64,000 nt of DNA from Gemmatimonadota bacterium (GTDB lineage Bacteria > Latescibacterota > UBA2968 > UBA8231), in contig JABJJN010000014.1 in the NCBI GenBank assembly GCA_018660835.1, forward strand, positions 246,852 through 310,851. The letters run 5' to 3'. Position numbers and translations under genes: made by a program. This document shows, one piece after another, positions 1 to 64,000 of this stretch (position 1 is the first letter of the stretch; the number at the start of each line of letters is the position of its first letter). The notes below the pieces were generated by a model. It did no database searches, was not told the origin of the DNA, and saw only the letters and a program-made list of their open reading frames with translations.

Positions 1-530
1 GTTGAGGGGGCCCTGGCGACCTGGCGAATCTGCGATCGAACCTGCTCCATGGCCTGGCTCGAACCAATCAGAGCATCAATCCCCGAAGTCTGCCTGCCTG
101 CGTCGATGACCAACTGCAATCTGGTTCGATATCTCTCGATGTCGCGACGCAGTTGCTGGAATCGTGCGGTCCTCTGAAGTGCAGCAGAGATATCCTGCAC
201 CTTGAAGGGTTTGGCGAAGAAGTCAAAGGCCCCCTCGCGCATAGCCCGCACTGCACTCTCCACATCACCAAAAGCTGTCACAACGACGACATCTATGCTG
301 GGGTCTGTCTTCTGGATGTGGGCCAGCAGTTCGAAGCCATCCATTGCTGACATGCGCACGTCGGTGATCACAACATCGATGGGATGTGCCTGCAATAGAT
401 CGACGGCGCGCTCCGCACTGTCAGCAAGCGTCACATCGTGGCCGCGATCTGCCAGGTAGTTGTTGAGCGATTGGCGGATGTCATCATCGTCGTCGACAAC
501 CAGAATACGCAGGGCGGGGAGCTTCATCAT
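1..530 (-). CDS. NtrC-type response regulator, 3' part outside window
   Basis: The visible 176 residues begin with a receiver domain: acidic pocket DDDDD near residues 13-17, phosphoacceptor Asp57 in VITDVRM, switch Thr in VVVTAFG and Lys in FAKPF. A linker follows, then the start of a sigma54 AAA+ domain (IGSSQAMEQVR, about residues 155-166). The ATPase and DNA-binding parts lie beyond base 1. The start ATG overlaps the last codons of the upstream kinase (ATGATGA), so the two are probably translationally coupled cognate partners. By family it should activate sigma54 promoters when phosphorylated. A second ATG lies at 527, so the start could be one codon later. Confidence 0.9.
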   Translation of the reverse strand, partial: MMKLPALRILVVDDDDDIRQSLNNYLADRGHDVTLADSAERAVDLLQAHPIDVVITDVRMSAMDGFELLAHIQKTDPSIDVVVVTAFGDVESAVRAMREGAFDFFAKPFKVQDISAALQRTARFQQLRRDIERYRTRLQLVIDAGRQTSGIDALIGSSQAMEQVRSQIRQVARAPS

Positions 531-3500
531 TCTACCTCCACTGGAAATTCTGCCCTGAACACAGTGCCATGGCCCAGAGTGCTGTCACAGGTAATCGTGC
601 CACCATGATTGCGCACAATCGCGTAGGAGATTGAAAGACCAAGCCCTGTTCCTCGATCGGCGGGTTTCGTCGTAAAAAACGGCTCAAAGAGCCGCTCCTT
701 GTCCTCCGGCGCAATGCCAGGACCATTGTCAGCCACTTCGAGACAGATCAGACCAGCATCCCAACTTGTGGTGACACGGATCGTTCGAGATTGCCCTTCG
801 GGCACATCATCCAGGGCATCGCGGGCATTGGTCAGAAAATTCAACAGGACCTGCTCGAGTTGGTATGGCTGTCCGTGAATCGTCGGCACGTGTGGAGCAC
901 GAACCTGCTCGACGAGGATGTTGTTATTTGCCAGCTGCGTGCCGAGCACTTTCAAACCCGATTCCACAACTTCGTTCAAGTCGACGGGGACACCAGGCTC
1001 CGCGGACGTATCGCGTGAAAACACACGCAGGTGTTCGATTGTACTGGACATGCGATCGACCATGCCTGTCAGATCCGTCATCATCTGCCGCAGTCGATCG
1101 TCGCTGGGTCTATGTCCATCCAGCAGGCGCAGGTGAATGTCCCCCGCCACCGTGGCAATCGCCGTAAGAGGTTGATTGAGTTCGTGGGCGACACCGGCAG
1201 CCATCTGTCCCAGAGCGACCAGGCGTGCTTGCTGCAGCAGCTGCGCCGTCAATTCACGAGTCTCAAGAGCTCGAGTTACCTGCATCGCCGTTTCATCAAG
1301 CAGGGCGCGTCGGTGTCCTTCCTCCAGTCTTGAGGGAACCCAGATCTCCAGCTCTCCCCGCGTGCTCTCACCCCAGCTCAGGTCGTGGCGATAGTGGGTT
1401 CCGCGCTGCCTTCCACCCGAGTCCCAGTGGCGTCCGTCGCAGTGCAGGTGCACACGGGAGCCGGGCGCAGCGATGGTCGCCACGACTGCCTCACCGGCGG
1501 CAGCAAGGATTGAGTCGAGAGAATCGGTGTCACTGAGACGCCCTCGCAAGCGCTCCAGATGACGCAGGTCACGCACCTGTGTATCGAGTTGCGCCCTTGC
1601 TTCTTCTGCATGTTGACGTTTTCGCTCTTGCTCGCTCAGGTCTTCATTCAACCTGAGCAAGGCCGCATTGGTGAGCTGCAGACGATGATCTCGCTGCATG
1701 ACACGACGAATCTGCACACCCATGAGCAATACGAGCAGCGCCATCCCACTGCCCCACAGTACACGCTCGTATGGCCAGTCCACGCGTATCTCGATGTGGG
1801 CAGGGAGAGACAGAACGAAGTCGCGGCTTACGGCCTGCACCTCGAAGAAATAGTCGCCGCGCGCCAGATCCTCGTAGTCCGCGCGGCCCATGCGCGTATA
1901 CTGCCAGGAGTCAGAGTGCCCTCGCAGGCGGTGGCGATACAGGGGTGACCGGGCGGGCAGACCAAGGCCTCGTGCCTGAAAGAAGATGGTGAGGTGACGC
2001 TGGGAGGATGGCATCGATACGGTTGACACCGTGCCGTGAGGAACGCTGGTGACGACATCGGAAATGTGAACCTCTGGGGGCTCAGTGCTTGGCAGGTAAC
2101 GTGTCAGCCCACCATCCGTCGCAATCCAAATGGCGTCTTGCTCCCCCGCCTCGATATCGTAGACGCTGTTACCGCCGATTCCGTCCCTTTCAAACAGGGT
2201 CTGTAACATGCCATCATGGTAGCGCTGCACACCCAGATCTCGCGTGCCAAACCAGATCTCACCAGCAATCGGCTCGTCGATGGAAAACACAATGGAGGTT
2301 CCGCCGATCAGATCTATGGCAATGAAACGAGCATCCTGCAGGTATGCGGGGCCGCCCGTGGTGCCAACCCACAGGCGACCCGTGTGATCCTGAAAAGCCG
2401 AAACAACGCTGGCGGTCGGCAGACCTTCTGCGACACCCATCGTCAGCCAATCTCCATCCTTGTAGACTGCCAGGCCTCCTGAGACGTGGAACCATGGGGC
2501 ACCCGACTGATCGATGAACAGCGGATCCACGGGGCCGGGCGGCAGGGGCCACTCGCACTCGAGGCTCTCGGCGGCCTGTTCCTCGCGATACCTGCATACA
2601 CCATCTCGCGTGCCAATCCACAGATCACCTTCTCCATCAATCTCAAAGCCGATCACATGGGGATGTGGCAGACCATCAGCGCTCGTCAGCATCTCAAAAC
2701 GGTTACCACGTCGGCGTGCCACCCCACTCCGGGTGCCAACCCAGAGAGTACCGGACGAATCTCGGGCGAGTCGCTCCGTGCGCGCATCGGACAACCCGGA
2801 GCTCATGCCATACCGAGACAGATCTCCTTCGTGCACAGACCACAGACCATCATGGGTGGCAAACCACATTGTGTCCTGTGCGGCGAGGGCATCCTGAATG
2901 CCGGTGATTGAGCCTGCAGAGCCCCTCAACCCCTCCGGGGTGACAACAGATGCGCCATGACCAATCGCCCACACCGAGCCTTGGACATCCTGCAGTATCG
3001 TGGTGATGGCAGCAGTCTCCCCCGCCGGCACCATTGTGCGCACATGGGTTCCATCATAACACAGCAACTGCCCGCGGGCGGTAGCCACCCAGATTCGACC
3101 CGCCGCATCCGTGACGACGTCGAACACTTCGTGATTGAACCCGTCGATCGGGAGCGCATCGAACTCAACAACATGGACGGATGCGATACCGGTAGAGGTT
3201 GCTGCCAACAGACGATCATCTTCAACAGCACTCAGAGCCCAGACACGACGACTCTCATCTGGCAGCGCAAGCGAATGAATCTCGCCATTGCGATACCGAG
3301 CGATCCCCCCCCCGAGCGTGCTGAACCAGATTGATTCATCTGTGCCGACAGAGAGATCGGTTACCCAATTGGACTCGAGTCCATCGTCGGTTGTAAGCGT
3401 CGTGAATTGTCCCGCCTCAAATCGGGACAGCCCACCAATCCTGCCGCCGGAGCGACCATATCCGGTGGCAACCCAGACAACTCCTTCAGCATCGACGGCA

Positions 3501-4822
3501 AGAGCAAGGGCGATGTTGTCGCCTAGACCATCCTCGACGGTATATGTGCGAAATCGCTGCCCATCATAGCGAACGACACCGCCACCGAATGTGGCGAGCC
3601 AGACATTCCCTTGCTGGTCCTCAATGACATCGGTGACGCGAAGATCTGGCAACCCATGTGATCGACCAAAGTGCGTGAGGGTATCGCCGCTGAGCACGAA
3701 GACACCACGTCCGCCGTCTGACAGCCAACCGGATCCCAGCCATATCCGACCTGTTTGATCGGGATAGATCACCTGGAAGGCTGTGGGTTCATCCATTTCC
3801 ATCGTTCGGATGACAGCCCCGTCAAAACGCGCAAGACCCTGGTCTGCGGCGACCCATATCTCGTCGTTGATCGCCTCCAGTTCGTGAATCCTTGGACCCG
3901 GAAGGCCATCGGGGAGACGGTATGTCCTCCACGCTCCGTTGACCTGCCCCTCCCCCATGGGCTGCTCGCGCCAACGAATCGGAATCTTGTCTCCAGTGAC
4001 AGCGCTTCGTCCCGCCGGGATCTCGACCTGTGTTGTTCCTGGCAAGACCTGCTGAACGGTCGTGGAGTCCCCGAGTTGCAGGTCGTAGTCTCCTGCCGGA
4101 AGCTGCAGACTGAAGCGACCGGCGTCGTCGCTACGGGCCGTTATTTCCCACTCCTTCGCAGGGTGACTTGGCGAAACTCGCACACAGAGGCCGCCGGGAT
4201 CACCGGCGGGGGCTTCTATTTTTCCGGATAGATATGCAGTAGGTCTGTTGGTGAGGATCAGATCACCAAGACGACCCGGATGGGTCATCTTCTGCTCGCC
4301 ACGGCCCCACGTTTGCCACGTGAAGGAGCCATCCGCGTCAGCGTCGACTACGGCCAGATCGAAACCAATGACCGCTTCCTGAGGCAACGTCTGAGGCGCC
4401 GGGAGTCGCAATCGGTAGATCAGGCGTCCAGCGTCGACAACCCGCGACGCAGAACCGACAGCGGAGGAGGCGGCGGCGGAGCGGATGACCATTTGCTGCG
4501 GCGCCTGCCGGGGCCACTGAATGAAGACTTCACATCCATCTTGGGAATCCCACTCAAAGGCACCACTGGGTGCAAGGTCATGGGACTCGTCGTCCACAAC
4601 CACGGCAACCAGGAGGGTGTCGCGACTGTTGCTGAGTTCAACGGAGAATTGGGCAGTCAGATCTTGTGGCGAAGCGGGGGGACGCCCATAGCTGGTCCAC
4701 GGCAGGGGATGCCACGAGGGATCGTCGGCCGCTGCCACCAGGGCGACGGCACCGTTGTCAGCCCGGGCATGGATGCTCAGTAGGAGGCTGAGGAGAAAGC
4801 CGGAGTAGATGGGACGAGACAT
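527..4822 (-). CDS. Membrane sensor histidine kinase with CBM9-like and propeller sensor region
   Basis: A 1431-residue sensor. Order: signal peptide (about 1-21); a CBM9-like domain (30-200); a short carboxypeptidase-regulatory-like beta domain (205-270); many two-component-propeller repeats (290-920, recurring GNVWLAT, GRLWVGT and DLWIGT motifs); a Y_Y_Y-type beta domain; one membrane segment (about 1025-1045); a coiled coil; HisKA with His1213 in AHELNQP; and HATPase_c with N-box NFLTNARDAL, DNGPGI and GTGLGLS. The architecture parallels Bacteroidetes hybrid sensors of polysaccharide breakdown, but here the regulator is a separate gene, overlapping at 527-530. A CheY-like receiver gene sits 37 bp upstream. 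The CBM9-like region suggests a glycan or glycoconjugate ligand; that is inference. Confidence 0.92.
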   Translation of the reverse strand: MSRPIYSGFLLSLLLSIHARADNGAVALVAAADDPSWHPLPWTSYGRPPASPQDLTAQFSVELSNSRDTLLVAVVVDDESHDLAPSGAFEWDSQDGCEVFIQWPRQAPQQMVIRSAAASSAVGSASRVVDAGRLIYRLRLPAPQTLPQEAVIGFDLAVVDADADGSFTWQTWGRGEQKMTHPGRLGDLILTNRPTAYLSGKIEAPAGDPGGLCVRVSPSHPAKEWEITARSDDAGRFSLQLPAGDYDLQLGDSTTVQQVLPGTTQVEIPAGRSAVTGDKIPIRWREQPMGEGQVNGAWRTYRLPDGLPGPRIHELEAINDEIWVAADQGLARFDGAVIRTMEMDEPTAFQVIYPDQTGRIWLGSGWLSDGGRGVFVLSGDTLTHFGRSHGLPDLRVTDVIEDQQGNVWLATFGGGVVRYDGQRFRTYTVEDGLGDNIALALAVDAEGVVWVATGYGRSGGRIGGLSRFEAGQFTTLTTDDGLESNWVTDLSVGTDESIWFSTLGGGIARYRNGEIHSLALPDESRRVWALSAVEDDRLLAATSTGIASVHVVEFDALPIDGFNHEVFDVVTDAAGRIWVATARGQLLCYDGTHVRTMVPAGETAAITTILQDVQGSVWAIGHGASVVTPEGLRGSAGSITGIQDALAAQDTMWFATHDGLWSVHEGDLSRYGMSSGLSDARTERLARDSSGTLWVGTRSGVARRRGNRFEMLTSADGLPHPHVIGFEIDGEGDLWIGTRDGVCRYREEQAAESLECEWPLPPGPVDPLFIDQSGAPWFHVSGGLAVYKDGDWLTMGVAEGLPTASVVSAFQDHTGRLWVGTTGGPAYLQDARFIAIDLIGGTSIVFSIDEPIAGEIWFGTRDLGVQRYHDGMLQTLFERDGIGGNSVYDIEAGEQDAIWIATDGGLTRYLPSTEPPEVHISDVVTSVPHGTVSTVSMPSSQRHLTIFFQARGLGLPARSPLYRHRLRGHSDSWQYTRMGRADYEDLARGDYFFEVQAVSRDFVLSLPAHIEIRVDWPYERVLWGSGMALLVLLMGVQIRRVMQRDHRLQLTNAALLRLNEDLSEQERKRQHAEEARAQLDTQVRDLRHLERLRGRLSDTDSLDSILAAAGEAVVATIAAPGSRVHLHCDGRHWDSGGRQRGTHYRHDLSWGESTRGELEIWVPSRLEEGHRRALLDETAMQVTRALETRELTAQLLQQARLVALGQMAAGVAHELNQPLTAIATVAGDIHLRLLDGHRPSDDRLRQMMTDLTGMVDRMSSTIEHLRVFSRDTSAEPGVPVDLNEVVESGLKVLGTQLANNNILVEQVRAPHVPTIHGQPYQLEQVLLNFLTNARDALDDVPEGQSRTIRVTTSWDAGLICLEVADNGPGIAPEDKERLFEPFFTTKPADRGTGLGLSISYAIVRNHGGTITCDSTLGHGTVFRAEFPVEVE

Positions 4823-4859
4823 GCGGGGAACCCGTCGCAGTGCTCGACCGCGCAGACGG

Positions 4860-5243
4860 TTAGTTTTCTCCGCCCGGACGGGAGTCGAGAACTGTCAGCA
4901 CCCGCTCACGCAACTGTTTCAACTCCACTGGCTTGAGCAGGAAAGCGTCAAAATCGAAGTCCTCGACATCCTCGTCGTTTACGTAACCAGAGATACCGAT
5001 GACGGGCACCTCAGGATGAGACTCGCGGATGCGAGCCAGCAGTGCACATCCATCCATGCCGGTGAGGTGGATGTCAGTGATGACGATGTCCGGTGCAGAA
5101 CGACCAATCGACATCAGTGCCTGCGCGGCGTCCGCGGCGTCCTCGACTTGAAAATCGGCGAACGCGCGACGGATGACGAGCCGAATGGCGTCCTCGTCGT
5201 CAACGATGAGTAGTCTACGGGTGGCTACTGTCGTTTCGCTCAT
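4860..5243 (-). CDS. Single-domain response regulator (CheY-like)
   Basis: 127 residues comprising one receiver domain: acidic pair in VDDEDAI, phosphoacceptor Asp57 in VITDIHL, Ser in GISGYV and Lys in LLKPVE. There is no output domain, so it acts by protein contact or as a phosphate relay or sink. The ATG at 5243 is preferred over TTG at 5258 because GAGG lies 5 bases before it. It is the first gene of the minus-strand unit leading into the large kinase. Its alpha4-beta5 stretch (SGYVNDEDVEDFDFDAF) closely resembles the receiver of the cNMP-binding protein at 7870-8808, so the two look like local paralogues. Confidence 0.9.
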   Translation of the reverse strand: MSETTVATRRLLIVDDEDAIRLVIRRAFADFQVEDAADAAQALMSIGRSAPDIVITDIHLTGMDGCALLARIRESHPEVPVIGISGYVNDEDVEDFDFDAFLLKPVELKQLRERVLTVLDSRPGGEN

Positions 5244-5361
5244 AGGGGCCTCGCCCAAGTGGCAGAAGATGGGTGTGATGCATGCAGAAACGTAGTGGAC
5301 GCCGGGGCCTGTGTCACTCCACGTTGACTTCTCTCTGGTGCCTGATTAGCCTAAGACCCAC

Positions 5362-5463
5362 ATGACTACAGAAGGTGAATCGGAAACACGCGATCACCCA
5401 CCAGCCCGTGAGCCGCGAAACGCGAAACGGGATCAGCCCAAAATTCGCATTCCAGGAGCCTGA
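5362..5463 (+). CDS. Possible 33-codon upstream ORF, in frame with the dehydrogenase gene
   Basis: ATG at 5362 opens a 33-codon frame ending in TGA at 5461-5463, directly followed in the same frame by GTG at 5464, the first possible start of the molybdoenzyme gene. The peptide is charged and proline-rich (begins MTTEGESETR, ends KIRIPGA) and has no membrane segment. No convincing ribosome-binding site precedes its ATG. The AGGAG at 5454-5458, inside this ORF, serves the next start. It may be a leader peptide, a remnant of a longer N-terminus separated by a stop, or chance. Confidence 0.25.
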   Translation: MTTEGESETRDHPPAREPRNAKRDQPKIRIPGA

Positions 5464-7773
5464 GTGACCATGGCGACGAAGCCTGCCTATCCAGAAATGA
5501 CCGACAATGGCCGTTATAATGTTATCGGCACCCGCCCAATTCGCCATGACGGCGAGGACAAGGTAACGGGGCGCGCTGTCTACGGAGCCGATATACGGCC
5601 CGCAGACGCGCTGTATGGCAAGATATTGCGCAGTCCTCATGCTCACGCCAACATCAAGAGCATTGACACCTCGAAGGCGATGCAGATGGAGGGTGTCCGC
5701 GCCGTGGCGACGGCGGAGGACCTGGTCGCCACAGTCGACAAGATGTCGAACATCGGTGAATCCACTGTCAACATTCGTGAGATTGCGTCCAATTCTCTGG
5801 CAACAGGCAAAGCTCTCTATAAAGGGCACTCCATCGCTGCCGTGGCGGCGACGAGCCCACATATCGCCGAAGAAGCATTGGCACTGATCGAGGTAGAATA
5901 CGAGGTGCTGCCCGCCGTCGTCGATGTCCTCGAGGCGATGAAGGACGACGCCCCGCTCCTCGATGAGAGCCGGACAACTCGCGAATTGGGAGAAAATTCC
6001 GGCAAGAAATCCAACATTGCCTCGCACAATCAGCAAGCGATGGGTGACATCGAGGCTGGTTTCGCAGAAGCAGACGTTGTGGTCGAACGCGAATTCCGCA
6101 CGGCCACGGTTCACCAGGGCTACATCGAACCGCACGTGACCACTGTGCTGTGGAAACAAGATGGCTCGATCACCGTATGGGTCAGCACCCAAGGCGCCTT
6201 CCAGATACGCGAGCAAGTCGCCGAGGTACTGCAGGTACCGATTTCCAAGGTGAAGGTGATTCCCACGGAGATCGGCGGCGGTTTCGGTGGCAAATTCCCC
6301 ATCTACATGGAGCCCGCTGCTGCTGTGCTGTCGCACAAGACGGGTCATCCAGTGAAAATCGCCATGTCCCGCGCCGAGGTATTTGAAGGCTCGGGCCCAG
6401 GCCCTGGTGGTTATATCAAGTGCAAGATGGGCGTCACCAACGACGGTCGCATTACGGCAGCCCAAGCCTATATGGCCTATGAGGCGGGTGCTTTCCCCGG
6501 ATCCGCTGTCGGTGCCGGGGCGGCCTGTATCTTCTCGCCATACAACATTGCCCACGTGAAGATCGATGCCTTCGATGTGGTGCTGAACAAACCCAAGTCC
6601 ACCGCCTATCGTGCACCAGGTGCGCCGAATGCGGCGCACGCCTCAGAATCGATCCTCGACGAACTGGCCGGCAAGATCGGCATGGATCCTCTGGCGATTC
6701 GTCTGAAGAATTCGGCGCGCGAAGGCACACGACGTGCTGATGGCACCGTCTTCAAAGCGATCGGCTGTGAGCAGACGGTACAAGCCTCGATCGACTCCGA
6801 TCACTACAAGAGTCCGAAGCCCGCCGGCGTGGGGCGAGGCGTCGCCAGTGGTTTCTGGTTCAATGGCGGGGGGCAGTCAGCTGCTACCATCGTCGTCGCC
6901 ACAGACGGCACGGTCAGTCTGCTCGAAGGCTCCACCGACATCGGTGGGTCGCGGGCGTCTATGGCGATGATCGTCGCCGAGACACTGGGGATCGGTATCG
7001 ATGAGGTGAAACCCGCCGTCGTTGACACCGATACGATTGGTTATCACGATGGCACCGGTGGCAGCCGCGTTACCTACGCCACAGGCCATGCATGTTACAA
7101 TGCCGCCATCGATACACAGCAGAAAATGGCTGCACGAGCGGCCCTGCAACTCGAAGTCGAGGAGGGCAGTGTCGAATGGCGTGACAATGCCTTCGTCTGC
7201 AACTCTGACGCGTCCAAGAGATTGACCTTCGCCGAGGTCGCCGCCCAGCAGGGCTCAACAGGTGGTCCGATCGAAGGCACAGGCTCGATCAATGCATCGG
7301 GCGCCGGCAATGCCTTCGGGACTCACATCGTCGATGTTTCCGTCGATGAAGAGACGGGCAAGGTTCAGGTCCTGCGCTATACGGCTGTCCAGGACGTGGG
7401 CAAGGCGATTCATCCCAGTTACGTAGAGGGCCAGATTCAAGGCGGTGCCGTACAGGGCATCGGCTGGGCCATGAATGAAGGCTACTTCTACAAAGAGGAT
7501 GGAACCATGGCCAATCCGACCTTCCTCGACTACCGCATGCCGACGGCCCTCGACCTACCCATGGTGGACACGATCCTGGTGGAAGTCCCCAATCCCGCCA
7601 GCCCGCACGGCATACGTGGCGTCGGTGAGGTCTGCCTCGTCCCACCCCTGGGGGCCCTGGCCAATGCGATACATGACGCGATTGGCGTGCGGCTCACAGA
7701 GTTGCCCATGAGTCCTGATAAGGTCCTTGAAGGCATCCAGAGTCGAGGCGGATACGAGGAAGCTGCCGGCTGA
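5464..7773 (+). CDS. Xanthine dehydrogenase family, molybdopterin-binding subunit
   Basis: A 769-residue large subunit of the xanthine dehydrogenase/aldehyde oxidase/CO dehydrogenase family, which hydroxylates heterocycles or aldehydes at a molybdenum cofactor. Visible landmarks: RPIRHDGEDKVTG and YGADI at the N-terminus, GGGFGGKFP, AYRAPGAPNA, and the catalytic GVGE with Glu722. The CoxL loop AYRCSFR is absent, so it is not a form-I CO dehydrogenase; the substrate is unknown. AGGAG at 5454-5458 supports GTG 5464 (5-base spacing) or ATG 5470 (11 bases). The 2Fe-2S and FAD subunits normally encoded alongside are not in this window. The gene ends at a strong bidirectional terminator. Confidence 0.93.
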   Translation: MTMATKPAYPEMTDNGRYNVIGTRPIRHDGEDKVTGRAVYGADIRPADALYGKILRSPHAHANIKSIDTSKAMQMEGVRAVATAEDLVATVDKMSNIGESTVNIREIASNSLATGKALYKGHSIAAVAATSPHIAEEALALIEVEYEVLPAVVDVLEAMKDDAPLLDESRTTRELGENSGKKSNIASHNQQAMGDIEAGFAEADVVVEREFRTATVHQGYIEPHVTTVLWKQDGSITVWVSTQGAFQIREQVAEVLQVPISKVKVIPTEIGGGFGGKFPIYMEPAAAVLSHKTGHPVKIAMSRAEVFEGSGPGPGGYIKCKMGVTNDGRITAAQAYMAYEAGAFPGSAVGAGAACIFSPYNIAHVKIDAFDVVLNKPKSTAYRAPGAPNAAHASESILDELAGKIGMDPLAIRLKNSAREGTRRADGTVFKAIGCEQTVQASIDSDHYKSPKPAGVGRGVASGFWFNGGGQSAATIVVATDGTVSLLEGSTDIGGSRASMAMIVAETLGIGIDEVKPAVVDTDTIGYHDGTGGSRVTYATGHACYNAAIDTQQKMAARAALQLEVEEGSVEWRDNAFVCNSDASKRLTFAEVAAQQGSTGGPIEGTGSINASGAGNAFGTHIVDVSVDEETGKVQVLRYTAVQDVGKAIHPSYVEGQIQGGAVQGIGWAMNEGYFYKEDGTMANPTFLDYRMPTALDLPMVDTILVEVPNPASPHGIRGVGEVCLVPPLGALANAIHDAIGVRLTELPMSPDKVLEGIQSRGGYEEAAG

Positions 7774-7799
7774 GACGTTTCGTACTACCAGACATAACG

Positions 7800-7837
7800 A
7801 AAAAGGCCACTGTCACCTTCGTGACAGTGGCCTTTTT
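7800..7837. terminator. Bidirectional intrinsic terminator
   Basis: Perfect 17-bp inverted repeat (7800-7816 with 7821-7837), loop CTTC, with A and T runs at the outer ends so it can stop transcription from both sides. It lies between the convergent molybdoenzyme gene and the cNMP/receiver gene. Confidence 0.95.
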
Positions 7838-7869
7838 TGTCTGCCGTTGCGACTGCGGTAATCAGCGGC

Positions 7870-8808
7870 TCAGCGAGAAGCCAGTGCCGCCGCCACGGTA
7901 CTCTTGAATTCCTCAGCCTGCATGGGTTTGGCGACGAATCCATCGAAATCGTATTCCTTGATATCGTCATCGCGGACAAAACCCGACAGGGCGAGTACGG
8001 GTAGATCAGGATGAAACTCCCGCAGCTTCATGAGCAACGTATAGCCATCCATATCGGGCATGCGTATATCTGTGATCACGAGATCAGGCTTCGTCTCCAT
8101 CGCCGTCTCGAGCGCTTCGCTGCCATCCTTCGCAGTGATGACGTCATAGTCTCCCAACATCTCCACCAACAGCCGGCGAATAGGCTCTTCATCGTCAACG
8201 ACCAGCACCCGCCGGTCACCGGCAGAGGCTAGTTGTTCATCGATCCGAGTCTTTGCTGCCTCGACGTCGGTTCCAGATTCCTTCGCCAGCAGGGACAGCG
8301 CCAACTCAAGCCGACGCTGCAATTGCACCACGGCATCCTGACTGGTAAGCAGTTCCCGCTGGTATTCCCGCATTCGTGCCGTATCGCTGTTCATCTTTCC
8401 CGCGAGAATCTCCACCACATTGCGCAGGATTTTCGCCTGCGCTTCGGCATCCCTCTTCAGCGCCATGTCCAGCGAGAGCTTCTTGAGAACCAGGACATTG
8501 CTCGCCTGTGTCGCCTTCACAGTCGACGTACGTGGCTGCTTGGTGACGATGCTCATTTCGCCAATCGTGGCGACCGGCTGAATTTTGGCGACTTCCGATT
8601 CGTCAGGCGCATAAACGGCAGCTTCGCCACTGAGCAGGATATACATCTCGTCGCCCGGCGTATCCGCAGCACACACGACCTCTCCCTCCTCCAGGCGGCG
8701 CGGCCCACATGCACCAAGAACCAGTTGGATCTGTGTCGGCCCCAAGCCGTCGAACAAGGGGATCTTGCGAATCACCTGAATCAGTTTATTGATGCGTTCC
8801 TTGGACAA
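7870..8808 (-). CDS. Cyclic-nucleotide-binding domain plus receiver domain protein
   Basis: 312 residues. An N-terminal cNMP-binding/Crp-like fold (about 15-140) has a phosphate-cassette-like IGEMSIVTKQPRTST with the GE and Arg landmarks. An alpha-helical linker (145-195) follows, then a receiver domain (198-312) with VDDEEPI, Asp247 in VITDIRM, LALSGFV and VAKPMQ. There is no DNA-binding domain, so it is not a Crp-type transcription factor; it probably integrates a cNMP or localisation signal with phosphorylation. The receiver resembles the one at 4860-5243. It is convergent with the molybdoenzyme gene and divergent from the IMPase operon. Confidence 0.88.
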   Translation of the reverse strand: MSKERINKLIQVIRKIPLFDGLGPTQIQLVLGACGPRRLEEGEVVCAADTPGDEMYILLSGEAAVYAPDESEVAKIQPVATIGEMSIVTKQPRTSTVKATQASNVLVLKKLSLDMALKRDAEAQAKILRNVVEILAGKMNSDTARMREYQRELLTSQDAVVQLQRRLELALSLLAKESGTDVEAAKTRIDEQLASAGDRRVLVVDDEEPIRRLLVEMLGDYDVITAKDGSEALETAMETKPDLVITDIRMPDMDGYTLLMKLREFHPDLPVLALSGFVRDDDIKEYDFDGFVAKPMQAEEFKSTVAAALASR

Positions 8809-9081
8809 TACACACTCCAGTAGCTTACGGTGTCCCTACAGCGACTCGCGATGACTTCGTGTTTACGCCTTGTGACGTCGCGATGTCGGGTCGGGCACCA
8901 GAGGGCGGCAGGGGATGCCTGTGCAGCGATGATACCAGCCCGGAAGCCGGATCGTCAACGCAAAACTGCGCGCGATGGCCCCACGAAACCCGCAGGCCAG
9001 CTCTTGATACGGGGGCCGCCGCGCCCGTTGTTAGCAACTTCGAATTTCGCCACAGCCTCCCGACGGGATCCTAGCTCGACC
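8809..9081. other. Divergent intergenic region, no feature recognised
   Basis: 273 bases between the divergent cNMP/receiver gene and the IMPase-like gene. A plus-strand frame runs through from 8830, but its Arg/Pro-rich sequence does not look like protein and the family homology starts at 9082. Promoters for both directions must lie here; I see no near-consensus -35/-10 pair. Confidence 0.5.
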
Positions 9082-9933
9082 ATGCCTCGCAACACATCAC
9101 CCAAACAGTTTCTCGATACGGTCGTGCCCGTGATCCGCCAGTGTGCCCAGGCATCACTCATCTTTCACGGCGACGTGGTCGACATCGGCAAGACGGCTGA
9201 CATGAGCCTGACAGGACAGAATGCGCAGACCGCCTCCGCCGCTCTCACGGTCCTTGATGGTGCCTTCCAGGATCTGATCCTGGGTGCCGTCGCGTCGCGC
9301 TTTCCAACGTTGCGCTGCATCGCGGAGGAGAAGACCGCCATGCGACTGGCCTTTGCAGGCAATACAGGGGATGAGGTTGTCATCCTTGATCCGATCGACG
9401 GAACGCTGCATTTCCAAAAGGGAGATGCCCCCTATCACATCAGCATTGGCCTGTGTCGCAAGGGGCAGATGGTCGCCGCCGCAGTTGCTCGACCGACACA
9501 GGACAAACTGTTTACGGCGATTCGTGGCCAGGGCGCCTGGGTACAGAAGGGCAAGGGGAAGCCAAGACGTTTGCAGGTGCCGAAGAAACCCCGAACACAA
9601 CGAGCATTTATCTCATCGAAGGCGCGCCCTTTTCAGGCGCCAGCGAAACAATGGCTCGATCCCTTCGAGTATCCGATCGGCGCGGCCCTCGTGCTTACGC
9701 AGCTGGCCGAAGGCGACTTGGCGGCGTATCTGACACGCCAGGTCGAAACCTATGATGTGGCCCCCCCCTCGCTGATCGCCGAAGAAGCAGGCGTGCGCTG
9801 CATGCTCGGGGACGGACGCGAACCTCTCTATGACCGCCGAAAAAAATTCGCCTACTACATGGCCGCCTCGACTCCTCAACTGTGCGATTTTTTGCTCAGT
9901 GTGCGTCGGCAGACGGCAGGAGATTCAGCTTGA
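9082..9933 (+). CDS. Inositol monophosphatase family protein
   Basis: 283 residues with the Mg-dependent sugar-phosphatase signatures: Glu82-Glu83 in AEEKT, DPIDGT at 103-108 and a C-terminal YDVAPPSLIAEEAG equivalent to the family's WDxAA...EAGG. Members hydrolyse inositol phosphates, 3'-phosphoadenosine phosphates or fructose bisphosphate; the substrate here cannot be told. ATG 9082 is chosen because the protein-like sequence begins there. The stop overlaps the TTG start of the DapA-like gene (TTGA), so the genes form an operon with the aminotransferase. Confidence 0.87.
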   Translation: MPRNTSPKQFLDTVVPVIRQCAQASLIFHGDVVDIGKTADMSLTGQNAQTASAALTVLDGAFQDLILGAVASRFPTLRCIAEEKTAMRLAFAGNTGDEVVILDPIDGTLHFQKGDAPYHISIGLCRKGQMVAAAVARPTQDKLFTAIRGQGAWVQKGKGKPRRLQVPKKPRTQRAFISSKARPFQAPAKQWLDPFEYPIGAALVLTQLAEGDLAAYLTRQVETYDVAPPSLIAEEAGVRCMLGDGREPLYDRRKKFAYYMAASTPQLCDFLLSVRRQTAGDSA

Positions 9934-10844
9934 ACGATCTAACCAAACTTCGCGGCATACTGCCTGTCGTTCACATGCCCTACCTCACGGACGGACAGAT
10001 CGACTACGATACTCTGCATCGCCAGGTCGACTATCTGTTCGATACGGGCGCCCACGGCCTGTGCCTTGCCCTGGTGTCTGACACGCTTCGCCTCACCGCG
10101 CAGGAGCGGCTGCAGATGCCTGCTCATCTTGTTCGATTCGCCGCTGGGCGTGGTCCCGTCGTGATCAGTGTCGGCGCGGAGAGCACGGTTCAGGCGCGCG
10201 CCTTTGCCCGTGCAGCAGAAGACGCTGGCGCCGCAGCCGTCATGGCGATCCCTCCCCTCTCGCAGGGTCTGGCCGAGGCGCAGCTCCGGGAATACTTCGA
10301 AGAGCTTCTTGATGAAATCCAGATTGGCGTCTTTGTGCAGGATGCCAGCTCCTATGTGGGCGAAGCGATGAGCCTGGACTTCCAGGCGCAGCTTTTCCGC
10401 CAACACGGCCCGCGAGTTCTGTTCAAACCGGAGGCCTCCCCCCTCGGACCCTGTATCAGTGGCCTGCGCGAATTGACAAATGGTGAGGCAGCGATTTTCG
10501 AAGGCAGTGGCGGACAGTTGTTAATCGACTCCTATCGCCGCGGTGTCGTAGGTACCATTCCTGGCGTAGAGATGCTCGATGGTCTGGTGGCCCTGTGGAA
10601 TGCGTGTGAAGCAGGCGATTGGGATCGCGCCTATGCAGTGTATTACCCGATCTGTGCGATCGCGACGCTGCAGATTCAAGGAGGGTTGGACGGCTTCATC
10701 GTCACCGAGCGTTATATGCTCAACAAGCAGGGATTGTTTCCCAATCAGGTTCATCGAGGCCCTGTGTCTTTCCAGCTCGACGAGGGCACACGACAGGAAG
10801 TTGACCGACTCTACGATCGCTTGCAGACGGTACTGGCCGAATGA
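9930..10844 (+). CDS. DapA/NanA-family (dihydrodipicolinate synthase-like) aldolase
   Basis: 304 residues forming a class I aldolase TIM barrel. The Schiff-base Lys166 is present in VLFKPEA and the substrate-carboxylate motif survives loosely. The DapA catalytic Tyr motif YNVP is replaced by FVQDAS, as in the divergent keto-acid aldolase branch, so lysine biosynthesis is unlikely. TTG 9930 is preferred over upstream codons because CAGGAGA at 9917-9923 precedes it by 6 bases and it overlaps the IMPase stop. The 3' end overlaps the aminotransferase start by ATGA. The three genes may act on one 2-keto-acid or amino-acid intermediate (inference). Confidence 0.85.
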   Translation: MNDLTKLRGILPVVHMPYLTDGQIDYDTLHRQVDYLFDTGAHGLCLALVSDTLRLTAQERLQMPAHLVRFAAGRGPVVISVGAESTVQARAFARAAEDAGAAAVMAIPPLSQGLAEAQLREYFEELLDEIQIGVFVQDASSYVGEAMSLDFQAQLFRQHGPRVLFKPEASPLGPCISGLRELTNGEAAIFEGSGGQLLIDSYRRGVVGTIPGVEMLDGLVALWNACEAGDWDRAYAVYYPICAIATLQIQGGLDGFIVTERYMLNKQGLFPNQVHRGPVSFQLDEGTRQEVDRLYDRLQTVLAE

Positions 10845-12016
10845 GCACAACCATGACCGGGTCCGCTCGCATGAACGCGGTTCAGTCCCCTGTCATTCCC
10901 GATGTCGCTGCCCTGCTGAGAGAATGCCCGGACGCCATCTCACTTGGCCAGGGCGTCGTCCACTACGGTCCACCGCCGCAGGTGTTTGAGGCTGTCAGCA
11001 AGTTTGGTCGCCAGCCCACAGAACACCACTATCGCGATGCAGCGGGCACAGCCGACCTGCACAGTGAGCTGGCGCGAAAACTGTCCCAGGAAAATGGCAT
11101 CGATGTAGACCCTGAAACGCAGGCCATCTTTGTCACGGCGGGCAGCAATATGGCCTTCTATCATATCGTACTGTGCCTGTGCGACCCGGGCGATGAAGTC
11201 GTCGTCATGTCACCATTCTATTTCAACCACGAAATGGCCATCACCATGGCCAACGCCCGGGTTGTTGTTGCGGCGACAGATTCCCAATACGGCTTGCAAC
11301 CGGATGCCGTGGAAGCCGTTCTGAGCCCGCGAACCCGAGCAGTGGTGACGATTTCCCCGAACAATCCATCAGGCGCCGTGTACGACGCGAAGGCGCTGCG
11401 GCAGATCAACGACATGTGCCGGCAACGTGGGATCGTCCACATCAGTGATGAAGCGTATGAATATTTTACCTACGATGATGTGCAGCACACGTCGCCAGCT
11501 TCCTTTCGTGACAGCGCAGAGCATACGGTTAGTCTCTTCTCCTTTTCCAAGTCCTACGCCCTGGCCAATTGGCGCGTCGGTTACATGGTCGCACCCCGCT
11601 GGCTACTTCGCGGTCTACAGAAGAGCCAGGACACGATTCTGATCTGTCCCCCCGTCGTGTCGCAACATGCTGCTGTTGGGGCGCTGGCTGCAGGTCGCGC
11701 GTATTGCCAGCCGTTCATTGATGAGCTCGGTCGTGTGCGCTCGATGGCCCTCGACCATCTGGCGCCACTCGGCGAACGCTGTACGGTACCGACCGCAGAT
11801 GGTGCATTCTACCTTCTTGCCCGAATCGACACGGATGTCGCACCGATGACACTCGTCGAACGACTCGTGCGTGAACACGGCGTGGCTGCCATTCCTGGCA
11901 GTGGATTCGGCCTGGATGGCTGTTATCTACGCATTGCCTATGGTGCACTCCACGGCGATACCGTCGCTGCAGGGATGGAACGACTCGTCAACGGACTACA
12001 GACGATTCTGGCTTGA
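10841..12016 (+). CDS. PLP-dependent aminotransferase, class I/II
   Basis: 391 residues, fold-type I. Visible landmarks: GSNMAF for cofactor phosphate, SPNNPSG at about 172-178, DEAYE with Asp203 and Tyr206, and PLP lysine Lys237 in SFSKSYALANWRVGY. The C-terminal Arg that binds the alpha-carboxylate is likely in YLRIAYG. This composition fits aspartate/kynurenine-type transaminases; the substrate is unassigned. The start ATG overlaps the aldolase stop. It is the last gene of the three-gene operon, and the next gene has its own promoter at 12099. Confidence 0.88.
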   Translation: MSTTMTGSARMNAVQSPVIPDVAALLRECPDAISLGQGVVHYGPPPQVFEAVSKFGRQPTEHHYRDAAGTADLHSELARKLSQENGIDVDPETQAIFVTAGSNMAFYHIVLCLCDPGDEVVVMSPFYFNHEMAITMANARVVVAATDSQYGLQPDAVEAVLSPRTRAVVTISPNNPSGAVYDAKALRQINDMCRQRGIVHISDEAYEYFTYDDVQHTSPASFRDSAEHTVSLFSFSKSYALANWRVGYMVAPRWLLRGLQKSQDTILICPPVVSQHAAVGALAAGRAYCQPFIDELGRVRSMALDHLAPLGERCTVPTADGAFYLLARIDTDVAPMTLVERLVREHGVAAIPGSGFGLDGCYLRIAYGALHGDTVAAGMERLVNGLQTILA

Positions 12017-12098
12017 GAAGGGGCAACTTCCTCACTTCCTGGCCACAGATTTCCGCAGCGACAAGGGAACCAGCCCAATGGTCGATCGTCCCACCATC

Positions 12099-12127
12099 TT
12101 GACACTCATAATACCCACGGCTATCTT
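12099..12127 (+). promoter_or_regulatory. Sigma70-type promoter upstream of the ASH-repeat gene
   Basis: TTGACA at 12099-12104, a 17-base spacer, and TATCTT at 12122-12127. The start point would be near 12134, about 58 bases before the GTG at 12192. An inverted repeat GAAGTTTTGCAC/GTGCAACTTC (12171-12182 with 12192-12201) folds directly over that start codon. Confidence 0.75.
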
Positions 12128-12191
12128 GCCTTTGAGAGTGACCTGAATTCACGAACAGTCTGCCCTTTCGGAAGTTTTGCACTCATAAGAT

Positions 12192-15011
12192 GTGCAACTT
12201 CGACAATGTTTTAACGGCATTCTGGTGAGTTGGTCACTCTTTTTTTATGCCTGGACTCAGACAATCGAACGCAGATTGAAACCGAATTCAGTAAGCCTTC
12301 TGCCTTCCTTCCGGCGCCTGTTGTTGCTCGTAGCAATCCTTGGCCAAAGTCAGGTGCACGGGCAGTCTCTGCAGGCGACACCGGACCCTGTCGATTTTGG
12401 CGTCACCCGCCCGGGTGATGTTGTGCGCCGGTCTGTGCGACTGACCAACACAGGATCAGATCGCATTGAGGTTCATGTTGAGACAGCCGGCCCATTTGTC
12501 GCCGCGACGGACACGTTGTTTGTGGACGGCAGCTCAGACCTCGAACTCAAACTGACATTCAGTGCCGTCGACACGGGTGCCTATGATGGCACGCTTGATC
12601 TGGCCATGCCGAAATTGTTCGGCTCTGATAAACTTCACATTGAACTGCTGGCCCGCGTCACCAACCCGACCCTTTCCGTGCGTCCGTCGACGCTGGTTTT
12701 TGATGAGGTGATCGCAGGGGCGACATCATCAGCATCTCTCGAGGTGATCAATCCGAGTCCCGTTCGTATTGAGATAGAGGACTTGCAGATCGAACCCGTG
12801 GATGCGCCCTTCAAAGTGACGGGAGATGCAATTGGCGAGTTGGCCCCCGGTGAAGCGCGACATCTTGCGCTCAACTTCTCACCCGAAGCCGGTGGCCCAC
12901 ACAACGCCCATCTTCGCATCCGTTCCGAGCATCTTCGCGATGGCAGCCTGACAGTAGCTCTGCGCGGAACCGGCCTGGCACCACAGTTGGCCATCTCCCC
13001 CCTGCCTCAGGTCGGCTTCCGGTTTGGCACGGTAGATGTGGGTGCCACGAGTCAGCGTTTTCTGACGGTGCTGAATCATGGGCAGGCGGATCTGCACTTG
13101 GCTTCGATCGAGTCAACGGGGGGCGGGCTGACTGTAAGTGATACGTCCCTGGCGATTGCTCCGGGACAACGCCAGGATGTCGTCGTGTCCTTTGTTCCTC
13201 GATACGAAGGTCCCTTGCAGGGCCAGATCCGACTGGTCAGCGATGATCCGGCACAGGGCGACGTCACAATTCCAGTAACGGGCGCGGCTCAGGTTAGCCC
13301 ACCACGCGTCGAGATTCTGAATCGTCCTACCATCGACTTTGGTGCCGTGCCTCTCGGACGTCCATCACGACAGCAGGTGCTGTTGTGGAATCGTGGCGGC
13401 TCTCCCTTTACAGTGCAGCTCGAACTTGAGGGCGGTGTGCATCCAGAGTTTGAGGTGGAGAGCGCTGCCGCCCTGCTGCAACCGGGAGAAAGTGCCAAGG
13501 TAGAGATCCTTTTTAGGCCAAAGGAGATCGGCGAGCGACGGGTGTCGCTATCGATTCAGACGGAGACAGGTCGTAACCGCTTTGAGTTGGTGGGCACAGG
13601 GAAATTCCTGCAACTGAGCCCGACGACATACGACTTTGATCGGGTCCCCGTGGGAGAGTCGGCCAGTGCCGTCATCAGCCTGGCCAACATCGGCAATTCG
13701 GATTTTACCATCAGCCGTCTGCAGTCGACGAATGACGCCTTCACTCTCTATACGCAGGTATCGCAGGACAACAAATTCCTGCTTCCCGCCAACAGCCTGC
13801 GGAGTCTACCCCTCAATGTCACCTTCACACCTTCAGATCGAGGCCTCAGTAGTGGCACGATGCGGATCGAGGGGTTCTGGGAAGAGGGCACTGAGACGAT
13901 GGAGATGCTCCTGAATGGTACCGGTGTCGCTGCCGAGATCGAGTTGCATCCCTCCGGTCCACTCGACATGGGCTTTGTTGTCCTGGGCGAGACCGAACGC
14001 CGTTCGCTGGTTGCGACCAACACAGGAGATACGGCACTTCGCGTGGCCGCCAATTCACTGACCCAGGAGGCGTATCTCGAGCCGAATGCCTTCACCCTGG
14101 AACCGGGCGAATCGACGACGCTGACCGTCCACTTCTCGCCACAGGCACTGGGTGAGAGGTTCGCTCAGATCCTGCTCGTGAGCAATGATGTTCACGACAA
14201 GGCGCAGCCGGTCAAGGTCCGCGGTGTCGGCGCTCTGGAGAGTATCGATCTGACGCAGATCACCCAGGTGCTCGCGTCACGCAAGGCAGAATCTGCACTG
14301 GCCGACCTCAGCTGGAACAACACACCTCTTGTCTTATTGGACGGAACGAAGGTCGATGTAGCCTTTACCATTCCCGATTCGCTTCGACAAGCTCTTATTG
14401 GACGGCGGATTGATATCGAGTGGGTGCAGCTCGACGAGAATTATGATCCCAAGGGCAGCGTGCGCCAGACCGTCGTCGACATCTATGAAGACGCGGAAGG
14501 ACGTATCCTTGCCGAAGATCTCAATCTTCGACTCACGGAAGAGAGCAATGGGCGGGTACGCATGCGCATCACGACGCGTTCCTATCCTGATGCGCCGCCA
14601 CAGACCATCTCGCAGATATTCGAAGCGGGTGGGTGGAAGTTCGAATTCGAGGCGAAGCCACTCGTCTCGTTCCTGACCATTCGTCCTGGCCGTGACTACA
14701 AGGACAAGGATGGCAACAAGGTCGAAGGCGAAACAGAGCGACTCATCGGCCTCCCAGGCATTGCCTTTGCAGGTTGGCACAACTCTCAGAACCCCTCTGT
14801 CTCAGGTATCCATCTGACGGCGACAGGCAACGTTCTCGAGGCGCTATCAACGAACAATGCAATCGCCATATCCCTTGGCGTTGCCGTGTCCCTGTACAAA
14901 GACAGACTTCTCTTTGGCACCGGTTATGATATTTACGACTCTCGCCCGAGAGCCAAGCGTCTGGGCACGCAGGACTACATTTTCACCTTCAAATACTCGG
15001 CTCTCTTCTAG
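12192..15011 (+). CDS. Large exported protein with ASH/choice-of-anchor-D repeats
   Basis: 939 residues if begun at GTG 12192. An export signal is clear at LLLLVAILGQSQVHGQ; a start at TTG 12276 would place it as a normal signal peptide, so the start is uncertain and neither has a good ribosome-binding site. Residues about 58-690 contain at least six 100-residue Ig-like repeats with the DFG..xxG and LTNTG/LANIG/LNHG signatures of the ASH (ASPM-SPD2-Hydin)/DUF1573 fold. The last 250 residues differ and end in alternating strands with terminal Phe, as in outer-membrane proteins. A surface-adhesion or scaffold role is likely; no enzyme motif is seen. Confidence 0.75.
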   Translation: MQLRQCFNGILVSWSLFFYAWTQTIERRLKPNSVSLLPSFRRLLLLVAILGQSQVHGQSLQATPDPVDFGVTRPGDVVRRSVRLTNTGSDRIEVHVETAGPFVAATDTLFVDGSSDLELKLTFSAVDTGAYDGTLDLAMPKLFGSDKLHIELLARVTNPTLSVRPSTLVFDEVIAGATSSASLEVINPSPVRIEIEDLQIEPVDAPFKVTGDAIGELAPGEARHLALNFSPEAGGPHNAHLRIRSEHLRDGSLTVALRGTGLAPQLAISPLPQVGFRFGTVDVGATSQRFLTVLNHGQADLHLASIESTGGGLTVSDTSLAIAPGQRQDVVVSFVPRYEGPLQGQIRLVSDDPAQGDVTIPVTGAAQVSPPRVEILNRPTIDFGAVPLGRPSRQQVLLWNRGGSPFTVQLELEGGVHPEFEVESAAALLQPGESAKVEILFRPKEIGERRVSLSIQTETGRNRFELVGTGKFLQLSPTTYDFDRVPVGESASAVISLANIGNSDFTISRLQSTNDAFTLYTQVSQDNKFLLPANSLRSLPLNVTFTPSDRGLSSGTMRIEGFWEEGTETMEMLLNGTGVAAEIELHPSGPLDMGFVVLGETERRSLVATNTGDTALRVAANSLTQEAYLEPNAFTLEPGESTTLTVHFSPQALGERFAQILLVSNDVHDKAQPVKVRGVGALESIDLTQITQVLASRKAESALADLSWNNTPLVLLDGTKVDVAFTIPDSLRQALIGRRIDIEWVQLDENYDPKGSVRQTVVDIYEDAEGRILAEDLNLRLTEESNGRVRMRITTRSYPDAPPQTISQIFEAGGWKFEFEAKPLVSFLTIRPGRDYKDKDGNKVEGETERLIGLPGIAFAGWHNSQNPSVSGIHLTATGNVLEALSTNNAIAISLGVAVSLYKDRLLFGTGYDIYDSRPRAKRLGTQDYIFTFKYSALF

Positions 15012-15123
15012 TCTCACGAGATTCGATGCCCTTGTCAGCACTTGTTGTGTCTACCAGATGTTGAGGTAGAGCAAGGGGACAGGTCTATGTCTTGTGCGCG
15101 CGATCTTGCTGGCGTATTCCACC

Positions 15124-15152
15124 TTGACACCTGCCATGATGTGCACTATGAT
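15124..15152 (+). promoter_or_regulatory. Sigma70-type promoter of the cell-wall gene run
   Basis: TTGACA at 15124-15129, a 17-base spacer, and TATGAT at 15147-15152: near consensus. The start point would be near 15159, giving a 135-base leader to the small ORF at 15294. The following genes to 24995 are closely packed on the same strand, though internal promoters are possible. Confidence 0.8.
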
Positions 15153-15157
15153 ACGTG

Positions 15158-15195
15158 TGTTCACTGACCTTCTGTTCATCGCTTTTTTGTTCACT
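15158..15195 (+). repeat. Three TGTTCA repeats at exact 15-bp spacing
   Basis: TGTTCACT at 15158-15165, TGTTCATC at 15173-15180 and TGTTCACT at 15188-15195, starting at the predicted transcription start. An inverted copy, TGAACA, lies at 15232-15237. The position suits a regulator binding the initial transcribed region, or an RNA-binding protein recognising UGUUCA in the leader. Confidence 0.6.
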
Positions 15196-15293
15196 AACGA
15201 GCGCAACTCACCAACGAACGCTGCTCACGACTGAACAACCAGCGTGGTCCTCTCGCTGAATCCGGCTCCTGAATCTGATCGGAGGCAACACAC

Positions 15294-15401
15294 GTGCTCA
15301 CGCAACGACCCGACCTTGGTGATCAACTCGCCCGAGTTCTGACGATCCTGGCTTCCGTGTATCTGGCGATTCGCATTGGGGCAGACCTCCTGCCTGCCTG
15401 A
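15294..15401 (+). CDS. Small membrane protein, 35 residues
   Basis: A GTG start with GGAGG 8 bases upstream (15281-15285) opens a 35-codon frame ending at TGA 15399-15401. The peptide has a polar N-terminus (LTQRPDLGDQL) and one hydrophobic helix (VLTILASVYLAIRIGADLL). It is the first ORF after the promoter at 15124. I do not recognise the family. The ribosome-binding site plus membrane-helix composition argue that it is translated. Confidence 0.5.
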   Translation: MLTQRPDLGDQLARVLTILASVYLAIRIGADLLPA

Positions 15402-15526
15402 ACTACCACTCTGCTGTACACTGATCTGTTGTACGTCGAACGACCCCGCCAACTGCTCTCTTCCTGCCTGCCTGCGCACCCCACACGACTCGTCGTCTCG
15501 ACGGCCCCGAGTCTCTCTTCCATGTA

Positions 15527-16123
15527 TTGATTGACTGGAGGTGGCCCACACGGCCATCTTTGGACATCTGGAATCGAGTTCGATCCGGCCGCTCGCGACC
15601 GACGAACTACCATGCAGCGCTGCTGAGTCGCCCGATTCGGCGACGTTCAGGCGCTTGGTGCGCATCGAATGACACACTGGTCTTGCTGGAACGTGTCCTC
15701 TGGCTTACTGCCAGCGTAGCGGGAGTCGGGCTGCTGATCTTCGCAGCACGACCACTGCTAGACGCGGCAGGTTCGACTCCGCCCCCTCAGGCCGCTCATG
15801 TCGTGCTTGAGGATGGTGTGCGTATTGCCATGCTCAATGGTGCGGGCGAACCACAGTTGGCAGCACGCATGACACGGCGAGCCCGAGCCCTCGGTCTTGA
15901 TGTGATCCGGGAAGGCAATGCGAGTAGCTTCAACTACCTGGAATCGGTCGTCATCGATCGTGTTGGCAATATGGAGCAAGCACGAGCGATTGCGGTCCTG
16001 CTGAGAATTCCGCACACGGTTCAACAGATCGACGATGACGCGTATCGCCTCGAAGAGGTGGAAATCATCATCGGGCACGACCATCGACGACTACAATTGC
16101 TCGACCACAATGAAGGGAGATAG
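15527..16123 (+). CDS. LytR C-terminal-domain protein, membrane anchored
   Basis: Up to 198 residues from TTG 15527; the real start may be nearer TTG 15683, because residues 1-48 look like read-through sequence. A membrane segment (LWLTASVAGVGLLIFAA) is followed by a LytR_C domain (about 90-190): RIAMLNGAGEPQLAA, a YLESVVID strand and a final VEIIIGHD, the VxVLNGxG...VVLGxD pattern. The usual LytR-CpsA-Psr catalytic domain is missing, so this is a stand-alone LytR_C protein at the envelope. Its 3' end overlaps the rsfS start. Confidence 0.72.
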   Translation: MIDWRWPTRPSLDIWNRVRSGRSRPTNYHAALLSRPIRRRSGAWCASNDTLVLLERVLWLTASVAGVGLLIFAARPLLDAAGSTPPPQAAHVVLEDGVRIAMLNGAGEPQLAARMTRRARALGLDVIREGNASSFNYLESVVIDRVGNMEQARAIAVLLRIPHTVQQIDDDAYRLEEVEIIIGHDHRRLQLLDHNEGR

Positions 16124-16550
16124 CGCTATCTCGACAGAAGAATTCCTCACCCGCGACGAGCGCCTTGGCCTCATCGTGGAGACCTTGCAAGAGAAGAAAG
16201 CACTGGATATTGTGGCCCTCGACTTACAAGGCCTTAGTGACAGTACAGATTACTTTATCATTTGCACCGGAACCTCTGATCCACACGTGAGATCCATCGG
16301 TGGTGACCTGGCTGACACATTGCGGCAGGCAGGCCACCGGCCCTGGCACGTCGAGGGCCTCGACTCGCTACGCTGGGTCCTCGTCGACCTGGTCGATGTG
16401 GTCATCCACGTTTTCCGCGAAGAGGCCAGAGAGTTCTACGCTCTTGAGCGACTTTGGGGTGACGCTGAAACGATTCGCTTTGAAGATCAATTGGACACGA
16501 CCGAGTCCGCCTCTCCTGCCCAGCCAGGTTGGTTCCTGAAGCATGAATGA
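16110..16550 (+). CDS. rsfS: Ribosomal silencing factor RsfS
   Basis: 146 residues of the RsfS/YbeB/Iojap family, which binds ribosomal protein L14 and blocks subunit joining in starvation. Landmarks: LQEKKALDIVALDLQG, STDYFIICTGTSDPHVRSI, and the C-terminal WVLVDLVDVVIHVFREEAREFYALERLW. The ATG at 16110 matches usual family length and overlaps the previous gene by 14 bases; an earlier in-frame start would add unrelated residues. It is next to a LytR_C gene, an arrangement common in several phyla. It overlaps mtnA by 8 bases. Confidence 0.95.
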   Translation: MKGDSAISTEEFLTRDERLGLIVETLQEKKALDIVALDLQGLSDSTDYFIICTGTSDPHVRSIGGDLADTLRQAGHRPWHVEGLDSLRWVLVDLVDVVIHVFREEAREFYALERLWGDAETIRFEDQLDTTESASPAQPGWFLKHE

Positions 16551-17619
16551 CGTCCACACGCTACGATGGCGTGATGAGGATGGCGGTAGCTGGCTTGAGT
16601 TACTTGATCAGACGCTGCTACCGCAGCAGATCAAATCGCTCGAATGCCATGATGTTGAAACCGTCGCCGAGGCCATCGAAATGCTGCGCGTTCGCGGCGC
16701 ACCCGCCATTGGCGTTGCCGCCGCCTATGGTGTGGTCGTTGGTGCTCTGCAGGCATGCGCCCTTTCACCGACCGCTTTTCGTGCCTCCATCGAGTCTGAT
16801 ATCGAACGTCTTGCTGCGACTCGCCCGACTGCGGTCAATCTGTTCTGGGCCCTCGAGCATATGCGTGGCACCTTGAGCGACACGGCTCAACTGGGCGACA
16901 ATGCCAAAGTCTGCCAGCAATTGCTGCGCGCGGCACACCGTGTCTGCGAAGACGACAAGGACTTGTGTCGCAGGATGGGGGAACATGGAGCCGAGCTCAT
17001 AAAGCCCGAATCGACCATCCTCACCCATTGCAACGCGGGGGCCCTGGCAACGGCCGGTTGGGGAACTGCGCTGGGCGTGATCTATGCCGCCGCAGCGCAA
17101 GGAAAGCAACTACGCGTCTTCGCCGACGAAACTCGTCCCTTGCTGCAAGGGGCACGTTTGACCGCCTGGGAGCTATCCCAGGCCGACATCGATGTGACCG
17201 TCTTGTGCGATGGGGCCGCAGCCAGTCTCTTTGCCGCCGGCGAGATCGACACCGTCATCGTCGGCTCGGATCGGATCGCCGCCAATGGTGACGTGGCGAA
17301 CAAGATTGGGACCCTTGGAGTCGCTGTCCTCGCCCACGAGTTTGGTGTTCCATTCTATGTCGTGGCGCCAACGTCCACCGTAGACATGAGTCTTCCTTCT
17401 GGGGATCTGATCCCTATCGAACAACGTGCGAGTACGGAGGTAAGTGAGGGATTCGGTCGACGTACCGTGCCAGAGGGCGTCAAAGTCTACAACCCTGCCT
17501 TCGATGTGACGCCTCATCACCTCGTCTCGGCCATCATCACTGAGCATGGTGTCGCCCGCGCCCCCTTCGAACCCACCCTGACTGCTTGGGGCACTGCCGT
17601 CCTTTCACAGGCGGTATAG
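16543..17619 (+). CDS. mtnA: S-methyl-5-thioribose-1-phosphate isomerase
   Basis: 358 residues. MtnA converts methylthioribose-1-phosphate to methylthioribulose-1-phosphate in methionine salvage. Motifs: RVRGAPAIG (49-57), catalytic Cys163 in LTHCNAGALAT, ADETRPLLQGARLTAWEL, and catalytic Asp243 in VIVGSDRIAANGDVANKIGT. This pattern separates it from eIF2B subunits and ribose-1,5-bisphosphate isomerase. No other methionine-salvage genes are adjacent; the neighbours are rsfS (8-base overlap) and envelope genes. Confidence 0.95.
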   Translation: MNDVHTLRWRDEDGGSWLELLDQTLLPQQIKSLECHDVETVAEAIEMLRVRGAPAIGVAAAYGVVVGALQACALSPTAFRASIESDIERLAATRPTAVNLFWALEHMRGTLSDTAQLGDNAKVCQQLLRAAHRVCEDDKDLCRRMGEHGAELIKPESTILTHCNAGALATAGWGTALGVIYAAAAQGKQLRVFADETRPLLQGARLTAWELSQADIDVTVLCDGAAASLFAAGEIDTVIVGSDRIAANGDVANKIGTLGVAVLAHEFGVPFYVVAPTSTVDMSLPSGDLIPIEQRASTEVSEGFGRRTVPEGVKVYNPAFDVTPHHLVSAIITEHGVARAPFEPTLTAWGTAVLSQAV

Positions 17620-17625
17620 ACGCGC

Positions 17626-18444
17626 GTGCGAAGACGTCACTATTACCTCGTCACTCTGTGTAGTAGCCTCATTGTGGGCATGATCCATGCGCAGGACGAC
17701 GGTGACCAGAGAGACTTTGTGGTCATTGAAGAGGCCTTCGATCCAGCGCGATTCCGTGAAGACCTGCTACTGATCGAGCCACTGTTCCAGGCTCCTGAAG
17801 TGCAGTTGGCCTTGCCGCCTCAACCAACGGTCGCAGATACAACTCCCCTGCTTGTACATCGCGTCCAGGTGATTGCTCTAAGTCGAGCGGCTGGGGCAAG
17901 TCAGGTCGCGCAATTGCTATCGCGACAACTCAATGTACCCGTCGATGTGGTTGTTCAAGGGGAGTTACACGCGGTGCAAGCGGGTCTGTTTCGTGATGCT
18001 GAACAAGCGGGTGTCCTGCGTAGTCGTATCGCCCTGCTCAGTGACGACTATGGTGGTGCCTTCGTCGTCACCGATAGTCTGACAAGTGCCGTTGAAGACC
18101 GACCTGGCTTCGACGTATTGCCAACAGACGAGGTCAACGTCAGTCGAGCCCCAACAGAAGAGACACCCGTCCAGCTTGTTCGGACTTTTGGTTGGCGCGT
18201 CCTACTCGACCAGTTCCGTGATCATGGCGAGGCAGTCAGTTTCCAACGTTCTGCGATGCGTCGGCTTCGACGTGAGGATATCGACGTAAAATTTACGGCA
18301 CCATATTTCAAAGTCCTCGTTGGTAATTTTCGCCAGGAAACCGATGCACAGCGGTTGGCCGAACGTGTTCGCGCCCATTACCGCAACGCGACCAAAACCC
18401 GCGGCGAGGTCTTTCTGCCGAAGGAAGAGATCAACGGCTTTTGA
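17626..18444 (+). CDS. Exported protein with two SPOR-like domains
   Basis: 272 residues from a GTG start. Signal peptide: RRRHYYLVTLCSSLIVGMIHA. Two segments look like SPOR peptidoglycan-binding modules: about 82-155 (VHRVQVIAL...AFVV) and 190-265 (FKVLVGNFRQETDAQRLAERV...). SPOR domains bind denuded glycan strands at septa or growth sites. The stop overlaps the TTG start of the lytic transglycosylase gene (TTGA), so the two proteins probably act on the same peptidoglycan. Confidence 0.75.
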   Translation: MRRRHYYLVTLCSSLIVGMIHAQDDGDQRDFVVIEEAFDPARFREDLLLIEPLFQAPEVQLALPPQPTVADTTPLLVHRVQVIALSRAAGASQVAQLLSRQLNVPVDVVVQGELHAVQAGLFRDAEQAGVLRSRIALLSDDYGGAFVVTDSLTSAVEDRPGFDVLPTDEVNVSRAPTEETPVQLVRTFGWRVLLDQFRDHGEAVSFQRSAMRRLRREDIDVKFTAPYFKVLVGNFRQETDAQRLAERVRAHYRNATKTRGEVFLPKEEINGF

Positions 18445-20381
18445 AACGTCTGATTTGGTGTCTTGTTGCCGGGCAGTTGGGCGCCTGTGCGCCGATGCTG
18501 TCACTACGACCGGGCTCGTCAGCGACACCGACCGTCTCTGATACGCTGCTGGTCATCGATGTCGCGGCAGAACGCGCTCTGGACGATGCGGTCCTGGCAG
18601 CGCGCTGGAGATTATTGCGTGCACTCGACGAGCACGCGGCTGGGCGCTTTGACCCGGCTCGGCTCGAGCTGGACGGCGCCTATCATCTATTGGCAGCGAT
18701 GGACGACAGTCCGGGCCTGAATGAGGTCAGAGCAGAGAAGCGACAAGCTGAAGCAGATGCCGTAGCCGACGCCGTAGAGCGCGCCTATCTGGCTGTCCTG
18801 CCGCACATCGAACGGCTATCGCCGGACAGTCCCCTGACCCTGCTACTCGGTGAGTTAGGCGACGAACACCTCGAGCAATTGCCTGAGGATACAGTACCTC
18901 TCGTTCGCATTCACCAAGTGTCACCGCACTGCGATCTGCCGATCGATGCAAACGAACGGGTCGCTGCAAGCATCCACTTTTTTCAAACCCGCGGTCGCGA
19001 AACGTGGACTGCGTGGATGCGCCGCTCCGGACGCTACCGTGAGATCATCCTGCCCGTCCTGCGCCAAGAGGGGCTGCCCGAGGATCTACTCTTCCTGGCG
19101 ATGATCGAGAGTGGCTTCAATCCCCGTGCTTATTCACGCGCCCGCGCCGTAGGACTTTGGCAGTTCATGAGCGCCACAGGAAAAACTGAAGGGCTGACGA
19201 TTGATCATTGGGTTGATGAGCGTCGAGATCCAGTGAGGTCGACGAAGGCAGCAGCGACCCACCTGCGCGGGTTGTATAAACGATTTGGCGACTGGCGTCT
19301 CGCAGCGGCAGCCTACAACAGCGGTACAGGTCGCGTGCAGCGGGCGATCAACAAGGCAGGTTCGCGAGATTTCTGGGAGTTGGATCTGCCACGGGAGACG
19401 CGCAATTATGTGCCTCTGCTGATGGCTGCCGCCGTCATTGCCAAATCACCGGAAACTTTTGGCTTCGAACTACCTGAGCCCGAAGCACCCATTCGCTGGG
19501 ATGAAGTACGCCTGAAGCGCTTCGTTCACCTTGAAACGGCCTCTCGGCTGCTCGGCCCAGAGGCGGATCTGCGGCATCTGAATCCTGAACTCAGGCGCCC
19601 GATTACACCGCCGATGGCCAAGAACTATCATCTCAAGGTACCACCGGGAACAGGAAAACGACTTCTGGCACAGTTAGCGGAGCTTCCTGCATCCGATCAG
19701 CCCGGCGTGTATGAGTATTCGGTGCAGAATGGGGACAATCTGTGGACCATCGCTCGCGCCTTCGGCGTTTCCTCCTCCATGATTGCCGACGCCAACGACG
19801 TTCGCGGTGACGGGCTGATTCGACCCGGGCAGACCCTATACATTCCCGTACAGGGCGGCCGCCCACCTGCCAATGGTCTCACACACACGGTTCGATCCGG
19901 TGAGTCCCTGTCGACGATCGCCAAACGTTTCGGCACGAGTGTCGCGAGTCTGCGACGCTGGAATGGGCTGACGGGGAGCCTGATTAAACCTGGGCAGAAA
20001 CTCACCGTCGGCAACCAGCCGACACGGCTTGTAACGACCAATCGGCGTGTGACCACAACAGACGACCGCGGCAGAGCGACGCACCAGGTTCGCGGCGGAG
20101 AATCCCTGTGGTCCATTGCTCGACAGTACGACGTACGGATCGACGATCTACGCACGTGGAATGCGCTGCCCGGCAGCCTGATCAAACCAGGACAACAGTT
20201 GTATGTGAGTGGCGCGGACGAGGCGGTATCGATCTACAAGGTCGTTCGGGGCGACACGCTATACAGTATTGCACGCAAGTTTGGTCTCGATGCGAACGAT
20301 ATTGCCCGGCAGAACAACATGAGTCTTACGTCGACTCTACTCACGGGCATGGAGTTACGAATTCTTACGGCTGTCGATTGA
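18441..20381 (+). CDS. Membrane-bound lytic transglycosylase, MltD-like, four LysM domains
   Basis: 646 residues. A lipoprotein signal ends in LGAC (Cys16). An alpha-helical region precedes the SLT/goose-lysozyme-like catalytic domain (about 205-330) with Glu223 in AMIESGFNP, then AVGLWQFM and AAAAYNSGTGRV. Four LysM repeats (about 428-470, 480-520, 540-580 and 595-640; motifs GDNLWTIA, GESLSTIA, GESLWSIA and GDTLYSIA) bind glycan chains. It should cleave the MurNAc-GlcNAc bond to form 1,6-anhydro ends. TTG start, coupled to the SPOR gene. It sits where mreC is normally found. Confidence 0.93.
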   Translation: MKRLIWCLVAGQLGACAPMLSLRPGSSATPTVSDTLLVIDVAAERALDDAVLAARWRLLRALDEHAAGRFDPARLELDGAYHLLAAMDDSPGLNEVRAEKRQAEADAVADAVERAYLAVLPHIERLSPDSPLTLLLGELGDEHLEQLPEDTVPLVRIHQVSPHCDLPIDANERVAASIHFFQTRGRETWTAWMRRSGRYREIILPVLRQEGLPEDLLFLAMIESGFNPRAYSRARAVGLWQFMSATGKTEGLTIDHWVDERRDPVRSTKAAATHLRGLYKRFGDWRLAAAAYNSGTGRVQRAINKAGSRDFWELDLPRETRNYVPLLMAAAVIAKSPETFGFELPEPEAPIRWDEVRLKRFVHLETASRLLGPEADLRHLNPELRRPITPPMAKNYHLKVPPGTGKRLLAQLAELPASDQPGVYEYSVQNGDNLWTIARAFGVSSSMIADANDVRGDGLIRPGQTLYIPVQGGRPPANGLTHTVRSGESLSTIAKRFGTSVASLRRWNGLTGSLIKPGQKLTVGNQPTRLVTTNRRVTTTDDRGRATHQVRGGESLWSIARQYDVRIDDLRTWNALPGSLIKPGQQLYVSGADEAVSIYKVVRGDTLYSIARKFGLDANDIARQNNMSLTSTLLTGMELRILTAVD

Positions 20382-20406
20382 TCGGCGTGAACGCGAGGAA
20401 TTCATC

Positions 20407-20892
20407 GTGCTGAGCTCTGTACGCCATGTTCTGCTGTTGTGTCTGGCCTTCGTATTGCAGACTACATGGGTTCATCACATACAGATAGCAGACGTCGTCC
20501 CCGATCTTGTCCTGCTCGTCGTTGTCTTTATTGCACTCACGAGTGGTCACTTGCAGGCGACATTGCTCGGTTTTGCCATCGGCCTGTGTCAGGACACCTT
20601 CGCGCCCACAGAGCTTGGCCTGAATGCCCTGATCAACGCCAGCGTCGGTTTCATTGTTGGCGTCACACGCGGCGGTTTCGTCGCCGACGCGATCCAGGTT
20701 CGGGTAGCGATCCTTGCTGTAGCAGTTGCGGTCCACGATCTGGCCTACTACACGCTGCATAGCAACTTTCCCATCCTCGATGTCCCGTATCTGATGCTTC
20801 GATTCAGCCTGGGGCATGCTGCCTATACGGCCGTATTCGGCTTTGTCGTCGCCGGATTTCTCCGGTTGCGACATCAGCTGATCCCTTCCTGA
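20407..20892 (+). CDS. mreD: Rod-shape-determining protein MreD
   Basis: 161 residues from GTG 20407, with about five hydrophobic segments and typical MreD features (VPDLVLLVVVFIAL, GFAIGLCQDTF, GLNALINASVGFIVG). MreD is an inner-membrane part of the elongasome. It lies directly before PBP2 and RodA, the conserved order. MreB and MreC are not present upstream here. Confidence 0.88.
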   Translation: MLSSVRHVLLLCLAFVLQTTWVHHIQIADVVPDLVLLVVVFIALTSGHLQATLLGFAIGLCQDTFAPTELGLNALINASVGFIVGVTRGGFVADAIQVRVAILAVAVAVHDLAYYTLHSNFPILDVPYLMLRFSLGHAAYTAVFGFVVAGFLRLRHQLIPS

Positions 20893-20899
20893 GATATCT

Positions 20900-22675
20900 G
20901 TGGATCCAGAAATCCTTGAAGATTGGGGTCGCCGCCTCCGCGGTCTTTTGGTGGCTGTGGGGCTGCTGTTTGCCATCCTCTTTCTGCGACTGTTCCATCT
21001 CCAGATTACGACGGCCGCCGACTACGCCAAGGAATCAGAAGACAATCGCATTGAACATCGGCGGGTGAAGGCACCGAGAGGACTGATCCTCGATCGTGAT
21101 GGCGAGGTGCTGGCTCGCAACCGCGCTTCTTATAGCATCAGTCTGATTCGCAGCAACAAAGAGGACGACGCCCGCTCTGTCGCAGCTCTCGAAGAAGCGA
21201 TCGGCGAGCCCGTCCGTTATCACAGACGCAACTCGAATATCCGCCTGAAACGCGATGTCGATTTCGAGACCGTAGCAATTGTGGAGGAGAAACTGCGTGG
21301 CGACGGCTATCCACTGCACGTCGACATTGAGCCACAGCGAGACTATCCACATGGTGATTTGGCTGCCCATATCGTTGGCTACATGGGTGAGCTTCAGGAA
21401 GATGAAGCTGCGGCGGCGAGAGTTCGTTATCAACCTGGCGACTATGTCGGCAAGACAGGCCTGGAGAAGGTCTACGAAGACCGCCTGCGTGGAATCGATG
21501 GTGTGAGATATGTGGAGACCGACGCGCGGGGCCGAATCAAGAACGAACGACCTTTTCCGGATCGCGAACGAGCGCCGCTGCCGGGGCACGATCTACGCCT
21601 GACCCTTGATCTCGACATCCAGCGCGCCGCAGCACGAGCCATGCCCGACTCCCTCGCCGGAAGCGTTGTCGCCCTGGACGCCCGCACAGGTGCCGTTCTG
21701 GCCATGCTGTCACAGCCCTCTTTCGATCCCAATGTTTTCGTCAGCTATCGTGAGCAAGACCAGCGTCGGCAGCTGATCCAGGATGGACACCGGCCGTTGC
21801 TGAATCGCGCCATATCTGGCGAGTATCCACCTGGTTCCACTCTTAAGCTCGTCGCCGCCGTCGCTGCCCTGGAGGCAGGAATCACGGACACGCTGTCGAC
21901 TTTCGCGGCGTGCGCAGGTTCGCTGCAGGTGGGAGACGTCGTTTTCCGTTGTAACAATCGCAGCGGCCACGGCGAGCTCAACCTTCTCGATGCCACTGCC
22001 AGTAGCTGCAATATCTACTTCAATCATCTGGCTCTGATCCTAGGGATGGAAACGTGGTACGAGTATGGTCAGCGCTTTGGATTTGGTATTCCAACAGGCG
22101 TCGATCTCGATCCGGAGGAACGAGCCGGCACCCTACCTGACAGACAGTACCACATCGAGCGCGATGGCTGGGTGACTGGTCACTTGATGAATCTCGTCAT
22201 CGGGCAAGGCTACATGCTGGTCACACCACTGCAGGTCGCCCGCTACGCGGCGGCCCTTGGCAATGGCGGCATTCTTGTGACACCTCATTTCTACGGCAAC
22301 GCCCCACCCACGCAGAAAATCGAGGGCGTCACACCTGAGACATGGCACATCGTAAAATTGGGGATGCACCGGGTCGTCTACGGAGACAATGGCACAGGTA
22401 AGCGTGCGCGCGTCGCCGGCATCGATCTGGCCGGGAAATCTGGTACCGCTCAGAAGCCGCCACGCCTCAATGATGATGCGTGGTTCATCGCCTTCGCCCC
22501 CTTTGACGATCCGGAGATCGCCGTTGCCGTCGTCGTTGAGGACGGCGGCGGTGGTGGCGCGACGGCGGCACCGATTGCAGGCGCCGTGATTGAAGCCTAT
22601 CTGGCGGATCGGCTGCGCCGCAACCCAGAGATGGCTGCCACCAATGACTCCACCCTATCGGAGTCAGAGCTATGA
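20900..22675 (+). CDS. mrdA: Penicillin-binding protein 2 (peptidoglycan transpeptidase)
   Basis: 591 residues from GTG 20900. N-terminal membrane anchor (about 12-32), pedestal domain with RGLILDRDGEVLARN, and transpeptidase domain with Ser313 in GSTLK, SCN at 369-371 and KSGTAQ near 515. This is a monofunctional class B PBP that cross-links peptidoglycan during side-wall growth and pairs with the RodA glycosyltransferase. The stop overlaps the rodA ATG (ATGA). Confidence 0.95.
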   Translation: MDPEILEDWGRRLRGLLVAVGLLFAILFLRLFHLQITTAADYAKESEDNRIEHRRVKAPRGLILDRDGEVLARNRASYSISLIRSNKEDDARSVAALEEAIGEPVRYHRRNSNIRLKRDVDFETVAIVEEKLRGDGYPLHVDIEPQRDYPHGDLAAHIVGYMGELQEDEAAAARVRYQPGDYVGKTGLEKVYEDRLRGIDGVRYVETDARGRIKNERPFPDRERAPLPGHDLRLTLDLDIQRAAARAMPDSLAGSVVALDARTGAVLAMLSQPSFDPNVFVSYREQDQRRQLIQDGHRPLLNRAISGEYPPGSTLKLVAAVAALEAGITDTLSTFAACAGSLQVGDVVFRCNNRSGHGELNLLDATASSCNIYFNHLALILGMETWYEYGQRFGFGIPTGVDLDPEERAGTLPDRQYHIERDGWVTGHLMNLVIGQGYMLVTPLQVARYAAALGNGGILVTPHFYGNAPPTQKIEGVTPETWHIVKLGMHRVVYGDNGTGKRARVAGIDLAGKSGTAQKPPRLNDDAWFIAFAPFDDPEIAVAVVVEDGGGGGATAAPIAGAVIEAYLADRLRRNPEMAATNDSTLSESEL

Positions 22676-23895
22676 GACGTGAGCTCGATCTGAGCCTTCT
22701 CGTTGCTGTGGGGATTGCGATCCTTTTTGGCATCACCATGGTCTACTCCGCTGCCAGTGGATCTACTCTATGGCGTTCACAGGCTATCTACGCTGTCATC
22801 GCCATCATTCTGGCTGTGGCCACTGTCTATGTCCCAGACAAGCTCTTCCTCGACCTTGCCTACCCACTCTACGCTCTGGGTCTGATGACGCTGCTGGCTG
22901 TGTTGGCCTTCGGCACAGGCGATCCCGCGCGTTGGTTGAGTTTGACACCAAGTGGATCTCTCCGCGTGCAGCCATCTGAATTTGCTAAAATCACGACGAT
23001 CATGGCTTTGGCAAGATTCCTGGGGGATCGCAGCTCAGATCATCTGGTATCGCCCAAGGCGATCGGTGGCGCCGTGCTCATCTCCATGATCCCCATCGCC
23101 CTGGTGGCCCGTCAACCTGACCTGGGTACGGCCGTTTCCTTTGGCGCCCCGCTGATCCCCATGCTCTACTGGGCTGGAATGCGTCCTCTGCACATTTTCT
23201 TTCTCATTGCACCGCTGCTGAGTGTTGTCTTCTCCTTCGAACCTCTGTGGCAAGATCAGGCGCCGATCGTGTTCGCCTTGTTCATCATCGTCAGCTCCGT
23301 TGTCATTCAACTCTTGCTGGCACGTATGTGGGTGACGCTGACGATGCTTGCGGTAAATCTGTCTGCCGGATTGGTGACAGTGTATCTGTGGGCGAACTTC
23401 CTCCTCGAGTATCAGAAAGCTCGCGTGCTCACGTTGCTAGACCCGGAGCGCGATCCTCTCGGCACAGGATGGAATATTATTCAGTCGAGAATTGCCATCG
23501 GCTCAGGCGGCCCCACTGGCAAGGGGTTCTTGGAGGGGACGCAGACGAAATATGAATTCCTGCCCGCGGCCCACACTGACTTTATCTTCTCAGTCATTGG
23601 CGAGGAACTCGGCTTCATGGGGGCCGTCTTTGTTTTGTCCCTTTTTCTCTTCCTGATCTGGCGTGCATTGTCTATCGGCACCATGGCCAACTCACGATTT
23701 GCCAGCCTGCTGGCAGTTGGACTTGGCTCGATTCTGACTTTTCATGTTTTCGTGAATGTGGGCATGACGATCGGTGTCATGCCCGTCACGGGCCTGCCGT
23801 TGCCTTTCCTTAGCTACGGTGGCTCCTCGTTGATCACCAATGCACTTGCTGTGGGTCTATTACTTCACATTTACGCCCATCGTCACGAGTACTGA
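22672..23895 (+). CDS. rodA: Peptidoglycan glycosyltransferase RodA
   Basis: 407 residues with about ten transmembrane helices. SEDS-family motifs: VQPSEFAKI, RQPDLGTA, ESTQ-like GTQTKYEFLPAAHTDFIFSVIGEELGF, and PVTGLPLPFLSYGGSS. It polymerises lipid II into glycan strands with PBP2. A large extra-cytoplasmic loop precedes LLDPERDPLGTGWNIIQS. It ends TGATG, with the TPR gene starting inside. Confidence 0.95.
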   Translation: MRRELDLSLLVAVGIAILFGITMVYSAASGSTLWRSQAIYAVIAIILAVATVYVPDKLFLDLAYPLYALGLMTLLAVLAFGTGDPARWLSLTPSGSLRVQPSEFAKITTIMALARFLGDRSSDHLVSPKAIGGAVLISMIPIALVARQPDLGTAVSFGAPLIPMLYWAGMRPLHIFFLIAPLLSVVFSFEPLWQDQAPIVFALFIIVSSVVIQLLLARMWVTLTMLAVNLSAGLVTVYLWANFLLEYQKARVLTLLDPERDPLGTGWNIIQSRIAIGSGGPTGKGFLEGTQTKYEFLPAAHTDFIFSVIGEELGFMGAVFVLSLFLFLIWRALSIGTMANSRFASLLAVGLGSILTFHVFVNVGMTIGVMPVTGLPLPFLSYGGSSLITNALAVGLLLHIYAHRHEY

Positions 23896-24995
23896 TGCGA
23901 TTGATCACCGCTCTTCGCCGCCAACACTGGCTCTTTGCCGCCCTGGGTGTTTTTGTCGTGCAGAATCATTGCGGCATGCCAGGTGTAAAACACGAGCAGT
24001 TGGCAGTGCATCTTCTCGAGCGCGGCCAATTCGAACGAGCCCGGCGCGAAGCTGAACGGGCCCTACGCGAATCTCCTGACGATGCAGACATGCGAGTCAT
24101 TGCCGCCATCGCCGACGCGAGTCTTGGCAATGTCGACGGCAGTATCGGTGCACTCTCTGAAGCGTTGAGACGGAATCCGGACGATCCCCGCCTCTATGCG
24201 GCCTTGCGGTCGCTTTGCACCCAAGCTGGCTGCGCTGAGTTGGCCCTTGAAGCGCTGCAGGAGCTACAGCAGGCCCCGGGGGACAATTGGTATATCGATG
24301 CCAACATCGGCTGGGCCCTGGCGCGCAGCGGCGACCTGGAGCGGGCATTGCCCGTACTGGAGGCGGCCGTTGCGCAACTGACGCCGGACGTCGACGAGAC
24401 AGAGCAGATCGTCACCCATCACCAACTCAGTCGACTCTATCTTGACACCGAGCGCTATGCTGACGCCGCCCGTGTGCTTGAGGGTGCCCTCATTCTGCGC
24501 CCTGAGGATCCTCGCCTTCTCGTGGGTATTGGCGAGTGTCACCTGCGACAGGCGGATGAAGAGGGGGCCCAACCCTATTTCACACGCGCCCTCGATGCAA
24601 CTGAGAATCGACTCGAAACGGCGTCTCTTATTGCTCAGGTACACTATGGTGCCGGTCTACCGCGGCGGGCGATCGACTACTATGAAGTCGCCGCGAGGGA
24701 GCACACTGTGACACCACTGATCCTCAACAATCTCGCCTGGACTTACGCGGAGGAAGGCATCGAACTCGATCGTGCGGCAAGCCTCTCTCTGCGCGCCGTG
24801 AAAGCGGATGTCGACAACGTCGTCTACCTGGACACTTATGCTGAGGTACTGTTCCGCCAAGGCCGTGCCGATCAAGCCATCGCACTGATGCATCGAGCGA
24901 TTGACCTGGAACCTGAAGGCGGCGAGCACTTCGACTACCTACGCGAGCAACTGACCCGATTTGAAACCCGATCGGCCAGCCTCTCCGGCAGCTGA
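23895..24995 (+). CDS. TPR-repeat protein, envelope-associated
   Basis: 366 residues. The N-terminus has a hydrophobic stretch (WLFAALGVFVVQNHC) that may be a signal; the Cys is not in a good lipobox. Residues about 35-350 form around eight tetratricopeptide repeats (for example RGQFERARREAERALRESP and GRADQAIALMHRAIDLEP). Such proteins are protein-binding scaffolds. The 1-base overlap with rodA suggests it belongs to the elongation unit. The last 57 bases overlap the oppositely directed activator gene tail to tail. Confidence 0.82.
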   Translation: MRLITALRRQHWLFAALGVFVVQNHCGMPGVKHEQLAVHLLERGQFERARREAERALRESPDDADMRVIAAIADASLGNVDGSIGALSEALRRNPDDPRLYAALRSLCTQAGCAELALEALQELQQAPGDNWYIDANIGWALARSGDLERALPVLEAAVAQLTPDVDETEQIVTHHQLSRLYLDTERYADAARVLEGALILRPEDPRLLVGIGECHLRQADEEGAQPYFTRALDATENRLETASLIAQVHYGAGLPRRAIDYYEVAAREHTVTPLILNNLAWTYAEEGIELDRAASLSLRAVKADVDNVVYLDTYAEVLFRQGRADQAIALMHRAIDLEPEGGEHFDYLREQLTRFETRSASLSGS

Positions 24996-26072
24996 AGTCT
25001 CGGAGGAATACTCCGCTGTCTGGAGACGACCTGGTCGGAATCTGGCCGGATCGATTCCGAGTCGTGTCAGGCGGCAATACAGATTCTTCCGAGACATGCC
25101 GATCGCATCGGCCACATGCGTCACGACCCCTCGATGACGTTTCAGAGCTTTGTGCAAGAATTGCCGATCGAACCATTCGCGCGCCTCGCGGTATGTGACC
25201 GAGCCCAGATCGCTGAGTCGCTCGACGTCACTTCCTGCACGCCAGTGCTGGATCTCTTCGGGCACGTCACCCACATCCAGCTGTTTGCTGTGCGCGAGCA
25301 CGACCATTCGCTCTATGGTGTTCTCCAATTCCCGAATGTTACCTGGCCACGGATAGTCGATCAGACATGCGATGGCCTCTTCTGTGATTCCATCTACTGC
25401 GGCCGCATACCGACGTAGGAAGTGCTCCAGCAGATGTGGAATGTCCTCGCGCCGTTCACGCAGGGCGGGAACCTCGATCGGCACGACGTGCAGGCGATAG
25501 TACAGATCCTCGCGAAACCGACCTGCTTCGACCTCGGCCTGCAGATTGACATTGGTTGCCGCCACAACGCGAGCATCATTGGTCAGCGTGTGTGTTCCAC
25601 CGACTCGCTCAAAGCATCGCTCCTGCAAGACCCGCAGGAGTCTCTGTTGCACTCTCGCGTCGGCAGCACCAATCTCATCGAGGAAGATCGTGCCATCGTG
25701 CGCCTGCTCGAAACGCCCGATCCGTTGGCGCATCGCACCAGTGAATGCTCCCCGCTCGTGACCAAAGAGCTCTGATTCGAGCACTCCTTCAGGCAATCCA
25801 GCACAGTTGACACTGACAAAAGGTGAGGGGCCTCGTGTACTTCGTTCGTGGATAAATCTGGCGATCACCCCCTTGCCTGTGCCGCTGTCTCCTGTGATCA
25901 GTGCGGTTGCATCCGACTTCGAAATACTCAGCGCGCGATCCAATACATGTCTCATGGGAATGCTGGAGGTATTGAGCAGCGCCGGTTGAGCGGAATGATT
26001 GTGCGGCGGATCGTTTTGCCCTGGATCGATATATCGAGGGACGATCGCGGCGTCGGGTCCATAACGGTCCAT
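24939..26072 (-). CDS. Sigma54-dependent activator without receiver domain
   Basis: 377 residues. A short N-terminal extension precedes an AAA+ domain: Walker A GDSGTGKG, ELFGHERGAFTGA (sigma54-contacting loop), Walker B GTIFLDEIG, and the WPGNIRELENTIER sensor II. A C-terminal Fis-type HTH follows (VTHVADAIGMSRKNLYCRL). With no receiver or GAF domain it resembles PspF-like enhancer-binding proteins, controlled by a partner or by level. ATG 26072 is chosen because GGAGG lies 6 bases before it. Its promoter region carries a sigma54 promoter and palindromic sites, suggesting autoregulation or cross-regulation with the divergent activator. Confidence 0.92.
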   Translation of the reverse strand: MDRYGPDAAIVPRYIDPGQNDPPHNHSAQPALLNTSSIPMRHVLDRALSISKSDATALITGDSGTGKGVIARFIHERSTRGPSPFVSVNCAGLPEGVLESELFGHERGAFTGAMRQRIGRFEQAHDGTIFLDEIGAADARVQQRLLRVLQERCFERVGGTHTLTNDARVVAATNVNLQAEVEAGRFREDLYYRLHVVPIEVPALRERREDIPHLLEHFLRRYAAAVDGITEEAIACLIDYPWPGNIRELENTIERMVVLAHSKQLDVGDVPEEIQHWRAGSDVERLSDLGSVTYREAREWFDRQFLHKALKRHRGVVTHVADAIGMSRKNLYCRLTRLGIDPARFRPGRLQTAEYSSETSAAGEAGRSGFKSGQLLA

Positions 26073-26136
26073 TGGTGCCTCCAATAAGTGACCATCGTGA
26101 GAGCAGCATTGGTTCCATCAACGCAATCGATGTGGC

Positions 26137-26150
26137 AATAGACGTGCCGC
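26137..26150 (-). promoter_or_regulatory. Sigma54 (-24/-12) promoter
   Basis: On the minus strand GGCACG-TCTA-TTGC matches the -24/-12 consensus TGGCACG-N4-TTGCW except at the edge positions; GG and GC are 10 bases apart. Transcription would start near 26125, about 53 bases before the activator ATG at 26072. Confidence 0.72.
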
Positions 26151-26189
26151 TGCGCCACACGGGGCCAAAACGACATGATCTGACGAGAC

Positions 26190-26218
26190 CGGTACCGAAA
26201 TGGGTTGATCCGGTACCG
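26190..26218. promoter_or_regulatory. Twin CGGTACCG palindromes, probable enhancer sites
   Basis: Two identical palindromes (26190-26197 and 26211-26218, each preceded by C) have a 21-bp centre distance, two helical turns. They sit about 65-93 bases upstream of the predicted sigma54 start, the normal place for activator binding. They may serve either divergent gene. Confidence 0.65.
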
Positions 26219-26278
26219 CCCGCTAGCAGTCTCGTGAATCGAAACCGAACTTGTGTTCCATAGCGGAAGAGGATGTGC

Positions 26279-27298
26279 TTGAGTCATACGGGATGGCGTG
26301 TCATACTACTGACCATGGTGACACACACAGCGAATGAACCAGCAGACCCGTTGCTCTCCAGCCCAGCTGCCAGATGTATCGATGGACAGACAGGGATGGG
26401 GCGGACGCTTGATGGGATACGCCGCGTCCTTGGCCGACCCGTCGATGTACTGCTGCAGGGAGAGTCCGGCACGGGAAAGGAGCTTGCCGCGAGAATTCTT
26501 CACGAGGCCGATCCTGTGCGGTGCGCGGGGCAGTTTGTTGCCGTCAACTGTGCCGCTCTGCCTGAGGGTGTATTGGAGGCGGAGTTATTTGGCGTCTGTC
26601 GCGGGGCTTTTACAGGTGCGGATGTTGACCGTCGCGGTTTGTTCCGCCTCGCCGACGGTGGCACACTATTCCTGGACGAGGTAGGTGACCTGCCGACTTC
26701 TCTTCAACCCAAACTCTTGCGTGCCCTCCAGGAAAGGCGCATTCGCCCCCTCGGTGGCGTGGAGGAGACATCTATCGATGTCCGTGTCATATCGGCAACT
26801 CACGTTGATCTGAACGCTGCCTGTGGCGACGGTCGATTTCGCGCTGATCTCTACTTCAGACTGGCTGACTATATTATCGATCTGCCGCCGCTACGCCATC
26901 GCCGCCAGGACATTCCAGCGTTGGCGGACATCTTCCTGAGCAAGTACTGCGATCAGTTGCAGCGTCCACACCTGCTTGGATTCACCGCCGCCGCCCGTAG
27001 CTGGCTGCGTCAGCAGGACTGGAGGGCCAACAATGTGCGCGAACTGGATGTCGTGGTGAAACGCGCAGTGCTGCAATGTGATGTGCCGGAAATTGACGTA
27101 GAGGATCTGCGCCTCGCCATAGGAGCGCCGCAGATGGCGAACCCACATGCGCAAGAGCGAGATCATCTCGAAGAAACCTTGCGTCGTTGCAACGGCAACA
27201 TTGCCGCCGCAGCACGTGAGCTTGGTGTCAAACGATCGACCCTTTTCGATCGCTTGCGCCGACATCAGATCACTTCACAGCAAGGTCGCAGGTCATGA
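26279..27298 (+). CDS. Sigma54-dependent activator without receiver domain (divergent paralogue)
   Basis: About 339 residues. AAA+ core: Walker A GESGTGKE, LFGVCRGAFTGAD, Walker B GTLFLDEVG, and C-terminal Fis-type HTH (GNIAAAARELGVKRSTLFDRL). No sensory domain is seen. TTG 26279 has AAGAGG 6 bases upstream; ATG 26273 and ATG 26315 are alternatives. The sensor II segment reads DWRANNVRELD instead of the usual WPGNVREL. It shares a 200-bp control region with the minus-strand activator, and its stop overlaps the methyltransferase start (ATGA). Confidence 0.88.
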   Translation: MSHTGWRVILLTMVTHTANEPADPLLSSPAARCIDGQTGMGRTLDGIRRVLGRPVDVLLQGESGTGKELAARILHEADPVRCAGQFVAVNCAALPEGVLEAELFGVCRGAFTGADVDRRGLFRLADGGTLFLDEVGDLPTSLQPKLLRALQERRIRPLGGVEETSIDVRVISATHVDLNAACGDGRFRADLYFRLADYIIDLPPLRHRRQDIPALADIFLSKYCDQLQRPHLLGFTAAARSWLRQQDWRANNVRELDVVVKRAVLQCDVPEIDVEDLRLAIGAPQMANPHAQERDHLEETLRRCNGNIAAAARELGVKRSTLFDRLRRHQITSQQGRRS

Positions 27299-28212
27299 GC
27301 CTGCCGAGGAATTTCTTGGAAGCCATCGAGCGGCGACAGGCCTTGCTCGCCACCGAGCCCTGCGTACGTCTGCTGCATCTGGATGATCGCACTCTCCGCT
27401 GCGACCGTTTTGGTCGGGTATGCTGGGGCTACTGGTATTCCGAGGAAGACCCACCCCCGCAATTGCACACCGAACTGGATGATCTGTGTCGCATCATCGA
27501 TGCAGATCACTGGCATCTGCACGGCATGAGTGATCGTGGCAGAGACCCGAATCGACGGCGTCATTGGAGTTCGGCCGAGGCACCGGTGAGTTGGCGAGCG
27601 ACGGAGGATAATCTGCAATTCGTTCTGAAATCAGATCGCGGCCAGTCGCCAGGATTGTTCCTGGATCAACGAGACAATCGGCGTTGGGTGCGGAACAATT
27701 CCGCCCGCCGTCGTGTCGCCAACCTCTTCTCCTATACAGGTGCCTTTGGTGTGGCTGCCGCCTGCGGGGGCGCGAGCCACGTCGAGCAGATCGATGTGAG
27801 TCGGCCCTATCTCGCATGGAGTGCACAGAACGCGCAGATGAATGGCGTCGGCGAAGTCATGACCCACACAGCCGTGGATGCGCAGCTCTTCCTCAGCGGC
27901 TGTCAGAAGCGATCACGACAGTTTGATGCGATCATTTGCGATCCGCCCTCCTTTGCCCGTGGTGGGCGCGGGCGTCCTGCCTGGCAGGTGATCGACCACT
28001 TGCCCGGATTGGTACAGAAAGCCCTCGAGTTGCTCACACCCGATGGCTGGCTGCTGGTGTCGAGCAACCATGAAGGTTGGTCGCGTGAGCAAATGTTAGA
28101 TGTTTTGAAAGGACTTGGTTCGAAACGGATCGAGGCGGCGGCAGAACCGGGGAAGGACTTCGAATTCGAAGGCACAGAGCCGCTGCTAAAGGGGTTTATA
28201 CTCTGGCGTTAG
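27295..28212 (+). CDS. Class I SAM-dependent methyltransferase, RlmI/RlmK-like
   Basis: 305 residues. SPGLFLDQRDNR, NLFSYTGAFG (SAM motif I) and catalytic-type DPPSFARG match the rRNA cytosine-C5/guanine-N2 methyltransferase group (RlmI, RlmK, YccW-like). The N-terminal PUA domain of RlmI is not visible; instead there is a short divergent region. A function in rRNA modification is likely but the target base is unknown. It is translationally coupled to the sigma54 activator, an unusual partner. Its 3' end overlaps the amidohydrolase gene by 4 bases, tail to tail. Confidence 0.82.
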   Translation: MSLPRNFLEAIERRQALLATEPCVRLLHLDDRTLRCDRFGRVCWGYWYSEEDPPPQLHTELDDLCRIIDADHWHLHGMSDRGRDPNRRRHWSSAEAPVSWRATEDNLQFVLKSDRGQSPGLFLDQRDNRRWVRNNSARRRVANLFSYTGAFGVAAACGGASHVEQIDVSRPYLAWSAQNAQMNGVGEVMTHTAVDAQLFLSGCQKRSRQFDAIICDPPSFARGGRGRPAWQVIDHLPGLVQKALELLTPDGWLLVSSNHEGWSREQMLDVLKGLGSKRIEAAAEPGKDFEFEGTEPLLKGFILWR

Positions 28213-28961
28213 AACCAGATGCGCGCCGCCGTCTCACCGAAGATCGCAGCTTGTTCTGCCGTGCTCAGGTCTGCAAAATACTCTTGTGGCACCTGCAGCG
28301 CGTTCGTGTAGCCCTCACGACTACTTGCGGGTGGATAGTCACTTCCCCACATGAGTCGGCCCGCACCGAAGGCCTCCAGCGCCATACGTGGCAGTGGCGG
28401 AATAGGATCGAAGGGCATGGGGACCCGACAGATCTCGCCGAAGCCTGGCAATTTCATCGTCAGATTTGGATATCTGGCGAGTTCGAGAGCCTTTGAGAAG
28501 ACCTCATAGGGGGGCGTCGCCGTTGCTCCCACACCGCCGAGGTGCTCTATGACAATGGCCAGATTGGGGAACTGTTCCACCAACTCAGCAAAGGCACCAT
28601 CCACCAGCCGATCCGGAGTGCAGGGCGCGCTGACGACAAGACCGCAGGTGTCTGCTGCACGCCAGATCGCCAGAGGATCAGGCGAAGTCGAGCGCGCGTC
28701 GACGGGAAGGCGTATGCCGCCGATGCCTGCGTCTGCCCAACGACGCACGGCGCTGCCATCATCCGCAGGATCGACGATCATCGCCGCCGCCAAACGTGGA
28801 TTATGCCGTTCGAGGCATTCAATCAGATAAGAATTGTCACTGTTGCCTGCGTACTGGATCAGCACGGCACGATCGACACCATTATGATCCATATGGTAAA
28901 GCAACGACTCGACGGGCTCGTATTTGAGCAAGCCGGCGTGACAGTGGGTATCAATGATCAT
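28209..28961 (-). CDS. Amidohydrolase family protein (PF04909 type)
   Basis: 250 residues. A metal-dependent TIM-barrel hydrolase or decarboxylase: DTHCHAGL at the N-terminus (HxH metal ligands), VIEHLGG with the barrel His, and WGSDYPP with the C-terminal Asp. Relatives include aminocarboxymuconate decarboxylase-like and lactonase-like enzymes. It follows parA by 49 bases on the same strand; a functional link is not evident. Confidence 0.85.
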   Translation of the reverse strand: MIIDTHCHAGLLKYEPVESLLYHMDHNGVDRAVLIQYAGNSDNSYLIECLERHNPRLAAAMIVDPADDGSAVRRWADAGIGGIRLPVDARSTSPDPLAIWRAADTCGLVVSAPCTPDRLVDGAFAELVEQFPNLAIVIEHLGGVGATATPPYEVFSKALELARYPNLTMKLPGFGEICRVPMPFDPIPPLPRMALEAFGAGRLMWGSDYPPASSREGYTNALQVPQEYFADLSTAEQAAIFGETAARIWF

Positions 28962-29010
28962 GGATGTTGGATGACCGTAGTGTTACCCAGGGCGCGTCTC
29001 AATTGACGGC

Positions 29011-29787
<777 letters not shown>

Positions 29788-29801
29788 GCATTCCTTCAAA
29801 C

Positions 29802-29835
29802 AAAAAAAGCACGGCTGCACTTAGTGACAGCCGTG
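29802..29835 (-). terminator. Terminator-like hairpin in the parA leader
   Basis: On the minus strand CACGGCTG and CAGCCGTG pair, extended by a CAC/GTG stem with loop TAA and one bulged base, followed by seven T. It begins about 7 bases after the predicted parA transcription start and ends 14 bases before its ATG. It could end transcripts of the upstream 43-residue gene and also attenuate parA. Confidence 0.8.
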
Positions 29836-29848
29836 TAACGGGGTGCGC

Positions 29849-29878
29849 AATATAGCCTGCCCTCCCAGCAAGCGTCAA
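29849..29878 (-). promoter_or_regulatory. Sigma70-type promoter of parA
   Basis: On the minus strand TTGACG (29878-29873), 18-base spacer, TATATT (29854-29849). The start would be near 29842, upstream of the terminator-like hairpin. Confidence 0.7.
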
Positions 29879-29959
29879 GACAAGCGACACCGCATGTGGG
29901 ACGGGTGGATCCGGCTCTGTTAGGACGAGTGATTATTGAACGGCAGTATACGCCAAACC

Positions 29960-30091
29960 TCAGCCCGAGACGCCGGCGAGGGCCGCCAACAGCGCGCCGA
30001 GAAAAAGTCCTGTTGTAACAAAGAAGAAGGCGCCCAGTCGCATCATGACGGTGCCTTTGGAGACACGACTGCGGGGGGTGATGCTCTCCAT
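29960..30091 (-). CDS. Small membrane protein, 43 residues
   Basis: ATG 30091 is preceded by AGGAGG with 9-base spacing (on the plus strand TCCTCC 30101-30106), a near-ideal ribosome-binding site. The 43-residue peptide has a basic N-terminus (MESITPRSRVSKGT) and one hydrophobic helix (about 18-40, GAFFFVTTGLFLGALLAAL), ending GVSG. I do not recognise a family. It lies between the sigma factor and parA genes on the same strand, downstream of two strong RNA hairpins at 30159-30238. Confidence 0.65.
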   Translation of the reverse strand: MESITPRSRVSKGTVMMRLGAFFFVTTGLFLGALLAALAGVSG

Positions 30092-30158
30092 TGCTCTGAT
30101 TCCTCCTTGGGGGGTCTGCTTCTAGTATCGGCAGCCCGCGTGATCCCTTGAGCGTTCA

Positions 30159-30238
30159 GTGGGAATCCATTTCCCACCCAGAGTCCTCTGAGGGTGGTAG
30201 ATCCTGCCGTTTGGCAGACTACCTACCTCAGGGGACTC
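30159..30238. ncRNA. Strongly folded element, possible structured RNA
   Basis: Two adjacent hairpins. The first pairs GTGGGAA (30159-30165) with TTCCCAC (30171-30177). The second has a 13-bp outer stem, GAGTCCTCTGAGG (30181-30193) with CCTCAGGGGACTC (30226-30238); then a 2x2 internal loop; GGTAG (30196-30200) with CTACC (30219-30223); and CTGCC/GGCAG around a GTTT loop. The one non-Watson-Crick pair is G-U on the plus strand and A-C on the minus strand, slightly favouring plus-strand RNA. No T run follows on either side, so it is not a typical terminator. It could be a leader element of the 43-residue gene or an independent RNA. Confidence 0.5.
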
Positions 30239-30305
30239 CAGGTAGTAAGCAATGGTCGTGCCTGTTGACGGTGCGTCGGCTCTGGCTCAGTTCAGCCCTC
30301 GCCAC

Positions 30306-31187
30306 TCAATTCTCCGCGTAGGCTCGGAGCCGTCGATGGAAACGTGGATGCCGCAGCTTGCCCAGAGCCAACTCCTTGATCTGGCGCACCCGTTCACGTG
30401 TCAGTCTGAACCGCTGGCCGATCTCTTCGAGCGTCATGGCACGATCCTGCTCCAATCCATAGTAGAGGCGTAGAACCTCGGCCTCGCGCTCTGGCAGTTG
30501 GTCCAGTGCACCTTGCACTTCAGTGCAGCGACTGATATCCAGGAATTCCTCCTCGGCACTCGGTTGCCCATGGTCCCCAAGGCAATCCAACATGCTGAAG
30601 ACACCATCCCCTTCGGCTCCCTCGAAAGGTGCGTCAAGGGACCGCACGGCGTGACTGACAGCCAGCGCCTGTTCGACCTCGACGACACGGCAGTCCAGTT
30701 TCTCGGCGACGCGGTCCAGCGAGGGGGGCTCCCCCGCCTGCTGTAGTTCAGCCAGCGTCCGCGACACCTTGGAGAGCATGTCGACACGATTGAGGGGGAC
30801 ACGCACCGCTGATTGGGTTGTCAGCGATTTCATGATTCCCTGACGCACCCACCACACGGCATAGGAGATGAACTTGAACCCACGTGTTTCGTCAAAGCGT
30901 TCCGCTGCCGTAATGAGCCCCACATTGCCAGCACTGATCAACTCCGACAACGTCAGACCCCGTCCCTGATACTGCTTCGAGACGGCGACGACGAAGCGCA
31001 GATTTGCCTCAACGAGACAATTCCGCGCTTCCTCGTCACCCTGACGGATGCGGCGTGCCAGATCAGCTTCCTGTGGGGAGGACAGTGGCACTGAATCGGC
31101 AATGTCTTGCAGATAACTTGCCAGCAGCTTGTCACCCTCCAACGTGCCAGGCTTCTTGGTGCTTGGAGGACCTTTCGCTGTCGCCAT
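30306..31187 (-). CDS. Group-2 sigma70-family sigma factor
   Basis: 293 residues. Region 1.2 (LLASYLQDIADSVPLSSPQEADLARRI), region 2 with LSELISAGNVGLITAAERFD and FKFISYAVWWVRQGIMKSL (-10 recognition), region 3, and region 4.2 HTH (LTRERVRQIKELALGKLR). It lacks region 1.1 and is much shorter than RpoD, so it is an RpoS/SigA-like alternative factor. ATG 31187 has AGGAG 8 bases upstream. The upstream region has near-consensus CRP-type sites and two leader hairpins, so both cNMP-dependent and post-transcriptional control are plausible. Confidence 0.92.
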   Translation of the reverse strand: MATAKGPPSTKKPGTLEGDKLLASYLQDIADSVPLSSPQEADLARRIRQGDEEARNCLVEANLRFVVAVSKQYQGRGLTLSELISAGNVGLITAAERFDETRGFKFISYAVWWVRQGIMKSLTTQSAVRVPLNRVDMLSKVSRTLAELQQAGEPPSLDRVAEKLDCRVVEVEQALAVSHAVRSLDAPFEGAEGDGVFSMLDCLGDHGQPSAEEEFLDISRCTEVQGALDQLPEREAEVLRLYYGLEQDRAMTLEEIGQRFRLTRERVRQIKELALGKLRHPRFHRRLRAYAEN

Positions 31188-31217
31188 CAATCTCTCTCCT
31201 GTTTGGGTTTCGTCATT

Positions 31218-31291
31218 GATCCGAATGGCGCCATGGTGCTTCGGATCGGCAGTTCCTTATCCACGTACAACCTGCGAGGCCGAAGCAGGTT
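31218..31291 (-). promoter_or_regulatory. Two hairpins in the sigma factor leader
   Basis: GATCCGAA (31218-31225) pairs with TTCGGATC (31240-31247); AACCTGC (31269-31275) pairs with GCAGGTT (31285-31291). Both would be in the 5' leader if transcription starts near the CRP-type sites. No T tract follows. Confidence 0.4.
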
Positions 31292-31333
31292 CCCGAGGGG
31301 CTCCCAAGAGTGTGGTACAAAACGTTTTCCTGT

Positions 31334-31366
31334 GGTGAGATGTATCACAATGTGATCAGGATCACA
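31334..31366. promoter_or_regulatory. CRP/FNR-type operator pair
   Basis: TGTGATCAGGATCACA at 31351-31366 is an exact match to TGTGA-N6-TCACA. Immediately beside it GGTGA-N6-TCACA (31334-31349) has one mismatch. A weaker TGATC/GATCA inverted pair lies near 31396-31407. The sites sit between the sigma factor gene and the divergent pyrophosphatase gene and could serve either. Confidence 0.7.
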
Positions 31367-31492
31367 GTTGGCAAATCACATCGAGCATTGTTGAATGATC
31401 GGATCACAGGTGACCCAACTTGAGCAAATTTTGCATCGATGTTTGACCGCTACACCTCTCACACCCATTCTCTGCCTGTCCCTCCAAACCAC

Positions 31493-31906
31493 ATGAAACA
31501 GGCGAGGACATTTATTGTGTCTGGCACTGATAGAACAACACATATCGCCGAACTCAAGGCACAGATCCGCCAGTTCGTCGAAGAGCGCGACTGGGATCAG
31601 TTCCACACGCCAAAAGATCTGGCCATCGGACTGTCAATCGAAGCAAGTGAATTGCTTGAGTTATTTCGATTTCAGAGCAATGAAGTGATTGACCAGCGCC
31701 TGGAGGAACCTGATGTCCGGCAGGCTGTGGCGCACGAGTTGGCCGATGTGTTGTGTTTCGTCCTTCTGCTTTGCAGCAATCTTGGTCTCGACACGACGAC
31801 GATCCTTCAAGAGAAGCTCGCGCTCAATGCCGAGCGGTATCCAGTAGAGAAGGCCCGTGGCCGCAATGTGAAGTACACCGCCCTCGACACCCCTTCACAG
31901 GAGTAA
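31493..31906 (+). CDS. MazG-like nucleotide pyrophosphohydrolase
   Basis: About 137 residues from ATG 31493; ATG 31439 and GTG 31517 are in frame and no start has a strong ribosome-binding site. The body has QFVEERDWDQFHTPKDLAIGLSIEASELLELFRFQ (metal-binding E-x-x-E type helix) and HELADVLCFVLLL (ExxD), typical of the single-domain MazG/dCTPase group that hydrolyses non-canonical or excess dNTPs. It lies directly before a full-length MazG gene on the same strand. Confidence 0.88.
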   Translation: MKQARTFIVSGTDRTTHIAELKAQIRQFVEERDWDQFHTPKDLAIGLSIEASELLELFRFQSNEVIDQRLEEPDVRQAVAHELADVLCFVLLLCSNLGLDTTTILQEKLALNAERYPVEKARGRNVKYTALDTPSQE

Positions 31907-31909
31907 CCC

Positions 31910-32710
<801 letters not shown>

Positions 32711-32727
32711 AAAAAATCGGCTCTGAC

Positions 32728-34575
32728 CTAGGCTGAGGCTGGCTCCGCTCCCTGACTTTCGTCCGATCCCTGATTCAAGGCCCTACTGCGAATTTCCTCG
32801 TCTGCAAAGTAGTAAGCGGAAGGTGGCGTCTTCATCGATATCGTCACTGCTCGCTGGGCAAAGAAAACCTCTGTCCCACCATAGACTTCCTTGCTGATCT
32901 CCAGCACACCAGCCTTCACCTGCTCGTTGATTCGGCCCTGTACCTCATCCCACTCAGCCGCCACCTTTTCGCGCTCGGCGAGCATGGTTCGCAGGCGCTT
33001 GACGAAGGCGATGATACTCGTCCGCTGCCGAGGCGGGGCAGCTTTCATCAACCTCGCCAGAGCCTCGCCGTCGATTTTCGTAATACCCAGCGTGCGCAGG
33101 AGTCTGCGAACCCGTCCATCCAATTCAGCAATCTCAGCCTGTAGCGTCTCTGCCTTCATCGTATCGCTCGGTGTACCATCCACACCAATGATGGTCCGGT
33201 CACCACTGCGGGCACCGGCGTAACAAGCGTCGATCCCACCCGTGGCCATCACCCGCCCGCCCGCGATCGTGCCACTGCGGCCGCCACCGGCATCAGACAC
33301 TGAAACGTGCCCGCCGCAGCGAATATCTGCATTGTAGAGGTAGTTGCCGATCATTATGTCGCCGCCGACCATGGCATGGGCATTCTGCACGTAGCGCGCC
33401 GTCAGGTTGCCGACAGCAGCTACTTGCGTCTCTTCACCCAGAACGCCCTGAGCAACGATGATGTCTCCCCGAGCGGTGAGCGAAACGGCATTCTCGACGG
33501 TGCCACCGACGGTGATATCACCACCTGCCTTGACGCTGAAACCGGCAAGGACCGTTCCAGTGACTTCTACATCGCCTTCGACCTCGACATTCCCGGTCTC
33601 GTACGTGAGATCCCCATCTACACGAAAGACGGGCGTGACCTCTACCTGGCCATTCTTGATGTGGACGTTGCCAGCGATCTCGCTCGTCAGGATGATCACA
33701 CCACCATCCCCACTCGCCATGGTGATGTTGGCACCACCTGTGATCTCAGAAGCGGTGCCATCCTCGGCGGCGACATCTTCCCCCAGAACATTTCGACCAC
33801 CGGTACCATCTGTTGGTGGATAGATGGTCGCGACCTTCTCCCCTACAACGACACCGATAGAAGAGTTACGCTCTCGCAGATCGATCGATCCATCTTCCTG
33901 GAGTGTACCACTTCGTACCTCCGGATCGAAACTATAATCGATGCGGCCATCCACCCCGCGCTGCGCAGGCTCTCCATTCATCAACAGGACACTCAAGGTC
34001 TCCGCCGGAGACAACCCGGCGAGCAACTGCTCTACCGCTTCATCGTCGGGATCAGCGACGGCGCCGACTTCGCTGAGCATCTGCTGCAAACTGCCGCGGT
34101 CCACACGAGCCGGCGTCCGCAGTTGACGAAAGTGAAGGAATCGCACCTGCATCCCGTCGCCCGACACCCACAGCGGCGACAAGACCTGCAGCACCTTACC
34201 GCTATCGTAGACATAGCCATACCGATCGGCGACCAGACGGGCCTGCTCCTCTCTTACACCCTCACCAGCCTCGAGCATTGTGGGGGTTGGCTCGGTCTCC
34301 TCGCCCTGTGTAGGTGGCGACGTTGGCGGTGGTGGCAACACCATGAGCTCCTCACCCGGGGCCACAAGCTGTGCATGGGGGTTTGCAGTGAGGGCATCTT
34401 CGAAATCAGTGGCAGCCAGACATTGCTTCACAGCCTCATAGTCTGGCATGCGTTCGCCCGGCAGGCAGGTCATCACCGGTCCCTGGGGTACAACCTCTGC
34501 GCCCTCCTTGTCCGAAGCTTCGGCATAGGCTTCATCAGCCTTGGGGCGACGACGCGATGAGGAAGGAGGCGCCAC
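32728..34575 (-). CDS. FapA-family (DUF342) protein
   Basis: 615 residues from GTG 34575. A variable Pro/Glu-rich N-terminus is followed by the FapA domain (about 140-470): ATIYPPTDGTGGRNVLGE, then a beta-helix of glycine-rich turns (HIKNGQVEVTPVF, EGDVEVTGTVLAG, AGGDITVGGTVENA). A C-terminal coiled coil (about 490-580) follows. FapA proteins are polar or scaffold proteins; the flagellar role is not general and no flagellar genes are here. It is separated by 7 bases from the upstream receiver-GAF gene, so the two likely work together. Confidence 0.85.
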   Translation of the reverse strand: MAPPSSSRRRPKADEAYAEASDKEGAEVVPQGPVMTCLPGERMPDYEAVKQCLAATDFEDALTANPHAQLVAPGEELMVLPPPPTSPPTQGEETEPTPTMLEAGEGVREEQARLVADRYGYVYDSGKVLQVLSPLWVSGDGMQVRFLHFRQLRTPARVDRGSLQQMLSEVGAVADPDDEAVEQLLAGLSPAETLSVLLMNGEPAQRGVDGRIDYSFDPEVRSGTLQEDGSIDLRERNSSIGVVVGEKVATIYPPTDGTGGRNVLGEDVAAEDGTASEITGGANITMASGDGGVIILTSEIAGNVHIKNGQVEVTPVFRVDGDLTYETGNVEVEGDVEVTGTVLAGFSVKAGGDITVGGTVENAVSLTARGDIIVAQGVLGEETQVAAVGNLTARYVQNAHAMVGGDIMIGNYLYNADIRCGGHVSVSDAGGGRSGTIAGGRVMATGGIDACYAGARSGDRTIIGVDGTPSDTMKAETLQAEIAELDGRVRRLLRTLGITKIDGEALARLMKAAPPRQRTSIIAFVKRLRTMLAEREKVAAEWDEVQGRINEQVKAGVLEISKEVYGGTEVFFAQRAVTISMKTPPSAYYFADEEIRSRALNQGSDESQGAEPASA

Positions 34576-34582
34576 GATGGTC

Positions 34583-35581
34583 CTAGTCGATCAGATCGTC
34601 GACGCGACTCAGCGCGTCATCGAGGGCATCTCTCCAACCGCCTACGTCGTAACCCTCTCGCGCTTCGTGGATAGCCACCGCCGCCGCCAGTGCGAGGCCA
34701 GCTAGAATCTTCACCTCCTCGTGGGCGTGATCGACATTGCCGGAACCGGACAGGATAATGACGGCGAGAATCTCTTCGTCTCGAAGAATGGGCGCAGCAC
34801 ACATGTACGCATCTTCCATGTGCGTCAATACAGACTTTCCCTGAGCCCGCGCCTTGTCGAGCAGGCTCGTCGTCACCGAACTGTCCAGCGGAACTGCGTG
34901 GACGGGCCAGGTAACCCGAGATGGGTCTGCATCCGTCAGGTGAATTTCGACGGCCTGCGCCTCGAGTGTCTCGCCCACGACACTCAGCAGATGATCGAGG
35001 GTTTCTTCGAGGGAGTGGACGGTCATCATGAAGCGAGCGAGCCTGTCGCGCCCCTCCAATTCCCGTACTCGGTAAAACAGTTCTTTGGAGCGCTCCACAA
35101 CGAGCATTTCGAGATCCGCATTGAACCGTTCCAGTTGCTGGTTCTTCTCCTGCAACTGGGCAAGAAGATCACGTGTACGCTCTTGGGCCGCATGCGTGCG
35201 CAGATGTTCGAAAACCGTCATGCGCAGTTGACGATCATCCCAGGGCTTGGTCAGATACCGATGTATTCCGCCCTCGTTGATAGCCTGAATCGCCGTATCA
35301 CTATCCGTGTGCCCAGTGAGCATGATGCGGATCGCATCGGGCGCAACCTCCCGCGACTCCTCGAGGAATCGTGAACCCACCATGCCAGGCATGGTTTGGT
35401 TCGAAATGATCAGAGCAACATCATGTTTCGCCAGAATCTCCAGTCCCTGCGGGCCACTTGTGGCCAGCAGTACGTCGTGACCGTCTTGGCTCAGCAGTTG
35501 GCGCAACTCCCGCAAAATTTCGTCGTCATCGTCGACACATAGAATTGTGCGTCGCTGGATGGGATCTTGATCACGCATCAT
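34583..35581 (-). CDS. Receiver-coiled coil-GAF protein with Asn at the phosphoacceptor position
   Basis: 332 residues. An RpfG-like receiver domain (about 12-130) has acidic residues in CVDDDDEI, LTGHTD and YLTKPWDDRQL. The phosphoacceptor position reads ISNQTMPGM, with Asn61 (codon 35399-35401) instead of Asp. A long coiled coil (135-175) leads to a GAF domain (about 180-315). There is no catalytic output domain. Loss of the Asp suggests a phosphorylation-independent or permanently set receiver. It is translated just before the FapA gene. Confidence 0.85.
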   Translation of the reverse strand: MMRDQDPIQRRTILCVDDDDEILRELRQLLSQDGHDVLLATSGPQGLEILAKHDVALIISNQTMPGMVGSRFLEESREVAPDAIRIMLTGHTDSDTAIQAINEGGIHRYLTKPWDDRQLRMTVFEHLRTHAAQERTRDLLAQLQEKNQQLERFNADLEMLVVERSKELFYRVRELEGRDRLARFMMTVHSLEETLDHLLSVVGETLEAQAVEIHLTDADPSRVTWPVHAVPLDSSVTTSLLDKARAQGKSVLTHMEDAYMCAAPILRDEEILAVIILSGSGNVDHAHEEVKILAGLALAAAVAIHEAREGYDVGGWRDALDDALSRVDDLID

Positions 35582-35610
35582 GGGGTGTCTTTCAACAGGT
35601 CAGGATCTGC

Positions 35611-36165
35611 TCAGAAGGATCGATCGTACAGCCCGCCAATCGCCTGGACGCCAGCCTCGGAGAGATGACGACTTCCGGTTCCGGTGAAATGGATGTGCTG
35701 AATGATCGGCTCATCAGTTCCCTCTACTGCAATCCATTCAGCTCCGGACCAGGTGTACCAGGACGCGCGTATCTGGTCGAAGACATGCAGGGGCTTGTTG
35801 CAAAGCTTGGCGAACTCAGCTCCCCAGCCCGTGCCACCTTTTACCGTGTTGTCCTCGAGTATTTCACCTATGACGAAAACCTCCTGCCCATTGTTGATCT
35901 GGTGCCAGATCGTCTGCAACACCTTGCGAAAAGCAGGCCCCTCACTGTACCGCCGATTCATGAGCTTGGATACATAGGCCAGGCTGATATCGCCACTGAG
36001 AAGCTCCTCATGATTGAGGATGCGAAGACCACGGTCACGCACGTGGTTATGTCCCTCGAAGGAGAAGTTCACTTCATCGATGCCCAGACGTTCGGCATTG
36101 GCCCCGAATTCCGCCTCCGCGCCGCCGGCGCCGCCACTGTATAGAATGCATTCCTCCGCCTTCAT
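35611..36165 (-). CDS. SLOG-superfamily-like nucleotide-binding protein
   Basis: 184 residues. The N-terminal YSGGAGGAEAEFGANAERLG and C-terminal VKGGTGWGAEFAKLCNKPLHVFD resemble the Rossmann-like SLOG (SMF/DprA-LOG) fold: a glycine loop that binds a nucleotide and a GGT segment near a second ligand site. Relatives include DprA-like, LOG-like and TRPM-domain proteins and predicted sensors of nucleotide-derived messengers. AAAGGAG lies 6 bases before the ATG. Specific function is unknown; it sits between the GH18 gene and the receiver-GAF/FapA pair. Confidence 0.6.
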   Translation of the reverse strand: MKAEECILYSGGAGGAEAEFGANAERLGIDEVNFSFEGHNHVRDRGLRILNHEELLSGDISLAYVSKLMNRRYSEGPAFRKVLQTIWHQINNGQEVFVIGEILEDNTVKGGTGWGAEFAKLCNKPLHVFDQIRASWYTWSGAEWIAVEGTDEPIIQHIHFTGTGSRHLSEAGVQAIGGLYDRSF

Positions 36166-36207
36166 GGTGTCTCCTTTGTCCTGAAGTCGTCCAACTGTGT
36201 TCCGACG

Positions 36208-37734
36208 CTACCGCAACAGTGCGATCCGTCTCGTCACCGCCTCACGATGTTCGCTTGCGGTGCTGAAGTTCATGCGCATCAGATAGATACCGGATGCTAC
36301 GTTGGCACCCACCTCGTCTCTGCCGTCCCAGTGTAGCTGAAAGTCGCCACCTGCCTGATGTTGTCGACGCCAGGAGCGCAGACGTTGGCCAACCGCATCG
36401 AACAGTTCCGCCTCCAGGATCGCGGCATCGGGTAGATGATAGACGATGTTCGTCGAAGCATTAAAGGGATTAGGGAAGCCAAACTCCACTTTAATGGCCT
36501 CTTCTGCAGCGGCTTCCATCTGGACATCGTCCAGAATCGCCGTCGGCGCGGTGCGACCGATTGAGCGCTCCAACTGCTGCCAGGGCTCCAGGCGATCCCC
36601 TTCATACCCAAGGGCCCACATCCCCACGCCCCGTAGATCGTGGCGCAGGGCCAGATCGTATTTGTGTCCGAGACTCGCGGCGTCGTCGAACCAGACCTGA
36701 ATCCATCGACCCGATTCAAAATAACGATACCATGAAGTCTGCGAGGAGGCATCCCAACGGCGGCCATGGACAGGCGATGTCTGCAAGGTCACTCCGAGGT
36801 AGGGATACCCCCCGAATTCAGTCGCTGGCGCCCCCGGCTGATCATTCATCGTCGTCCAGCGGCAGCCATAGTATGGCACACCCAGAATCAGCTTCTGCGG
36901 ATGGTCACGTGTTACGTCGCCGTAGTCGCGTGGATCGGTGACGGTCGTGGTGATGTTGCGACTTCCCCCGACCAGTGGCGCCGTGGGGCCGCTGTTGCCA
37001 CTCCAACTACCCGAGAAAGCATACCCCATGACAAACAGGTAGTCGCAGCTGGCGGCGATATCGGCGAAATCCCAGCGTGCACTCCAGTCGACGGCGGGGC
37101 TGGCAAAGCTGACTTCGCTACCAGGAATCTCCTCGTGCAGGTAGTCGGTGAGTTCGCGCAGGAATCCGGGTGCCAGACGGGGCCAACCATTCACACCAGG
37201 CCCCTCGAAGTCGACATTGACACCATCAGCATTGCCCTCGCGAATCTTGTCTCTGATCGCACGGAAAAAACGCTGTCGGTTGGTCGGACTTTCGATGAGT
37301 GTCTTTACATCAGCGTCGCCGAAGAGGGTCGCCGTCAGAATCACTCGCACGCCGTGGTGATGAGCCCTGTTTACCAGTGCCGTCCACGGCCAGCCGTGAT
37401 CGTCGCCGAGACTGCCATCGCCATTGACTTCAACAGAGAAGGCGGCGATGTGGGTCAGCAGACCATAGTCGATGTCGTCGTAGTAGGATTCACTGATCCA
37501 GTAGGGCAGATAGCCGAAGACGACTCTTTGCGGCTGAGCAACCCTGGCGGCGCCTTGATACAAGGCAGCAGGTGTCCCCCCCTCGCCAATCAGAGCAGAT
37601 GAGGTGGCCGTGTCACGATGACGGATGAGATCCGCTTCGTGTATGCTGACAGACTGCGCACCCAGGCTCCCTGCCAACAGCAAGGTCAAGCCAACGAGGC
37701 AGCCAAAAGGGCGATTAAGTCGAGAAATATGCAT
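36208..37734 (-). CDS. Secreted GH18-family protein with C-terminal sorting-type domain
   Basis: 508 residues. Signal peptide (about 1-26, LVGLTLLLAGSLGAQ). GH18 TIM barrel (about 68-395): VFGYLPYW, catalytic DxxDxDxE-type DGVNVDFE, and VMGYAFSG with MGY. Putative substrates are chitin, peptidoglycan or other N-acetylglucosamine glycans. The C-terminal 85 residues (FPNPFNASTNIVY..., ending RRIALLR) match the YPNPFN/FlgD-Ig-like domain used as a type IX-like secretion signal or surface anchor in FCB bacteria, and the same module ends the protein at 42523-44706. Confidence 0.88.
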   Translation of the reverse strand: MHISRLNRPFGCLVGLTLLLAGSLGAQSVSIHEADLIRHRDTATSSALIGEGGTPAALYQGAARVAQPQRVVFGYLPYWISESYYDDIDYGLLTHIAAFSVEVNGDGSLGDDHGWPWTALVNRAHHHGVRVILTATLFGDADVKTLIESPTNRQRFFRAIRDKIREGNADGVNVDFEGPGVNGWPRLAPGFLRELTDYLHEEIPGSEVSFASPAVDWSARWDFADIAASCDYLFVMGYAFSGSWSGNSGPTAPLVGGSRNITTTVTDPRDYGDVTRDHPQKLILGVPYYGCRWTTMNDQPGAPATEFGGYPYLGVTLQTSPVHGRRWDASSQTSWYRYFESGRWIQVWFDDAASLGHKYDLALRHDLRGVGMWALGYEGDRLEPWQQLERSIGRTAPTAILDDVQMEAAAEEAIKVEFGFPNPFNASTNIVYHLPDAAILEAELFDAVGQRLRSWRRQHQAGGDFQLHWDGRDEVGANVASGIYLMRMNFSTASEHREAVTRRIALLR

Positions 37735-37875
37735 GCTGACCCAATGTACGGCGGATCGCTGAATTTCGGGAAGGTCGACGGATGCCCCTCGCGCCCTTCC
37801 CCATGGAAAACTATCGTTCTCTAGGTATTATGTATGTATCGCCCTTTCTCTCGACTTCAGCCCAGCTTGGCCATC

Positions 37876-38606
37876 ATGAGCTACCCCACAGGCCGTCTCA
37901 CCTCCGCCTTCCGGCTTATTCTGCCCTTGCTGGTGATCGTGTCTGTACAGATCGCTCAGGCTGCGTTCAACCCACCCGTCATCGTAAGAGTGGTCCCATC
38001 TGGCGGGGAGCGAATCTACTTCATCGATCGAGGCATGGATGCGAACATCAAGATCGGCGACGTGCTCGATGTCTTCAGGCAGATACAAAGGCGCACCAGT
38101 TCAGGGGAAGTAAAGTCGCAGAGAATTCAGATGGGGACGATGGAGATCACCGCGTCCGAGGCGGGCGTGTCACTTGGCCGCTTCATTCAGGACCCCGCCA
38201 TCAAGGGCAATCTCCTGATTCGCATGAAGCTCCCCGTGAAAGGCGATCTCGTGCTCCCAGAGCTGAAAATTGATTCGAGCGTCCTCTTCGATGCAGGCGC
38301 AGCGACCCTTCAGCTACAGGTGTCAGCGAGGAATTGGACAAGATCGTCGAGTTCGTCCGCGCCTTCAGTCCGTCAAAACTGACGATCGAAGGACACACCG
38401 ACTCTGATGGCGACGAAGGAGCCAATCAGGCACTGTCCGTGCAAAGAGCAGAAATGGTCGCCAGCTTCCTGGTCAGTAACTATGAAGAGATCACGCAGGA
38501 CATGGTCAATTCCAAGGGATACGGCGAGACACGGCCCATCGTCCCCAACAACACGACTGAGAATCGAGCCCTCAACCGACGGATTGAGATCGTTGTCCTG
38601 GAGTAG
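37876..38606 (+). pseudogene. OmpA-like protein, frameshifted
   Basis: A signal peptide and N-terminal domain run in one frame to about 38380 (LPLLVIVSVQIAQA; then RVVPSGGERIYFIDRGM). The OmpA-C-like peptidoglycan-binding domain continues in another frame (EFVRAFSPSKLTIEGHTDSDGD...GYGETRP...NRRIEIVV). Comparison with the intact paralogue next door places the break between about 38308 and 38333, one base missing or two extra. Either a real pseudogene or a sequencing error. ATG 37834 is an alternative start. Confidence 0.8.
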
Positions 38607-38634
38607 TTGGTTCGCAGATTTCTCTGCAATCACC

Positions 38635-39357
38635 ATGATGCACCGTCGCACTTTCATACTGTGGGCGATACTGCTGCTGCTTGGAATGCAGCCTGGATAC
38701 GCGGTATTTGATCCGCCACGAATCGCGTTCGTGATCAATCCGGATGGCGCCGGACGTCCCACGGACGCTGTGCGCACGTACTACATCAACAAGGGCCTGG
38801 AGAGCAGCATCAACAAAGGTGATCTGCTCAATGTCTATCGCGAGAAGCGGGCGACGCAGATAGCACCGGCAGTACGACTCTTCATTGGCGTCATGAAAGT
38901 CACAAGATCTCAGCAGGGATCTGCCCTAGGGCATTTCATCCCCAATGAAGCGGCTGTCGCCAGCCCCCTGATCCGCCACAAGACAGCGATGAAGAGCGAC
39001 ATCGTGGTACCGATCCTCGTCATCGACTCAGGGGTGCTCTTCGATCCGGGGCAGATGTCGTTGAAGAACAATGCTGCACAAGAGTTTCAGAAGGTCGCCG
39101 ACTTCGTCAACAATTACGCCCCAAACCGCCTGATTATTGAAGGTCATACCGATTCCGATGGGGACACGGACGCCAATCAGGAACTGTCTGAGGCGCGAGC
39201 CGAGGCGGTACGGCAGTATCTGATCGAAGAATTCGACTTCATCACACCGGCGATGGTCGAGTCGCGGGGTTATGGAGAAGTGCGCCCTGCAGTGCCGAAT
39301 GACTCTCCCGCAAACAAGACACTGAATCGCCGCATCGAAGTCATCGTCTGGGAGTAG
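38635..39357 (+). CDS. OmpA-family protein
   Basis: 240 residues. A signal peptide (WAILLLLGMQPGYA), an N-terminal domain shared with the preceding copy (FDPPRIAFVINPDG, YYINKGLESSINKGDLLNV), and an OmpA-C domain (about 130-240): DSGVLFDPGQMSL, IIEGHTDSDGDTDANQELSEARA and NRRIEVIV, which binds diaminopimelate in peptidoglycan. The NxxLSxxRA and final NRR motifs are intact. It is a tandem duplicate of the frameshifted gene. The start could be ATG 38635 or 38638. Confidence 0.9.
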   Translation: MMHRRTFILWAILLLLGMQPGYAVFDPPRIAFVINPDGAGRPTDAVRTYYINKGLESSINKGDLLNVYREKRATQIAPAVRLFIGVMKVTRSQQGSALGHFIPNEAAVASPLIRHKTAMKSDIVVPILVIDSGVLFDPGQMSLKNNAAQEFQKVADFVNNYAPNRLIIEGHTDSDGDTDANQELSEARAEAVRQYLIEEFDFITPAMVESRGYGEVRPAVPNDSPANKTLNRRIEVIVWE

Positions 39358-39381
39358 AGGTCATCTACTGAGAGTAGTCGT

Positions 39382-40242
39382 TTAGGCTGCGCTGCGAGAC
39401 AGTTCGTCGGCAGTGATGAAGTCCCCCGCCACCTGAGCAGCGGTGAGGGCCGCCGCCTGCCGCAGAGCCTCGTCAATGCCTGCATCCTCGTAGACGAAGT
39501 ATGTGAGATAGGCAGCGAAGAAGACGTCGCCCGCGCCCGTGGGATCCCTCACGTCAGCGACAGGGACGACGTCAAAGTCGTGGCGGCCACTTGCATGATC
39601 CAGCAGCCAGCCGCCATTGCCGCCATCCGTCGTCAACCATTGGTCGATCTTGAATTGCTCCATGATCGCTGCCGTGGTCTGGCCAAAGAAGGCCTCCGCC
39701 GCTTCGGTTTCATCGCGGGAAGCTTTGACGATATCGGCGCAATCGAGAGCCAGCGGCAAGTCTTCACAGATGCCTTTGTGGACCTTGCCGTCCTGAATCC
39801 GGCGCGTATACCCCTGTATGTCCACACTGACGCGACGCACATCCTTCAGCGTCGCCAACGCCTTGGGATCAATGTCGAGAGGATGCAAAGCGCCGAGATA
39901 GAGGTGGTCGGTGCTGTCGGCGATGCGTGATACTTGCTCTGCAGAGATGGGGGTGGCCGATGCGAGTAATTCCTGATCTCGGTGGTCGCCACTGATGTGA
40001 TTGACGAATTCCGTCGTCACCGGAGTATCGCCGATATCTGTGCTGATTCCTGCCTTGGTGAGCAGCTCAACGAGCGTCTTGTCGCAGTTGGCAACATTGG
40101 TCGCTATCGCCGTGTTGATTCTCAGCCAGGACAGGGTCAGGCCAGAATAGACGACAACGCCCCCCCACTTGAGCTGGCTCTCCGATCCATGCAGGATGCG
40201 GTCTCGCGTGGCCGAGCCGACGATGGCGATTTGGTGCTTCAT
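39382..40242 (-). CDS. PfkB-family carbohydrate kinase
   Basis: 286 residues from ATG 40242. Ribokinase-like fold: N-terminal GSATRDRIL and GGVVVYSGL (diglycine substrate motif), TDGGNGGW, and the C-terminal signature DPTGAGDVFFAAYL with catalytic Asp. It phosphorylates a sugar or nucleoside; the substrate is not decidable. It is convergent with the OmpA gene. Confidence 0.9.
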   Translation of the reverse strand: MKHQIAIVGSATRDRILHGSESQLKWGGVVVYSGLTLSWLRINTAIATNVANCDKTLVELLTKAGISTDIGDTPVTTEFVNHISGDHRDQELLASATPISAEQVSRIADSTDHLYLGALHPLDIDPKALATLKDVRRVSVDIQGYTRRIQDGKVHKGICEDLPLALDCADIVKASRDETEAAEAFFGQTTAAIMEQFKIDQWLTTDGGNGGWLLDHASGRHDFDVVPVADVRDPTGAGDVFFAAYLTYFVYEDAGIDEALRQAAALTAAQVAGDFITADELSRSAA

Positions 40243-40347
40243 GGGGATAAGTGTAGGACGTGGAAGCAAAAGAGAAAGGCGCAGATCCCAGCAATGTTCG
40301 CCGCGCCGAAGTCGAACTCGACTTCATGACCTGAACACGGTCTCGAA

Positions 40348-41910
40348 TCAGGGCGCGAAGACCTGCACCCGTGTCCCTCCGGCGGCCCCGTCACGGTCCA
40401 GGATGTACACGCGATCGTCGGAGTCCAGGACGATACCGACAGGGAAGTCGAGTCGTCCTGGCGTGTCACCCGACCGGCCCCAGCTCTCCCTCAGCTCCGG
40501 CCCGTCCATGACCTCCACGTGAGGGGTGTTTTCCAAAATCGCTTTCACAAAGTTATTTTCGACCCGCGGTGCTTGCAGTGACGAGGTGTAGAGAGCGTAG
40601 AGTGGTCCTTCCGAAGAGAGGGCCAGGTCCCGGGCGAGTTGGTTCACCTCGTATTCTTCAATGGGCATAGCTGGGGTGCTTCTACTACTCACTATCAAGG
40701 TTGTCCGATGGCGCCGGGAGGGCACGCCGCCTTCGATGGGAGAGAAGACTCCGGCGCCTCCGTCCGACGCACCGAAGACCGCCGCCGCCTCACCGTCTTT
40801 CACGTCCAATCCCCAATCGGGCGCGCGCTCGAGCACGGTGGAGTCGATCAGGCTACCGGAAAGCGCCGACAGCTGGAGCATTTGGCCTCGGTGAATCGAG
40901 AGCACTTGCGCCACCCACAGCGACCCGTCGTCCACGGCGAGGCTCGTCAGTTCGGGGCGCACGCCCTCCGGCGGCCACTGGTAGCGGACGCCTCCGGCGT
41001 CATCCAGGGCCACCACGAAGGCGACCCGGGGTTCCTGCGCAAACAGTGTGCCGACGTTTCGGTCATAGAGGATGTACACACCGGAGTCGTCGGCGGCGAG
41101 ATCTCTGATGCGAAAACCGTCTGGAACATCCAGAACGATCTCGTTCAGCAGGACGCCGTCAACACTGTATTGATAGAGGACGGGAGAGCCAGAGGAGACC
41201 AGATACAGCACATCCTCCCCATCGATGGCGATTTGGTTGCACGCGCTGGCCGTGGACCAACTTCCGAAGAACTCGTGCACGGCAGCGGCGACGGGATCGC
41301 TCAGGGTCTGGACGGCCGAAAGGGCGAGGACCTGATACTCGTAGGGAGTGCTCGGGCGTACTCCGGCGTCGACGAACAGGGTGTCGAGAGGATCGTCGCT
41401 GCGGTAGACGATCAGTGTCTCGCCGGTGGTCGTATCAGTCCGTCGTAACTCGTAACCGCTGACGCCGCCGCGGATCGCGTTCCACGTGACCTGAATGGTC
41501 CCAGCCTCATCGTCGAACTGCAGCCGCAACTGCGGGTGGCCCGCCAGCAGCGTAATCGACTCCGTGTTGCTCGGCACGTGCACGCCTTCGGCCGTGGTCA
41601 CGCTCACGTTGTAGTGGTGTATGCCAGGTGTCACCGACCGATGGAGGAACAGAGTGTCCGACTCGGCCGTAAGGGTGGCGAGCGTGTCCCATGCATCGGC
41701 CGTGCCCTCCCTCCGGAGCACTGTGTAGGCAGCAAACGAAGACGATCCCTCGTAGGTCGACCAAGTGATAAAGACAGTGGCCTCGTCCTTGTTGGGTCGA
41801 GGCTCTCGGAGGGTTACGGCGGGAAAACGGATCGGATCAAGCGGATTCTCCCGCCTGGCATCATGGCTACATGCCGCCAGCATCACAATAATCAGACACA
41901 GTTGTCTCAT
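40348..41910 (-). CDS. Lipoprotein with fibronectin-III-like and propeller-like regions
   Basis: 520 residues from ATG 41910. A lipoprotein signal with LAAC (Cys about 14). Two FnIII-like modules (about 25-115: FITWSTYEGSSSFAAYTVLRRE; 118-210: QVTWNAIRGGVSGYELRRTD). The C-terminal 300 residues have NHL/propeller-type repeats (for example FPVGIVLDSDDRVYILDRD). An outer-surface binding or structural protein; no enzyme motif. The upstream 40 codons of the longer frame have no export signal and are discarded. Confidence 0.72.
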   Translation of the reverse strand: MRQLCLIIVMLAACSHDARRENPLDPIRFPAVTLREPRPNKDEATVFITWSTYEGSSSFAAYTVLRREGTADAWDTLATLTAESDTLFLHRSVTPGIHHYNVSVTTAEGVHVPSNTESITLLAGHPQLRLQFDDEAGTIQVTWNAIRGGVSGYELRRTDTTTGETLIVYRSDDPLDTLFVDAGVRPSTPYEYQVLALSAVQTLSDPVAAAVHEFFGSWSTASACNQIAIDGEDVLYLVSSGSPVLYQYSVDGVLLNEIVLDVPDGFRIRDLAADDSGVYILYDRNVGTLFAQEPRVAFVVALDDAGGVRYQWPPEGVRPELTSLAVDDGSLWVAQVLSIHRGQMLQLSALSGSLIDSTVLERAPDWGLDVKDGEAAAVFGASDGGAGVFSPIEGGVPSRRHRTTLIVSSRSTPAMPIEEYEVNQLARDLALSSEGPLYALYTSSLQAPRVENNFVKAILENTPHVEVMDGPELRESWGRSGDTPGRLDFPVGIVLDSDDRVYILDRDGAAGGTRVQVFAP

Positions 41911-42373
41911 GAGAGTACAATACGCAAATCGCAGGCCACGAACACGCGTAACCCAACCGACTGATCTGGAAGGGGTTACGACCTGTCCGAAATCCTGGAC
42001 GAGGGCGCACAGAGTGTCCGGTGCCGAGGATCGGGCGCGTGTCTTGGCCATCGGCAGGGCGAGGGAGGGTCACACTCACCTAACAGATCCCGTCCAGACC
42101 ATTCCAGGAAATATCTGTCACCCCCATCGTTAGAGTACTCGGGTTCACTCCTGTGACAGCCCGACCCCAGGTTTTGCATGCACCACATATTCAGACATAT
42201 TACTCCGAATAGCACGCAAGCACGCGGTGTGACATGCCCCCAGCAAGGGGTGGTGAAGGGCTGGCGTGGGTCCTGGGGCGGCCGTGAGTCCAGGATACGG
42301 GACATGGGCATCAAGCAGCTAACTCCATATGCCCCAGTGCTTTCAGTCACACCGCAACCGATTGGTGCGAGAA

Positions 42374-42402
42374 TTGCGTCGCTTGAATCCTGTACTTGAT
42401 AT
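42374..42402 (+). promoter_or_regulatory. Possible sigma70-type promoter
   Basis: TTGCGT at 42374-42379, 17-base spacer, TGATAT at 42397-42402. It would give a leader of about 114 bases before the ATG at 42523. The match is moderate. Confidence 0.4.
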
Positions 42403-42417
42403 GTCGCGAAAAGCAGA

Positions 42418-42470
42418 CGAGGTACACGACCTCGCCTTTAAGTAGATGACCAAGCGACGTCCATCTACTT
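42418..42470 (+). promoter_or_regulatory. Leader hairpins upstream of the FG-GAP/UnbV gene
   Basis: CGAGGT (42418-42423) pairs with ACCTCG (42429-42434); AAGTAGATG (42440-42448) pairs with CATCTACTT (42462-42470). CCAAG at 42450-42454 can alternatively pair with CTTGG at 42468-42472, so two folds compete. No terminator tract follows. Confidence 0.45.
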
Positions 42471-42522
42471 GGCCGACGTAGGCAGGCATACCCAGTAGTT
42501 TGCACAGAAGCGGAGGACTTCA

Positions 42523-44706
42523 ATGACAGTTCACAAGACGCGCTCCCCGTGGCCATGCTGTCTCTGCGTGTGGCTGAACCTTCTGTTGGCCGGTGCAGTA
42601 GGGGCGCAGCCAATGTTCCAGGAGACTTTGGACGTGGCATTTCCGCGTCTGCCGTTCCCTGCGGAAGGCATCTCCTTCGGCGACTACGACAACGACGGCT
42701 GGGTCGACATGTTTCTCACTCCTGATTGGGTCTCCACACTTCGGGACACAGCCGAGATCGCCCTCTACCACAACGAGGGCCACGGAGTCTTCGTAGACCG
42801 TACCGCAATCATTTCCGCAGATCGCCCATCTGTCCCTACTGGTTTCTGCGCACCCTTTGGGGACTTCGACAACGACGGTGATCTCGATCTCTTCGTGCCT
42901 GTTGGCTATCACACTGTCTCCGCCTGGAAAGGCCCAGATCTACTTCTACTCAACAATCGAGGGCGGTTCGAGAATGTCGCCTCCCAGGCCGTGTTCACCG
43001 ACTCGCTGAACTCCGGATCTGCTCTGTGGGCAGACTTCGACAGAGACGGCTACCTGGATCTTTTCGTTGGGCGATCGACCTTCGACCGGGATTCGGCGCA
43101 GACGAGCTTCTTTCACAACAGCTTCTTTCACAACAATGGCGGCGGAGAGTTTACGGATATTGCAGACCGCATCGGCCTTTCTGGTCAGCTCTCTGCGCTG
43201 GGTGGGACTGGAGGTCGATTTGTGGACTTGGATGGAGACGGTCATCTCGATTTCTATGCTACAGCCTGGGAATGGCCGAACCGAGTTCTGCTCAATAACG
43301 GCGCAGACAGCCTTGTTCACTATGTGTCCAGTGGCGCCAGCATCGAGGGGCAAGAGTTTGGTGCAGCCATTGGCGATATCGATAAGGATGGCGACATGGA
43401 CATAATCGCCCTTGCCGGTGTCCTTGGGGCAGAGGAAAGGTCCGCGTTGTTGCTGAATCTGGGTGAGGGAGAATTTGTCGACATCACCAATTCTGCCGGT
43501 ATTTCGGACACACTTCTTGCTGCGAATACTCTCGGTGCCGTCTTCGCTGATGTCGACAACGACGGAAATCTTGACCTCATCACGGCGACACCATTTACAC
43601 TGCAGCTCGGTACGGGTGACGGGAGTTTTACCGACGCCACGCCCTCTGCGGGTATCGCAGACGTAGGAAACAGTGTTGCCGTCGCAGATTGGAACCGAGA
43701 CGGGCACCTGGACGTTGTCTTCGGGTTCAACACGTTATTGGAGGACGAGCCTGGGCAGCCAGGGCGTCTGTTCCTGAACCAAGGCAACACCAACCACTGG
43801 CTGAGTGTCGAAGTTGTGGGGACTCAGTCGAACCGAAATGGTGTGGGTGCCCGAGTCGCGGTGCGTGCCGGAGACCGCCAGGTACGCGAGATCTATGGTG
43901 GAACGGGGCATTCACAGCATGAGATTTATGCCCACTTCGGGCTGGGAGCGAGAGCCACCGTAGACACACTGGAGATTCGCTGGCCCTCTGGGCAAGTGGA
44001 CGTGCTGACCGGCATTCCCGTCGATCAGAGGATTCGAGTCATCGAGGGCCAGGGTCGCTGGGCGGCCGCATTGCCGTCAGCGTGGGAGACCCCACCGCCA
44101 GCTACCGTTGAGTTCGGCGCGGAAACTCTGCTCTCAGCCATCGTGCGTCCTGCACTGTTTGAACCCACCGCCGAGATCACTTCTGTCACCGCCGATCTCA
44201 GTAATCTGGGTGGCCCACAGGCCGTGCCACTGGAAGATCTGGGCGATGGCCGCTATCAGTTGGTGAGCCAGCTTGTCGTGGATGGCGAGAGCGACGTACG
44301 AAGTGTCGACATTGTTGTCCTGCAGGCGACCTCTTTGGGAGAACACTGGATCAACCTGAGTCGGAATGTGGAAGTCGTGGGTGCGCCGATCACTGCAGTG
44401 CTGGAGTCGATGGACGCTACAGTTCCAGAGTCCTTCACCCTCTCTCAGAACTACCCCAATCCCTTCAATCCTGAAACGACGATCCGCTTCGATCTGCCCC
44501 TGTCGGCGGATGTCGACCTCAGCCTCTACAACCTCGCAGGTCAGCGCGTGGCTACGCTTGCCAGTGGCCTGCGTGAGGCGGGCAGCTATGACTTGCGCTG
44601 GGATGGCAGGGATGACGCCGGGAGAGCGTTGGCGTCAGGGATGTATTTCTACCGGCTCATCGCTGGCGACCAGGTCGGGACACGGAAGCTGATGCTGTTG
44701 CGATAG
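42523..44706 (+). CDS. Secreted FG-GAP/VCBS repeat protein with UnbV domain and sorting-type C-terminus
   Basis: 727 residues; GGAGG 6 bases before ATG. A signal peptide (about 12-29, LNLLLAGAVGAQ) precedes a beta-propeller of FG-GAP/VCBS repeats with Ca-binding loops (DYDNDGWVDMF, DFDNDGDLDLF, DLDGDGHLDFY, DVDNDGNLDLI). An ASPIC/UnbV domain follows (about 415-500: HWLSVEVVGTQSNRNGVGARV, HFGLG, LEIRWPSG). The C-terminal 90 residues (QNYPNPFNPETTIRFDLP..., ending KLMLLR) form a FlgD-Ig/type IX-like sorting domain. A surface-displayed or released adhesion or binding protein. Confidence 0.9.
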   Translation: MTVHKTRSPWPCCLCVWLNLLLAGAVGAQPMFQETLDVAFPRLPFPAEGISFGDYDNDGWVDMFLTPDWVSTLRDTAEIALYHNEGHGVFVDRTAIISADRPSVPTGFCAPFGDFDNDGDLDLFVPVGYHTVSAWKGPDLLLLNNRGRFENVASQAVFTDSLNSGSALWADFDRDGYLDLFVGRSTFDRDSAQTSFFHNSFFHNNGGGEFTDIADRIGLSGQLSALGGTGGRFVDLDGDGHLDFYATAWEWPNRVLLNNGADSLVHYVSSGASIEGQEFGAAIGDIDKDGDMDIIALAGVLGAEERSALLLNLGEGEFVDITNSAGISDTLLAANTLGAVFADVDNDGNLDLITATPFTLQLGTGDGSFTDATPSAGIADVGNSVAVADWNRDGHLDVVFGFNTLLEDEPGQPGRLFLNQGNTNHWLSVEVVGTQSNRNGVGARVAVRAGDRQVREIYGGTGHSQHEIYAHFGLGARATVDTLEIRWPSGQVDVLTGIPVDQRIRVIEGQGRWAAALPSAWETPPPATVEFGAETLLSAIVRPALFEPTAEITSVTADLSNLGGPQAVPLEDLGDGRYQLVSQLVVDGESDVRSVDIVVLQATSLGEHWINLSRNVEVVGAPITAVLESMDATVPESFTLSQNYPNPFNPETTIRFDLPLSADVDLSLYNLAGQRVATLASGLREAGSYDLRWDGRDDAGRALASGMYFYRLIAGDQVGTRKLMLLR

Positions 44707-44808
44707 ATTGACATCGTTCAACCTTGCTCGGTATCGTGCGAGCAGCCTCATAAGTTTGACGAAACAGCCGCGTTGTAGTGTGGCCGGAAATGCTCGCTGG
44801 AAGAACGA

Positions 44809-44850
44809 AAGAAGCGCAACCCTTTAAAAAAACAAAGGATTGCGCTTCTT
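44809..44850 (-). terminator. Hairpin terminator of the tmRNA gene
   Basis: AAGAAGCGCAA (44809-44819) pairs with TTGCGCTTCTT (44840-44850), and CCTTT (44821-44825) with AAAGG (44834-44838). It starts 6 bases beyond the tmRNA 3' CCA. Confidence 0.85.
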
Positions 44851-44856
44851 CTATAA

Positions 44857-45215
44857 TGGTGGAGGCGGCGGGGATCGAACCCGCGTCCGAGAACAGTTCC
44901 GGCGAGACCACTACGTGCGTAGTCAGCCCGATGATATCTCACCCACCACGGCACCGGCTGACGAAAGCCGTGGTGAGCCAGTTCCAGAATTTCGCCGGGC
45001 ACCCTGGAACAGGGGTGCTCAACTAGCCTGCTTTGATGTCGTCGGGACTGGCGTCGCAGGCAACACCAGCCCCAACGGGCTACCTAATTGCTTAGGCGGC
45101 CAACGCGTACGAGTTATCGTTGGCGTTTGAGTTTTGTTCCCGGTTTTAGCGAGGTGTCGGGGACCTCGGCACGCGCTCTCGACTTCTCTACCCCCGTCGA
45201 AGCCAAGTCGCCCCC
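44857..45215 (-). ncRNA. ssrA: Transfer-messenger RNA (tmRNA)
   Basis: About 359 bases. The 5' end GGGGGCGACTTGGCTTCGACG and 3' end GGTTCGATCCCCGCCGCCTCC with ACCA are the tRNA-Ala-like half. GGGGGCG pairs with CGCCTCC, with one G-U pair. The tag reading frame is at 45092-45124 on the minus strand and encodes ANDNSYALAA followed by TAA; the ALAA end is the usual protease signal. It rescues stalled ribosomes with SmpB. The tRNA-like end can be mistaken for a stand-alone tRNA. Confidence 0.97.
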
Positions 45216-45273
45216 AGGGAAAGCATGTATCAGAAAAGTCAGACAGTTGATCAAACAATTGACTACAGTGGCG

Positions 45274-45302
45274 AATGTAGCGGGCAGCCAAAACAGTGTC
45301 AA
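45274..45302 (-). promoter_or_regulatory. Sigma70-type promoter of ssrA
   Basis: On the minus strand TTGACA (45302-45297), 17-base spacer, TACATT (45279-45274). Transcription would start near 45267, about 50 bases before the mature tmRNA 5' end, needing processing. A second, weaker TTGATC/ATACAT pair lies closer to the 5' end. Confidence 0.72.
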
Positions 45303-45367
45303 CGAAGGTGGCGAGCGCACAGATTCAGACGGCAACTGATTGTGTCACTTGAAGTTGCACTGTCATG

Positions 45368-47425
45368 TCAAAATGCCTGTCCAATGGACAGATACAGGCT
45401 TCGACCTGAGAATCCCCTGCTCCAGCCGGAATCGAGGCGCAGAGGGAGTCCCATATCCCACCGCAACCCAAGCCCATAGCCATCTGTCATCCCGTCCCAG
45501 GATGCATCCTTCGCTTTGCGCCACACCCCGGCTCGATCCCAGAAGCCTACCACGCCGACGGGGCCGATATCCACACGTAGTTCATTGCGAACATTGATGC
45601 CTGCCCGTCCGCCACCAACGGCCTGGATCGCATCACGGTCGACGCCACGAACCGAGCCGTCACCACCAAAGCTCTTCCAATAAGCCTGCGGCAATTGACG
45701 ATCACGCCGAATCGCCCCTGTCATCACCCAAGTCACAGCTTGTGCCCAGACGAAATGCGACCCGAGGGGCTGGTAGTGACGCGCCTCGACCAAACCATCA
45801 AGGACACGTGTCGTGGCGCCGCCGAATTCGACGGCAAAGAGTGCCTCTGCCCGCACGAAGGCACCACTCCTGGCCATGATCGGGTGATCACGCGTGTCTC
45901 GCTGCATGTCGAGACGAAAGTTGAGGGCCCGCGCCTCATTGGTGAGAATATCCGCCCACTGACGGTCGACTTCGAAGTCCTGTTTCAGATGGGGCCAGGT
46001 GACGACACTGTCATAGGCGGCACTATCCAAAAAAGCCAACGCGGAATCCTGCCTGCCGGAGAATTTGATTGTCTGCTCGACAACCGGGCGCTGGCGCGAC
46101 TGGGTCCAATCCATGGAGAGCTGCGTCAGATAACGGACCGCGCCTGAGCGTGATTGCCAGTTGCGTCCCAGGGTAGCATCGAGCTTCCACAGGCGCTCCA
46201 CAGAGGGATAGTCGTAGCTGCCACGAGCAACATAGGCCGCCGCCGTCGAGTCACCGAGAAAGGCCTGTCGCACAAGTGCTGGCGCGTGTTGTGATGTCAG
46301 CAGATCAAACTGACGCGGGTCATCCGGATCTGCAAAGACCTTGATCCGCCCAAACTCGTCCGTGACGCCTGCTGACAAGGTCAGGTCGGCAGGACTGTCG
46401 AAGAGATTTCGCTCTGTGAGATAGAGCGTGATCCCTTGCAGAGGCCGACCGAAACTTGCATCAGCACCGATGCGATTGCCACGTCCAAGGAAGTTTCGGT
46501 GCTCGACATTTCCAGTGAGACCCAGATCTTCTGTACTTGCATACGCGCGCGACTCCACGTGTAAATAGGGCCGTTCCTGCAGACGCAGGATGACGCGCTG
46601 CACACTGTCCGTCTCGGACTCGACAGGTGTAGCGACGATGACCGATCGAAACAATCCGGTCCGCGCCAGATTGCTGCGTGAACGACGCAGGTGCTCTGGG
46701 TCGTAGAGATCACCCTCGGAGAAAGTGAGCTGTCTGGAAATGAGCGAACGGCTTGTTTGCAAGGAGTCGGGCTCGACCTCTACAGCGCCGAAAACCATGC
46801 GACGGCCAGCGGTGATCTCGAATATCACATTCGCCTCGCGCCGCGAACGATCAAAATCGATTCGATTCTGTACGATTGCATGAGGGTGGCCCGTTGTGTT
46901 GAGCATCGTCAGCAGGCGGCGCTCGTCTTCCAACACGCGACCATAGCGAAAGACCTTCCCCCTCTCGACTCTGATTCGCTCTTGCAGGGCGGCTTCGTCG
47001 ATCGTAGCGATGTCGGCCAACTCCATCAGCACAGCCCCCACACGCCACTGCTCCCCGGAAGCGATCCGTAAGTAGATATGCAGTCGGTCATCCGGGTCCA
47101 GTGTGAAACGGCGTTCGACAATCTGTACATCCATGTAACCCGCCGCCCGATACAGATTCGTCACCGTCGTCATATCGGAGCGAAAATGTCGACGCTGGAA
47201 GCGCTTACCGATCTGCGTCTGCAGACCGGCGCGGACCTGAGGATTGCCAAAGGGCTTTTCCTGCTGGTGTTCAAAATGAATGCCTGCAATTCGTGGTTCT
47301 GCCAGTTCGCGATAGGTGATGGAGCGCTGCGGCCTCTCCACATCACCCCACGCGTCTGAGATCAGCAGCAGCACACCGAGCAGCACGCCCCACCCGCCCG
47401 TGACGACGAATGTCTTCGACATCAA
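45368..47425 (-). CDS. tamA: Omp85-family outer membrane protein, TamA-like
   Basis: 685 residues. Signal peptide (about 10-27). Three POTRA-like modules (about 45-290: for example RFQRRHFRSDMTTVTNLYRAAGYMDVQIV and SEGDLYDPEHLRRSRSNLARTGLFRSV), then a beta-barrel (about 300-685) with GGDGSVRGVDRD, the VRGF-type barrel motif, and a terminal Phe. The ATG overlaps the stop of the TamB-like gene (ATGA). By family, TamA/TamB assist assembly of certain outer-membrane proteins or phospholipid transport. BamA is an alternative, but the TamB neighbour argues for TamA. Confidence 0.87.
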   Translation of the reverse strand: MMSKTFVVTGGWGVLLGVLLLISDAWGDVERPQRSITYRELAEPRIAGIHFEHQQEKPFGNPQVRAGLQTQIGKRFQRRHFRSDMTTVTNLYRAAGYMDVQIVERRFTLDPDDRLHIYLRIASGEQWRVGAVLMELADIATIDEAALQERIRVERGKVFRYGRVLEDERRLLTMLNTTGHPHAIVQNRIDFDRSRREANVIFEITAGRRMVFGAVEVEPDSLQTSRSLISRQLTFSEGDLYDPEHLRRSRSNLARTGLFRSVIVATPVESETDSVQRVILRLQERPYLHVESRAYASTEDLGLTGNVEHRNFLGRGNRIGADASFGRPLQGITLYLTERNLFDSPADLTLSAGVTDEFGRIKVFADPDDPRQFDLLTSQHAPALVRQAFLGDSTAAAYVARGSYDYPSVERLWKLDATLGRNWQSRSGAVRYLTQLSMDWTQSRQRPVVEQTIKFSGRQDSALAFLDSAAYDSVVTWPHLKQDFEVDRQWADILTNEARALNFRLDMQRDTRDHPIMARSGAFVRAEALFAVEFGGATTRVLDGLVEARHYQPLGSHFVWAQAVTWVMTGAIRRDRQLPQAYWKSFGGDGSVRGVDRDAIQAVGGGRAGINVRNELRVDIGPVGVVGFWDRAGVWRKAKDASWDGMTDGYGLGLRWDMGLPLRLDSGWSRGFSGRSLYLSIGQAF

Positions 47426-50400
47426 AAGTCCTTCTCCAACACGATGCCGATCCCATAGACACCCCGATCCGAATTCGTACGAGCATCGATTTTCAGCAAT
47501 TTCGTCACGCGATACTCGGCCTCGAGTTGCCCCGTCGCCATATGACTTGCCAGCCCTTCATAGCGCAGCCACACAGACAGGGGCCAGTCCAGGTACTTGC
47601 CGACACGGACCGATGATTTGCCTATGGTCGCGCCGAGCACACTGCCAGAGGAGAGCAACTGAAATTCATCGAGCCCTACGCGCCTTGCCTGACGACTCAG
47701 CAGCAGCTGACCGGCGGCGGCGTAGAGGACATTGCCCCCTCCCTGCTCGGCGATGGGATCACCAAAAGCGAGCAGATTCAGCACCTCATTGTCCCCCAAT
47801 CCGGGACTCGTCAGAATCGGTGCTGTCTCCTGGGCAGTGCCACGCAGTTCGAGGCTCACCTCACGTTCTGTGTCTGAGGACAGATCGTATACAAGGGCCG
47901 TCGCCTGCAGATCGAGCTCAGGATCGAGCAGCAGTGGATCGTAGGCGATATCGAGCACTGAATAGGTCGGCAGCAGCCGATCGGTGATGATTCTTCCTCG
48001 ATCGAATTCAAAGCGCCGACTCAACAGCAGCAGATGCCCCTCCTGGATATCGAGCTCTCCCTGGAATCTTGGTTTTGACAATGTCCCGTAAATCCGAATG
48101 CCGCCATCAAGCACGACGTCTGAGATTTCACTGAGCGTCTGCAGCTCGTCGATATCGATGAACAGATCCAGTTGCGTCTGCTCCATCAGCTCACTTTGCA
48201 CCGATGGGGGCGGCGCGACGGCAGCCGTTAGATCGACCAGTTGCACTTGTGCCGTCGGTTGGTTCAGGCGCAGGAATCCTGAGAGTCGTCCCCCATCACC
48301 ACGCTGTTCCCATGTCAGGTCAGCATCAACATCATCCACATCAAAAATGTCCGCATAGCGATAGGGCACATCATCAAGCAGTAGATGCAGATCAAGCTCG
48401 GGCGTCAGGAACGTTGGCAAGCGCAGGGTCCCACTCAGTTCCAGACGCCCACTGCCCTCCGTCGACGTGCCGGCGAACCCCACGAGCCGCCCATGGGAGG
48501 CGTCATCGAAATAGATCTGTCCTGCCGCGAAGCGATAACCTGGCGTCATGTCCAGCAACGCCAACTGCAAGGCGACCACGTCGATTTCTCCGCGCAATCG
48601 CGGTTGCAGGAGATTGGATACGGCCAGATCGACCTCCACCCGCCCCGCCAGGTCATCGAGTTCTCCCCACTGGTCCAGCAAGGCCGTCAGCTCGATACCG
48701 GAAGATCTCAGACGCATCGTCCCATCGCGCCAGTCCGGCCACCCCAGTGAATCAGGTGGGATGCCGATGGAAGCAGTCAACTCATCTTGTGCTGGGGTCT
48801 GCCACTTTGCCAGCACATTCCACCCGAGGGGACGACCCTTGGCTCTCACTGTCAGCAGCCCGAGTTCATCGAGCTGAGCTGACCCTTCCACATCGAGGGC
48901 AGGTCGTGCAGGGGTCCCGGTGAAGACCGCCTCGGCGCTGATCAGACCTGAGAGATCTGTTGCACTGCCAAGAAGGGTGGCCGCTGATTGCAGATCGACA
49001 TCACGCAGACGCAATCGCAGATTGCTGACCATTGTATCAAGACGCCCCGACAACTCCACGGAGCCTACCGTGGGAACAACAGCCGTGTCGAGGCGATCGA
49101 CTTCCATCTCCAGGGACAAGGCATCAACAACGAGCGCCCCAGAATCGAGCCGCACTGAGGCGCGATCTCGCAATCGCAGCCCCCCTGTAGGTCGCTGGAT
49201 CCAGAATTGATCGATCGCAGCTTGTCCCTGCCAGTGCGACCAGTCCGGGTCCTTGGCGATCTGAGACAGGGGTAGAGCGACATCCAGCTGCCCTGTCAGT
49301 CGTACAGACGTTGAGTCATTTCTCTGGCCCGGCGTCGCCGCGTGGGCGACATAGTCTTCTGCCGTGACCTGCAATCGGGCGACCTGTTGCGCTCGAGTCG
49401 CTGCATCGAGCAGATGCCCAGGCGCCGACAGTCGTGCGTGCAGTGCCGACGAACTGTCCGCCCCCATCTGCAAGCTGACGCGAGTCCCTGGCTCGTCGAT
49501 ATCAACTTGCACACTCAAAGGCCCCAGGTCGTGCCCCTGCAATAACAAAGCATCGGCGTCGACAGAGGCCGTAATGGTCGGATAGGGCAAGGCGCCTGCG
49601 ATATCGACTCGCGCCCGCCCTTGGGTCGCCTCCCACGCTTTCCACGGAGCCAACTGCAGAGAGTCAACCCAACTCGAGATGGACCACTGGCGGCCCCGAC
49701 GAAGTGCCTTGAGTGTCGCCTCACCGATCGTTGTCGACAGATGAGCGTCCGTCATGTCGAAAGATTCAGGCCGGGTTTCAACCTGGATCGACTCCAAGGT
49801 GTAGGCGAACAGATCAGCGCGATGAATGCTCATACTATCGATGGACAGGGACAGCGTCGGTCGCAGTAGATCCTTCCAGGGAGTGGATCCTCGGACCCTC
49901 CCGCGCACGAAAACCGAATCAGCCTGACGCTGCAATCTCAACCCAGGGAATCGCCCTTCGACATTCACACAATCCACTGCCGCTGACAGGGACAGATCCA
50001 GGCCGTCTCCCCGAGCGCCCAGGTGCAGACGTCCCTGCGAGCTATGGGCCGACACCTCGACGGGGCCCGCAACCTGCCAGTCGGCGAGCTGCAGCGAGTC
50101 GATTCTGATGCCTCCTTGTGTCTCCGCGCCGAACCCGAGGACTCCGCGTCCACCCAGTTCTCCATCGAGCATCCCCTGCAACGTAGGATCCCAACGCCGC
50201 AGATCGAACTGCCGCGCCGCTACGTGCAAGGTATCGAAGCGTGAGGTGTTGAGATCGAGAACGGCCATTGCCATAAGACGACCCGACCCGGCCTGCGCCT
50301 TGATCTCCAGCTGTCGGTTTGCACCGAGATGGAGTTGCGCCAATACGGTCCCAGGATCGGCGCCGAATGGAAATGACCCAGACTCGAGCGCGACGTCCAG

Positions 50401-51744
50401 TTCGGGCCAGGCCGCGTGTCCGGTCAGCGCGAAAGGCGTCGGTCGTCCCAGCCAGGCCTCGCCCTGCAGATCGCCCGCCAGATCGAGTCGACCTGTGTCT
50501 CCAAGGGTCCCCTGGGCAGCCAACTGGCCGAGGACATCGCTACTTGCAGTTGCTCGCAGGTCACCATTTACCATCTGAGCACTCACCTGCAGATCGACTG
50601 CGTCCCTTGCCAGGCCACCGACGGCGGGTGCGGCTACGTCTATGTCGATGCGTTGCCCCTGTAAGGATGACGCAAGCGTCACGCGCGCGTCGGCACGCCC
50701 GGAGAGAGGTGCCAGCAGAGTGCCGATGTCGAAACCGGTAAGCGACGCGGTGCCGGTGAACCCCTCGTCCAGCTGCAGCACACCCGAGGCGGCCAGTTGT
50801 CCCTCGGCGACGACACCAGCCAACGAATCAAGCCAGAGGGAACTTCTGTCTGCACGGATTCGACCATCCCCGGCGATGGAGCTGATCCAGGGTGTTTCAC
50901 CTTCGTAGGAGAAGATCCCCGCGAGCGACACCGGCCACAGGGTGCCAGTCAACTGAACCTGTTCATTGACCTGCCAGATATCTGGGATGGAGAGATCCTG
51001 ATCACCTCTGCCCTCGAGTTCGCCGAAGGTGAGGGTTGCGCCCAAATCCGTTTCCATCGGCATCGCCCCCATCAGGCCGATGACAAGAGATCCGCGCACC
51101 ATGGCCTGAAAATCCTCACCTCCAACGCTCATCTCGCGAAAACTGATTTCCTGCATATGAATTCGAACTACCTGATCCCGTGGGACGGCGAAGAGATCGG
51201 CCGCCACTCTGACTGGCCCCTCAGGCGTACTCAACCAACCTGACGTCGTCAGATCCAGACGCCCTGGTACGCGCCCCGGCGGCTGCCATTCAACCTGCAA
51301 TCCATGGCCCCGCCACAGCAGTGAATCACCCTCGACAATATCGATCGCTACCGCGCCAATACTTAAGGCGGGCAGATCGTCAAGAATCGACAGATCCGGA
51401 AGCGATGGGCGAAGGTCCTCAGCCGCTGGACTCCGGGTGTCAGCCTGGGAGGCCAGTTGCCAACGTGCTCGCACCCCCTTCATCTGTGACCGCCACTGCC
51501 ACAACGAGATCTGCACTGTGTCGATCGTCACCCACGAGTGCTCGTCCTCTATCCTCACCTGCTCCAGGCCTACGCCTTGCAACAGGCTCCCCGAGGCATC
51601 GGCAACGGTGAGTTCGAAGCCAGCGTCCGCTACCTGCCCACGAACCAGGGAAAGCATGAGATGGATTCCGAGAGGCGACAGCCCCACGGCGAGTGTGAAC
51701 ACCAACAGGCTAAGACTCAGAAGGCGCCAGAGCTTCAATCCCAT
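47422..51744 (-). CDS. tamB: TamB-like translocation/assembly module protein
   Basis: 1440 residues from ATG 51744, which overlaps the stop of the AMMECR1 gene (TGATG). One N-terminal membrane anchor (about 5-28, RLLSLSLLVFTLAVGL) is followed by a very long beta-strand region (AsmA/DUF490-like repeats, many xxGxLxLxG strands) and the conserved TamB C-terminal domain (about 1210-1440: LTSPGLGDNEVLNLLAFGDP, GLDEFQLLSSGSV, YRVTKLLKIDARTNSDRG). It is an elongated lipid-conduit-type protein of the VPS13/TamB/AsmA class spanning the periplasm, linked to TamA. Confidence 0.88.
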   Translation of the reverse strand: MGLKLWRLLSLSLLVFTLAVGLSPLGIHLMLSLVRGQVADAGFELTVADASGSLLQGVGLEQVRIEDEHSWVTIDTVQISLWQWRSQMKGVRARWQLASQADTRSPAAEDLRPSLPDLSILDDLPALSIGAVAIDIVEGDSLLWRGHGLQVEWQPPGRVPGRLDLTTSGWLSTPEGPVRVAADLFAVPRDQVVRIHMQEISFREMSVGGEDFQAMVRGSLVIGLMGAMPMETDLGATLTFGELEGRGDQDLSIPDIWQVNEQVQLTGTLWPVSLAGIFSYEGETPWISSIAGDGRIRADRSSLWLDSLAGVVAEGQLAASGVLQLDEGFTGTASLTGFDIGTLLAPLSGRADARVTLASSLQGQRIDIDVAAPAVGGLARDAVDLQVSAQMVNGDLRATASSDVLGQLAAQGTLGDTGRLDLAGDLQGEAWLGRPTPFALTGHAAWPELDVALESGSFPFGADPGTVLAQLHLGANRQLEIKAQAGSGRLMAMAVLDLNTSRFDTLHVAARQFDLRRWDPTLQGMLDGELGGRGVLGFGAETQGGIRIDSLQLADWQVAGPVEVSAHSSQGRLHLGARGDGLDLSLSAAVDCVNVEGRFPGLRLQRQADSVFVRGRVRGSTPWKDLLRPTLSLSIDSMSIHRADLFAYTLESIQVETRPESFDMTDAHLSTTIGEATLKALRRGRQWSISSWVDSLQLAPWKAWEATQGRARVDIAGALPYPTITASVDADALLLQGHDLGPLSVQVDIDEPGTRVSLQMGADSSSALHARLSAPGHLLDAATRAQQVARLQVTAEDYVAHAATPGQRNDSTSVRLTGQLDVALPLSQIAKDPDWSHWQGQAAIDQFWIQRPTGGLRLRDRASVRLDSGALVVDALSLEMEVDRLDTAVVPTVGSVELSGRLDTMVSNLRLRLRDVDLQSAATLLGSATDLSGLISAEAVFTGTPARPALDVEGSAQLDELGLLTVRAKGRPLGWNVLAKWQTPAQDELTASIGIPPDSLGWPDWRDGTMRLRSSGIELTALLDQWGELDDLAGRVEVDLAVSNLLQPRLRGEIDVVALQLALLDMTPGYRFAAGQIYFDDASHGRLVGFAGTSTEGSGRLELSGTLRLPTFLTPELDLHLLLDDVPYRYADIFDVDDVDADLTWEQRGDGGRLSGFLRLNQPTAQVQLVDLTAAVAPPPSVQSELMEQTQLDLFIDIDELQTLSEISDVVLDGGIRIYGTLSKPRFQGELDIQEGHLLLLSRRFEFDRGRIITDRLLPTYSVLDIAYDPLLLDPELDLQATALVYDLSSDTEREVSLELRGTAQETAPILTSPGLGDNEVLNLLAFGDPIAEQGGGNVLYAAAGQLLLSRQARRVGLDEFQLLSSGSVLGATIGKSSVRVGKYLDWPLSVWLRYEGLASHMATGQLEAEYRVTKLLKIDARTNSDRGVYGIGIVLEKDF

Positions 51745-52313
51745 CAAGAAGGGCCGAAACTCTGCGCTGTGTAGCGGAAGGCGGCCAGCGTCGATGACCA
51801 ATAGTCGGGCGCCCATCCCGCTTTCGCTTTCACCTCGGTCACGAAACGCTCTGGTTCAGCGATCACGTCCCAGACGGCGGGCAGGAGTGTGCCGCGATGG
51901 CGACCATCGACAAGCAACAGTCCGTCGACACCGGGACGCAGTTGGCGCACCAGATCATCCGTGTCGGTCACATGTAGTGGCTCCAGGGCGGACAGTACGG
52001 AAACCGACGGCTCTAGTCCGGGGCGCTCAGCCAGCGTGAGGGGCGCAAAGCGGGGATCGCGAGAGGCTGCGGCGTGTGTATTGATGGCGACATCACAGAT
52101 CAGCGGTCGCGTAGCAGCCGAACTACCCATACAACCCCGCAACGACCCGTCTTCGCGACGAAGGGTGACAAAGCTCGCCGCTTCCTGCTGGACAGATGCG
52201 TCGAAGTCAGACGGATCCACCTGCAGCTGGGTGCCATCGGCGACACATTGGTCGAGGGCCCGTGCTACCACCTCTAGCAGTTGCGCACCATCTGTCTGTG
52301 TCAGTTCAGCCAT
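51744..52313 (-). CDS. AMMECR1-domain protein (AmmeMemoRadiSam system protein A)
   Basis: About 189 residues from ATG 52313; upstream in-frame ATGs at 52322 and 52331 are alternatives. The AMMECR1 signature LRGCMGS is present (about 57-63), with VDPSDFDASVQQEAASFVTL before it, then SVLSALEPL and FVTEVKAKAG. AMMECR1 proteins occur in a widespread but mechanistically unsettled trio with Memo and a radical SAM enzyme. It overlaps the Memo gene (8 bases) and the TamB gene (1 base). Confidence 0.93.
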   Translation of the reverse strand: MAELTQTDGAQLLEVVARALDQCVADGTQLQVDPSDFDASVQQEAASFVTLRREDGSLRGCMGSSAATRPLICDVAINTHAAASRDPRFAPLTLAERPGLEPSVSVLSALEPLHVTDTDDLVRQLRPGVDGLLLVDGRHRGTLLPAVWDVIAEPERFVTEVKAKAGWAPDYWSSTLAAFRYTAQSFGPS

Positions 52314-53121
52314 GAAAGACATAGGCGCCATAACCAACGACTCGTTCAGGACTCCCTGCTGTGTCGGCGGATGTCCGCACATCTACGGCGGCTGCGGTGA
52401 GATGATATCTCTGCGCCAAACGCAGGAGGGACTGGATCGCAGGTAGACCACAGGCGCCGCCTGCATCGATATCATCGGGTTTGAGAGATTCGATCGCGAT
52501 GGACGTTTCGGCATCCAGCGCCCTTGCCACATCGTGATTGTGGAAGTGACTCAGATCCGAGCTGATGATGAAGACGGTCTCCGGCCCACCCCACAAGCGA
52601 TCCAGCATTCGATCAAATTGAGCCGGATCACACTGCCCAAACAACAAGGGCACGACCGTGAAGGGACCCTCCAGTGTCTGTAGCAGGAATGGCAGGTGGA
52701 CTTCGATTGCGTGTTCATCCTCGTGCGCCTCGTCCACGATCTGCACAGCCCCTTGATCGACTAACTGTTGCACGATGGGGTCAACCGTGATGGGACCCAG
52801 AGGCGTGTCGAGCAGATCTGCCACTGGAGCCACCAGACCACTTACGGCGACGCGGTGAGACGGACCGATGAGCACGACGCGGCGGATCGATTGACGCTGC
52901 GATTCGAGCCAGGCATAGGCGGTGCCGGCAACAGAGCCTGAGAAGACATATCCTGCATGTGGACAGATGAGTGCCTTCGCTGGTCGAATTGGATCAGGCA
53001 CGCGCCCCGTCGCAGCCAGTCTCTTCGCTCCCTCAGTGAGATACGCATCCACCGTCGCCGCCAGGCGGTGGCGATCATCACTGTAGAAGCGGCCGGCTAC
53101 TGCGGCAGGACGTACCAGCAC
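52306..53121 (-). CDS. Memo-family protein (AmmeMemoRadiSam system protein B)
   Basis: 271 residues from GTG 53121. Memo fold related to class III extradiol dioxygenases: PHAGYVFSGSVAGTAY (His of the metal site), LIGPSHRV, EHAIEVHLPFL, and SSDLSHFH near 185-192. A metal-binding active site of the dioxygenase type is conserved, but the physiological substrate is unknown. It is the first gene of a minus-strand operon Memo-AMMECR1-tamB-tamA and diverges from the radical SAM partner at 53207. Confidence 0.93.
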   Translation of the reverse strand: MLVRPAAVAGRFYSDDRHRLAATVDAYLTEGAKRLAATGRVPDPIRPAKALICPHAGYVFSGSVAGTAYAWLESQRQSIRRVVLIGPSHRVAVSGLVAPVADLLDTPLGPITVDPIVQQLVDQGAVQIVDEAHEDEHAIEVHLPFLLQTLEGPFTVVPLLFGQCDPAQFDRMLDRLWGGPETVFIISSDLSHFHNHDVARALDAETSIAIESLKPDDIDAGGACGLPAIQSLLRLAQRYHLTAAAVDVRTSADTAGSPERVVGYGAYVFHG

Positions 53122-53206
53122 GGTATCAGCGGTCGGAAGGAGGCACGGTATATATTCGGGACGTCTATTCTAGATTACCCCTGTGTGCCGGAGGGAGCAA
53201 GACGTT

Positions 53207-54292
53207 TTGCCAGACGATGCAATCCACCCTGCCCGCTACTGGCACACCATAGAAGACGGGCGCCTTCAATGCGATCTATGTCCGCGCTTCTGTCGGTTGC
53301 GCGATGGTCAGCGTGGCTTGTGTTTTGTTCGCGCCCGCGCCGGGGAGCAGGTGGTGCTCACCACTTACGGTCGTTCGAGTGGTTTCTGCGTCGACCCGAT
53401 CGAGAAAAAACCCCTGAACCACTTCCTCCCTGGCACACCCGTGCTCTCCTTTGGCACGGCTGGTTGTAATCTGACCTGCCAATTCTGTCAGAATTGGGAC
53501 ATCAGTAAGTCGCGGCAAGTCGATACGCTCGCCGCGGCGGCATCTCCTGAAACCATCGCCCGCGCGGCACAGGATCTGGGCTGTGCGAGTGTCGCTTTCA
53601 CCTACAATGACCCCGTCATCTTCCTGGAGTATGCTGTCGACGTCGCTGCCGCCTGCCATGAAGCGGGAATCGGCACCGTCGCCGTCACGGCCGGAGAAAT
53701 CTGCGAGGCACCACGCCGTGAGTTCTTTGCTTCAATGGATGCGACGAATATCGATTTGAAGGCCTTCACCCAGACCTTCTACCACGAGTTGTGCAGTGGC
53801 GATCTGGCGACCGTTCTTGAGACGCTGAACTATGTGGCCCATGAGACCGACACGTGGCTGGAGATCACAACGCTGCTGATCCCCGACGCCAACGATTCCA
53901 ACGTCGAGATTCAGGCTCAGACCCGGTGGATCTACGAACACCTCGGTCCACAGGTGCCGCTCCACTTCACCGCATTTCACCCGGATTTCCGCATGCTTGA
54001 TAGAGAGCGAACACCGGCAACCACCCTGGCACGGGCGCGCCAGATCGCCCTCGATCAGGGCCTCAAACATGTTTACACGGGGAATGTCCACGATGAGGAA
54101 GGTGGCAGCACAACCTGCCCACACTGTGGGACACGTGTCATCGGGCGTGACTGGTACACACTGACATCCTGGTCGCTGAGTGAAACGGGTGAGTGCAGCC
54201 AATGCGGAACCCCATTGGCCGGCGTGTTCCGCGGTGCACCCGGCACGTGGGGTGCCCGACGACAGCCCGTGAGCCTGGAAGACTACAAGTGA
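53207..54292 (+). CDS. AmmeMemoRadiSam radical SAM enzyme
   Basis: About 361 residues from TTG 53207, with GGAGG/GGAG at 53190-53196 upstream; GTG 53183 is an alternative. Radical SAM CxxxCxxC in CNLTCQFCQNW, similar to pyruvate-formate-lyase activase. Extra Cys motifs: N-terminal LCPRFCRLRDGQRGLC and C-terminal CPHCGTR and CSQCGTP, the latter like a zinc ribbon. By family it works with AMMECR1 and Memo; the reaction is unsettled. Divergent from the Memo operon, leaving about 85 bases for both promoters. Confidence 0.93.
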   Translation: MPDDAIHPARYWHTIEDGRLQCDLCPRFCRLRDGQRGLCFVRARAGEQVVLTTYGRSSGFCVDPIEKKPLNHFLPGTPVLSFGTAGCNLTCQFCQNWDISKSRQVDTLAAAASPETIARAAQDLGCASVAFTYNDPVIFLEYAVDVAAACHEAGIGTVAVTAGEICEAPRREFFASMDATNIDLKAFTQTFYHELCSGDLATVLETLNYVAHETDTWLEITTLLIPDANDSNVEIQAQTRWIYEHLGPQVPLHFTAFHPDFRMLDRERTPATTLARARQIALDQGLKHVYTGNVHDEEGGSTTCPHCGTRVIGRDWYTLTSWSLSETGECSQCGTPLAGVFRGAPGTWGARRQPVSLEDYK

Positions 54293-54304
54293 CGCTTGCG
54301 CGGA

Positions 54305-54994
54305 TCAGTCTCTCATGCCCTGTCGCAGGATGACCAATCTCAACAGGTGCATGAGGGCCGTCGCTGTTGCTGCTACGTAGGTAAGGGCTGCTGCATTGAG
54401 GACCTTCTTGGCCAACACGCCTTCCTGTGGCGCCAGATATCTACCATCCACCAGTTGCCTCATGGCGCGCGAACTCGCATCGAATTCCACGGGCAATGTG
54501 ATCACCTGGAAGAGGACGACGCCCGCATACAGGGCGATCCCTATGTCGACAAGCAACGTGCTACCCGTGAAGAAAAAGCCGATGAAGAACAGTGGGAATG
54601 CCGCCATGGAGCCAAGATTGGCGACGGGCAGAAAAGCTTGCCGCATGTGCAATGGGAAGTATCCATTTGCATGCTGTGTTGCATGGCCTACCTCATGGGC
54701 GGCAACAGCGAGGCCAGCCAGATGATGACCATGGTAGATATCGGCAGAGAGTCGTACGACCTTCGAACCTGGATCATAGTGATCGGAGAGCACTCCTGGC
54801 GTCTCTTCCACAGCCACATCGTCGATCCGGTTCTGCCGCAGCAATCGGCGGGCGACCTCTGCGCCGGTGATTCTCGCTGCCGAACCAACCTGGCTGTACG
54901 TGCCGTACGTACTCTTGACCCGGTGCTGAGCCCAAAGGGCAAGAATCACACAAGGGATCAGAAGCAGAATGGTGGAATCCAGCGAGTACAACAC
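54305..54994 (-). CDS. Membrane zinc metallopeptidase, YugP type
   Basis: About 229 residues from GTG 54994, which has GGGGAGG 6 bases upstream; TTG 55000 abuts that motif and is unlikely. Zn_peptidase_2 family: HEVGHATQH (HExxH) at about 100-108, membrane segments at the N-terminus (TILLLIPCVILALW) and after the motif (MAAFPLFFIGFFF, LVDIGIALYAGVVLFQVI), and the EFDASSRA motif. Function is not known in detail; cytoplasmic-membrane protease is likely. Convergent with the radical SAM gene. Confidence 0.88.
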   Translation of the reverse strand: MLYSLDSTILLLIPCVILALWAQHRVKSTYGTYSQVGSAARITGAEVARRLLRQNRIDDVAVEETPGVLSDHYDPGSKVVRLSADIYHGHHLAGLAVAAHEVGHATQHANGYFPLHMRQAFLPVANLGSMAAFPLFFIGFFFTGSTLLVDIGIALYAGVVLFQVITLPVEFDASSRAMRQLVDGRYLAPQEGVLAKKVLNAAALTYVAATATALMHLLRLVILRQGMRD

Positions 54995-55207
54995 AAGCAA
55001 CCTCCCCGATTGGTTCTATGGTTGGATGTCAGGCTTCACCGCACGGACATCCGCTTGTTACGACGATACTTCCTGTCGCTATTTTGACGTTTCGATGACC
55101 CTTCAGGTTCCTGATCTACTCCCCTGCCAAGACATATTGCATCTGGCAAGGCATGGTCCATCTGGACGGAAGGTGTCTGGCTCACCAGCTTTGCCGCAGG
55201 ACACAAA

Positions 55208-56032
55208 ATGAAACTGGGAATCTTCAACAGAGTCTTCGAGCGATCATCGATCGAAGCGAATCTCGATGCCGTCGCCAGGAGCGGTTTGGAGGCGATTCAA
55301 CTCGACCTGGTGACACTGGGCCTCGAATCGATGCCCGACGTCATCGACGCTGAGTTGTGCAGGCGGGTTCGCGCCCTGCTGCAGACGCGCCACATCGAAT
55401 TGGCTGCTATGTCGGGGACGTGGAATGTCATCCACCCGACACAGGGCCCTGAAGGACTGCAGCGATTGCGGACCCTCGCCGCGGCCTGCCCAGACTTAGG
55501 GACCCGTCTCATCACGATGTGCACGGGAACACGCGATAAGGATTACCTGTGGGCGGCCCACCCGGAGAACGACAGCGATGATGCCTGGCGCGACACGGTT
55601 CGAGCGATGGCTGCAGCAACTCAGATCGCTGAGGAAACGGATGTGACCCTTGTATTTGAGCCAGAAGTCAACAATGTCGTGAACACGGCGGCGAAGGCGC
55701 GGCGTCTTCTCGACGAGATCGCCAGCGACCATCTGCGCGTCGTCATCGACGGCGCCAATCTGTTCCAGACGGGTCAGCTGTCGCGGATGCACGACGTGCT
55801 GGATGAGGCATTCCAACTGTTGGGTGACGACATCTGCCTGGCGCATGCAAAAGATCTGGAGACCGATGGCGACGCAGGTCACCAGGCAGCGGGTACTGGC
55901 GTGCTGGACTACGACCACTATCTGGCATGTTTGCAGCGCAGTGGATTCGACGGCAACCTGATTCTACACAGCCTCGAAGAGGCCCAGATACCTTTCTCAA
56001 GAGCTTTTGTCACGAACATCATGGAGAGATAG
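55208..56032 (+). CDS. Sugar phosphate isomerase/epimerase-like protein
   Basis: 274 residues; AGGA 7 bases before the ATG. A TIM-barrel AP endonuclease-2-like (xylose isomerase-like) protein: GLEAIQLDL, TLVFEPEVNN, VVIDGANLF and LAHAKDLE provide the metal-binding Glu, Asp and His residues. Such enzymes isomerise or epimerise sugars, inosose or hydroxypyruvate. It is 1 base from the following SDR gene, so the two likely act in one sugar or polyol pathway. Confidence 0.84.
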   Translation: MKLGIFNRVFERSSIEANLDAVARSGLEAIQLDLVTLGLESMPDVIDAELCRRVRALLQTRHIELAAMSGTWNVIHPTQGPEGLQRLRTLAAACPDLGTRLITMCTGTRDKDYLWAAHPENDSDDAWRDTVRAMAAATQIAEETDVTLVFEPEVNNVVNTAAKARRLLDEIASDHLRVVIDGANLFQTGQLSRMHDVLDEAFQLLGDDICLAHAKDLETDGDAGHQAAGTGVLDYDHYLACLQRSGFDGNLILHSLEEAQIPFSRAFVTNIMER

Positions 56033-56033
56033 A

Positions 56034-56750
56034 ATGTCGGACTTACAAGATCAGGTCGCAGTCGTCGTCGGCAGCAGTTCGGGAATGGGGCGCGCCACGG
56101 CGATTGGTTTGGCCGACAGGGGGGCCAAGGTGGTTCTCGCTGCCCGGCGTCGCGACAAACTTGAGGAACTCGCCAGCGAGATTGGCACCAATACATTGGT
56201 CTGCGTCGTCGATGTGGAGGATACGGAGCAGGTTGAAGCACTCATCCGAAGCACGTTGGATGCCTTCGGCCGCATCGACATCCTCGTCTATGCGACAGGC
56301 ACGAATATCCCCGAACGCAGCCTCCAGGACCTCTCCTACGAGACCTGGAATATGATGATCAACACGAATCTGACTGGTGCCTTCTACTGCACGAAGGCCG
56401 TCCTGCCCGTGATGCGACAACAGCAAGCGGGGCTCATCATCTATCTGTCATCAGGTTGTGTGCAATCGCCGGACATGTCAGGTGTGTCCTACCAGGCAAC
56501 CAAGTGCGGTATGTCGGGGCTGGCTCACGGGACATTCAAGGAAGAGCAGGAGAATGGCGTACGGACAACGGTGATTTTCCCAGGACTTTGCGACACGCCA
56601 CTGGTGTTCAAACGGCCCACGCCGACGCCACCAGAGGTGATGGCGAAAGCATTACAGCCACAAGATGTGGCAGATGCATGTCTCTTCGTGGCGACGCTAC
56701 CCGAACGGGCACGCGTACCCGAACTGGTCTTGTTGCCCGCTGGTCTATAA
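56034..56750 (+). CDS. Short-chain dehydrogenase/reductase
   Basis: 238 residues from ATG 56034. NAD(P)-binding GSSSGMG (12-18), Arg after AARRR suggesting NADP preference, VYATGTN in place of NNAG, and catalytic Ser (LSSGC), Tyr and Lys in YQATK. The substrate is unknown. Coupled to the sugar isomerase gene; convergent with the FKBP gene. Confidence 0.88.
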   Translation: MSDLQDQVAVVVGSSSGMGRATAIGLADRGAKVVLAARRRDKLEELASEIGTNTLVCVVDVEDTEQVEALIRSTLDAFGRIDILVYATGTNIPERSLQDLSYETWNMMINTNLTGAFYCTKAVLPVMRQQQAGLIIYLSSGCVQSPDMSGVSYQATKCGMSGLAHGTFKEEQENGVRTTVIFPGLCDTPLVFKRPTPTPPEVMAKALQPQDVADACLFVATLPERARVPELVLLPAGL

Positions 56751-56790
56751 TGCGAGCCCGAAGGTCCCCGGCGAGAAGGACGGCCGTAGA

Positions 56791-57246
56791 TCAGTCGTAG
56801 ATCCCCAACAACTCGATGTCGAAAATCAACGGTGTGCAGGGCGGAATCTTAGATTTTTTGCCCTTCTTTCCATACGCCAATCGTGCCGGGATCGTCAGCC
56901 TCGCCTTGCCGCCACCGGCAAGAAGCTGCAGGCCTTCCGTCCATCCAGGGATAACGTCGGTGAGTTCGAAAGCTGACGGACTCCCCCGTTTGTAGGAACT
57001 GTCGAAGACGGTGCCATCCGCAAGACGTCCCTCGTAGTGCACTTGCACGCGGTTGTCAGCCGTTGGTTTTGGCCCCGTACCTTGTTTCAACAGCAGGAAC
57101 ACAAGGCCAGACTCGGTCTGCATCGCCCCCTCTTCGGCGGCTGCCTGCGCGATCACTGCATCGTGTTTTGGCGATGCACAGGGATCCGCGCAGCCCACAA
57201 GACAGACACCGAGTGCCAATAGCAGAGCAGGAATCCTCCTACACAT
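56791..57246 (-). CDS. FKBP-type peptidyl-prolyl isomerase lipoprotein
   Basis: 151 residues from ATG 57246. Lipoprotein signal ending LVGC (Cys about 18). FKBP domain (about 40-150): VQVHYEGRLADGTVFDSSYKRGSPSAF, VIPGWTEGLQLL, ARLTIPARLAYG, and PLIFDIELL. It catalyses cis-trans proline isomerisation in envelope proteins. It starts 8 bases inside the end of the solute-binding gene. Longer frames upstream lack any signal. Confidence 0.93.
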   Translation of the reverse strand: MCRRIPALLLALGVCLVGCADPCASPKHDAVIAQAAAEEGAMQTESGLVFLLLKQGTGPKPTADNRVQVHYEGRLADGTVFDSSYKRGSPSAFELTDVIPGWTEGLQLLAGGGKARLTIPARLAYGKKGKKSKIPPCTPLIFDIELLGIYD

Positions 57247-57994
57247 TCTGACCCACGTCCTGATCTGCGGCAGCGACGGTGAGTTGCCCTTGTACCCCAT
57301 GCCGATCGATGAGTTGTTGAACCAGACCATTGCTCTTCGCCTCTTCGACAAAGTCCCTGAGAAAAGCCGCAGCGAGCGGTCGATCTCGTTTGGTGCCAAT
57401 CGCTTGTTGCACCGCCGTAAACTGGCCATTGAGAATCCTGGCACCCTCTAATCGTTCCACGTCCTTGAGCAATCGCGGGCGCAAGCCCGCCAGTGCCTCC
57501 AACTCGTGATTCACAAACAGGTCGAAAGAGGCATCGACGCCATCGGATTTCTCCAGATGTGCATGTTCAATATGGTCGGCCAGCCAGAGTCCATACGCAC
57601 TGCGGCCATACACTGAAATCCGCACACTCTCTCGATCTACGTCATCAACTGATTGGATTTTCGACCCTGCTGGTACGAGATAGGTCGCCTCGATCTCGGC
57701 ATAAGCCGGACTGAAGTCGATCGTCTTTGCACGCTCTGGCTCTGCCCCAAGATTGCCGATGTCCCACAAATCTTCGACAGCCGTATCCGCAAGATCTCCT
57801 GGTGTGTCATAGAGGACCCAGGATACGGATACGCCCAGTCGCTGCGCTACGGCGAGAGCCATATCTGGGGAAACGCCGACGGGCACACGGGACGAATGGT
57901 CGGAAACGAGAAGAAAATTCGACAGATTGATCGCCACTCGCAGTGTCCCGGTCGGTGCAAGTTCCGCGCGTAGTTGCTCGCTCACCTGACTCAT
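57239..57994 (-). CDS. Family-3 solute-binding-like protein without signal peptide
   Basis: 251 residues. The fold is that of periplasmic amino-acid-binding proteins: TLRVAINLSNF, GVSPDMALAVAQRLG, FSPAYAEIEATYLVPAGS, VYGRSAYGLWL. No signal peptide or lipobox is present, and the start is 6 bases after the previous stop, so none can be missing upstream. It may be cytoplasmic or a degenerate sensor domain. No ABC permease or ATPase lies nearby. Overlaps the FKBP gene by 8 bases. Confidence 0.82.
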   Translation of the reverse strand: MSQVSEQLRAELAPTGTLRVAINLSNFLLVSDHSSRVPVGVSPDMALAVAQRLGVSVSWVLYDTPGDLADTAVEDLWDIGNLGAEPERAKTIDFSPAYAEIEATYLVPAGSKIQSVDDVDRESVRISVYGRSAYGLWLADHIEHAHLEKSDGVDASFDLFVNHELEALAGLRPRLLKDVERLEGARILNGQFTAVQQAIGTKRDRPLAAAFLRDFVEEAKSNGLVQQLIDRHGVQGQLTVAAADQDVGQNV

Positions 57995-58000
57995 ACGGGC

Positions 58001-58708
58001 CTACAACACATATCCGGGTAAAGGCACCGTCGCGGATTCACCACTGTGCTGCGCGTCTAGTCCAAGGATATAGGGTCCGGCAATGGCGACCCACTCTTCC
58101 GGGGACGGTTTGCTGGGTGCATTGGCAGGCCAGTTCGATCGATACATCTCGGTGTTAATGTCGCACGGATTCATCGGGATGGATGCCATTCCATCGGGCA
58201 ATTCGCGTGCAATGGCTCGCATCAACCCTTCGATCGCCCATTTGCCAGCGCAATAGGGTGCCAGATTGGCCAACCCCTTGCGCCCCGCTCGTGAACTGAG
58301 ACCAATGAGTGTCCCGGATCCACGCTCAACCATAGAGGGCAGGAAGGCGCGGCATACATTCGCGGTGCCATTGATGTTGACAGACAAGACCTGATCGAAT
58401 TCTTCGTCACTCAGTTCCCAGGTTCGCTTTGATGCGTCGTTGCAGATCGACGCATTGCAGATGACCAGATCAGGCGTGCCCTGCTGGGCGACGACCGAAT
58501 CTGCCCAGTCTCTGACATCATCAGCCGACGTGACATCCACGGCGCGAAAACTGTGCGGCGCAGGAAAACGTGCGGACAGCTCGTCGATGCCTTGCTGTGA
58601 TCGGGCGCAACCCGCAATCGTCTTCCCCTGGTCGATGAACCACTGCGCCAGCACCGAGCCAAGTCCTCGCGAGACACCGGTGATGGCGATCAGATCATAG
58701 GAACTCAT
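58001..58708 (-). CDS. Short-chain dehydrogenase/reductase
   Basis: 235 residues. TGVSRGLG (10-17), VICNASIC in place of NNAG, LSSRAG with Ser, and YCAGK with Tyr/Lys. The C-terminus is short for family use. It lies 6 bases after the CBM9-like gene and 6 bases before the solute-binding-like gene, in a five-gene minus-strand unit. Confidence 0.87.
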   Translation of the reverse strand: MSSYDLIAITGVSRGLGSVLAQWFIDQGKTIAGCARSQQGIDELSARFPAPHSFRAVDVTSADDVRDWADSVVAQQGTPDLVICNASICNDASKRTWELSDEEFDQVLSVNINGTANVCRAFLPSMVERGSGTLIGLSSRAGRKGLANLAPYCAGKWAIEGLMRAIARELPDGMASIPMNPCDINTEMYRSNWPANAPSKPSPEEWVAIAGPYILGLDAQHSGESATVPLPGYVL

Positions 58709-58714
58709 CTGCCG

Positions 58715-59521
58715 TTACTCCACGAAGCGGACATAGCCGAGGCGCTCCGGCACGTGGTAAGACTGCAGATTCAGCGGCGCCCAACCAGACAGCTCCTTGG
58801 GCAGATCTGCTCCACGCGGACGCTCATAGCGATTGACATTGATGCGCCAGACATCACCGGCAGCGGGCGGCAAGGCGGCTGTTCCGGCGATCTTGCCGAA
58901 TCCAGACCAGGGCAGGGCGAATTCGAAGACGGAGCCGTCGTCGACATCGGTGCTGTCATTCACCGTGCCGTGATTCATGACGGCATGGCGCATGCCCTGC
59001 TGCGTCCAGGTGTACAGATCCGGCCATTCAACAGGATCGCCGTTGGAGTACTTGAATTCGTTATTGGGGATCCAGATGTCGTTGATCGTATCGAGACAAT
59101 TGATGTGAATCTCAGCATAGTCCTTGCCATCGCCATCGGGATCGATAAAAAGTTCGATCGTCTCCTCTCGACACAGACAGTCCGTGTCTCTTTCGACCAT
59201 TGAGCTCCAGATGTCCGGGTCTTCGACTGCGATCAGGAGATACAGATACTCCTCGTCCCAGAGCATCTTTGCCATCGTCTGAAACTCAGGGACCAGATCG
59301 TCGTCCTGGAAGCGCGTGAAGGATCCTACCTCGGGTGCCAGTTGCCAGGCCAGTTCGGTTGCCAGACCGTCGATGGTGATCGGACCGTCAACAAACCTGC
59401 TGTCGTAGTGGCGTTCCCAGTCCGGCGTGTCTTGAGCCTGCGCGACGGTGGCAAGGAAACCTGCCACGCACAGACTCAGGACCAGGTGAATGGCAAGATT
59501 CCGCGCGAAGGTCGTCTGCAT
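58715..59521 (-). CDS. Exported CBM9-like domain protein
   Basis: 268 residues from ATG 59521; signal peptide LVLSLCVAGFLATVAQA. One CBM9-like domain (about 30-265): ITIDGLATELAWQLAPEVGSF, a DxDGDGKDYAEI-type strand, VFEFALPWSGFG and WRINVNRYER. The motif pattern matches carbohydrate-binding family 9-like domains of unknown ligand. A weaker copy is the N-terminal domain of the sensor kinase at 527-4822. Confidence 0.86.
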   Translation of the reverse strand: MQTTFARNLAIHLVLSLCVAGFLATVAQAQDTPDWERHYDSRFVDGPITIDGLATELAWQLAPEVGSFTRFQDDDLVPEFQTMAKMLWDEEYLYLLIAVEDPDIWSSMVERDTDCLCREETIELFIDPDGDGKDYAEIHINCLDTINDIWIPNNEFKYSNGDPVEWPDLYTWTQQGMRHAVMNHGTVNDSTDVDDGSVFEFALPWSGFGKIAGTAALPPAAGDVWRINVNRYERPRGADLPKELSGWAPLNLQSYHVPERLGYVRFVE

Positions 59522-59631
59522 TGGCGATCCGTCCTTTGAGTTGATACGGATGAAGCCCACTGCCGCTGAGCAAGCGAATCGAGGGTACGCCCACAGCGAA
59601 GTGAGGATGTGGCAGGTAGCCGATGGGCCGC

Positions 59632-60402
59632 TCAGGATGCGGCTGATGCATCTCCCGACATAGGCGCGTCATGGTCTTGCGAAAGGTGAATTGAGTCGGC
59701 ACTCACCACCTGCTCTGAAAGACTGACACTTGCGGGCAAGCGTAGGGCCAAGGGCACGGCGACTCCGGCGGACACGATCATCTGGAAAGCGGCCTCCACC
59801 GTCAGATCCGTGTGCCTGATATCCTCAGGCTGCACGAGCAGCATGAACCCCGTCGTTGGATTTGGTGCTGTGGGGATAAAAATGCTGTGCGCTGGTGGCC
59901 GATCATCGGTAAAAGGCACGTCGCCGGCGAGAAAACCCAGGGTCCACGTGCCTCGACGCGGGTATTCGAAGAGAACGACCTTCTTGAAGCCAGCCCCCGT
60001 GGGCGATGTCATGGTCTCCATCAACTGCCGAACGGGGCTATAGATGGTGCGCACCAATGGCAGTCGCTCGATCGCCTCGCGCGCCTCCGCCCAGAGTCGT
60101 CGTCCGAGGACATTGGTTACAACTGTGCCGACCCCATAGAGAATGACGATCGTGATGGCAAAGCCGATGCCACTGTAATACCAGTCTGGATTACCAAAAA
60201 AGGCGGCGAAGGGTTTGACCAGAGGACGCGAAAAACCGTCTGCCCAATCGAACAATTTCCATAGGACAAAACCGGTGATCCAAAGAGGCGCAATGATCGA
60301 TACGCCCGCCATAAGGCGTGTACGGACCCTGAACACACTAGGAGGCGGTTCGGCCTGGGCCTCATTAGGCGTTTTGTCGGTAGCGTTTGGATCAGAATTC
60401 AT
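59632..60402 (-). CDS. DUF502 membrane protein
   Basis: 256 residues. Two membrane segments (about 30-52, ITGFVLWKLF; 78-100, GFAITIVILYGVGTVVTN), then a conserved cytoplasmic-type domain with LPLVRTIYSPVRQLMETM, FKKVVLFEYPRRGTWTLGF and IPTAPNPTTGFMLLV. Function unknown. First of the unit leading to the CBM9-like gene (110-base gap). Confidence 0.9.
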   Translation of the reverse strand: MNSDPNATDKTPNEAQAEPPPSVFRVRTRLMAGVSIIAPLWITGFVLWKLFDWADGFSRPLVKPFAAFFGNPDWYYSGIGFAITIVILYGVGTVVTNVLGRRLWAEAREAIERLPLVRTIYSPVRQLMETMTSPTGAGFKKVVLFEYPRRGTWTLGFLAGDVPFTDDRPPAHSIFIPTAPNPTTGFMLLVQPEDIRHTDLTVEAAFQMIVSAGVAVPLALRLPASVSLSEQVVSADSIHLSQDHDAPMSGDASAAS

Positions 60403-60405
60403 GTT

Positions 60406-60433
60406 TTGAAGACGATTGCGAGTTGAAGACGAT
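60406..60433. repeat. Direct repeat TTGAAGACGAT
   Basis: Two exact 11-base copies (60406-60416 and 60423-60433) with 17-bp period, just upstream of the DUF502 start. Possibly a binding site, possibly chance. Confidence 0.35.
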
Positions 60434-60533
60434 GTCGTTGCGAAAAAGCCCGATCAGGAACGCGGTAGCTTAGCGAGCGCCTCGCCCCACAGCAAACATG
60501 TAAAGCCAACGTGGCGGGCGCGGTGTCCTGCTC

Positions 60534-60555
60534 CTATCATCCTCTTCCATGATAG
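60534..60555 (+). promoter_or_regulatory. Hairpin over the queC start codon
   Basis: CTATCAT (60534-60540) pairs perfectly with ATGATAG (60549-60555), whose ATG is the start codon; the loop is CCTCTTCC. There is no Shine-Dalgarno sequence, so initiation may be controlled or may use GTG 60579. Confidence 0.4.
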
Positions 60556-61253
60556 ACTCGTCAACAGATCGATATGCAGTGGGTGATCCGGCCCTCGTGC
60601 TTCTCAGTGGTGGCATGGATTCCGCGACGTGCCTTTGGTGGGTCCGGGCCCACAGCAGTGCCCCCGTGCATACTGTCAGCATCGACTATGGCCAGCGTCA
60701 TTGTGTGGAGCTCGACTTCGCACGCCAGTTGTCACAGCTGGTTGGAGCCACTTCGCATCGGCAGATTCAGGTCGACCTGAGTTCAGTGGGTGGCAGTCCA
60801 CTCACAGACCCGAATCTTGAGGTGCCCGCGGCGACGGACAACCGCCAGGTGGCAACCGTCGTCCCCTTCCGAAACCTACTGTTTGTCACGCTCGCCGCCG
60901 GCGTCGCCGAGGTCGAAGACATTCACGACCTGTTTATCGCGCCTGTTCGTGATGATCAAGCGGCCTATCGTGATTGTCGCCGGGAATTCTATGACAGCTT
61001 GCAGTCGACTCTGGGGCTGGGGGCCTCAGAAGAGGCAGCCTTCCGTATCCACACGCCGCTGATTCAGTACACGAAGAAGGATGTCGTGCGCAAGGGCTTG
61101 GAACTCGGCGTCCCCTACGAACTGACCCACACATGTTATGAAGGTCGGCGCCCAGCGTGTGGTGTCTGTGATGCTTGCAGTGAGCGCTTGGCCGCCTTCG
61201 CCGCCCATGACATGGACGATCCCATTGACTACGAGAATCGAGAGAACCTGTGA
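60549..61253 (+). CDS. queC: 7-cyano-7-deazaguanine synthase
   Basis: 234 residues. PP-loop SGGMDS (20-25), VSIDYGQRH, PFRNLLFVTLAAG, and the C-terminal zinc cluster CYEGRRPACGVCDAC. QueC makes preQ0 from carboxydeazaguanine using ATP and ammonia, for queuosine or other deazaguanines. Other queuosine genes and a preQ1 riboswitch are not seen. The next gene starts 13 bases after the stop. Confidence 0.95.
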   Translation: MIDSSTDRYAVGDPALVLLSGGMDSATCLWWVRAHSSAPVHTVSIDYGQRHCVELDFARQLSQLVGATSHRQIQVDLSSVGGSPLTDPNLEVPAATDNRQVATVVPFRNLLFVTLAAGVAEVEDIHDLFIAPVRDDQAAYRDCRREFYDSLQSTLGLGASEEAAFRIHTPLIQYTKKDVVRKGLELGVPYELTHTCYEGRRPACGVCDACSERLAAFAAHDMDDPIDYENRENL

Positions 61254-61266
61254 AACGGGAGAGCCT

Positions 61267-62370
61267 GTGAAAATCGAGCACGTCGAGGCAATCCATCTGC
61301 GCCTGCCCACAGTGCTTGAAGTAGCCGACGGCACGCAGGATGTGCTGCTGGTCCAGCTTCGCACGGAAGATGGAACAACCGGACTTGGAGAGGTCGTGTC
61401 CTGCAGCTATGTCGCCAGGGCCGTCGTTGAGTCTCCACGGTCGGCACCATTTCGCCATGGCCTGGCGGCCATTGTCACCGGCTTGGACGTGAACGATGCG
61501 GCTGGGATCGACGCGGCCATGATCGAGGGAACCGCCTGGTATGGCCCCGGCGGCATCGCACGCCATGCGATGAGTGGTGTGGACATGGCCCTGTGGGACA
61601 TACGGGGTAAGATGGCGGGTGTTCCGGTGCGCAGACTTCTCAGCGACCAACCTGTCGACCAGGTTCCAGCCTACGCCAGCGTCCTTTGGCCAGATACACC
61701 TTCACAGGTGAGCGCTTCGGCCGCCGAATTTGTCGCGGCGGGCTACCAGTTCGTCAAATACGGCTGGGGTCCCATGGGGCCAGATGCTGCCCTGGACGTC
61801 GAACTCGTTGCCGCTGCAAGACAGGCCCTGGGAGATGCTGCACTCATGGTTGACGCCGGTCGTGCCTGGGATTCAGCCACCGCGATTGCACGCAGCCACG
61901 CCTTCGCCCCCTATGACGTCACTTGGCTGGAGGAGGCACTGCACCCCTATGACTTCGAGGGGCATCGGCTTCTCTGTGCCGAATCAGCTGTGCCGATTGC
62001 CGGGGGGGAGGCGATCACTTTGCTGGAGGAATACGACCAGCTCCTGGCGACAGGATTGCATTATGTGCAGCCCGATCTGGGTCGCGTCGGCGGCATCAGT
62101 TATGGTCAACGCCTGGCGCAGCGTGCTGCCGTCGCACAATGCCGTCCCGTGCCGCACGCCTTTGGCACGGGCGTCCTGCTCGCTGCCTCGGCGCAGTGGA
62201 CGGCGGCAGCCGCTGAGCCTCTCACAGAATACACCCGCGCCCCGTCTCCTCTGGCACGCGATCTCGTACGACATACGATGAATTTTCGCGATGGCCATCT
62301 GTATCTCGACGATACGCCGGGACTCGGCGTCGAACTTGATGACGAAGTGGTGAATCGCTATCGCGTCTGA
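61267..62370 (+). CDS. Enolase-superfamily protein (mandelate racemase/muconate lactonizing type)
   Basis: 367 residues from GTG 61267, with GGGAG about 6 bases upstream. Capping domain, then barrel: FVKYGWG (Lys of KxK-like), MVDAGRAWD, WLEEALHP and IAGGEAI with metal Asp/Glu/Glu, and HAFGTG with His. Acid-sugar dehydratase, racemase or lactonising activity is possible; the substrate is unassigned. Close to queC but functionally unrelated. Confidence 0.87.
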   Translation: MKIEHVEAIHLRLPTVLEVADGTQDVLLVQLRTEDGTTGLGEVVSCSYVARAVVESPRSAPFRHGLAAIVTGLDVNDAAGIDAAMIEGTAWYGPGGIARHAMSGVDMALWDIRGKMAGVPVRRLLSDQPVDQVPAYASVLWPDTPSQVSASAAEFVAAGYQFVKYGWGPMGPDAALDVELVAAARQALGDAALMVDAGRAWDSATAIARSHAFAPYDVTWLEEALHPYDFEGHRLLCAESAVPIAGGEAITLLEEYDQLLATGLHYVQPDLGRVGGISYGQRLAQRAAVAQCRPVPHAFGTGVLLAASAQWTAAAAEPLTEYTRAPSPLARDLVRHTMNFRDGHLYLDDTPGLGVELDDEVVNRYRV

Positions 62371-62463
62371 CACAATTCTGGTGTCATGAGGCTATAGCAA
62401 AGCAGGCAATGGCCGGGAAAGCGCGGATCCTCTCAGAGGAGCGGCGGCCAATCTGATGTGAAT

Positions 62464-63051
62464 TCAGGATTTCTTGATCGGGGACAACACGGCGTCTGGT
62501 GACAGGTGATAACGTGTCTTGGTCTCGGGACAGGTGAATTCGGTTTCGCCTGGCTCCGCCTGCAGGGCATGGCCCGCTTCACTGACCCAGCCGCTCTGAC
62601 GAGCAGGGACACCGACGACCATGGCATAGGCGGGAACATCACGAGTAACGACGGCCCCAGCCCCTACGAGGGCGTATTCGCCGATCGTGACGCCACAAAC
62701 GATGGTGCAATTAGCCCCCAGCGTCGTACCCTTCTTCACCCTGGTCTCACGGAACTCGGTCTTGCGCTCGATGAAGGCGCGGGGATTGATTACATTTGTA
62801 AACACCATGGACGGACCGCAGAATACTCCATCTTCAAGTATGACCCCTTTGTAAACGGAGACATTGTTCTGCAGCTTGCAACCGTCGCCAATGTGCACAT
62901 CCCGGTCGATGTAGACATTTTGGCCGATGCTGCAACCGGCGCCGATACGAGCACCGGCCATGATGTGACAGAAGTGCCAGATGTTGGTGTTGTCGCCGAT
63001 TTCGACGGGTTCATCAACACAGGCTGTCGGGTGGATGCGAGCAGGTGACAA
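62464..63051 (-). CDS. Hexapeptide-repeat N-acetyltransferase, WbpD/WlbB-like
   Basis: 195 residues from TTG 63051. Left-handed beta-helix: [73 protein letters not shown], and C-terminal GWVSEAG plus [10 protein letters not shown]. This pattern matches UDP-2-acetamido-3-amino-2,3-dideoxyglucuronate N-acetyltransferases of O-antigen or glycan synthesis, donor acetyl-CoA. No other surface-glycan genes are in view. Confidence 0.9.
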
Positions 63052-63169
63052 AATTGGAGTCCGTTTCTGTCAATCGTTTGATTTGAACAAAATATAGGCC
63101 CGAGCCGTAACAAGCGACGAAGTCGCTAAGGCGGTTCATCGCGCATGAGAGAACACAAGGAAAGATGCT

Positions 63170-64000
63170 ATGAAGCTGTCCACATTCGCCATCAAGGGTG
63201 AGGAACGTGTCGGTGCCGTCATCGCCCGTGACAAGGTCATGATAGATCTTGCCGCCGTGGAGAAGACCGCCGCCCGACGTGAAAAGCGCCCCCGCAATGA
63301 GTTCTACGGTAGTATGCTGGAATTTCTTAACGCTGGTGCCAAAGCGATGGCAGCAGCAAAGAAGCTCGTGCAACCCTTGAAGGATGAGATGGGTGACGAG
63401 CCCAATCCAGACGGCAAGACAACGCATCTGGTGACGAAGATCAAACTCCGTCCCCCCGTTCCGAATCCAGCCAAGTTGTTCTGCCTTGCCGGCAACTACC
63501 AGGATCACATCGAAGAAGGTGGGGGCCGGATGACGGCCCAGGACAAGGAGACACCCCGTGTCTTCATGAAACCCCCGACGACGACCGTGATCGGCCCTGA
63601 CGAGAAGATCCTCATCCCACCAGTCGCCCAGGCCGTTGACTGGGAGGGTGAACTCGCCGTGATCATCGGTCGCAAGGCGAAGGGCATCATCGCCAAGGAT
63701 GCGCTCAAATACGTCGCCGGATACACGGTGATGAACGACGTCTCCGAGCGCAAGCTGGAGATCAAGAAGCGCTCCTCGAGCCGTCCGAAGGACGAGTGGT
63801 TTGACTGGCTCAACGGCAAGTGGCTCGACACATCCGCGCCCCAGGGGCCATGGTTCGTGACGACAGACGAGATCAAGAACCCTCAGGATCTCGATATCAG
63901 CACCTTCATCAATGGCTCGCGCAAGCAGCACAACAACACGGGCCAGATGCTCTACTACGTGGCCGATATCATCGAGTATATCTCTGCCATCATCACCCTC
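63170..64000 (+). CDS. Fumarylacetoacetate hydrolase family protein, partial
   Basis: 277 codons visible, running off the right edge. ATG 63170 is preceded by AAGGAAAG. N-terminal KLSTFAIKGEERVG, then PPVPNPAKLFCLAGNYQDH and the metal-binding DWEGELAVIIG, with GYTVMNDVSER and INGSRKQHNNT near the active site. Members hydrolyse or decarboxylate 2,4-diketo acids, or act on acylpyruvates. It is divergent from the acetyltransferase gene. Confidence 0.9.
   Translation, partial: MKLSTFAIKGEERVGAVIARDKVMIDLAAVEKTAARREKRPRNEFYGSMLEFLNAGAKAMAAAKKLVQPLKDEMGDEPNPDGKTTHLVTKIKLRPPVPNPAKLFCLAGNYQDHIEEGGGRMTAQDKETPRVFMKPPTTTVIGPDEKILIPPVAQAVDWEGELAVIIGRKAKGIIAKDALKYVAGYTVMNDVSERKLEIKKRSSSRPKDEWFDWLNGKWLDTSAPQGPWFVTTDEIKNPQDLDISTFINGSRKQHNNTGQMLYYVADIIEYISAIITL

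Follow-up and report, generated by a model that had tools for sequence, protein, structure and literature searches.

An AmmeMemoRadiSam gene cassette beside tamB in one bacterial family: a probable placement in an older gene block

In the window (the whole stretch of 64,000 nucleotides that was analysed), the genes of the AmmeMemoRadiSam trio that adjoin tamB are probably an ordinary trio cassette set into an older gene block, with one ancestral gain, later losses, a secondary overlap of AMMECR1 with tamB and no dedicated role in the outer membrane. The arrangement is a lineage-specific variant in which two known systems lie side by side. The trio is widespread and, to our knowledge, has no settled function, and any firm genomic partner would therefore be valuable. 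Such a partner had been proposed in an earlier note on this DNA, which took the coupling of the trio to tamB and tamA to suggest a link to outer-membrane biogenesis. Among the literature matches listed, no report of a trio-tamB arrangement was found in titles and abstract openings. Features of the locus are given in Table 1.

Table 1. Features of the trio locus and its flanks (window coordinates)
Feature	Position	Strand	Basis or remark
Omp85 outer-membrane barrel with POTRA (tamA-like)	45368-47422, or TTG start 47425	-	Pfam
TamB-family AsmA-like protein	47422-51744	-	PF04357, 72 bits
AMMECR1	51744-52313	-	TIGR04335
Memo	52306-53121	-	TIGR04336
Memo/radical SAM divergent intergenic stretch	53122-53182, 61 bases		Putative promoters of both genes
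Radical SAM enzyme (AmmeMemoRadiSam trio)	53183-54292	+	TIGR04337; CxxxCxxC motif CNLTCQFC in the translation
Zn_peptidase_2 gene	54305-55000	-	PF04298
Sugar isomerase-like TIM barrel, SDR, FKBP, SBP3 and other genes	55115-59668
DUF502 membrane protein	59632-60402	-

Memo, AMMECR1, tamB and tamA had been described as a series of overlapping genes on one strand, and this was borne out, with all four on the minus strand. The overlaps in the window are 8 bases for Memo and AMMECR1 (AMMECR1 ATG at 52313), 1 base for AMMECR1 and TamB (TamB ATG at 51744) and 1 base (ATG) or 4 bases (TTG) for TamB and the TamA-like gene, with further in-frame starts possible at every joint. The radical SAM gene does lie head to head with Memo, but its start was moved, with 53183 used here and the TTG at 53207 of the earlier note kept as an alternative. 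The stretch between these two genes is likely to house the promoters of both, although the consensus scan found no sigma-70 match there. At the AMMECR1-tamB junction the consensus scan found no terminator-like or promoter-like site, which counts as weak support because the scans gave no more sites than shuffles. The genes between the Zn peptidase and DUF502 were matched at the same place only in G059, a genome of the same genus. DUF502 adjoins the Zn peptidase in three trio-bearing loci (L026, L027 and L032) and also in four trio-less ones (L127, L128, L131 and L132). Past the barrel gene, positions 42523-44706 encode an FG-GAP/UnbV_ASPIC protein with a FlgD-like C-terminal domain. Family loci L026-L032, which extend only a short way on that side, gave no match to it.

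All three trio proteins of the window scored above the NCBI cut-offs for the AmmeMemoRadiSam system, with 167.6 bits for AMMECR1 (cut-off 99), 220.1 bits for Memo (cut-off 26) and 633.1 bits for the radical SAM enzyme (cut-off 220). Human MEMO1 aligned with the window's Memo over 156 residues at 5.7e-24. By alignment, H55 and H89 of Memo match the MEMO1 ligands H49 and H81, while C224 lies outside the local alignment and matches C244 by position only; all three residues are invariant among seven family sequences. MEMO1, in which H49, H81 and C244 are the ligands of iron or copper, is similar to extradiol dioxygenases, and dioxygenase activity was not detected in it (PMC11081632). The window's Memo thus keeps both metal-ligand histidines of the human protein, with a cysteine at the matching place, but is bacterial and coupled to genes for AMMECR1 and a radical SAM enzyme. 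Judged from these families, it would be an iron-binding, extradiol-dioxygenase-like redox protein that acts on some small molecule together with the other two trio members. A survey of the dioxygenase-Memo superfamily published in JBC in 2019 reportedly ties Memo to the modification of nucleobases and isoprenoids.

The identification of the neighbouring pair as tamB and tamA stood at the level of domains and not at that of equivalogs. The C-terminal domain of TamB (72 bits, cut-off 22.4) and the Omp85 domain of the barrel protein (75 bits, cut-off 24) were both found, and POTRA was also over the Pfam cut-off, so that the window resembles the TamAB module in having a TamB C-terminal domain next to a POTRA-bearing Omp85 gene. 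It differs from that module in that both proteins fall below the NCBI equivalog cut-offs, with 37.9 bits for TamB (NF047952, cut-off 825) and 48.5 bits for the barrel protein (NF047950, TamA, cut-off 625). The latter was also below the NCBI cut-offs for TamL and BamA, the BamA model being nearer than those for TamA and TamL. Because this Omp85 protein is so far under the TamA cut-off, 'tamA' is a positional name only. It belongs to the BamA/TamA superfamily and is likely to be the partner of TamB. TamAB has been described as taking part in phospholipid movement and in the insertion of outer-membrane proteins (PMC12800296). By analogy, TamB and the Omp85 protein would carry lipid or help to place outer-membrane proteins, and would do so independently of the trio.

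The sample comprised 64 genomes of the phylum, 25 of them from the window's family. AMMECR1 was found in 23 and TamB in 53 of the 64, and comparisons of AMMECR1 and TamB contigs across the genome tables were made by eye. Within the family, tamB is present in all 25 genomes and AMMECR1 in seven, which belong to four genera (G000, the window's own genome, and G052, G058, G059, G060, G062 and G063). No AMMECR1 match was obtained in g2, g3, g5 or G061. The genomes without a match include G050 and G051, each a single contig; all other absence calls were made on draft genomes. The neighbourhood is not confined to one genome, as the locus of the trio pair is alike in all seven carriers as far as the contigs reach, and its order can be taken as more than chance because it is repeated in other genera of the family. 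G000, G052, G058 and G060 have all four genes, from Memo to the barrel gene, on one contig and in the same order; the contig ends within TamB in G059 and G063, and right after AMMECR1 in G062. AMMECR1 is only about 50% identical between genera, and the carriers hold the position despite this deep divergence.

The joints of the locus vary among the carriers. An AMMECR1 start codon lies inside Memo in all seven, with shortest overlaps of 8-20 bases, and in several carriers AMMECR1 starts past Memo's stop also exist. Only two carriers, both of the window's genus, g1, show an overlap between AMMECR1 and TamB, which measures 1 base in G000 and 4 bases (TTG) in G059. A gap of 39 bases separates AMMECR1 from tamB in G060. 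In the four remaining carriers AMMECR1 is followed, at 53 to 300 bases, by the candidate ATG starts of another gene, whose product is a predicted LolA-fold protein. Two carriers depart from the others at the radical SAM gene. G058 (L029/L148) keeps Memo and AMMECR1, with the adjoining Zn peptidase gene turned the other way beside Memo; its trio locus has no radical SAM gene, and the best TIGR04337 matches elsewhere in this genome reach about 357 bits, compared with 632-642 bits in five other carriers. In G059 (L030:7575-8845), two frames each hold a part of the trio's radical SAM gene (442 and 158 bits), which reflects a frameshift either in the gene itself or in the draft assembly.

In the trio-less relatives, the order is Zn peptidase, predicted LolA-fold protein, tamB and tamA. 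Since this block exists without the trio, and since the LolA-fold gene follows AMMECR1 in four of the seven carriers, the trio is read as a cassette within an older block. The cassette would comprise the overlapping genes Memo and AMMECR1 with the radical SAM gene opposite them, and would sit between the Zn peptidase gene on one side and the LolA-fold, TamB and barrel genes on the other. The Zn peptidase adjoins the trio in all seven carriers; of the 18 genomes that lack the trio, 15 have it next to the LolA-fold gene. The LolA-fold gene itself was found in 21 of the 25 family genomes, and 18 have it on the same contig as tamB and directly ahead of it. Among the trio-less genomes it was found in 17 of 18; the one without it, G044, is fragmented. 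The gene was not found in three of the seven carriers, which represent two lineages (g1 and G060), and no match was detected anywhere in the window's genome. The protein (L127:10979-11806 and homologues) is predicted to resemble a LolA-type half barrel, of the kind shared by LolA, RseB and EPDR1. It differs from the LolA family proper in that none of the four members scanned matched a Pfam family over the cut-off, and a shared fold shows no function. Encoded immediately ahead of tamB in most family members, it is a possible periplasmic partner of TamB.

The direct overlap of AMMECR1 with tamB is likely to be young, a by-product of the loss of the LolA-fold gene in the window's genus. With that gene gone, tamB would likely be read from the Memo-AMMECR1 transcript, and the gene overlaps make co-transcription of Memo and AMMECR1 with tamB and the barrel gene likely in this genus. 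Shared transcription and translational coupling would be the only tie between the trio and TamBA there.

A tree of TamB, the barrel protein and the Zn peptidase contained the groupings (G058,(G040,g3)) and (g5,(G052,(g1,g7))) with ultrafast bootstrap values of 96 to 100 at those nodes; it was built on the block's own genes and not on independent markers, with outgroups on long branches. By this topology, trio carriers fall on both sides of the family and do not form one clade. In FastTree reconstructions, the family's Memo and AMMECR1 sequences grouped together, G058 included, with a support of 0.76 (80 tips from 81 Memo and 86 AMMECR1 sequences, with both genes and 70% of columns required, and without L054-L057, L060 and L062, which are copies of family loci already in the tree). 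The family's radical SAM sequences also grouped together (support 0.97). The family's trio falls among trios mainly of Planctomycetes, Proteobacteria and Myxococcota and stands apart from the fused Memo-AMMECR1 form of its own phylum, a position that would fit acquisition from outside. One gain followed by two or three losses is the simplest account of the single shared position, and the cassette was thus likely gained once in the family ancestor and likely lost two or three times since. Two insertions at the same place, one in G058 and one before G052, g1 and g7, or movement of the trio between these lineages by whole-locus recombination, would also place carriers outside a single clade. The missing radical SAM gene and inverted Zn peptidase of G058 agree with separate insertion, as does the support of only 0.76 with which this genome joins the other carriers. 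However, G058 shares with them the position, the orientation to the LolA-fold gene and the Memo-AMMECR1 overlap, and repeated loss is a more economical assumption than two insertions into a single site. This account is unlikely.

Outside the family, the association with tamB was not recovered in the loci and genomes sampled. The window's AMMECR1 alone, used as a query on genome contigs, found no relative; a profile from a seven-sequence alignment gave 71 loci, six of the window's family and 65 not. A radical SAM gene upstream on the opposite strand is the commonest layout among the 65 (27 loci), so that the divergent gene is ruled out as lineage-specific; the window shares this layout with the AmmeMemoRadiSam system at large and differs in having the trio inside another gene block with tamB. 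TamB was not found in the flanks of up to 10 kb of the 65 loci with a profile built from the window's phylum and not tested on other groups. The Pfam TamB model, applied to the genomes of 50 of these 65 loci (all but L065, L066, L079, L091, L098, L104, L111, L112, L117 and L119 to L124), detected TamB in 32, in none of which was it on the AMMECR1 contig. The same held in the phylum outside the family, where 16 genomes have AMMECR1 and 10 of these a TamB match, never on the AMMECR1 contig. A sample of 140 Myxococcota genomes comprised 64 with AMMECR1 and 117 with TamB; among the matches listed, two genomes alone had both on one contig, at a distance of 2.27 Mb in G213 and of 398 kb in G226.

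Other trio arrangements were also seen in these searches. Memo and AMMECR1 are fused in a single frame in 13 loci (L033-L045) from the phylum's other families, and in five of them a radical SAM gene adjoins the fused gene on the same strand. In L097, L099, L110 and L118 (Geothrix, acidobacterial and Holophagaceae loci), one reading frame covers both AMMECR1 and the radical SAM enzyme, a hint that these two proteins cooperate directly. In L064, from a genome without a TamB match, an Omp85 gene lies on the strand opposite to AMMECR1 at a distance of 4 kb. G026 (89% complete) has a trio-type radical SAM gene (C302:2453-3457, 494 bits), and AMMECR1 was not found in it.

The proposal of a single functional unit of trio and TamBA in this family, in which the trio makes or modifies an envelope molecule carried by TamBA or tuning it and joint translation is the reason why the genes stay together, is unlikely. 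In its favour, the trio pair is held at the same place in all carriers across four genera, and retention next to tamBA could reflect selection for co-expression; the junction in the window's genus overlaps, with no terminator-like site found; and the LolA-fold gene is missing in trio carriers (three of seven) and, apart from one fragmented genome, not in trio-less ones. However, 18 of the 25 family genomes keep tamB without AMMECR1, which speaks against a dedicated link to outer-membrane biogenesis. The overlap with tamB is limited to one genus, four carriers having the LolA-fold gene in between, and the pair shares a contig in none of the 32 TamB-bearing genomes tested outside the family. The synteny of the Zn peptidase is, moreover, as firm as that of the trio. 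Nothing found in the analysis ties the activity of the trio to that of TamAB, and a functional reading of the neighbourhood, as a connection of the trio with the outer membrane, is weakly supported. A narrower version is very improbable, namely that an envelope lipid delivered by TamB and the barrel is a product of the trio or is oxidatively edited by it, with the coupling making a LolA-fold carrier unnecessary; it would account for the loss of the LolA-fold gene only in trio carriers, in two separate lineages. If true, it would be the first physiological setting established for the AmmeMemoRadiSam system.

That the contig joins unrelated pieces through misassembly or contamination has a negligible probability and is rejected because the gene order recurs, with genes overlapping at the joint, in genomes from four genera that were assembled separately, even though G000 (7.09 Mb, 105 contigs, 93% complete) is rated 7.98% contaminated and its second TamB (C95:282136-283203, L144) groups in the tree with G008, from another family of the phylum. 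This second TamB is either a paralogue or contamination.

With the trio read as a cassette in an older block, the locus is a case in which a family-wide overlapping gene order can mimic a functional partner, yet likely reflects one placement and the loss of an intervening gene. As a by-product, the predicted LolA-fold protein encoded before tamB offers a lead for envelope biology.
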